Shown: piece by piece, positions 1 to 49,419 of the stretch | How the letters are laid out: each line of letters opens with the position of its first letter | Position numbering within the stretch: position 1 is the first letter of the stretch | Source of the DNA: Polychytrium aggregatum | Taxonomy: Eukaryota > Chytridiomycota > Chytridiomycetes > Polychytriales | NCBI RefSeq assembly: GCF_025602895.1 | Contig: NW_026516419.1 | Coordinates: forward strand, 1-49,419 | Length of the DNA stretch: 49,419 bases | Direction of reading: 5' to 3' | Program-made: the position numbers and the translations under genes | Notes under the pieces: generated by a model | Databases searched by the model: none | Seen by the model: only the letters and a program-made list of their open reading frames with translations | Told to the model about the DNA's origin: nothing

Positions 1-226
1 AACACGGAGTGATCCAGTTGAGAAACAGACCCATGGCGTCAAAGTACACCATCAAGGGGATAATAGATTTGAAGTCCAGTGCCACCTTCCACTTGTTGAG
101 GACCACAATCAAAAGCAGGGCACAGAAGGTTGGGTAGCCTCCATGGTTCTCCGTGTCCTGCAAGACGTAGAGAAATGCTTGAAGACCGGAAGTGATGGTG
201 GTTGAGCCGCTGCCGCTGGAGGACAT
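1..226 (-). CDS. 5' part of an unrecognised membrane-protein gene, cut by the window edge
   Basis: An ATG at 226-224 opens a minus-strand frame that stays open for 75 codons to the window edge. The peptide starts with a Ser/Gly/Thr-rich segment (MSSSGSGSTTITSG). Two hydrophobic stretches follow, around FCALLLIVVL and IIPLMVYFDAMGLFLNW, so an integral membrane protein is likely. A TATA-like sequence lies about 100 bp upstream at 327-334. I do not recognise the family. The ATG, the codon-like composition and the upstream TATA support a real first exon. An internal splice site (for example the CTTGCAG before the GACACGG segment) cannot be excluded. Confidence 0.5.
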   Translation of the reverse strand, partial: MSSSGSGSTTITSGLQAFLYVLQDTENHGGYPTFCALLLIVVLNKWKVALDFKSIIPLMVYFDAMGLFLNWITPC

Positions 227-326
227 TCGTCGAATAAGCTGACGGATTTGAGATCGAAAAGGTATCGGAATTCCGAGCTGCGTGGCACTCGAGGAAGGCA
301 GGGGGGTTGAGATCCCATAGCAGCCC

Positions 327-334
327 TATATATA
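327..334 (-). promoter_or_regulatory. TATA-like box
   Basis: TATATATA lies about 100 bp upstream of the minus-strand ATG at 226, a plausible core promoter position. The call rests on sequence and position only. Confidence 0.35.
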
Positions 335-392
335 GTTGGCAAGTACACTTTATGAGTATTACTGGGCATTGTTGCGAACATGGTCTTCGTCC

Positions 393-502
393 TGAACCAT
401 TGAACCATTGAATCATTGAGCCATTGAGCCATTGAGCCATTGAGCCATTGAGCTATTGAGCTATTGAACCATTGAGTCATTGAGTCATTGGGCCATTGAG
501 CC
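393..502. repeat. 8-bp tandem repeat (CCATTGAG)n
   Basis: About 13-14 degenerate copies of CCATTGAG occur in tandem, with single-base variants (AACC, GCTA, GTCA). Because 8 is not a multiple of 3, all frames become repetitive and produce spurious ORFs with an 8-residue period. The repeat lies about 170 bp upstream of the membrane-protein start. Confidence 0.9.
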
Positions 503-1418
503 GGAAAATCAGCTTGATCAAGGCAATTTAGCCAGCACCCACAATGCCGCCGATCCACCTGGGTTGCAGACCCATTCAGACCGACGGCATGGTCTGCCCA
601 AATAGCATAGCTACTTTCGTCTATCTGTGCAAAATCCGACAAAGCCAATCATTGCCGCCTATCTGAGCTCCATTGTGGATAGAATCCCTCCATTTCTCTC
701 ACCTTGAGCACCTTCATTCACCAACGCACCCCGCGTCGTCAATGACTGGGATCAATGATGCGGATCTGCTGCGAACCATCCATTTGCTGCGAGTTCGGGT
801 CCAGAGTCCTTTGGTTCTTTGCATCTCGGTGCGCTTGTGGCTGACTGAATGCACTGATTGGCAGATCTACGAATCTTCTGTCTCGAGTCTCCTTTCCAGA
901 GTAGTCCACAGCACGCTTGCTCTTGCTCTCAGCAGTGGAGGTCAAGAGATGAGCACGGGCAGATTGGGATCGCCTCCGGTCGATCGAAGGTGTCGATGCT
1001 CTTTCGAGTCTTTCGGTTTTTGCTTGCTTGCCAAGTGTGTCGCCAGCCCCCCGCCCACGCCAGCGAGGATGGCAAGACTCAGCTCAGGTCCTTCGTCCGG
1101 CTGTCCTCCTTTTCTTGGCAGTCTTCGAGATCTGCTGAGCTTCATATCCAAACGTCGGGTCTGAAGTCATCATCTGCTCCTCGTGTTCGTGAATGAACAA
1201 GTCTGCGAGCATGTCTCAGCACGAGGTAGCGACTTTGTGGCCAGGGAGAGTCTCTGATGGGCGGCTATGCGATATTCGTAGAGTCTTGTCGTCGTTGCTT
1301 TGAGCCTTGAATCAGTCGCTGACGAGACTTGGGTATCAGAAACAGAACCCTCCTGTCAAATCGAAGAAACCTGGAAAGGATTCCGCCGCAGGCAGCCCGC
1401 GGCTAACCACCAGTCCCA
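503..1418. other. No gene recognised
   Basis: The short ORFs here on both strands have no recognisable domain. The last part is upstream sequence of the F-box gene. I see no RNA gene or mobile element. Confidence 0.5.
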
Positions 1419-4400
1419 ATGGCGGCCGAGTTTTGGGTAACTGATGGTGACAAAGGGCGCTGGAAGGGAGTGGACAGCTTCCAAATCGCATTCAACCTCG
1501 TGGACTGTCGCAACGCTCAGGGCAAGCACATAACCCTCGGCTGCGCTGTGCCTTTCTTGGGTGATTTCATACAGGGTCCCTGAGCTCGTCGCTCTCGGAT
1601 GCTTCATTGACGCCTACCAGCCCGCTGCCCGTCTCCGAAGCCGTGAGAACCGACTCGTCCGGCGATAGCGCTCTGTGTAGACCGCAAGTCCTTTCAGAAT
1701 TTGATCTGAAGCTGCCGGTCGAAGTGATCCTCAAGATCTTCTCCAAAGTCGAGACGATCACTCGGTGCCGAGCAGCGTGTGTGTCAAGACGCTGGCGGCT
1801 GGTGTTGTACTCGGCCCCGGATCTGTGGCTTCGTCTCGATCTGAGCCGGCGAGACTCCCTTGGGGGCGAAAAGTACTTGTATCCAACGGAAACAGCATCC
1901 CAGCTCCAGTTTCTCCTGGTCGACTCATCGCTATCTCGCCAGCGTTTCTCGCAACTCAACGTGCTGGATCTGTCCTGCACGGACATCGGGCTGGATATGT
2001 TTTCGGATCCCAGCATCCTCGGATTGCTTCAGGACACACTGGCTCGATTGATCCTGAACGGGTGTCCCTATGTTGACTCAGGGTCACTGTTCCATCTACG
2101 ATGGTTGAGGGCACTCAAGTGGCTCGATATAAGCCACTGTGAACATATGGACGACTTTGGAATCGAAGTCATCACATTCTACCTCCCGCAACTCAATCGC
2201 CTGGACATGGCTTACTGCTTCAAGATCACTGAGAAAGGAATCGCCAAGCTCTTCAAGCTCACGGGCCTCACACACGTTAATCTAATGGGGTGCTGTAAGT
2301 GGCTCTCTGGCTGGGAAATCGGAAGCGTATCGCGGATGAGACGTATCGCGGATGAGACGAGGGATCCCATAGCCTTGTAGCGTTGCGGTTGTCGAGATGA
2401 GGCGATCGTTTGGTACTGTCCCACAGCATCGGCCGTTCTGACGAGCGACTCTGCTACGGACGACTCCCAGACCGGATCAAAAACTACCCTTGGGCAACGC
2501 GCGACGGGCCAAAGAAAAATACGCTCTCGCTCAAGGAGATTATGATTGGAGAAGACTCGCGCATGCAGAAGAGGGGTCTGTGGCTACTGTGGTAAGCTGC
2601 CTGCAATCGCGCGGGCACATGAGAAGGCTGCCCCTCGGTGCTCGCCTGGGCATGCATACGCTCCGTCTCATTCCGTCCCGCCAAGTTGCTGGTGACAACA
2701 TATACTCTCGACAGAGCAGAGCCTCCGCGTTTCGAGGCGAGCAATAACTAACTTTTAGCACGCAGGTGCACCTGGAACTGGGACATGGGCAAGCTGATAT
2801 CCCTGTGTCCGTTCATTGAAACCCTGCATCTGAACGTGGTCTTGCTCGAGGGGCAGGTCGAAGGCCTTACGGCCCTCCTCACTACTTGTCCGACACTCAA
2901 GAACCTCAGCATCGTCGTCGATCGCAACTCTATCAGCGTTCTGATTGCCGAGTCGAAGCGGATCGAGCAACTTGCCCGACTCGAAGTCACGATTCACATC
3001 GGTGTCACCATCGAATCGCTTTCTGAGCTGATCAAATCCAGGAGCTTGACCAAGCTCAAGGCTCTGCGATTTCACAGCAAGCACACCCCCATTTTCAATG
3101 ACGAGCTTCTGGGGCGCCTCATTGCGGCAGCTCCGGGAATTGAGTCGCTCGAGATGAATGGCGACGATATGACATCGAGCGGGTTGATCCCCATCGGACA
3201 GTACCAACAGTCCATGACCTCCCTCCTGATCCACCATGCCACCCTTTCAAACGAAGCGCTGAATCAAATCGGGAAACTCGGCAACCTCAAGGAGTTGACC
3301 ATAACCGACCTGCAAGAGGAATCCAAAGCTAACCAGCTTTCCCAGCTTGTCGCATGTCTTCCGCGCTCTACCCGGAAGGCCAAGGCTCTGATGCGACAGA
3401 TCAATCGGGAACGAAAAGCCGCCAGCCGCCCCTTGCAACCCCGACTCCCACAAAGGCCCATGCCATGCCCCATGTCCCTGCCGATCGGCGGTCGCCTCAA
3501 GAAACTCGAGCTCGCAAGCCACCAAGGCTTCAGCGATGCCGACTTGGCTGGGATTGTTAGACAATGCGCTCTGTTGCAGTAAGTGCCACACAACAAGATT
3601 GCAAGTGCTTGGGACCAATGCCCAGGCGCGCTGCTGAACCATGACTTATTTGGGCATGGAGATATGAGACCCAGATCATCGTGTCCCGTTGACAGCGCAC
3701 TGCCCCTGGACATTTTCCACTAACCCCGCTCTGCAAACGCTTTGGTCATCACATACACACACTCTCTCGTGCTTATGAATTGCGTTACCGGGCACATACC
3801 TCAAATGCTACGACATTCAAGATGGGTCGATTTCTCCTTCTCATTCACGTTTCCCAAGACTATGGCGGCGCTGGTGGATTCATGTTCGGGCATGCTTTAT
3901 GTTCGGCTGTGTCGGCTGAGAGTTGTCCCTGCGCTCTTGTCCAACTCGCCCTCGAACCGATCGACAAGTGCCGGCTCTCGACGCCTCAACTCGGATAACG
4001 AGGGATCCGGCGTCAGTAATCGAGCAAACCGATCATATTCGCTGCTGTTGGACGACAACGGGATGTCTCGAACAGACTCGAGCACGCCATCCTTCCTTGC
4101 TTCGTCCGAAGAGTGCCAGGCGCTTGTCCATTTTGGCAAGTCAGCCCCTCCATTGCTGAGGGTGCTCGATTTTACTGGAGACATTGGGCTGACCGACTGG
4201 ACGCTGGGGTCGTTGGCGAATCTGCCATCGCTGCACACGCTTTTCCTGGACTCGTGTAATCACATCTCCTCCAAGAGTTTGGTCGGCTTTGCTGAAAAGA
4301 CATGGAAGAAGCTTAAGAGGCTCTATGTAAGCAACTGCAAGAAATGCAACCTGAGCGTGGTCGAGGAGAACTACCTGGTGGGCTCGCTCGAAGTAGAGAT

Positions 4401-4422
4401 TGCCGTCGTCGTGGGCTCCTGA
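1419..4422 (+). CDS. F-box / leucine-rich-repeat protein
   Basis: Probably a substrate receptor of an SCF ubiquitin ligase. An F-box (LPVEVILKIFSKVETITRCR..CVSRRW) is followed by an acidic-aromatic segment and repeated LRR units such as LDISHCEHMDDFGIEVI, LDMAYCFKITEKGI and, near the end, LDFTGDIGLTDWTL. Exon frames run from about 1575 to 2294, 2759 to 3578 and 3859 to 4422 (TGA). A donor GTAAGT lies at 2295 and an acceptor TTTTAG at 2757-2758, in matching phase. The frame before the F-box has no ATG. A phase-compatible first exon is ATG at 1419 with donor at 1447, joining at 1575, which would give a protein starting MAAEFW. The join between 3578 and 3859 does not match in phase, so a small exon is probably missing. 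Family certain; exact model uncertain. Confidence 0.75.
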
Positions 4423-4631
4423 GTGCGAGCGATGCACCCTGTTCAAGGACGAGATGCAGCCACCGAGACAGAATCGGACAATGGTTGGCCGCAAGCACAT
4501 GAATACACCCAGGGATATACCATTTGAATGCCATGCTGCGACGATCACGGCCCCGCATAGACGGCCTGAACTGGTGTGAACTACTCTGTTGGCTTGTCAA
4601 GTCGCCTGGTTGACATCAGCTGCAGCGGATC
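4423..4631. other. 3' flank of the F-box gene
   Basis: Short sequence between the F-box stop and the Fanzor-derived fragment. No feature recognised. Confidence 0.4.
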
Positions 4632-4805
4632 AACCGTGTGACTGTTTTCGACTTTGGTTGGCAATCGAGTGGTTCAGTTTGCTTCTGGAGCACAGTCTTG
4701 AATACATCTGGTCAATCTCCCCAGACACACTAGTTGGTCACGGTGGATGGGTTTTATTCAGGACAAAAATAGGATGTCTGTTTCGCTTTGGATGCGTTGT
4801 ATCCT
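4632..4805 (-). mobile_element. Degenerate Fanzor-element fragment
   Basis: Positions 4632-4715 match by eye the segment just beyond the stop of the 22-25 kb Fanzor copy (22350-22440). They share TTGGCAATC and the 17-mer AGCACAGTCTTGAATAC. Positions 4730-4805 match the relic at 19325-19430: GGTCAYGGTGGATGGG, then TTCAAGAC versus TTCAGGAC, then a TGTTTCGYTTT block. The sequence between the two parts is missing, so this is an internally deleted, decayed copy with no coding capacity. Orientation follows the intact copy. Confidence 0.65.
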
Positions 4806-5033
4806 TGACAGACGTCGCACCGTTACAAAATTTCGAGATTTCCCATCCATTTGCAAGTTATACATTCTCTTGTGTCGAGCTGCGGAGTCGCTAAACTAAC
4901 AAGGCATCCCTCCAAATCGCCGATTCGCTTGACCTGCGGCCCAGCTGTTCAGCATTGCTGGAACAAAGGTATGCTGTTTCTCCTGAGGCGGGGTATATCA
5001 ACTGGACTCTGTTCTATCCGAGATCGTGGTGGT
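4806..5033. other. Gap between the Fanzor relic and the JmjC gene
   Basis: Nothing recognised. This is the 3' flank of the JmjC gene, whose stop is at 5034. Confidence 0.4.
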
Positions 5034-7866
5034 CTAATCAGGAGCAAATGGCATCAGCACCGGCTCATAGACTGCCTTGGAAATGCTCGGCGACGATGCC
5101 CGAGCCAGCAGTGCCGACATTCTTACCTCGGACGCCTTAAGACGCTTGCGTGGCGTCTTGTCAGCGGCAGGTGCGTTGTTGCTGGAGGGCAACGCCGTGT
5201 CAGCAAGCGGAAACATCATGGTCTGAATTCCCAGCAATTGGGACTTGGAGGCACCGGTGAAGGAAAGCAGGGTTTCTTCATAGCCGATTTGCTGAGAGAC
5301 GCCGTCTTTGCGTTCGGAAAACGAGATATTTGTGAGCGGTTACGTCGATAATGCAGCAAGGCAAGGGATTGGATCAGCATCGCAAATGCGTGGGCTGTGT
5401 TACAACCAGCAATCCCGCAATCCAACAAACAGCTGGCAGCTACCTGATCGGCATCGATTGCAAGCCCACGCAGGGATCTGAAAACAAAGGTGGGGGCCTC
5501 AGCGCTATACATCCATTGACGTTCCGAGGCGAGATGGACATGGCCCCGTTCCATTCCAATCTCGGTCATCGCCAGCACAGTCGGCACCTGCTTTGCTCAC
5601 CCTGTAGATATGGTATGCTCGGATCTGATAGCGCTTCCAGAGACACGATGAACAGAAGCTGCGGCGGCAGTCGGGGATGGAACACATCAGGCCGCTCCTG
5701 ATTAAAGACAAAGACAGACGAGATGAGTACAGAGCCAGAAGCGAGGGAAACGTCCATGAAACGATACGGTATCGATATGCTAACGAGGCCACCATGCAGC
5801 TGCCGTACCGGGAAGGCGTATTGCAGATATGACACATGGCGGGAGTAATCTCAAGCCTTCCCGTCAGCTTCAGCATCCGTTCGAAGGCCACAGTAGCGTC
5901 GGAAACAACTGGGTCAGATATGAAGGGCTTCGTTTGTATCTTGGGACCTGTGTCGCTGACGTTGTTCCACAGATCAACAGCCTGTTGGAGGTCAGCCATC
6001 AACTTTGACATCTTCATCTTTGCGTGCATTCGCAGGCGGCGCGGATGTTGGCAGGAGCGGCCTGCCGCATAACACACGAGGCATATGTCACACTTCCTTT
6101 CGCTTCGAGGCCAGGTGGGTGTCGAGTTGTCAAATAAATGACTGTCTTCGAGGTCACAGGGATCCGATTGACCATCACAGGACATGCCACGATTCCAGAT
6201 GTAGGACTGGCAAATGTCGCACTGGATGACGGTCTCACCGTCCATTTCGTATGGCAGTACGTCCTCGCGAGAAAGAACTTGCTCTTTGCTGGCGAGAGTG
6301 CTGTCTTGGCAAAGCGGGTATTTTTCACGCAAGTAAGCCAGGTCGATCCATTCATTCGCGACGAGGGTCTCGAAAATGGAGATGATCTTCTTGAATTCGC
6401 AGCCCATTTGATAATCCAGGATGCCCATTCGCCTCTCCCTCATCGTTTTCATAAATTGGAGCAAAGCTGCATGGGCCATGACTTGGATCTGAAATATGGG
6501 TGGTTTGAGACAGATGGCATAGAGCCGGAGCAAGCTCCGGGAGCACAGCTCGAGGGATTGGGAGCTGATACGGTTCCACGCGATCTTCACCGTGACTCCG
6601 CCGTAGTTGACAACCTGGTGTGGCGTGTCGGGCGGAACTGGAGAGAACGAAACGAACCGTCAGCGACAGAGCCCAAGCCGCTACGTGTCTGGCCGCAGCA
6701 GTGTCGAGGTCGGATGCATCAGGCACACGCCACCAACAGAGAATGTCTTACTGATGACAAGATCGCCAGGGCGCTGAAATGTGTAGTAGACCTTGAATCC
6801 TGCTTTCTGCAAGTCGCGCCGAGGGCAAAAGTAGTCGTCCGAGAACATGGAAGCACCGCGACTCTCCCAAAACTTGGCGAACTTGACTTTGTCGTCCGGG
6901 CTACAAAAGTACCACACAGCACCAGCCTTGGGCGACGTTGCATCAACCATCAAGTTGTGCCCCACAGATCCACAGAGATCGACATGGCCTAGAAAGCACC
7001 ACCGGCCCAGGGGGCGATCGCCAGTTAGGCAAGTCAGCGCGGTGCAGTCACGCAAACCAATCGAGCAGCAGGCGAGCGAGGGCCACCAACGCGAGGAGAC
7101 CCGCTGAGGGGACGCAGAGATCCGCCACTCAGAACTAAAATCCATTTTTGTCAAGCCGGCGGTGGCACCACCTCGGGATGGCTGGTCTGGATCGGCTAGA
7201 CAGAACCAACCGGCAGAGCTCACCTGGCGTAAACGACGAATCAGGTCCGATATAAAGCATCATGTTCTCGCTCATGAAGATGCTGGACTGGCTTTCCGAG
7301 GGGGCGACCATGCGCATGTAGTCATTCGAGCCCAGGTAGGTCAGCTGCGCGGGGAGCACGCTAGAGATCTCCTCCATCCACGCTTGCGGACACTGAAGAT
7401 CTTTGCCGTAGAGAACCCTCTTGCATTTGGCCCTCCACTTGTGTGGGAGGAGGACGGGCTGCTCTGAGATCTCGGAGATAAAGTCCTTGAACTTCATCGT
7501 TTCGTCTGTGCCAGTGATTTGATTGCGCACATCGACCACGGACGACGCTTGGTTCGCCATGAGCCAAGAAAGCTTCAGGATCTTGGAGTCTTTGACAAAC
7601 TTGCCAAGACCGCGAGCCACCATGGGCTTCATTGCCTGAAGCGGGAACTCGAGTAGCTGGATCAGAGTACTGATAGGCTCTGTGTCATCAAACTCCAAGG
7701 GTTGGTTGAAGGAGCCCTGGGCGAGACCCTTTGAGGCGATGGCGTTTACGAGTGATTGCTCGGACCCAGTGTAGTCGGGCTGGCGAGACGACGAGGACTT
7801 CTCTCGAGGTCGCTTGGCCGAAGCCGCGGGCGCTGGTAACGAGCTTGGCTTCGAAGAGTCCAACAT
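5034..7866 (-). CDS. JmjC-domain protein (histone lysine demethylase-like) with C-terminal cysteine-rich zinc fingers
   Basis: Six exons give 703 aa with phases that close: 7866-7224, 6988-6752, 6637-5809, 5697-5601, 5477-5444 and 5305-5034. Joining exons 1-2 rebuilds the JmjC core SFTPGHVDLCGSVGHNLM. Exon 3 supplies PPDTPHQVVNYGG. The Fe(II) facial triad is therefore complete (about H216, D218, H300), so 2-oxoglutarate-dependent demethylase activity is plausible. After JmjC comes a first finger (QCDICQSYIWNR ... KCDICLVCYAAGRSCQH). A second (CHICNTPSR, CSIPDCRRSFCSSCLWKRY, WACNRC) resembles zf-4CXXC_R1. A basic stretch near the C terminus (KTPRKRLK) could be an NLS. The N terminus has KRPREK. 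A nuclear chromatin protein is inferred; substrate unknown. The start is the first ATG (7866-7864) of the exon 1 frame. Confidence 0.88.
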
Positions 7867-8213
7867 CTGCAGCGACAGGCAATACTGCTGGCAGACAGGC
7901 AAGGGAGGGGGCAGGCGGGAAAGGGACCCAAGCCAGAAAGAGGCAGGAGTTGAGTCAGACCGCCGCGCTGGAAACAGCGACGGAAATGGGCATGGCTGTG
8001 GCTGGGCACATCGACCACGTGACACCCACGCCGACGCAGAGTCGTGCACGGCTTTGATCTGCACAGGACGGGGTTTTGGGGCTACGAGAAGCTGTGTCCC
8101 GTTTCATCGCATCGATTGTACAGCGTGTTGGCGCTCTCAGTCCCAGACAAGTAGATGAGCGGGACAGGTAGTGGGGACAGCGACGACAAAACAGCCGCCA
8201 AGCGAGGTCCGGC
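7867..8213. other. Intergenic, JmjC promoter side
   Basis: This separates the JmjC ATG from the stop of the upstream S9 peptidase gene on the same strand. The JmjC reading frame continues upstream without an ATG, but the sequence is not convincingly coding. Confidence 0.4.
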
Positions 8214-11109
8214 TTAGGCCTCAATGCCAAAGACTCTGAGGTAGAATCCCAGCTGCGACTCGAGGGACTGTTTGATGTTCTCGGCCTTGCGGAATCCATG
8301 GGCCTCGCCCTCAAAGAGCAAGTACTCGACAATGCCATTCTTCTTCTTGATGGCATCGACAATAAGCTCGGCCTGGTTGGGGGGAACAACGCGGTCTTCG
8401 GAGCCCTGCTGGACCAACAGAGGCGCCGTGATCTGGTCGGCAAAGTTGATCGGCGAGCGGTCGTGGTAGACCTGGAGAATGTCGGTGTACTTGCCGCCGA
8501 GAAGCGGCTCCATGTAGTGCGCTTCAAATTTGTGCGTCAGCTTGGCGAGCTCAACCAGATCCGAGATACCATACAGCGAGGCACCGGCCTGGAATGCATC
8601 CGGCTTGTAGGTAAGGACACGGAGCACCAAGTATCCGCCTGTGACGGAGGAAGTTGATGCAAGTCAGCTCAGGTCGGCATCCAAAGTATAAAGCAGGCGG
8701 GATCCAAAGTATAAAGCAGGCGGGATCCAACACAATCATGTGGGGTTGTTTCCTCGAGCGCGAGTTGGCTCTGCCCTTCTGCGTAGCAGCCTGTAATTCA
8801 ACATACCAGCCGAGCCTCCGGTGATGGCCAAACGCTTAGGGTCGGCAAGTCCGATGCTGGAGAGATACTTGGCGGCGTTGATGACATCAACAGCATCGAC
8901 GATGCCCCAGTTGTTCTTCAACCGCTCGCTAAGATTATGAAGCAGGAGTGAGCCGATGGGGCTCACCGACGCAGCCGCCCCAAGCAGCGAGGCAAATCGT
9001 AGCTTTGCAAGATGCCTTACCGATATTCGCGTCCATAGTTGGACGATCCGCCGTAGTTGACGTCAGCAAAGGCAAAGCCGCGCGAAGTCCAATACTGAAT
9101 CGTGAGGTTCAGGCCGGCGCTGACGTGGGCGGTGGGGCCGCCGTGGCAGCTGACAACCAGCGGCGGTAGGGCACCTTCTTCACCCGTGTAGTCGGCGTTA
9201 GTGGGCGGATAGTAGTACTGGCGGGTGGGAGAAATACGAGACGAGACATATGTTGAATTGGGCATCAAGATGAAGCCCGGTGAGCTACGAAGGGCTGTGC
9301 GTTGGCGCTCGGAGATGAGTTCGCGAATGACAGCCACTGTTGGCTGCTGGCAATGGCAGCGAACGCTCGGGAGGTTGGATTGCTTACAGTGTAGGCTTGG
9401 GTTTCACGGCCATCGGGCAGGGTTGTGGGGAAGGCGATGGGCTGCGCAACAGAGATGTACTTCTCATTGATCTGGAGATCAATGGCCTTCTTGATGGGGA
9501 CAGCCTCGTTGCGAACGAGGTCGTAGGCATACAGAGCAAGGGGCTTGGCGGAGGTAGTGGCCAGGAAAAAGAGTACCTGATGGGAACTCTCAGGGATAGT
9601 GGCAATGCGGACATCACCGACATGCGAAAACTCGGACGAAATATCCTCGATGGATTGGTCAGCGGGGTTGATGATGGCGAGTTTCTCGACGCCGTTCTCT
9701 GCACGATGACCAAAGACAAGCACACAAGAGCAGTACCGCGTGAGTTCTATGACGGCGAGGTCGGACTCCATCTTGACTCGAGACAGGACGATTGCAGCGT
9801 CGTGATCCGACAGCCCATCGCAGCTTGAGAGCCAGCCATGCTATTTACCTGAATAGGCGCTCACGATCCGGCCATCGGCCAGGAAGTCGTACGATGAGCT
9901 GGAACAACACAGGACATTAGCACAGCAGTTGTAGCAATTGCAGCGATTGCACGAGTATGGGAACAGACAGACACCCTCGTTCCTGTATGGCCCGGCCCTC
10001 ACGTCGGATCAATCGCAAACGACGACCACACTCGTGAGTCCATTGCAGCAGCCAGAACAGATTGCACTTACGCTCCAAACACCCAGTCTGGAGGGCTAAA
10101 CTCGGCGTCAAGGGTGTTCTTCAAGACAAGCGAGACCTGGCCATCCTTGAGCCGATAGAGGTTGGAAAATCCGTGACGGTCGCTGGTGAAGTAGAGCGAT
10201 CCGTCCTTGGCCCACTTGCTCTGGGCAACAGACTCGTGTCCATCCGCGACGGCACGGACATCCGAGACGTTGTGACCATCCCATTGGCCATAGAACAGCG
10301 CGCTCTGATCCCAGGGCATGTTCGGATGGGACCATTGGATCCAGGAGATGAGGGTGCCATCCTCGGAGAAGCGGGGATACGAGTAAAAGTCCTTGCCTTC
10401 GACAACAGTGGTAACGGCGCCGGAGGACAGGTTGATGCGAACGACCCGGTTGACGACATCGTCATGGTGGTCAGACTTGTGCTCTTCCTGGATGGCGATG
10501 AGGTAGTCCTTGGACGGGTGGATGTAGAGATCGGCATAGCGAACCGAAGGGCGATCTGCAGATTCAGAGCAACAGAATCGTTCAGACGAAGAAGGGTGAG
10601 CGAAGGCAGCCACAGGGCCCCATGAGCAACAAGAGGATACATGTCCAATCGAATCCGCAATGACTCCAGCGAGGCAAAGATATTGGCGGCCCTGCTCTCT
10701 GCAGCAAAACGGTCGATCAGATGAACTTGCCCTCGGTGAGCGCCACAGGCTCCTGCTCGTCACGGACAATGTAGAGGCGACGGTCCTTGCGCTCGCTGAA
10801 GACGACAATGCCGCCAAAAGCAGTGGCTGGGCCACCGCCGTACTCGTGGACACTGGTGCCGACGTTGGTGGAGGAGCTGTTCACTTCTCTGGAAGAGTCG
10901 GCAGCACGGTCAAGAGGGGCAGATCCGGCCGTGAGCTTGTGCTCAACGAGAACGCTCCTGCCGCCTTCGGAGGGACGACCCTCGAGGTGGTAGACAGTGT
11001 TGGTGGTGCGATCGACAAAGACCTCCTGCAGACGGACGGACGAGGCCGTCAGCAAGTCGGTGGTGATGGGCGAGGCCCACAGGCCAAAGGGAGCGGTCTT
11101 TGGTGACAT
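8214..11109 (-). CDS. S9-family serine peptidase (prolyl oligopeptidase / acylaminoacyl-peptidase type)
   Basis: Seven exons close to exactly 655 aa: 11109-10731, 10555-10072, 9898-9849, 9698-9388, 9217-9021, 8928-8807 and 8638-8214 (TAA). The N-terminal half is a beta-propeller. It contains PFGLWASPITTDLL, an EGRPSEGGR motif, a HEYGGG motif and SKDYLIAIQE. The C-terminal alpha/beta-hydrolase has the nucleophile elbow GGSAGG (about S513, rebuilt across intron 6), Asp in GSEDRVVPP (about D596) and His in GEAHGF (about H628). The triad is complete, so an active cytosolic aminopeptidase/dipeptidase is expected. No signal peptide is visible. Intron 1 (10556-10730) is GC-AG with the strong GC-donor consensus G|GCAAGT. 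Intron 6 holds a 23-bp tandem duplication. Confidence 0.92.
8679..8730. repeat. 23-bp tandem duplication in an intron
   Basis: Two perfect 23-bp units and a 6-bp partial third (ATCCAAAGTATAAAGCAGG start) lie inside intron 6 of the S9 peptidase gene. Confidence 0.9.
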
Positions 11110-11796
11110 GACGGCGAGGGAAGCAGGACAGATGAGGGGAGAGGGAGATGCGGAGCGGGGAGCAGTACAAATCAGCACGGAGCCAGCAGGCGGAAGGGCC
11201 GGGTGAGAGGCCGGAACGAACGGATGACGCCCCAACCCCTGTCGCCCTAGGAGACGAGCGCATGGCCGCCGCAGCGAGCACGCAATGCATCACCACCACC
11301 GCCGAGGCTCTTGGGCCCAGGAGCGCAACCAGGCAGCCGGGTCGTCCTCTCCAGGAACAGGTCGGTGGGATGCCCGCCGGCAGGAGTGGACGACAATGCA
11401 GACGGGCTGCATCTCCTCGGCTGAGCAAGCCCAGAGACACCGAGCCAAACATACAAAACAGGCACCCGCGGCGAGGCATTTTGCAGTGCAACAGGCAGGG
11501 GAGCAGGGACATCAACCGAGGACGGGCGGGGTTGGGCACCGACGCAAATGACAGCGGCTGTTCGTGCTTTACATTCAGACTCCAGAAAATGACGCCGGCA
11601 GACCCATCCCCACAGGGCGTCCGGCTCCCCCCCCCTTTGCACGGATTGTATTACAGCGACTGCCTGGAAAACCCGGGATGCCCCGTTTTTTCGAGGGAGA
11701 GCTGTATTAGGTTTTAAGGAGGGACTGTTTGAACAAACTTTACATCGTAAACATCGAGGCACAAACTCCATCTAGTCGTCAATCAAAATTCAGCGC
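11110..11796. other. Intergenic between S9 peptidase and ARF1
   Basis: Holds the promoter/5'UTR of the S9 peptidase and the 3' flank of ARF1, both minus strand. A C-rich run lies near 11628. No gene or RNA recognised. Confidence 0.5.
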
Positions 11797-14185
<2,389 letters not shown>

Positions 14186-17100
14186 CTACAAGTATCTCAT
14201 CGAAAAGCCCAAGCGCTCAAACGTATCGCACGACTTTTTCGCCGGCATGGGCGGGAACGGTTGGTTGGTGTGCAGAACCCGCATGAGCGGGCGTACGTCT
14301 TTGCCCTCGGTCTGCCACTCGCTGACCAATTTGGCCGCATAGTCGTCGAACTGCTCGTTTTCACGATCCATTTGGTTGAGCAGAGCAAGCTCCCGCACCA
14401 GCTCGCTGGCTTGCTTAGCCTTCTTGGTCTTCATGTTCTCTTGCTGCAGGGATCCCACAGGATGATGCGTCACCGATTCGCAGTCAAGACATCAATGATA
14501 CCGTCGCAGGAAGCCATGTTGTCAGTCACGAACTTTCAGACTCCTGAGGCGAGTGTCCCAAACACACGCAGTGTAGTGCCTCCCCCCTGCACTTCCGCCA
14601 AAGTCGTCGACCAGGCCCTGGTACCTCTCTCCAAGCTCAGAGCCATTTCGGTCGGACCTGGCGCGATCCTACCCTCCGCCCAATGCAGCTCAGCCGCCCT
14701 AACCGCTCACCATTTGTTTCAGGTGGAACTCTTGAAGCTTGTGGCAGGCATCTTGGCGCCTCTGCTGCTTCACTTGGTTTTCAGCAAGCTGTTTGGCGTA
14801 TTTTTCTTCGATTTCCAATCGCGACCGCTTGTCCGCTTCCACTGCTTCGTCCTCACTCTTCTTCTTCAGCATCAGCTGTGGAAAACCGCGTTTGTTCGAG
14901 TAGCCCAAGAATATCGCCGTCGCCGTCGGGTGCGACATCACGACGACAGTTATGCGATTTCCAGAGTTTAGATTCACCATATCGGCCCGAGAAGCACCTG
15001 TTGTGGTGCCTGTGACAGTTTTGCGGAAGAATAGATTCCTTCCGGCTTCCATCTGACAAACCATACTCTGGTTCCAGCGCGCCTCTATCCATTCGCACAA
15101 GTCACCCCACCCAGGCTCGTCTCACCTGTGCCAGACGGAACTCTTCAATCTCCTTGATCATCTTGGCCGTCTTCTTCTTCCTTTCGATTTCTTTCTGGAT
15201 CTGGCCACCCCAGTCCGCATCGGCATTCTTGGCAATAAATCCGTCAATGCGCTGGTCCTTCTCTTTGGACATTTCCTCCTGCTGACGAGCAACTTCCTCG
15301 AGCCGCTGCTGTCGGATCCTAGCGCCAGAGAGAGACAGAGCACGAGCTCGCTGAGCATGCATCGACACACTTGGCACAAACCAGCAGCCTTCGCGCTGGG
15401 TCGCTGGTGATCCGTGCAGAGGAACCTACTGAAACTTTGTCCGCTCTGCATCCTTGCGTTTGTTGTTGAGAGATAGCTTGACGGTGTGAAAGCGATGGTT
15501 CCCGTCATCAACGCGCTGCTCTTCCTCTCGCTTGCGCCGCTCGGTTTCCTGTGAAGCTCGCAAGAATTAGTCCGGTCTAGGCCAGCCTCAGTTGATAGCA
15601 ACGGCGGAGTCTGGTCAGCCGCTCCGATGCCAACCAATACGTCGCAGCTCGACTCATCGACCATGGGCCCAGACACCAGCTGCTGGTGCAGAGATGCGAG
15701 TCGACCAAAGCAGCATAGCCTGCGATCAAGCCGATGGAAATCGGGTGACGCAAAACATGCCCACCTCTTTGTCCCGCATGTTGGCCGAGAGTCCTCGTCG
15801 AATCTCCTCGGTCTGCTTTCGGTGTTTCTCGACATCCTTCTCCTCCATCATGCGCTCGTCGTGCAAGGCTTTCTCGTTGACTTTTGAGTAAAAATCCCTC
15901 TCTTCCTGCAGCACAGAGACCTCATCAGCCACCCATCCGACCCCAGGCGCCGCCCGGGCGACCTTGATGCATGTTTCAAGCACACTGAATATGCTTGTTT
16001 CGAGTAAGTTGTCGGGAGGCTCGCGCGGTCTGTACCTGCTTTAGCCGCCTTTCTTCATTCTCTCGATTGATGGCTTGGTGACGCTGAAACTCTGCGACCT
16101 GCAAGGTGGCCAAATAAGCTTGTTCCCGCGCTTCATCCAGTTTTTTGTTCTTCAACTCTCGCTGCAGTCGCTCTTTATCGTCTTCCATTTGCCGCACAGT
16201 CTTGACGGCCTCATCCTCTTGCGCTTTGTAGATGATTTGCTGCTCGCGCTCGTGGAGCACATTGGACATGAGCAACTGAGCATGGAGCGCCTTAACTCGC
16301 GATTGCTCGACATATTGCATTCGCCGGGCCCGCTCGACTGCTATCCGCCGTTCGTCCTGCCGCACGAGCTCCCAGGCCGCATCGACTTTCTTGCGCTCCT
16401 CCTATTGTGAGTACATTGACGATCGCAGATCTCGGTTATGCGCGGTCGGTTTGTTCGCTGTCAAGAACGCTGCCACACTGCTCAGCAGACGCTCATGACA
16501 AATTACAATCTCCGGCATCTCATTCGATCACGACCAGAGAGTGAAGTTGCAACATGCACATTGTTTCTATTCTGAAGATAAAATCGCCAGTCGATAGGAT
16601 GAAAGGCAGCCATACCTCGGTCGACTTTTCTCGCTCGGCCTGGGCAGCCAACCGCTTCTTGCGCTGGCCCATGATGGTGTTTTCCCATGTCTTGACGGTC
16701 TCGAGTGACTTGTGGTGCAGTTTTTCTTTCTTTATCCGCGGATTTAGAAGCCGGCCCGGAGACCCGACACCACGGCAGACCATTCCATCGAAGAAACCGA
16801 CGGTGCCAGTGTCGCCAGCAAGCATCCATAGGCGGGGTCACCACAAAGTCGCCAAGGAGTATTCATCAGTTGCAACCACCAGCAAACATGTATAGGTTGA
16901 ATATTCAGAGAGAAATGTCAGTACTGGTTGGATTGAAGCAACAACCGATCCGAACCAACACTGATGGTAAGCCCGGCTGTTCGTGCCTCTGAAGCAGCAG
17001 CACAGACAATCCGATGCAAGACCACACCGGTGCCCGGTCTGTGCGGCAACCTGAAGCAACAGCCGTCAGGCGAGAGCGAAACACAATAGCGCCACCGACC

Positions 17101-17727
17101 TCGCGTTTAAATGACTCGCGAAACTCGTTCAGCGTCTGGTCATTCAGGGCTGCCTTCCGGATCTTCTCCAACTCAGCTTCGTTGATGAGAGTGTGTCCGA
17201 TGGCGATGTTCATCGAGGCTATGCTCGAGGGCGGCGCCTCGTAGGAAACAAAATCATCGGGTGCTGCCGGTGTGTTGGCGATTCATGAGTGCGGAGTTAG
17301 TACCTTAGCGAGATATACTTGTGTCAGGGGGGGGGCAGTAGCAAGTCACGATGATCGTTCCGTCTGGCAGCTCGGCAGCTCGGGTATGCCGTAGGCAGTG
17401 CATAATTGGTCTCGCCGTCGCTGCCAGAAATACCCTGCTTCACATGTAGCAGCTGTTGGCTACGCTTCCTGCAAATCAGACTCAAGCGATCTATCATGGC
17501 CGAGTCGTTTGATTGCAGAGTCCGGAGACTTGCTGCCTCCACGGCATCGACGATTTGGGTCTGACAAATCTACCTGCGCTGAGATTCTTTCCATGCGGCT
17601 TGATCAGCTTGGCAATAGACGGCAGGGGCATGAGGTCGTCGTCGCAACTGTAAGGGACAAATTTTGGGGGATCTCTTCTTCGGCGGCGGCGGACGGGAGG
17701 AGGCAGAGTAACATTGATGCGATCCAT
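14186..17727 (-). CDS. CFAP210: CFAP210 (CCDC173), axonemal coiled-coil protein with TPH-type domain
   Basis: Nine exons join in phase to 557 aa: 17727-17574, 17263-17100, 16729-16616, 16401-16036, 15905-15765, 15548-15430, 15318-15126, 14875-14711 and 14443-14186. That is close to the vertebrate length as I recall it. Recognisable family segments are LETVKTWENTIMGQRKKRL, ARRMQYVEQSRVKALHAQLL and an almost continuous charged coiled coil (Trichohyalin-plectin-homology type). CFAP210 belongs to the microtubule inner proteins of ciliary doublets. Its presence argues for a flagellated zoospore. The first exon (MDRINVTLPP, six-Arg run) is inferred from phase and position; the conserved part surely includes 17213 (MNIAIGH) onward. 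Donor of intron 2 is GTCGGT. Confidence 0.88.
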
Positions 17728-18955
17728 GGGCAGAAGGTATGCCAGGGTGCCGCACAGCGCCAGTCCGATGAAAGAAGAAAAGATCAACGGTACGTCGATC
17801 GGTGGTGTCGATGGATATTCGACGTTGGTCGATATTCGCAGCAACGATTGCAGTAGATGTGCGTTGTAGATGTGCGTTGCAGACCAGCAGATCGAAGTTG
17901 CCGTTTGGGGGTGGGGAGAATCGCGGAGAGGAAAGCAAAACAAGGAGAGTCGAAAGACTAAAGATGTTATATAGGCTCGCTCAGTCTCGGTTTTGCTGTA
18001 CTGTGGCCCCTCCAAAGGAATAGATCATGGCCCGCTGTGGGGATGCGCCAAGGACAATAAGGCCAGGGCAAGGCGATAGGGACGGCCTTGGAGAGATGGG
18101 CCACATGTCCCCTTGCACGACACCACCAAACAGTCCATCGGATTACCACACCAAATGCCCGAAAAATCGACAGGGATACCTACCTCGAGCTGCAGTGCCT
18201 GCGATTGAAAGAGCTGCTGTAATGCGTCGAGGGGCCGGTGTTTGAAGGAAGTATGTCGGCACTCTTGCCCGCAACGGTGCTCTCGGGGATGATGGGAGCG
18301 TGGGCAACTGGTCGGGTGTGGGAAAGTGACGTCAGCGACACAAGTTCATCGAGTGAGTGCACCATACATATGGCAGAGAACCTCCTTCTGCGCTCATCCG
18401 CCGCTTCTCCGAGTGGCCCGGTTGGAGTAGATGGGCTGAAGCGGAGGGACTGAAACGATTCCAGGTGATTTCGCCTTTGTCACTTTGTCTGCGAACAGCT
18501 TGAGCACCAAGTGCGGCCTCCAGGTCCGAAACAGCCTCCCTACTCGTGAGGCTCGATTTGCGGAGCAGCGGCATGCGAACGGATCCATTGCCCCCAGCAT
18601 CAAGATACCTGCACGATATCTATGGTTGGGCTTTCTCGAGAATAGATCTGGCAGAGCGTCCTATCTTGAGCGAGGTCGGTCGGTAGGTAGGTGGGAAGCG
18701 GAGCTGTTTGGGCAGACTGTCCGGCGGTCGAACGGGCCATTGTTCAGTAGAGACATTGTCGTCGCTGCCCAATCATGGCCTACCTTTCTTTCCCGACGAC
18801 CATTCCCGCAATCGATAGTGGCTATACTCTGCTCAGACGAAGCGAGACACACTGCCCATTATGATTATGCCAACAGTCAAACGGCCACTCAGAAAACCCT
18901 CCCGGCAAGGCCATCGGGTCGCTTCTCCGTGCCCAGTACTGAGCGGATACTTTGA
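17728..18955. other. No gene recognised
   Basis: ORFs on both strands (for example plus 18485-18955) show no domain or codon pattern that I can support. Part is probably the CFAP210 promoter. Confidence 0.45.
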
Positions 18956-19430
18956 TCATGTTGCGTACTGCACAGTCGCCGCATCACAACCCCTGCCCCT
19001 ATAGCTACTCCAGAAAGAAGCTGGATAGTGCCCATTTGTGCTATCTGGCACTTCCACCACTGCCTGCTGGTTTGGGATCACTGCCCTGAGATGCGATATG
19101 CGTTCAGCCATTTGGACAGCTCCGTACAAAATGTGGCTTCTTAAAGTCAAGGTCATCGGGGGCAAACGAGTGTGGCCGTGTGTTTTGGGCCTTGGGGGTC
19201 TCTGGCGATTGTGGAACTGGTCAAAGTACCTGGCGAGCCTGAATCGCTGTGCGCTCGATGGATATCGTTTCCCTTGCTCCCACGATGCACTCCCAATAGT
19301 AGTCACAGTGCCGATCTCTTTGGATATGCTGGTCGGTCATGGTGGATGGGCGTGTATTCAAGACCAGGAAAGGCACCATTTACTCTCGGAATCAGAGTGC
19401 CTTGTTTCGTTTTAGACGCACTGCATGGCT
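18956..19430 (-). mobile_element. Degenerate Fanzor (TnpB-like) relic
   Basis: The minus-strand peptide SASWEQGKRYPSSAQRFRLA then RYFDQFHNRQRPP aligns with NASWKQGKGYASSPRRLRFA then KYFEQFIHHQRRPP in the RuvC-II region of the 22-25 kb Fanzor. The DNA of 19190-19340 aligns collinearly with 22665-22810. The reading frame is lost just downstream (toward 19150) before the zinc ribbon. Upstream, a frameshift or stop separates the MTDQ segment from the VTTIGSASW segment. No ORF spans the domain. This is a pseudogene fragment of the same family, more diverged than the main copy. Confidence 0.8.
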
Positions 19431-19848
19431 GAAACCTCATATCAGATTGAGTAAAATCCGGTTCGGGAAGCTGAGAAGCGGTGAACGGATCGGCGGAAGC
19501 TCTCCCTACAGAGACAAATACATGGCAACCCGGACGGCATATGCAAATAAATGAATGTCCTGGTCCAGAACCTCAATGTGATGGAAGGCGGCGCCCGAAC
19601 AATGTGCATCGCTGGCTAGGGCGACCATTGTTTCTAACTGTGATTGACTGCAACCCGATCGCTTTGTGTGCGAAGGGTCCTGAAGGAGCGGTGTGCTCCT
19701 GGAGCGCCTTGAGCCTTCTGCAGCCTTGCATCGCCCTTTACCTCGACCCTGAGAGAACGACGACGATACCCGAGTAAAGGTTCGTCGAGGACGAGGAGCT
19801 GATCCAGTACTCCGAAATGTCGCTTACATTCATATTTGGTGCAGAGTC
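19431..19848. other. Upstream of the claudin-like gene
   Basis: No gene recognised. Part may be further decayed Fanzor-element sequence upstream of the relic, but I could not align it by eye. Confidence 0.35.
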
Positions 19849-21120
19849 ATGACAACAATTCCCAGATCACCGTACTGGTACCTACTGATCCTGCACATCA
19901 AGAGGCTGCAGCGATCTTCAAAAGATGAACGCCGCATCAGAGTGACTGCGTTCCAGCGAATTTCCCTTGCCATGATGGGGCTACTGGGCTCGGTCTTGCT
20001 GCTGGGCCTCTCGATCTACTCTGCAATATCGGATACTTGGGTGTATTCGCGCAGCTCATCCGGCACCGAGACTCGATACGGGCTCTTCCAGGTGTGCATG
20101 ACTCGAGGAAGCTGGTCAGGCTGCCAGCACTGGGAAACGATATGGTAAGCATAGCGATAAAAGTCACCAAAGAAGTGCATTGTATAGCTCAGTCGACTTG
20201 GCAGCGAAGCACCAGGGCTACAGAGCCGTGGGTGCAGCTGAGCCGAGCAACGTATCCAAAACTCGCTGGCTGTTCGCGATGAGTGCGAACTCTTTGTTTA
20301 TAAATCAATTTGCTTTCTTCGATGGGCCCGATTGACTGATCGGCCGGGGAACGATCCGGTCGGGTGGTCACTTGCCGGCCGGCATGTACGACTCGCAGCC
20401 AGAGCCAACTGCTGCGAATGTTCCTTAATACCGGACACAGCTCCTCCCATCTATCTAGCTTCCAAGCCAGCTCAGCAGCGTGCATCTCAGCGCCAGCTGT
20501 GCTTGTGATCATGGTTACTGGAATCATGTTTGGAATCCTGAGCATCAGTAAGGCCCGCTGCTTCGGCGGATGTTCTTCGGGAATCGAGTCGCTGGTTGTC
20601 CGTGCGCCATTGGGCTCTGGGCGCGAGAGTAACCTTGACGTACTACCACCAGTCCTGCAGATTGTTTACTTGCTGGGGACATTTGATTCCAAGGTCGTCA
20701 CCAAGACCTTCTGCACTTGGATTTGCACATTCGCTGCACTCTATGGTACGAGCACTGCTGCACCGGCGTGTTGGAGAATCGCAGTCGGCAATATCTATGA
20801 TTCAAATGCTGGGTGCGTTTCTGTTGAACATGGCACTGAGAATGCTGTATTTTCCGGCGGTTGCGTTCCTCCCAGGATTCTGCCAAATGGTGGCATCGGT
20901 TGCAATGGCCGGGGCATTCAGGAACGCCATCTCTCACCTGAGCTCGCAGCCATCCACTGCGATCTACAGCAACGCCAACGCACAGCCGGTGCTCGGGACG
21001 GGCGTGATGATTGCTCGAATGGGCTGGTCCATGATTTTTGTGCACACCATCGCGCTGGGATCCATGTATGAGGGGTTTCGGGCATGGTCGAGAATGGCCC
21101 GAGAACGCGGCACATTGTGA
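19849..21120 (+). CDS. Four-transmembrane protein, claudin/PMP22- or SUR7-like
   Basis: Starts at ATG 19849. Exons 19849-20144, 20459-20547, 20653 to about 20693, and about 20785-21120 join in phase to about 253 aa. The third intron may instead be shorter, keeping more of 20694-20745. TM1 is MMGLLGSVLLLGLSIYSAI. The first extracellular loop has W, then GLFQVCMTRGSWSGC, the W-GLx-C-C signature of the claudin/PMP22 superfamily. TM2 is APAVLVIMVTGIMFGILSI. TM3 and TM4 lie in the last exon (QMLGAFLLNMALRML and GWSMIFVHTIALGSMYEGF). Topology suggests a plasma-membrane organiser or cell-wall/eisosome-type protein. Function is not known and the superfamily call is by motif only. Confidence 0.6.
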
Positions 21121-21533
21121 GGAATCGAGAGCAGATAGGGGGCAAGCGGAAAGCCCACAGCGCCATGCACTGCGCTTTTCGTGGGCTATATGTCGCAATT
21201 GAATCTTTGCTCGAGTGAACGATAAATTACAGCGCAACGGGGCGCTCCGAACACGCTTCCGACTGCAACTGTTTTTGTGGCAGGGATACACACACATGCA
21301 AAATCCAGAGCGACGGGGATAGCTCAATGAGACCCGATTGGTGAGCGCGGATTGCAAATGGCGGTGCTTGACTGTAGCATCGGGTGTCCTGTTTGATTTG
21401 GAAGGACGGCGTTGCGATGAGGCTGCATATTGGGTGACGACGGGCCGAATGGTGGTGAATTGCAGCGACAGAACTGTATAGGTTTAAATAGTGCGCCGGC
21501 GGAATCCCTCGATAACGAGGTTGGGTTACACCA
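21121..21533. other. Intergenic before the tRNA cluster
   Basis: Nothing recognised apart from the immediate 5' flank of the tRNA genes. Confidence 0.45.
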
Positions 21534-21606
21534 GGGGAATTAGCTCAGATGGTAGAGCGCTCGCTTAGCATGCGAGAGGCACGGGGATCGATACCCCGAT
21601 TCTCCA
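21534..21606 (+). tRNA. tRNA-Ala (AGC)
   Basis: 73 nt with a complete cloverleaf. The acceptor stem GGGGAAT pairs with ATTCTCC. The D-loop contains box A (TAGCTCAGATGG). The anticodon loop CTTAGCATG carries AGC. The T-loop is GGGGATCGATACCCC (box B). No intron and no encoded CCA are seen. Confidence 0.96.
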
Positions 21607-21613
21607 CTCATCC

Positions 21614-21686
21614 GCCCGGCTAGCTCAATCGGTAGAGCGTGAGACTCTTAATCTCAAGGTTGTGGGTTCGACCCCCACGTTGGGCG
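21614..21686 (+). tRNA. tRNA-Lys (CTT)
   Basis: 73 nt. The acceptor stem GCCCGGC pairs with GTTGGGC (two G-U pairs). The anticodon stem-loop TGAGACTCTTAATCTCA carries CTT. Box A TAGCTCAATCGG and box B GGTTCGACCCC are intact. It lies 7 nt after tRNA-Ala. Confidence 0.96.
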
Positions 21687-21690
21687 ATCA

Positions 21691-21764
21691 GCTCCTATGG
21701 CGCAATTGGCTAGCGCGTTCGGCTGTTAACCGGAAGGTTGGTGGTTCGAGCCCACCTAGGAGCG
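21691..21764 (+). tRNA. tRNA-Asn (GTT)
   Basis: 74 nt. The acceptor stem GCTCCTA pairs perfectly with TAGGAGC. The anticodon loop CTGTTAA carries GTT and the T-loop is GGTTCGAGCCC. It lies 4 nt after tRNA-Lys. With so little room between the three genes, each probably relies on its own internal A/B boxes. Confidence 0.96.
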
Positions 21765-22329
21765 ATTCATTTTTCCAGTTTTGCAGCCAGATTGCTGTTG
21801 TCCCTGCTCTGCTCTTCTCGCCGTCTTCCAGCTCTCTCCCATCATATCCCAATCGCATGGCAGCTCGCCCTGTCTGCGGTGACTGCTTCCCAGCGGATGC
21901 TCTCTTGTCTGTGGCTGCCCATAGTGCTGTGGCGCATGCTGCACGTGACACATTGCCACCTGACCGCTGGTGTCTCGCCCAGCAGCATCCCTTTCTGACA
22001 CTATGAAAAAATTTCTTGTTAAAAAAATCAGCGAGAACGAAAAAACGCGCTCTCGGAGCCACCTCGGTCGGCGAGAAGAGCAGTCTCTGGCGAGAGACCC
22101 CCGAGGGAAGGCGAGAAGCCTCTCGCCGTCACACACACACACTTTGCACAAGGGAGTCAAACACCTCCCATCGACCATCCCAAGAGGGATGGCAACCCCG
22201 AAGTGGACTGCCCAGAATATGGGCGACCCGGCATCCACTGTCGACATACTCAAGGAGCAGTGCGAAATACTTACAGTCCATCCAGAAAGAAACAGGACAC
22301 TCTCTGGTTTCATATGTCTGAAGCCTGCT
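21765..22329. other. Intergenic between tRNA cluster and Fanzor element
   Basis: A (CA)n run lies at about 22131-22142. No gene recognised. A minus-strand ORF running through from the Fanzor 3' end is discussed as a possible displaced C-terminal tail. Confidence 0.4.
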
Positions 22330-25026
22330 GACTGACTGTAGGCCCCAGCGAGCAAGCCGTGCGATTGTTTCCCGTCTTCGTTGGCAATCTCTTTGTTGGT
22401 TTGGGAAGCACAGTCTTGAATACACTCGGTCGATCTCCTGTGGCGATGATCGACTGGCATACCGAGATCATGTTCCGTGAGGCATTGATGTCTCGATGTG
22501 TTTGTGTGATGCATTAACTCGACTCTCAGGACAACTCCATGGTGAATCGATATCAAGATGCTCGGGTGACTCAAGTCGCTTGAATTCCCGGCAGTGTGAG
22601 CACACCTGGGATGTGTTGAACTCGTTCACCGAGCACACATGGATCTTGGAGACGGATCGGTCTGGTGGTCGTCTCTGGTGGTGGATGAACTGCTCAAAGT
22701 ACTTGGCGAACCTGAGTCTCCGTGGGCTGGAAGCATATCCCTTCCCTTGCTTCCAGGATGCATTCCCAAAGACAATCACCACTTCGGTCTCCTTTGGTGC
22801 CTGGTCGATGACTTGCTTGCACATCTCGTGGACAGTGCGCTGTCGCTTGCTGTGGAGATCGAGTCGCTTGAATCGCCGTCGCCGGGTCAGGCTGAAGTAC
22901 AGCTGTTTGTCCAGCATGTCTCCATCGAACACATGGCGAATGTATCGCAGGAAGGAAGACACCCCGGGGATCTTGGGACTTGGTGTGGTGCTCATCCATT
23001 GCTGCAGACCAAGGATCTTGTGGGTGCTCTGGATCCACTTGGTCGCCTGGGTGGTGCCACATCAATGCTGGTACTCCTTGTTGGAGAACGACACGATCTT
23101 CTCGTTGGCACGCTGTGCCTTGGTCACCTTGACACCGTCTTGCTCCTGGATGGATGGTTGACCGGGTGCCCGAATGACAGCGGTGAAGATCGATCCCACA
23201 CCAGGGTCGATCCCGATCCATGTGGTCCGAGAGTCGTCGATGGGACCGACCCTGACCTGGATCCTCTGCTCGGGAGTGAGTGCGCTCGCCTTGTCGTCCT
23301 TGTCTGTGGGTTCTGGCTTGACATCAGGATCCTTCTTCTCCAGGATCTTGTATCTGAGCGTGGTGATCGAGCACCCGACTCCATCGGTGGTGATCTCGCA
23401 ACCAAAGAGCTGCTTTCCCTCCTCCCTGGCATCAAAGAGTCTCGGATCCAGCTTGAAGTTGGTCTGCCAGAAGGTCTCTTGCTTGGTGGTGTCGTTGACC
23501 TTGGTCTTCAGGTCGTCCCACTTGAGACCAGTGCCAGTCTGGTATCCAAGGATTTCCCACAGTGCTTTGGTGTCGAGCTTGATGTACTTGGCTCGGGCAT
23601 CGCAGAGCGGGACCAATGTGCACTGTGCTCGAGGGATGTTGAGACGCTTCTTGGTCTGGGCAAGCCGGTCGGTCAATCGCTTGATCCGCTTCGTGTTGAC
23701 AGTGATCTGCTTGCACACCTCCTCGTGCTGGGTCTGGAGATCTTTGAGTCTGTCAGCCCCGATGTGGTGGATGGGTTGACACATCTCTTCGTTCAGTCGC
23801 CCACGCTCTCCTTTCAGATCATCGGTATCCCTCGCGAGCCTGGGAATGATCATCTTCTGAAAGACCACCATGAAGAGGGCCTCCTTCAGGTGGGTCAGGC
23901 GAGAGACCTCACTGGCCAGAATTGGTACGACTTTGTACAGGTCCTGGTGGCTTTCGTACCGAAACTCATACAACTGGTCGGCATGGTGGGCGTAGGCTCT
24001 CTTCAGATCAACGAGGAGTGTCTTGGAGAGGGGATTCTCCATCAGCTTCATACACTCATCGACGTGTGTATGACGTTTCACATCCTTGGGAGCAACCAGG
24101 ACCAGATTGCAGAATCGACGGAGGAGAGACCAGTACCGATCGAGAATATGGGTCTCGCAGTTGACTGCATAGGTCTTGACAGCCAATGTGAGGACCTGTG
24201 ACCCAGTACCCTTTGGAAGGGACACTGGAGGCAGGATACACGATTCACTCCATGTACTTCGATACAGCTCATAGGTATCGAGGATGTGCCTGTCATCTTC
24301 TGGGGTGTTTGTCCTGACACCCACTGTTCCTGTCTGCACCATATTGAAGCACTTTCGAACAAACGCGGGTTCACTCGACGACACGGTGGGGAGAGTGATA
24401 CCCTTGTCCAAGCACCGCCTGAGATGCAGCTCCAGGAGACGAGATGCTTCGTACTGCACTTGAGTCATGGCTCGGACAGTCTCCTCGATCTTGTCGTGCA
24501 AGGCATCGTTCTTGATGATGGCATCGAGGGTGCACTTGACGGTGGAGTACTCGGCCTTGACTTGCTCGTTTGGGCCACAGGCAGGCAGGGTAGAGCTCCA
24601 GAGTGGGTTCTTCTTGGTACACAATGAACTGCTGCTTTTGGCATGACCCACTTGCTTGCACGTGGCACATACAGGGACCTTGGGTGCTTGGCTGACCATT
24701 TCAGCGACCGAGGCAGAGCCAGAGGCAGGGCTGCTGTCGACTCTGGCTGTGCACTTCTTGGTGAAGGGTCTGACGTGGTTGGTCAATCCACAGGAGGGGC
24801 ATGATTTGATGACGGGCTTCTTGGCCACAGGAGAGTCATTGGGTGATCCTGGGTCGGGGTCGGGGGTGCCTTTCTCTTGGGAGCCATCTGGCGAGAAAAT
24901 AGCGACGATGGCTGGTTCTGCCCTTGGGGAAGAAAGAATCTCCTCAAAACCAGCGCATTTTGGGCTGGCAGAGATACTGTGCAGTGGCGTCCTTGATTCA
25001 GATCCAGAAACGCATCGCTCGCTCAA
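22330..25026 (-). mobile_element. Fanzor-bearing element
   Basis: The unit is defined by the Fanzor coding region plus about 140 bp of 3' sequence (22330-22467). Part of that sequence (about 22350-22440) is also present in the relic at 4632-4715. Homology beyond the stop codon shows that the element extends past the apparent ORF end. I could not see terminal inverted repeats or a target-site duplication, so both boundaries are approximate. The left limit could lie closer to the tRNA cluster. Confidence 0.7.
22468..24887 (-). pseudogene. Fanzor (eukaryotic TnpB-like RNA-guided nuclease), disrupted
   Basis: One minus-strand frame from 25026 to 22468 (853 codons) carries Fanzor features in order. 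Two zinc knuckles C-X2-C-X4-H-X7-C lie at 24801-24619. A helical middle region follows (about 130-560). RuvC-I is TTWIGIDPGVGSIFTAVI (Asp at 23208-23206). RuvC-II/zinc region has FGNASWKQG, then VNEFNTSQVCSHC (Glu near 22623). The end is WSCPESRVNASHKHI. Defects: TGA in frame at 23064-23062 (context CAT TGA TGT, compatible with CGA to TGA). The second CxxC is incomplete. ESRVNAS stands where RDVNAS is expected, so the RuvC-III Asp is missing. The frame has no early ATG. ATG at 24887 begins MAPKRKAP in the +1 frame, suggesting a start-proximal frameshift. Probably inactive, recently dead. Published fungal Fanzors, including one from the chytrid Spizellomyces, are RNA-guided DNA nucleases. Confidence 0.88.
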
Positions 25027-25472
25027 TCAGTCGTGGGAAGACATCTTGTCAAGGTGAGTCTTGCCTGATAGCCAAACGACCATGTCATCTCGCTGACACA
25101 CAGCCACGCTTGACTAGGTTTCCAACCAGAGAGATTCAGATGGTGGTGGTTCTTGTCCGCAATCGGAGTGGAGCTTCCAACAATGATACAATTGGTCATT
25201 CCTCCACACCAATTGCCCACCACCACCGTCAATCGGCTCAAGGTGATACCAAATGCCGTCAACCGACCATGGCCGGATTCCAACTTTTGCTGCGCCACAT
25301 ACAACGTGACTTTCAGGTGACCGAGATGAGCAGCCGCGAGGGGCCGGAAAAAATTGATAGTGTGAGGCGCCCTCATCCAACCCGCTCGCCCGCCCCATCG
25401 ACCACTCACAGCCAGCCCTCCCTGGCACAGGCCATCTCGCTGTTCCTCTCTTGGCCCCCCCCTTTCAACGTC
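25027..25472. other. Divergent region between Fanzor and NF-YC
   Basis: Contains the NF-YC 5'UTR/promoter (CT-rich just upstream of its ATG) and possibly the Fanzor promoter or element edge. No gene recognised. Confidence 0.45.
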
Positions 25473-27292
25473 ATGTCTGACCACCACCCGCACCACCCCG
25501 AGAGCACCCCCATGGACGGCTCCTCCGGCACAGTCTCGGCCCTGCCAGGCGGCGCACTCGATGGACCCACTCTCGCCAATCTCCCGGATTCGCAGCAGCA
25601 GGTCAACAGCATGGTGGCGGCGTTCTGGGAGGAGCAAGTGAAGATCATGAACGAAGGCAAGCATGACTTCAAGTTCCACCAGTTGCCGCTGGCTCGCATC
25701 AAGAAAGTCATGAAGTCTGACGAGAACCTCAAGGTCGGGACCGGTGGTGTGGTGCTGGCTTGGGTGCTGGCTCGGTCCTGTGCATGCCCTGCTGCGGATA
25801 CGGCAGAGCGAGCTCATGTGTCTCGAAATTGGCCAACCACCAAACACCAGGCCGCAGAGTTGTGGGCCGATAGCGATCCTCATAAGGCATTGCCGGGTTG
25901 CTGGGCACCCGAGGCTACGACCTCCCTCCTTGGGTTATGATCGCTTGCCTAACCTGCTTCTTTCGGACATCTGTCGTCTTTGCTTCATCTGCAACCGGAT
26001 TGATCTCTGCCGCGGCGATCCCATGCGTCGGTGTCCTCCCTGGACTCACTCGCATCCAGAACATGGTACGCCGGTTTCTCTCGCCCGCCAACGATATCTA
26101 GCATGCACTATCCTCGGCGGTCGGCTCTCTCAAGTACCATCTATGCGCTCGCTCAGCGGATGCGTTGCTGACATCCAATATCCGTGCCCTCCCACTATCG
26201 CAGATGATCAGCGCCGAGGCGCCACTTATTTTCTCAAAGGCGTGCGAGATTTTCATTCTGGAGCTCACGATGCGCACCTGGATCCATGCCGAGGAGAACA
26301 AGCGCCGCACGGTTCAGAAGAGCGACGTCGCTTCCGCCGTTAGCAAGGCCGATGTTTATGACTGTGAGTTTGCTCAGCCAGATATCCATTTAGACCACGC
26401 GAGTGAACTAGCAATGTGTCGCTTGGGCTCCGAAAGCACAGACGACTGACCTCTGCATTTGTCAAATAGTCCTGATCGATATTGTTCCTCGCGAGGAAGC
26501 CACCAAGCCCTCGACCTCCAAAGTGAGTCGATGAAATATCTCGCTGACACCACGAGCCGGGCAAACTGCATGCGGGCATTCCTAGCTTGCATCGCGATGC
26601 TTCGCTGACGGTGGCCGTGTTTGATGATGTAGGAACCTGGAATGAGCCAATTTGCCAACTACTATCCCCCCAACGCGCCCGCTTATGGTGTGGTACGTCA
26701 TCTCCGCGTATCAGATGCAAAAACGGGCCACGTTGTGATCCCAAACGATGCGGTATCCTCGATCCACTGCCAAAGTGTCGTCGCGCCCGCGTGAAATCTG
26801 CCTGACGATGAAGCATGCTGGCACAGCTCATTAACCGACGTCGACTTTGCCTGTGTTGGTGATGATGTTGCAACAGCCGATGGGTGCGGCGGAGCAGCAA
26901 CACATGCTCCTCTCCGGGTTTCCGGGCAACCCTCAGGTACGATAGCAATGCATATACCCATACGACCGGATCCGGCTCCGATGTACGCATGGACTGGGTC
27001 TCAGTTGGCGTTGCTCACGGCCGCTCGGTCTTGCGAATCACAGTTCCCTCGCCAAATGTACAGCAATGACGACCACGGACCAGGCGGTGTCGGAGTCGGC
27101 AGTTCGCACGATAATGCACAGCAGTTCTATCTGCAGCAGTACCAGCAGCTGCCTGGTGCAGACCATACCAAGGCGCACCATCACCCGGCACAGTACGGCC
27201 GAGGTCTCCACCCCTCACAACACATGGCTCCGCAACATCACCCTGGTGGCTACCCCACTGGCGATGGCAACCCGCCCGACTCCAAAGTCTAG
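25473..27292 (+). CDS. HAP5: NF-YC / HAP5 subunit of the CCAAT-binding factor
   Basis: Six exons close in phase to 280 aa: 25473-25733, 26204-26363, 26470-26522, 26633-26692, 26877-26936 and 27044-27292 (TAG). The histone-fold region is highly conserved: [37 protein letters not shown] joined to [20 protein letters not shown], then [15 protein letters not shown]. It pairs with NF-YB and binds CCAAT boxes with NF-YA in the nucleus; that role is family knowledge. The C-terminal tail is rich in Gln, His, Pro and Gly, as in activation domains. The first donor is the weak GTCGGG, but the join is fixed by the conserved protein. It has its own promoter facing away from the Fanzor. Confidence 0.95.
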
Positions 27293-28277
27293 ATTGCAGC
27301 CCAACAGGTCCAACCGATCGGAGAAACCCTCTGCCCAGCCAGTGGACGGCCATTTTGGATGGGGGCGCTTCGCATTGCTGTCCACTTTCCCGGTGTATTT
27401 CTCAGGCGTGATATATTCTTTCGATTCCCTCCCGCGTATCAGTAGCATCTCCAGGAAGGAGACGAAGGGAGGGAGCGTGGGCCATCTGGATTGCGTGCGG
27501 CATGGACGTGGTTCTTTGGCAGCTCGCATCGATGGAGCCTCATTTGGGCCGCCTCTGCGGCTGTTGCTGCCATCATTGGCTGATGGCGGGCTGCTGAGCA
27601 ACACGGCCCTGAATACAGAGTCCATATCCACGCTGTCTACGATGCTGCGATGCAACTGCGATGCTGCTGAACAGCACGCTGAACAACACGGGCCGATGAG
27701 CTTGATCCGGCTGCCCGTGAGCGAGCCTGTTGGCGGTGAGTCACGGGCCGCCCTGCACTCGAATGCTCGGCTCCTCGCTGGCTGGGTGGATCGATCCGGC
27801 TGCGCATGAGCCATATGATGCCCATTGTGAGCAACATCACAAGCCTGTGTGCGAGCCCGTGACTGTGCAGTGTGATGCAAATGTCATACAAGAGATAAGC
27901 AACGCCAAGCCGCCGACACTGAGACAGCGGGCACTCCCAACAGCAGCAACAGCAGCAACAGCAGCAGTTGTGTTTGTGCTGCGCACACCCGCCTTCCCGA
28001 TTTGTTCTCCTTGGATCTTGTCCGCCCCCGCCAGCGGCACCCGCCAGGCCCTATCGATCCAGCCTCGCTCTGCCGTTATCTTGCTCTTTGCCGCCGTGGT
28101 CGATCTTGGTTGACTTCGTCTTGGTCTTGGTCTTGGTCTTGGTCTTGGTCTTCGTCTTGGTCTTCGTCTTCGTCTTCGTCTTCGTCTTCGGTGCTGCCTT
28201 TGTGTGCACCTCTCGCAGCCGCCCAGCAACGACTCTTCACTCGGCAACGACTCTTCCCCCCCCCCGATCCACTCCAC
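27293..28277. other. Intergenic between NF-YC and THR1
   Basis: A short CAG/CAA tract (about 27940-27967) and a hexanucleotide repeat (separate entry) lie here. No gene recognised. The end is the THR1 promoter/5'UTR. Confidence 0.5.
28114..28190. repeat. Hexanucleotide repeat (GTCTTG/GTCTTC)n
   Basis: About 12 units of GTCTTG then GTCTTC end about 90 bp upstream of the THR1 ATG, probably within its 5'UTR or promoter. On the minus strand it is purine-rich. Confidence 0.85.
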
Positions 28278-29440
28278 ATGGCCCCCATCAAAACCATCAA
28301 GATCCGAGTCCCGGCCTCGACGGCCAACATCGGCCCTGGCTTCGATGCCCTCGGCATGGGCTTATCCATGCACCTCACCCTTGTCGTCACCATTCCAGCT
28401 TCATCGGAACCTGCCTCGGGCATCACACTCTCATACGAAGGCGATTCGAAGCAGAAGGTCTCGCTGTCGCCAGAATCCAATCTGATCACCCGCACGGCGA
28501 TGTATGTCGCCGCCGCTTGTAAATCGGCCCTCCCTCGATCAATGCACATCCACATCGACAACCCCATTCCCCTGGGCCGCGGCCTCGGCAGCAGTGGAAG
28601 CGCCGCCGTGGCCGGCGTTTACTTGGCCAACGAGGCTGCGCAACTTGGCCTCAGCCGAACTCAGATGCTGGATTTCTGTCTTTTGATCGAAGGTACGACC
28701 CAGACATGCTCCGGCTGTGTGTCGCTCGATGACCATTCAATGCCCGCTTGACTTATCAACCGCCAATGTCGTCTTGCACTCCCTAACCAACCGTAGGCCA
28801 CCCTGACAACGTCGCCGGATCGCTGCTCGGCGGATTCGTCGCCTCGTACATGCGAAACCTGCCCGATCCAAAGCTCCGGGAAAACCCCCTGGCTCTCAGC
28901 AGCTTTGACCAGTACGACTTGATCCCGGTGCCGCCCAAGACCGGCTACGGTGTGTACATGCCGCTGGAGATCTCGCCCAAGGTCAAGGTCGTTGTGGCCA
29001 TCCCCGAGTTTGAGCTGCCCACAAAGCTGGCCCGCGAGGTGCTCCCGACGGCATACAGCCGCGCCGATGTCATCTTCAACTTCCAGCGGCTCTCGGTGCT
29101 GACCCACGCCCTGGCTGCCGAGACCCCAAGAGCCGAGGTGGTCTACGAGGCCATGCATGACAAGATCCATCAGCATTATCGTCAGCACCTTGTGCCCGGC
29201 CTGCCCGAGATCCTCTCGATGAGGCCGGAACAGTTCCCCGGCCTGCTTGGTTTGGCCATGTCCGGAGCCGGCCCCACTGTTCTCGCCATCGCCATCGACA
29301 ACTTTGAGGCCATCGGCAAAGAGATGAAGCGGATCTTTGCCTCGCACATCGGACCGGATGGCCAGCCCATTCAATGCCGGTTTGAGATCCTGGACGTCGA
29401 CCATGATGGCGCCACATGTGAAACCAGTGTCGTGGCTTGA
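28278..29440 (+). CDS. THR1: Homoserine kinase
   Basis: Two exons (28278-28692, 28797-29440) join to 352 aa, typical for the enzyme. It phosphorylates homoserine with ATP in threonine biosynthesis (cytosol; established for the family). GHMP-kinase features are visible. The N-terminal motif is VPASTANIGPGFDALGMGL. The ATP-binding Gly/Ser loop is PLGRGLGSSGSAA (about 98-108). HPDNVAGSLLGG follows the intron. The C-terminal motif is MSGAGPTVLAI. The intron has a CTAAC branch site shortly before CCGTAG. The start ATG immediately precedes the conserved KTIKIRVPAS. Confidence 0.97.
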
Positions 29441-30097
29441 ATACCCGCGAACCTCCCTGACTCTCTCCGATGCATTAAATGCGCCTCCCCCCCCCTCCAC
29501 GTAGAAGGTTAAGATCCTGGCAGGTCGCTGTGCGGTGGGTGTGCTGTGGGTCAAATCTCCCCCAGTGCGTCGACCCGGCCAAGCCGGCCAGCAGCAGGCC
29601 AACTCCCATGTATTCTTTCGGCTTGATCAAATTCAATGTGACATTCTCTTGCTGGCACCGAATGGGTTGGATGTGCGGGCTTTGTGAACCCGTGTGAATC
29701 GGTGGAACTCCCCTGTCGGGCGATGGAATTCCACCCAGAGCATCACGCCTGCATCGTCCAGCGCCGATGCACAAATGCATGAGCTCTCCGTGCGCCATTG
29801 GTGCGCCCTCAGCACGCCCTTCCCCCGGCGCGTGCCCGTTCATCGCTTTTCCAGCTTCTCCATTGGCCCAAACCATGTGGGGGTCAGCCTTCCGCACGCC
29901 CGGATTGCCCGCCACGCCGACCGGCTGCTGGTCGCTCGGAGCCGGCTGGCCTGCCCCGCACCCTCATCTGCATCTGCATCTGCATCTGTGTCCGCTGTTC
30001 TTGGCTGGCCTGCTCGGATCTCGTCTGGCGTCCCCGCTGCTGTCGCTTCCTTCCAGCTCGAGTTAGCTCCAAGGCACCTCCTCTCGCCTAAACAGCC
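29441..30097. other. Intergenic between THR1 and the NRAMP gene
   Basis: A short (GCATCT)n run lies at about 29966-29990. The rest is presumably THR1 3' flank and transporter promoter. No gene recognised. Confidence 0.45.
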
Positions 30098-32012
30098 ATG
30101 GCAGACGACTCACACAGCACACATATCGAGCCCGGCCCGGCGCCTCGCAAGAGCGTGCTTCTTCGTTCCGAACTGCGGTCATGGATCAAGACGCTGGTGG
30201 CATTCATGGGCCCCGGATACATCGTTGCCGTGGGCTACATGGGTATAGAATCACATGTCTTTCGCACCAGCCTTGCGCTCTGTTGCCCTTGCCGCCAACG
30301 TGGCCACTAACACCGTGGTTCCTCCGTCGCTTGATGGACGCAATCAGATCCTGGGAACTGGGCAACCGACCTGCAAGGTACCGCCATCGTTTGCACTGCA
30401 GCCCCGTGTCCACCGGTGAAGAGAGCTGTGCTGCATTGGCCGATTCACTCAACTGACTTTCTGCTCAACCCACATCACAGGCGGATCCGTTTATCAGTAC
30501 AAGCTTCTATTCATCATCTTCCTTTCAAACGTCTTTGCCGTGCTGTTCCAGAGCCTCTCGGCCAAGATTGGAATCGTCACGGGGCGCGACCTCAGCCAGC
30601 TCTGCCGCAAGCATTTCCATCCCTGGCTCAACTACATCCTGTATTTCGTCGCCGAGGTCGCCGTGATGGCCACCGATCTGGCCGAGATCATTGGCGCGGC
30701 CATCTCGCTCAAGCTGTTGCTGGGCATCCCTCTGATCGGCGGCATCATTCTCACGACCTTGGATGTCTTCCTGGTCCTGGTCACCTTCCAGGCAAAGTAC
30801 ATGCGGATCTTTGAGTTCATCATCATCGTGCTGGTTCTGATGGTTGGCATCTGCTACGCCGTGCTCCTGAGCCAGAGTGCCGCTTCCGGTGTCGATGTAC
30901 TCAAGGGCTACCTGCCTCTCGACTCGACCATCTTCACCGATCCCACGACACTTTACGTTGGCATGAGCATTCTCGGGGCCACCGTCATGCCTCACAACCT
31001 CTTCATCCACTCGAGGCTCGTCCAGTATCGCTCGCCGCGACAAGACGAATCCGAGCCCGACGAGAGTCTGGACAGCCCAGGCGTGTCCGCCGACCGACGG
31101 AGCGCCGATCGGATAGATCAGATCACAACCATCGAGGACGGGGCCAGAACCGCTGCTGCCTCTATCCGCAGCAGCGTCCGCTCCAAGGAAAAGCTCTCCA
31201 CGCTTGTTGATGGCACCATCCGCGCATCTGACCCTCTAGAGACGGACCTCCGGGACGGCTCTGCACACAGCTCCGAGTTTGTCGAGAGAATCAAGAGCAC
31301 CCTGTCCTTTACTATGGTCGACTCAGCCATCGCCCTCACTTTTGCTCTCTACGTGAACTCTGCCATCCTGATCGTCTCGGCTGCACTGTTTTACTCCAAG
31401 AACCAGCAAGTGAGCGACATTCCGTCGGCCTACAACCTGATTAAGACGGCGATTGCTCCATGGGCCGCAACCCTCTTTGCCTTTGCGCTTTTCTGCGCCG
31501 GCCAGTCGTCCTCGATCACGGGCACGCTTGCTGGACAGATCGTCATGGAGGGTTTTCTGAAGCTCAAATGGCCAATGTGGGCACGACGCCTGACTACCCG
31601 TGCCGCCGCCTTGATCCCGGCCGTGGTCGTCGTCATCATCAAAGGGGATGCTGGCATCAACGACCTCTTGGTGCTGTCTCAAGCCATCCTTTCGGGGTGC
31701 CTACCCTTTGCCCTGTGGCCGCTGCTGTGGTTTTCATCGTCGAAGCATATCATGTCGATCCGCGTCAAGAGCATGAATGGTTTGTGTATCGATATGTCTG
31801 GCGAGTGCTGGGTTGGACTGGCCACACTCCATATGCCAACAGCCACTCATCTTGCTCATTAACTCTGCTGGGCTTTTGTCACAGGCGCGGCTGAATCGTC
31901 AAAGAGCTTTGCCAGTTCGTGGTTCATCACCATCTTCACCTTCCTGTCGATCCTGCTGATCACCGGCCTGGATATTCTGATGATCTATCAGGCCATTGCT
32001 GGCACTCCATAG
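30098..32012 (+). CDS. NRAMP-family divalent metal (Mn/Fe) transporter
   Basis: Four exons (30098-30242, 30348-30377, 30481-31779, 31885-32012) close to 533 aa. Metal-site motif 1, DPGNWAT (about 49-55), is made by joining exon 1 to a 30-nt microexon. Metal-site motif 2 is GATVMPHN (MPHN about 228-231). About 11 hydrophobic segments follow the NRAMP layout. A charged Ser/Asp/Arg-rich loop (about 240-315, PRQDESEPDESLDS and on) lies between TM segments and may hold regulatory phosphosites. Fungal relatives (SMF1-3) move Mn2+ or Fe2+ with protons at the plasma membrane, endosome or vacuole; which one cannot be told here. The last donor is GTTTGT. Confidence 0.95.
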
Positions 32013-32547
32013 CCTCGAGCATGTCCACTGATAGCAACACGATGTCTGTATATAGCTTGTCAAGCAGAAGGAGAACCAAGCTCTCCCGATGTCTCCCAGA
32101 GTAGCCGTCGGTACCGCTGAAGAGGATCTTTGCCAATCGTGGCTGCTGTTGTCGCCAGCGTGCATCCAGTGGCGTCCGCCCCGCGATTTTGGCATGTAAT
32201 CTATTCCTTTCTTCGTCAATTCAGTCGAGCTTGGCACAGGGGTTCTGCTTGAAGTGGGCGGAGTCGAGGTCGGCCTTCTCTCCCACGATCGACATGGAGG
32301 GCGGAGGGATGCTCCAGCGATCCTCCACGAACCAGACCCTCGTGCTGCTTTACAGTTTTACATCATAGCGGCATGTCGGCAAGACACGATGGTGTCATGG
32401 CAATCGAATCTTATCCACGATCCATCGCACGGTCATCCACGTAGCGACACTCGTGAACGTCCTCGATTGGCGGTTGTATATTCGAGATCAAGAACAACCA
32501 CGATCAGCGGGCGCAACGCGGCTCATAACATAGCGCCATATCCGCAT
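32013..32547. other. Convergent intergenic region
   Basis: Between the stops of the NRAMP gene and BNA6. Holds their 3' flanks; nothing else recognised. Confidence 0.5.
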
Positions 32548-34336
<1,789 letters not shown>

Positions 34337-35002
34337 GATGGTGACGGCAGGCAGCGCAGACGATCTGTGTGTATTGATGGGGCCGACGGATGTTGATGGA
34401 GGTTGGAGATTGACGGAAGCCGCTGGGCACCCGTGGCTGGGATGTTCTCTTCCGACCCGTTTTCCGGCTCATCGCTCCCACGTGCCTTGGGTAGCCGTTT
34501 GCCTGTGGCCCATTTTGCAAACAGAACATCGCCAGTCACTCTGGTGGTTCATCTCTGCCACCATCTCTGCCACCATCGCTACCACCATCTCTGCCACCAT
34601 CGCTACCACCATCACTATCGTTGGCCGTCAACGCCAAACCCATGGGTGTGGTCGATATCTCCAGGTCGCGATGGAACGGCACTGTGGGCATGCTCCAGCG
34701 GTGTCGAAATGAGAGTCGATGCATGGCTATGGCCTTGTGGGTTATCGAGTCAAGTTGATGCACTATATGGCAGCCATGTCGGATTCAAAAGTGGTGTGGG
34801 CAGTCTCGGTGGACACACTCGGCGAACATGCTCATGGACAGCGCACAGTCCTCGAAAGCAGCATGCGCCGTTCATCGTGTCGGAGCCGGCGAGGATGAAA
34901 AGCCCGCCCTCGCCCGCTGCCAGTGGCCGGAGGGCATATTCAATGATCACGAGCAGCTTTTGTTGCCTGCGCCGTCGGCAATCGTCTTGAGCACGGCAAA
35001 TC
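34337..35002. promoter_or_regulatory. Shared upstream region of BNA6 and CDK20
   Basis: The two genes are divergent and their start codons are 666 bp apart, so promoters must lie here. A degenerate 12-bp tandem repeat (about 34550-34617, CATCTCTGCCAC / CATCGCTACCAC units) is the only visible structure. Confidence 0.5.
34550..34617. repeat. 12-bp tandem repeat
   Basis: Alternating CATCTCTGCCAC and CATCGCTACCAC units, about five to six copies, upstream of both BNA6 and CDK20. Confidence 0.85.
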
Positions 35003-36704
35003 ATGGATCGATATAAAACCATTGCAAAGGTGCTCGCTATCAGGGTGCTCCGGGCGTGCCTGCACCGCAGTTCTCTCACGACCGACCGGCTTCACCATGC
35101 TCATAGTGGCGCCCACCCTGCCATGCGGCTATGCTCGGTTACTAGATCGGCGAAGGTGCCCACGGCGTTGTTCTGAAGGCAACCTTCATAGAGACTGGGG
35201 AGGTGGTGGCCCTCAAGAAGATTCCCCTCACTCGCCCGGTCGAAGAAGGCATCCCGAACACAATCCTGCGCGAGATCAAGGCGCTGCAGCAACTGAACCA
35301 CCAGAACGTAAGTGTGATAACCACCCGGCATGAAGGCGCGGCTGTATCTGCGTCAAGGCCGGCACCGACATTGGCAGCGGCATTCGTTGGCCGTCTCACG
35401 CAATTGCTCGTTTGGGCCTGCGCAGGTCGTCAAGTTGCGGGAGGTGTTTCCGTCTGGCCCTTCGTTTGTCCTTGTCTTTGAGTACATGCTCTCGGATCTG
35501 TCCGAGGTCTTGCGTAACTCTCCAAGTCCGCTCACTGAGGCTCAGGTCAAGGCGTACATGTTGATGCTCCTCAAGGGCATTGCCTACTGCCACGCCAATA
35601 ACATTATGCACCGGGATCTGAAGCCGGCAAACCTCCTCATCAGCCCCACGGGCGTCCTGAAGCTCGCCGACTTTGGTTTGGCGCGTGTGCATTCAACAGA
35701 GAGCATCAAGCGGCCGTACAGTCATCAAGTGGCGACGAGGTATCAATGCGCGAGGCGAAGACGACGGCCAAAAATCCAGCTTTGTGGATCGCTAATGGGA
35801 GTGGGCAAGGCGAGCCTCGAGGCATGTCGCTGATTCTCCTGCATGTTTCCACGCGCTCATCGCTTCGTGTCTGTTATCCGCCTGCAGATGGTATCGAGCG
35901 CCCGAGTTGCTCTATGGGGCTCGCCGATACGATGTCGGGGTCGACTTGTGGGCCGTGGGATGCATTTTTGGGGAGCTACTCAACCACTCGCCCATCTTTC
36001 CGGGCCAGAACGATATTGACCAGCTCTACCAGGTCCTGAGCATTCTGGGGACGCCGACCAAAGAAATATGGCCAGTTGAGTTTTGTTGATTGCGGGGTCT
36101 GGAGGCGCTGGGTTCATGGACCGCCCGAGGCCATGTTGGTTGGTGGAAGCTGCACGCCGACTGGGTTAGCAGATCAATCCGCTCTGCCCAATGACGACCG
36201 TTATCTCAATGCCTGCTCGGATGTGATGCATCGACAGGAGCTGGAGGACTTGCCTGACTACAACAAGATCCAGTTCGATATGATGCCCGCGGTCTCGTTT
36301 GACCATGTTTGCCCCGACGCCTCGCCAGAGGCAGCCGAGCTGCTGGGCAAGTTCCTGGTGTATCCCAGCGCCAAGCGAATCTCAGCAAGCGAGGTATACG
36401 GAGAGCTTGTGGGCGTGGCGGATGTTGGTCCTGGCTCATGAGCTGGCCAGTGCATTTGTTGCAGACACAAAGACAGCGGCCTCAGGGGGAGTGTCCGATG
36501 CTGCCGGCCACCATAAGCCATGTTTGAATCCATTGTTGATCCCATCGTTTGTCGACTTAGGCTCTGCTCGATCCGTATTTCTTCAGCCAGCCGCTGCCGG
36601 CCCACCACCTCGAGTTGCCCATTCCAAAGCGCCAGGCCCGCGAGCAATTCGATGTCGACAAGCCGCTCGACTGGATATTCTTTTCTGCGGCCAACGACGA
36701 GTAG
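35003..36704 (+). CDS. CDK20: CDK20 (CCRK / LF2-type) protein kinase
   Basis: Six exons close to 329 aa: 35003-35029, 35146-35307, 35426-35739, 35888-36074, 36238-36393 and 36561-36704. Kinase motifs: IGEGAHGVV glycine loop, VALKK (about K33), [10 protein letters not shown] (about D127), ADFGLARV (about D145) and [23 protein letters not shown]20 hallmarks are [11 protein letters not shown] instead of the CDK1-type sequence, [12 protein letters not shown] and the tail [13 protein letters not shown]. In other flagellates this kinase controls flagellar length and assembly (LF2 in Chlamydomonas, CCRK in animals), which fits the zoosporic setting. Exon 1 is only 27 nt (MDRYKTIAK). The intron 4 donor is GTTGAG. 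Head-to-head with BNA6, convergent with COQ10. Confidence 0.95.
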
Positions 36705-36832
36705 AGGTGCCCTGGCCGTCGGGAGCAACACCGTTGCTGCATCCCAAGACCGAGGAATACCGGATCATCGGCCGGGCATGCGCTTTATTCCGAATGCCGA
36801 TCTATCTAGAACCAAACTTGATGATGGTGCCC

Positions 36833-37807
36833 TCAACGCCGACCGTAGACTTCTTGAGCGCGCTTCTCGAATGCCGTCACCATGAGTCTACTGGTTTCGG
36901 TAAAGAAGGAAGAGGCAGCCTGGGCATACAGCGGCGATCGGAACTCAAAGTCGATAAAGAAATCAACGTGGCAACTTGGATAATCGCACGGCAATACATC
37001 GCCCCTGGCTTCAGCGGGAACGTTCGGGGTGAATCGCCAGGTGTTGATAAGCTTGCGGAAGAGATGGGAGTTTGAGGCGACGGCCTTGTGCATTTCAGCG
37101 GGGTAGAAGTATCGGCTCAGTAAAGGGCGGGATCGGGGATGAAGAGTGCGGGAGAACTTGGCAGCCAGAGCAGTGGCTTATAGGAGCGCACGCCGTTCAA
37201 AGAAACAGTGTGCACGCCTGAAATCACGGAGGTGCAAATCATGATATGGCGGAAGGCCTCGCTGCCATCCAGCCCAACCATGAGCGATCGAGGCCCAAAG
37301 CGATCCGATACCCAAAGCCGTTCGAGACGCTTCGCACCATCAGTTATGCTATGCAGCAGGTCGGAATACGTGGCTTCGCCAAGTTACCTGCACCATATCG
37401 TACTCGCAGCAGGTCACCGTCGATGTGTATCGCTCCTTCATGGCGCTGAATCCAATGACAAGATCGGCTTTCATGATTTTCTTCCGGGGGGAAATTACTG
37501 TGGAGGTCGAGCCAGCAGCCGAGGCCGGGCTGCCCGACGGAGGCTTGAAGCGAGCATCCGTGGGAATTTCTGCAGACGACAACACGATCGATTCGACGCA
37601 ATAGGGAAGGAACTTGGAGTATTGATCGACATCCGAGACAATGTCGTAGAGCTGCCGCTGCGAAAAGTTCATGAGCCGCCGCTCTCGGTGCTCCTTGGCC
37701 AGCGACGTTAGCGGTGCTGGAAAGTTGAAAAAGGACCTTGTCGGAGCCTGCAGCCGAGGCCTCGGGCGAGCGGCCACAGCCAGGGCCGGCAGCGACAGAC
37801 AGGTCAT
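36833..37807 (-). CDS. COQ10: Coenzyme Q-binding protein COQ10, mitochondrial
   Basis: Two exons (37807-37388, 37084-36833) close to 223 aa. An Arg-rich, acid-free N terminus (MTCLSLPALAVAARPRPRLQ) is a good mitochondrial presequence. The START-like/polyketide-cyclase fold is shown by FSQRQLYDIVSDVDQYSKFL, PYCVES, ADLVIGFSAMKERYTS, LINTWRFTP and FFIDFEFRSPLYAQAASSFF. COQ10 binds ubiquinone in the inner membrane and supports its delivery to respiration. An insertion rich in Ser/Pro/Ala/Thr (about 80-110) enlarges one loop relative to typical members. Convergent with CDK20 (128 bp between stops), divergent from SPB1. Confidence 0.95.
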
Positions 37808-38304
37808 TGGCGAGGAGGGTCGGCGGCGGTACGATGCAAGACCAGGTTGTTGCGGCCTGGCTGGGAGTCTCCGCGCAAGAAAATGCGGGAGGCTGCCTGC
37901 GCAGCGACAAGCCGTGCTGGATCATACGGCTGGCCCTGACCACACCGAAAGAGCAGGCACGCACCAGAGCCGGGCCACCGCCTGCCCGGCCGAGGACCGA
38001 CAGCGCATATGCACCTGGCCGGCCGGCCTGTGCGCTTGGGATGCCATCATGTTCATGGGCTCGGCAGGCCTGGGCTGCCCCAGCCGGCCTGTGCCGGTGT
38101 TCTGGGCGGCTGACTCAGCCTCACGTGGACAACTCCGACCTCGGCTGCACTTTTTTTTTTGTTGAGCGCAGCCGCCGTTGGGCACAACGAGAGAACAGGG
38201 CCGCCGAGAGGGCCGACCAACATCGGCCAGCATCCGCCAGACCGCTACGGCATCCACTACAGCATCCCTGCTTGAGCGCACCGACGCAGTAGCAGTCCGC
38301 CAAG
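37808..38304. promoter_or_regulatory. Shared upstream region of COQ10 and SPB1
   Basis: A 497-bp divergent promoter region. A T10-11 run lies near 38152-38161. No other element recognised. Confidence 0.5.
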
Positions 38305-41300
38305 ATGGGTATCGTCAAGAAGCATGCCAAGGGTCGCTTGGATAAATACTACCATATGGCCAAGGAACAGGGCTACCGTGCCCGTTCCGCCTTCAAGCTC
38401 ATCCAGCTGAACAAGAAATACAACTTCCTGGAAAAGGCCAAGGTCCTGGTCGATCTCTGCGCCGCTCCTGGTGGTTGGTACGTATGGTTGCTTTGACTGC
38501 GACGGCACACTGGCGAAGCAAAGGCACACCCGATACGATCCCGAGCAAATCTATTTTTCCTGCAAGAGCATCCGTTCCGCACTGCTCTCCCTCCCATCGA
38601 ATGCAGTCATGTCGGTCGGATAGCTAAATTCAAAGTCTGGTCGATACTCACCCTGCCTCGCAGGCTCCAGGTTGCGGCCAAATATATGCCCAAGCCCAAC
38701 ATCATCATCGGTCTCGATCTGGCTCCGATCCGTCCGATACCTGGCGTCATAACCTTTGTCGAGGACATTACTACCGCCAAATGCCGGACGACAATCAAGG
38801 CGGAGCTAAAGACCTGGAAGGCTGACGTTTTCCTGCACGATGGTGCCCCGAACGTCGGTACCGCCTGGCTGCAGGATGCCTTCCAGCAGTCGGAGCTCGT
38901 TTTGGCGTCGTTGAAGCTGGCGACCGAGTTCCTGGGGCCCAACGGCACCTTTGTCACCAAGGTCTTTCGATCCAAGGATTACAACAAACTGATGTGGGTC
39001 TTCAACCAGCTCTTCTCCCGAGTCGAGGCTACCAAGCCGGCATCGTCCCGTAATGTCTCTGCTGAGATCTTCGTGGTCTGCCAGGGCTACTTGGCACCCA
39101 AAAAAATCGATCCGAAAATCCTGGATCCCAAGTACGTGTTCAAGGAAGTGGACGACGTCGACGACGCCGAGGACGAAAAGAAAACACAGGAGCGCCACAA
39201 TGCCATCCTGAACGATCTGTTCCACCCAGAGGTAAGTGGCGCCTGCCGTCAACCCTTCGCTGGGATATATCGTCTCGGTTCAATAGCACCGCAGGATACT
39301 TGTACGCTGTTGCCTTGACTGTGTGGCTATGCTGTGCTCAGTCAAGCCAGGGCGTGGATCTGTACTATTGCCGTCGGTCTGCGCGAACATGGCCTCGGTG
39401 TTCGTAGTGAGCTGACGGCTCCTGAATCTGGTAGAAACGCCGTCGACACCGTGATGGCTACGAAGACAACGACTATACTCTACACAAGTCCAACAGCGTC
39501 ACAGAGTTCATCGAGGGCAAGGACTTTATTCCTCTCCTTGCCCGATCGCACGAGCTCAGCTTCAAGAAGGATGAAAATGGCAAAATGTGAGTTTTGGATG
39601 CAGGACAAACTCTGTGCTGCTGCTCGCGGCTCTCATGGCGGCTCCTGCTGGTCGGCGGATGGAATTGAGCAGAGCAGCGCTGGCGCTCGGCAATATTCGA
39701 GTATGGGGGGTTCGCTGAACCGAGTCGTCTGGCTTGAGCACCGAGCATGGTTCTAAGTTGATATGCGCCTCATCTTGTTAGTTATGAAAAGCACCCGCTT
39801 ACTACCGAGGAGATCAAGGAATGCCTCTCGGACTTGCGAGTGCTGGGTAAAAAGGATTTTAAAACCCTACTCAAATGGCGCGAGGAGATTCGCGTGTCGT
39901 GTGGCCTGGACAAGTCCCGCCAACAGAAGCGCCAAGAAGCCGAGGAGAAGGCCAGGCTAGAGGCCGAGACCAGCCAGGACAAAGAGGAGGACGTCGAGGA
40001 TGAGGTACAGCGTCAATCCAATCTCCTCAATATCCAGCTGAAGCGGCAGATGCGAAAGGTCAAAGACAAGCGCGCCAAGCAGCTTCTCAAGATGCAAATG
40101 GGCATGACAACCCCGATGGACATTGGTCTGGAGGCCGAGCACGGTATCGGTGGCCTCGATGTGGACGACGGATCGGGCTTGTTTGACTGGAAGAAAGTCG
40201 GCGATGTAAGTGCACCGCATGCATGACAGCTATGAGACAGCGCCACGAACAACGGGCGACGAGCCGCGTTCGACAGGATCACTGACAGAGGCATCAACGA
40301 CACCAGGCCAGCAACACACTTGGCAAAGCTCGAAGGGGAGAGTTTGAGGAGTTTGAGAGCGATGAGAGCGACGATGCCGCCGAGGACGACGATGACGAGG
40401 AGGACGAAGTCCTTGATTCGGACGAAGAGACGGCGCAAAAGGTTCAGTGGCTCGAGAATGATCTCGACCAAATGTAAGTTATCGCATCTATCGCTCGAAT
40501 ACCCACCGGTGCTCCTCGCACGACTGACATCATCGATGTCTGCTGCGGGATTCCACACCAAGGTACGAGAATTACAAGTCCCGCAAGCTCGAGAAGGACC
40601 CTAAGGCCAAGGTTGCCCAGCAGAAGGAAGGCGCCAAAGCCAAGTTCGAAGAATGGTACGGATCTGAGTACGACAAAAGTATCCGTGACCTTGGCAAGGA
40701 CGACGATGACGACGAGGAGGGCGGCGAGAGACAAGGCTCCGACGACGACAGCGAATATAGCTCGTGGGGTGACGAGAGCGAGGACGAGCGTAAGCCGACA
40801 AAGAAAGGTGCCGCCGTGAAGATTGGTGCGAAGCGCACCAAACCCAGTGCGGACAGCGAGGACGAAGACCAGGATGATGCGCCACAGGCACTCTCGAAAA
40901 AAGCCAAGCTCTTCTTCGACAACCCCATCTTCAAGAAGAGCACTGAGCTTGGCCAGAAGCCCAAGCCCGATCAAAAGGGCAAGAACACAAAGAACAAGTC
41001 CAAGCCCAAGGGCATGTTTGATGCTGATCTCGAAAGCGAGAGCGACGACGAGGTGCAAGCGAACCCGCTCCAGGGCTTCTCGGACGATGAAAACGAATTC
41101 GAAGTCGTTAAGGGAGACGAAGTTGGCCCGGACAGTGAGTGCTTCATGAGCTTGACCATCCTGCTCGAGCGAGCGATGGAGGGCTATCGAACGCGAAATG
41201 TGTCGCTTTGCGCTTTGGGAATCCATCATCCTGTCGTTCGCATCCAGTTATTGACCAAGCCAACCCATTTCAATCTACCCTGCTCCATCCAGAGGATCCG

Positions 41301-41969
41301 TTCGCCATCACCAATGCAGTTGGATATACTCTCGCGCAGCAAATGGCTTCGGCCAAGGGCAAGCGCGACCTCCTGGACGACTCGTTCAATCGGTATACGT
41401 TCAACGACCGCGAGGGGCTGCCAGAGTGGTTCCTCAAGGAGGAAGAAAGGTTCAACAAGCCACAGATGCCTGTGACCAAGGAGGCTGTGGAAATCATGCG
41501 GCAGCGCATGCTGGCGCTCAATGCCCGACCGATCAAAAAGATTGCCGAGGCCAAGTTCCGCAAGAAGATGCGTACCCTGCGGCGCCTCGAAAAGTCGCAG
41601 CGCAAGGCCGAGGGCCTGGCCGAGAACGAGGAGCTCAGCGAAAAATCCAAGCTCGAGCAGATCACAAAGCTGATGGACAAGGCCAAATCCAAGTCCAAGC
41701 TGGAGAAGCCCAAGATCAAGCTCGTCGTTGCCCGCGGTGCCCACAGGGGTGTCCAGGGCAGGCCCAAGGGTGTCAAGGGCAAATACAAGGTAAGCGCTTG
41801 TGCAGAGCAGTGGAGATGGACCAACATCGAGCCCTGTACCGCCATCCCACATCCTCATTCATGTGGCTGCTGCTGCTTCATCACGCAGATGGTCGATCCG
41901 AGAATGAAGAAGGAAGTTCGCGCGGAAAAGCGAAAAGCCAAGGAATCCAAGTCCCGACGCCGAAAGTAG
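38305..41969 (+). CDS. SPB1: SPB1 / FTSJ3, 27S pre-rRNA 2'-O-methyltransferase
   Basis: Eight exons close to 892 aa: 38305-38477, 38664-39231, 39435-39586, 39782-40205, 40307-40473, 40563-41134, 41248-41789 and 41889-41969. The N-terminal RrmJ/FtsJ domain starts [19 protein letters not shown] motif [12 protein letters not shown] is rebuilt across intron 1. The K-D-K-E catalytic tetrad is visible as SAFK, LHDGAPN, FVTKVFR and SAEIFVV. The middle has acidic tracts ([23 protein letters not shown]). The Spb1 C-terminal domain ([39 protein letters not shown]) and a Lys/Arg tail ([13 protein letters not shown]) follow. It methylates 25S rRNA precursors in the nucleolus. Adjacent GAR1 is also an rRNA-modification factor. 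Confidence 0.96.
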
Positions 41970-42246
41970 ACAGCCACCACCTCCGTGATCGACAAGACGG
42001 CACAGCGTCGCCCGACGCTTTAGTCCGAGTCATGGCATATTTGGAATACATCATCCAAGACACCCGCTGTTAGCAAAGCGAGAGGGCAAGTGCGAGAGTG
42101 AGCAGACCCACTCGATTCAGGCAATGCCATAAATTAAAAGATATAGGGTCAAGCGGTCAATACAAAATGAGAAGGAATGGGAAAGGAAATGCGAGAGCAG
42201 CAGAAGACATGGACGCCGTGTCGCCAAAAGCTGGCTGTGCTGCTCC
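41970..42246. other. Convergent intergenic region SPB1/GAR1
   Basis: 277 bp between the two stop codons. 3' flanks only. Confidence 0.5.
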
Positions 42247-44227
42247 TTACTGTCCTCGGCCACGTCCACCGAAGCCTCCTCGGCCGCCGCTAAATCCGCC
42301 ACGGCCGCCACTAAATCCGCCACTAAATCCGCCACGGCCGCCTGCACCTCCACGACCGCCGCCAAAGCCTCCACGGCCGCCAGCTCCTCCGCGACCACCA
42401 CCAAATCCACCGCGGCCGCCAGCGCCACCACGACCACGGCCTCCACCAAATCCACCGCGACCGCCACGGCCGCCGCGCTTCTCGACCATGCCTGGGAATA
42501 GCGAAACAATCTCGTTAGAATAGTATCGCAGAGCACACACACATATGCATGCACATACACGAGCTCGACAACGACTGCAGGTCAAAGGACAGCCGTTGGC
42601 CAACGTAAATCCGTGCGCTCATACCTTGGCGACCCAGTGGCTTCTCGACTGAGGTTTCATAGGCGGTTGTGGTTGTAGTTGTGGCGCAGAAAGGAACAGA
42701 AAGAGCGGGTGAGAACCGCTGCCTCGACACGAGGGCAGCGATGGCTGGGTGGATCAACCCGTTGACATGGCAGCGAGATGGCCGCGGTCCATCATGGAGG
42801 CTCGACCAAATGACTTTCGCCATGGACATGGCCTTTGAGTGCCCGTACCTTTGCCGCCAGCAGTCTTAGGCTTGGGCAGGAATCGCTCTAGTGGCAAAAG
42901 CTTGTCGGGGGCGATGAAAACCTTGTCATCCTTCTTGAACGAGGTGGCGACAACGCCATCCTGGACCTTCACGGTGAAGTACACTTCGTTGATGGGACCA
43001 AGGATTTCGTCGACCTTGCCGATCTGGGTCTTGTTCTCGAGGTAGATGGGGGCATTGAAGTAGGGAACCTGATGGGGGCAAGAGCGGACAGATCAAGTTA
43101 GGAAAGGCTGCGATTTGATTGAGGCAAGCGTGAAGAGCCATACACAGCTCCAGCAACGATGACGACAACCAAGCCACTCTCTGGAGGCGAAACAGAGGAT
43201 TTGTTTTGCAGCACGAGTACCTTTTCGTTCACACTTTTGCAGACCATTTCGCCTTCACAAGGATGCACGAAAACACCCATGGCTGCGTGATCGGGGCAGA
43301 ATGTGGCGTGATCGGTCAGTATGCAGGAGGCGAGCGATACACATTGGCAAATCAAGTAAAGAAGCACCCGACGACAGCCAGTACAGCCTCGGCTGTAGAA
43401 AAGACAACGCAATGGCGCTGCTGCAAAAGAGGCACGAGAGCCACAGTGCAGCAACTCATAGCGCAGAAATGACGGCTATGATAGCTGTGAGATCATAGCA
43501 AAACAGGCTCCAATGTCCGGCGAACGGCTGTCAATGTTGTGGCAGCTCGCTGACGGGCCAGATCCAGACGCCGAGCTCGAATCAGAGCTGCAGCTCTGCC
43601 AAGCTGCCCAAAGGCCGCAGTGTCGGATGGTGAGCAGCATAGGTCGAAATCTTGGAGTTGCCAGTGTTTGAGAGTCAGGTGGAATCCACTTCCGCTCATT
43701 ATGAGTGTCGCTGAGATGGCGTCCTCCAACGGCGATATGCGTCCAGCATAGATATCCGGGATATGATCATCGGCATGGTTGTCTGGCCACAGGTGACAGT
43801 TCCAAGATAGTCGTGTGACATGCTCGACTGAATGATCCACATCGTGGATGATCTGGTCCAGGTACATCCTGTCGTCCGGTCTTTTCCGATCTTCTCCCAT
43901 CCTGCAGTATCCGATCGGTGGTATCTTTGATCGTGCCGAGTCGATATGCCATACCAAGTGGAGCAGCCTCCCACTCTGCCGTCAAGCGTTTTAAAGCGAG
44001 CCAATAACATGCCGCTGTGATGCCACTCCACCAATGATTGACAGGCTTCCAGAGCGATCAAGACGGCCACGAAGAAGGCAGCGGGTTCAAAGATTGCGGC
44101 GAGTGGGCAAGCAGAGTGAAATGCACTTACGCAGAACGGTGTCCGGCGGGCCAACCGGACCACTGAATCCACCACGACCGCCGAATCCACCACGACCTCG
44201 ACTGCCGCCACGTCCTCCTCGGTTCAT
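42247..44227 (-). CDS. GAR1: GAR1, H/ACA snoRNP protein
   Basis: Five exons close to 215 aa: 44227-44131, 43282-43221, 43068-42849, 42648-42625 and 42491-42247. GAR1 is a core protein of H/ACA RNPs, which pseudouridylate rRNA. The central domain has [48 protein letters not shown] and [17 protein letters not shown] boxes flank it: a short N-terminal one ([15 protein letters not shown]) and a long C-terminal one of GGRGGF units. Exon 4 is a 24-nt microexon set by phase; its residues are not conserved, so it is less certain. Intron 1 is 848 nt, far longer than its neighbours, and contains an unexplained ORF. Confidence 0.94.
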
Positions 44228-44895
44228 TTTTTTTGGAATATGCTCTCGTTCGACGGACAAAAGGTGCTTGGGAGCTGCAAGGGACGGTCAAGCGGCTGCT
44301 GGAGGGATGAGAACGCCTGGATCTGGCTCGATCGGAACCAAGAAAAAAAGCCAGCGAAGGAAATGAAGAATTAATTTACAGTCACGTGTCAGCCGAGACA
44401 CGCTCCTCGCTCGGCGCTCTCGTTGCGCTCTCGTTGCGCGAAGAGGCCGACGATCAGGTCTGCGAAGGATGGACAGCATCAATACACAGCATGTTGAATT
44501 AGCAATCGTTCGCAGATGCATGGAGTGAGCGGGTACGACGGGGACCAGCGAGCCGCTGCAGATGCAGTCACTGCAGGTCAGGGCAAGAAGACATACCCGG
44601 GATGAGGGAGGAAGAAACCAGGGCAAAGAGCAATACCACTGGAGGACATCGACGGGTGGATTTTCGAGGGGTTTGCCGATCAAAGTCGTCCAATTTCACA
44701 CAACTCTCACCACCCACGCAAGCAACAGCAACAAGTTATTCGTGTGTGAATATGTCCCGCTCATCAATATATTCAGGATCATGGCGATATCGCCGTCGGT
44801 TGTAAACACAGCAGGTGCAGCGGCGTCGTTAGGGCCTGGGACCTCGAGATGCCCAGTATCCCTCGAAGGGTTGAATCTCGGAATGCGTCGCCGGC
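44228..44895. other. Intergenic between GAR1 start and MMM1 stop
   Basis: GAR1 promoter and MMM1 3' flank. No gene recognised. Confidence 0.5.
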
Positions 44896-46610
44896 TCAGC
44901 CCAATTGAGCTGCTGAGGCCTCGTCGCTCGAACTCTCAGGATCGGCCTCACGCCGTCTGTTCCAGAGGCCATCGGTTTCCTTCGGGATGCTGTCCTCGGC
45001 AGGAGCTGGGTCCTTCTCCTTTGGCGGAGCCGCAGGCTTGGGAATCGTTGGCAGATAGACCTTGTGGAAGCATGGATAGACGATCGTTTCGATGAAGACC
45101 GATTGTAGCTTGGAGGTGATGATCGACGTTAGCTTGGGCAGGTCCTTAACCTTGGTGCGATGTCCAAGCAGCGAGCGGACTTCAAACTCAAGCATAAAGT
45201 CCTCCAAGATAGATATCGACAGATAGGTTTGCGAGTTGTCTGGGAGTGTGACGAACTCGAGGGCAAGCTTCGGATAGCGATCGTCAAGAGGGGAGGCACA
45301 TCGGTTGAGCACAGAGGACCCGCCGAGGGCAAGATTGGATGTCGGAGTAGATATCGATAGGGTACAAGCCAGTGCGGATCCGAGGGACACGGGTTAGCGA
45401 AAGGTGAAGTGGTGAACAAGAGGCGAACATGCGTTGGACATGGGGGGTGAGTAGCTCCCACGATTACGATGTGCTTCGCTATGGGCCATGACATACCGTT
45501 CCAGAAAACTTGACAATCGACAAAGACAGAGAAACAGGCAGCGACGCAGTATAGGCTTTGGGCCAGTTGATGAGGACTTGTGTGTCGATGCCGATGGTGA
45601 TCTGGTCGTTGTACTCAAAGCCTATCTCGGCACGCTGTGGTGGGCATGCCGAGTCGTGCCGGTTCGAGAACAAGCGCAAGCGATTCCATTCCCCAAGTCG
45701 GTGGAGTGTTTTGGTCAGTTACATAGTCGCTCGTGGTCCCGTAGAGTCGGACTGGTGGGAGGGTGTTGTGGGAGGGAGGGAGGTAGAAGCCAAGTGCATG
45801 GAATGTGATTGACGGCCGCTGTAGCGAAGGCAGAGACGCACTTGGGGCTATCCACGCACCAGATTTGTTGTATACTCGACGTATCGGATCTTGGCATCCT
45901 TGAAGATGGGGTATTGCTCACCGAGCGAAAACTCGGTAATAGCAACATGGCCTAGGAAGCTGGGCCTGCGAGACGAGTCCGTTTGGTCCGATGGCCCGTT
46001 GATGGCTTCGTCGATGAGCGATATGATTCGATCGTTGAACTCTTTGTCGCTGCGATACTTTGATATGATCTGGGCCAGGATGACATTCAGCCACTTGAGG
46101 GTTTCGCTCGGCTGGGAATTGATGTCGTACTGGGTCTTGGAGACGATCTGAGCCTCGTAGATGTTTGGATTGGCAGAGGCCGCGAGCTGCACCGAGAAGA
46201 TAGAGCCTGCGTAAGCCGGGGCAAAGTGCTCGGGCGCTAACGACCTGCAGTAGGCCGGCAAGGTCGTGCGGGCTGGTGGGCTAACAAGCCGCTGGAGTTG
46301 TTCAGTCGCCCGCTGGCGGACTGCTCGCTGCTCGCTGCTTCGTCCATGGTGAGCGGCTTTGCTCGAACTCGGGCAGCGGACATACTTTGGACTGGAAGCG
46401 TCTGCGATTGCGCCTCCTTTTGGCGATCTCGATCTTGGTCTCGCCGCCACTCCGCAGCAGGAACACCTTGAGCAGGAAGAAGATCAAGATGCAGAGGATG
46501 ATCTGGCCGGCGATGAAGCCCTTGATGAACTCCTTGGAGGCCAAGTTCACGGCAGCCTCAATGGACTTGTCGATGTAGGCCGAGTCGCTTGACCACGAGG
46601 ACGAGGCCAT
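44896..46610 (-). CDS. MMM1: MMM1, ERMES complex subunit (SMP domain)
   Basis: Four exons (46610-46386, 46291-45860, 45634-45497, 45267-44896) all join at phase 0 to 388 aa. One transmembrane helix (about 31-52, GFIAGQIILCILIFFLLKVF) follows a short lumenal N terminus. A basic linker (AKRRRNRRRFQ) comes next. The SMP lipid-transfer domain is shown by ESLKW-type SETLKWLNVILAQIISKYRS, IGFEYNDQITIGIDTQVLIN, VSLSLSIVKFSGT joined to LALEFV, and FEVRSLLGHRTKVKDLPKL. MMM1 is the ER-anchored part of the ER-mitochondria encounter structure that moves phospholipids; this is family knowledge and typically fungal. The C-terminal tail is Pro/Glu/Ser-rich. Confidence 0.95.
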
Positions 46611-47132
46611 GATCGCATTGGGCGCCTGCTGCAGAGGTTGTGGTGTGGAGGCAGAGGCAAGATGCGGTGGGTGGAAGCAAAAGGAGAGAGGAGCGCCGAC
46701 ACCGACGGGGCCAGGAGACGGCGCTCTCCACAAGCCACACGCGCAGGTCGCCAGAGCAGCCCAGCTCGACCATCCGCACCAGCCGGGCAGGCGGGCGACC
46801 GCAGGACGGCGAGCGAAATGCAGTCGAAAGTGGAACGATCAGCGGCCGACGCAGATCTCACCCGTGTTCCGAACAATTGTGATGAGATGCATAGCCCCGA
46901 GTCTGATGAGTGGGAGTCGTCTCTCGCTCGCTGCACCTGACACACTCACGGAGATTGATCATGCCGGATGGACGCACCACCGCGCTTGCAAGGGAGAACG
47001 ATAGATGCCCGCTTCATTGCGCAAACGGTTATATTTGGACGAGACGACAGCCAGGCCACAGCGGCAATCTCAGGACAGAGGGCAGCGTGGCGCAGAGCGC
47101 TCGGAACAGCAAGTTTATGAGGGGGAGAGCAC
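46611..47132. other. Intergenic between MMM1 and alpha-tubulin
   Basis: MMM1 promoter/5'UTR and alpha-tubulin 3' flank. No gene recognised. Confidence 0.5.

Positions 47133-49419
<2,287 letters not shown>

Follow-up and report, generated by a model that had tools for sequence, protein, structure and literature searches.

The Fanzor element and its surroundings

The window, i.e. the whole stretch of DNA analysed (49,419 nucleotides), is a 49-kb contig labelled C132 within the 64.7-Mb assembly of Polychytrium aggregatum, a saprobic aquatic chytrid. It contains a mobile element of 3,364 bp on the minus strand (21999-25362) with the termini CACTAT and ATAGTG and a single gene; the limits of the element are set where similarity among its copies ends. 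A 3-bp target-site duplication, TCA, is found on either side, with the left copy at 25363-25365 and the right copy at 21996-21998 (minus strand).

The main reading frame of the gene runs on the minus strand from 25026 to 22468 and comprises 853 triplets; it is interrupted once, by the TGA at 23064-23062, and closes with a stop. Two zinc knuckles of the form CX2CX4HX7C (24751-24801 and 24619-24669), both recognised from the sequence and the former with a counterpart in the homologue P0001, the RuvC-I motif GIDPG (23200-23214), NEFNTS and CSHC are all located within this frame. So far the result agrees with the first-pass annotation. The first methionine of the frame is not found before residue 110. 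The start codon with the basic N-terminus MAPKRK (24861-24887) is out of frame relative to the main ORF, as is the RuvC-III segment HRDINASRNM (22469-22498), and the description of a nearly full-length gene damaged by the TGA alone was therefore abandoned. The segment NEFNTSQVCSHC (22591-22626) carries the alternative catalytic Glu and the first CxxC, as placed by the alignment of relatives (A1), by the alignment with SpuFz1 of Spizellomyces punctatus and by the window frame itself, where the Glu of NEFNTSQVC stands six residues ahead of the first CxxC. The kept 3' end of the element (21999-22140, minus strand) is a candidate guide-RNA scaffold, in which case the guide would be taken from the flank, from 21998 downward.

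An open frame of 533 codons (22600-24201, plus strand) lies antisense to the Fanzor gene. A HAP5/NF-YC-like gene (25473-26446, plus strand, histone fold 26102-26446) is divergent from the element, and its ATG at 25473 lies about 110 bp from the 5' end of the element; the ATG and the histone fold presumably belong to one gene. On the other side, a cluster of tRNA-Ala, -Lys and -Asn genes (21534-21764, plus strand) is located 235 bp from the 3' end, and a 287-bp stretch including this cluster has a 94% similar counterpart adjoining the element at locus L014. An Rfam search of 21400-25800 gave nothing beyond the three tRNAs, and a search of a plasmid collection (near mode) gave no match.

Family membership and intact relatives

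At least 39 other copies with 89-99% DNA identity to the window copy are present in the genome; 40 copies, the window copy included, were scored out of 1,334 candidates. Thirteen of the 40 have the start, GIDPG, NEFNTS and D[IV]N together in one frame. The suggestion that intact siblings exist elsewhere in the genome holds to this extent, as these 13 copies at other loci satisfy the four motif checks. Their proteins are 853-933 aa long and begin with MAPK in ten cases and MAPHK in three. The five that entered alignment A1 also show the second CxxC.

The RuvC-I DPG is invariant in all ten proteins of A1 (D561, P562 and G563 of the intact copy L013; GIDPG at 23214-23200 in the window), and so are the alternative catalytic Glu E756 and C763 of L013. 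The DPG of RuvC-I and the alternative catalytic Glu together form the fingerprint of Fanzors (PMC10711439). With the profile of the relatives (A1), SpuFz1 (8gkh) was matched at E 1.4e-27, chiefly in the C-terminal half, and the RuvC-I Asp, the alternative Glu, the first CxxC and the RuvC-III Asp correspond in the two; SpuFz1 has DPN and not DPG at the aligned RuvC-I motif. A single-sequence search returned no Fanzor entry up to E 1. The Pfam domain TNB scores 37.8 bits in L013 (cut-off 26.3), and the two pieces of the window copy score only 22.3 and 12.4 bits. The gene is thus assigned to Fanzor1 on the DPG and alternative-Glu fingerprint and the SpuFz1 profile match, and the original identification as a Fanzor stands.

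The pN/pS ratio over 12 intact ORFs (L042 was dropped from the 13, being identical to L041) is 0.39, which indicates that most of the protein has been under constraint. Along windows of 80 codons the ratio varies from 0.19 to 0.92 with the peak at the C-terminus, where the last windows give 0.62-0.92. Five of the ten proteins in the database match list of an intact sibling are annotated proteins of P. aggregatum itself, with 77-93% identity over short stretches. Four annotated P. aggregatum proteins (P0003-P0006), with F-box, male sterility, kinase and other domains, include stretches 89-93% identical to the Fanzor and are perhaps gene models fused with the element.

Three lesions in the window copy

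The window copy carries three lesions: a frameshift after the start, the internal TGA and a frameshifted C-terminal variant. The first is caused by the length of a C-run at 24866-24862. The same length was found at L046 and L016 among 27 loci compared, and the allelic copy on the opposite haplotype (contig C375) does not differ from the window at the run. Length differences in homopolymers are a class prone to sequencing error, yet this one is present in both haplotypes and at two other loci. The second lesion, the TGA at 23062-23064, is private to the window copy in the 40-copy comparison. The remaining 39 copies lack it, and all 39 align without gaps to the DNA around it, in agreement with the view that a point change and not an indel was involved. 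The third lesion is a variant C-terminal cassette beginning SPWSCPES (22499-22545); CPES takes the place of the second CxxC, and the frame is not maintained. It is shared by six of the 40 copies (L009, L010, L011, L017, L026 and L028), i.e. the window copy, its allele and four others, representing four loci when that of the window is counted; in these neither the second CxxC nor the RuvC-III Asp is in frame.

Contig C375 matches window positions 15571-34497 in four aligned pieces with 99.5-99.9% identity. At the site of the TGA it has a sense codon, and both frameshifts are common to it and the window. The idea of an allele with an undamaged sibling is thus right in that the opposite haplotype lacks the TGA and wrong in that this allele is frameshifted twice and not intact. 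Since both haplotypes carry both frameshifts, the locus was already dead, and a recent killing by the TGA, offered at first as a possibility, is not supported. A 63-bp in-frame segment close to 24687, just upstream of the second zinc knuckle, is missing in the window and present in the opposite haplotype; such a difference, with the segment on one haplotype only, was found in three of 11 allelic pairs.

Introns were considered at three positions and rejected. The 63-bp segment consists of 21 sense codons, the 39 other copies align without gaps around the TGA, and the out-of-frame stretch at the C-terminal shift is, judging from the sequence, too short. TGA acts as an ordinary stop in the family, as was assumed at the outset, and terminates ten of the 13 intact relatives (TAG the other three). 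The earlier explanation of the TGA as a CpG transition of CGA receives no special support: in the ORF region of 27 loci, C>T or G>A singletons were found at 22 of 284 CpG bases versus 76 of 1,282 other C/G bases, and CpG decay was set aside as the cause because this shows no CpG enrichment. Judged by its reading frames, the window copy cannot make the nuclease, having a frameshifted start, a private TGA and no last CxxC or RuvC-III Asp. With its termini and 3' end whole, the element could still be movable or usable as a template.

Termini and carrier of the element

Similarity among the copies stops at CACTAT at one end and ATAGTG at the other. At best placement, the outer ten bases are without mismatch in 32 of 36 copies at the 5' end and in 33 of 36 at the 3' end, and the inverted repeat is perfect over no more than about 6 bp. 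An exact 3-bp target-site duplication was seen in 24 of the 36 copies with both ends (L018, L043, L044 and L048 lack an end and were dropped), corresponding to 18 of 27 distinct loci when haplotype pairs are counted once. The left flank shows a preference for A or C at position -4 (24/26) and for T at -3 (19/26) in 26 of the 27 loci, L037 being omitted.

The 20-base 5' terminus was found at 128 places in the genome with at most two mismatches, and the reversed pattern at none. When the best 40 of 160 3' ends were considered, 32 could be paired with one of 100 listed 5' ends and eight were unpaired. The 32 paired elements comprise 18 of full length (13 of 3.3-3.5 kb and five of 3.6-3.9 kb), 12 of 1.5-1.7 kb and two below 0.4 kb.

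CACTA elements are defined by CACTA...TAGTG termini and a 3-bp target-site duplication (PMC4158355). No transposase was recognised within the element studied here. The CACTA transposase domain PF02992 has 29 matches elsewhere in the genome; six of these loci were viewed, each with about 1.5 kb of flanking DNA, and none showed the ends that an autonomous partner would share with the element. A search for the Plavaka transposase PF18759 gave no matches and the control was likewise silent. The ends and duplications suggest that the element is probably a non-autonomous CACTA-like DNA element, moved in trans.

L026 and other copies have an insert of 366 bp some 30 bp ahead of the Fanzor start codon, with TGTCA...TGACA ends, an AGAAC duplication and a TATA-like box. 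It was considered as a solo LTR control for empty alleles and discarded, since each of its two ends occurs at 19 places and all 19 lie inside the Fanzor element by their coordinates.

Candidate guide RNA

Nucleotide diversity is 0.014-0.033 in the 3' end of the element and 0.054-0.100 in the ORF; the 5' leader is equally low (0.021-0.024). Folding of the 3' end gave z-scores of -0.65 for 152 nt and -1.88 for 302 nt, with no double changes in the covariation analysis. A guide RNA made from the element 3' end is a candidate, with weak support from folding and none from covariation.

Apparent exchange of pieces among copies

Linkage between sites within the element decays over very short distances. 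With 29 loci, one haplotype from each, and 265 common two-state sites, r2 starts at 0.545 for sites 1-10 bp apart, is down to 0.080 for 31-60 bp and stays at 0.039-0.054 over longer distances, with 0.036 expected in the absence of linkage. When the order of sites was permuted 500 times, such a decay was never reproduced. Linkage thus nears the background by about 60 bp and the copies are fine mosaics. Of 773 differences between alleles in 11 pairs, 657 involve two states that both occur at two or more other loci, compared with 7.4% for random change.

Heterozygosity in the nine pairs with both ends is about 13 times as high in the ORF region of the element (471/25,580) as in the flanks (26/18,544). 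The window pair has 13 differences in 2,881 positions of the ORF region versus one in 1,862 of the flanks. Three of the nine pairs show little or no excess, one being identical throughout and the others differing by 0.14% and 0.39% versus 0.06% and 0.32% in the flanks, and these count against a universal excess of difference in the element.

At 18 loci only one haplotype is represented in the set of 40; queries made of the joined flanks detected a second haplotype at 12 of them and a single haplotype at six. The 12 second haplotypes comprise six gaps of full length, five of 1.5-1.6 kb and one (L012) apparently split between two contigs. At five loci, therefore, a full-length element on one haplotype is opposed by a 1.5-1.6-kb deletion form. 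All six short elements examined, of which five lie opposite a full-length copy, have a common deletion junction within about 4 bp. That one deletion has come to face full-length copies at several loci is difficult to account for unless element interiors are replaced. No empty allele was seen at 23 loci (the 12 second haplotypes and the 11 pairs). This was not accepted as evidence for homing, since the 11 pairs came to light through being filled on both sides, and a lack of empty alleles would follow from old insertions as well.

In a family where copies trade pieces, a stop in one copy is neither permanent nor proof of recent death, and reading a single stop as the mark of a recent pseudogene can mislead.

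Interpretation and alternatives

Taken as a whole, the window most probably holds an inactivated Fanzor1 gene in a non-autonomous CACTA-like element, with intact kin that would be RNA-guided nucleases and with copies that exchange pieces, and we hold this with good confidence. The intact relatives would then act as RNA-guided nucleases, a guide RNA composed of the element 3' end and the adjoining flank would direct cutting of a matching site, and transposition would depend on a CACTA-type transposase that is supplied in trans and acts on the termini. Short and long pieces pass between loci, which mixes damaged with sound segments from site to site, and a lesion is no end state in this family.

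The lesions could be read differently. A Fanzor that was almost intact until a recent point change killed it would fit the restriction of the TGA to the window copy and its absence from the allele, but the two frameshifts that remove the start and RuvC-III are common to the allele, and this very unlikely reading could only be kept if both were sequence errors. Error in a short haplotig, affecting the TGA and perhaps the C-run too, is somewhat easier to entertain and still improbable: the 49-kb contig C132 is the allelic counterpart of C375 and three sites in the element (24581, 23064 and 22029) are private to it, yet the flanks of the element show a single difference from C375 over 1,862 aligned bases, so that errors are not general in the contig, and the C-terminal variant recurs at four loci counting that of the window. 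Recoding of the TGA with read-through would agree with an alignment that goes on in frame past it; a codon present in one of 40 copies, and ending ten of 13 intact ones, gives this next to no probability. Bacterial TldR proteins are nuclease-dead RNA-guided regulators, and the copies L017, L026 and L028, open from the MAPK start over 799-802 aa and missing the RuvC-III part only, might be thought of as TldR-like. Their cassette is frameshifted, with the CPES that decay would give, and occurs in dead copies such as that of the window, which makes a regulatory role highly improbable.

Ordinary ectopic recombination in an old repeat family, owing nothing to cutting by Fanzor, is the likely cause of the exchange. 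Inexact duplications at nine of 27 loci suggest that the insertions are old, which favours this explanation over Fanzor cutting; the flanks of allelic pairs differ by 0.14%, and with old insertions and similar flanks, sites filled on both haplotypes are expected anyway. Nothing decisive speaks against it. As an unlikely alternative, Fanzor itself might drive the exchange by cutting the empty allele, with repair that copies the element of the homologue and switches template. According to this model, the element would leave or be lost from a site, and a guide made from that site would let Fanzor cut the empty allele; repair would start in the unique flank, copy the element of the homologue and switch template among more than 100 other copies. 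Cut-and-copy repair guided by Fanzor is an idea discussed by Saito et al. (PMC10432273). Were it to operate here, sites would stay filled on both haplotypes while their interiors are shuffled, and Fanzor loci genome-wide would recombine as a single gene pool, where a dead copy can be overwritten and a broken cassette can spread.

Comparison with known Fanzor elements

The closest parallel is SPu-1, the element of SpuFz1 in Spizellomyces punctatus. As here, Fanzor1 is the sole gene of a short chytrid element with inverted repeats, in many copies of which only some are intact, with no transposase found between the ends and a conserved 3' end, which in SpuFz1 encodes the guide RNA (PMC3627910, PMC10432273). 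Ghost elements without the gene but with the ends are likewise known from Spizellomyces (PMC10432273). SPu-1 differs in having 33-bp terminal inverted repeats, putative TA duplications and a protein of 633 aa (PMC3627910, PMC10432273), while the Polychytrium element has CACTAT/ATAGTG ends, 3-bp duplications, proteins of 853-933 aa and two N-terminal zinc knuckles. No exchange among copies of SPu-1/SpuFz1 is reported in the parts of PMC3627910 and PMC10432273 examined.

The element shares with CACTA (EnSpm) transposons the CACTA start, the TAGTG end and the 3-bp target-site duplication (PMC4158355) but has no recognised transposase, a very short perfect terminal inverted repeat and no matched autonomous partner among those found. 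Fanzor1 genes in MuDR-like and other elements similarly have no transposase of their own and ride on DNA transposon ends, with duplications of 9 bp or 4 bp instead of 3 bp (PMC3627910). A point of likeness is found in Auxenochlorella, where a Fanzor element ranks first in abundance among the repeats of a phased diploid genome; it is called uncharacterized there, unlike the element described here, and EnSpm-Plavaka is a separate family (PMC12633428).

The terms CACTA and EnSpm have no occurrence in the main texts of PMC3627910, PMC10711439 and PMC10432273. The open-licence literature gave no match for Fanzor together with CACTA and a single preprint for Fanzor with EnSpm, which in the portion seen treats both as separate elements (PMC12633428). 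The portion seen of a paper on fungal EnSpm relatives (PMC12730594) makes no mention of Polychytrium or chytrids. A CACTA-like carrier would thus add a vehicle for Fanzor1 that was not found named in the open-licence papers searched, as far as their consulted parts go.

A survey of Fanzors published in Science Advances in 2023 may list further carriers. What Fanzors do for their host elements is a question on which a genome with many loci bears. With many Fanzor loci occupied on both haplotypes, and with intact, broken and deleted versions facing each other at one site, it provides a natural experiment on two questions: does RNA-guided cutting maintain elements where they are, and do the copies evolve together as one pool?

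Other Fanzor-like genes in the genome

A second Fanzor, about 40% identical and with an open frame of 809 codons, was found between parts of a family-1 element (L060, positions 323-2750). The TNB search, in which 150 of 663 candidates were scored, returned dozens of near-equal scores, many in frames of 700-860 codons, and these matches probably belong to the family of this second Fanzor. A frame of 477 aa occurs at L002, L003, L006 and L007 as an opposed pair on each of two contigs; its N-terminus we take to be an IS607-type serine recombinase, joined to a RuvC and zinc ribbon of the TnpB/Fanzor2 type.
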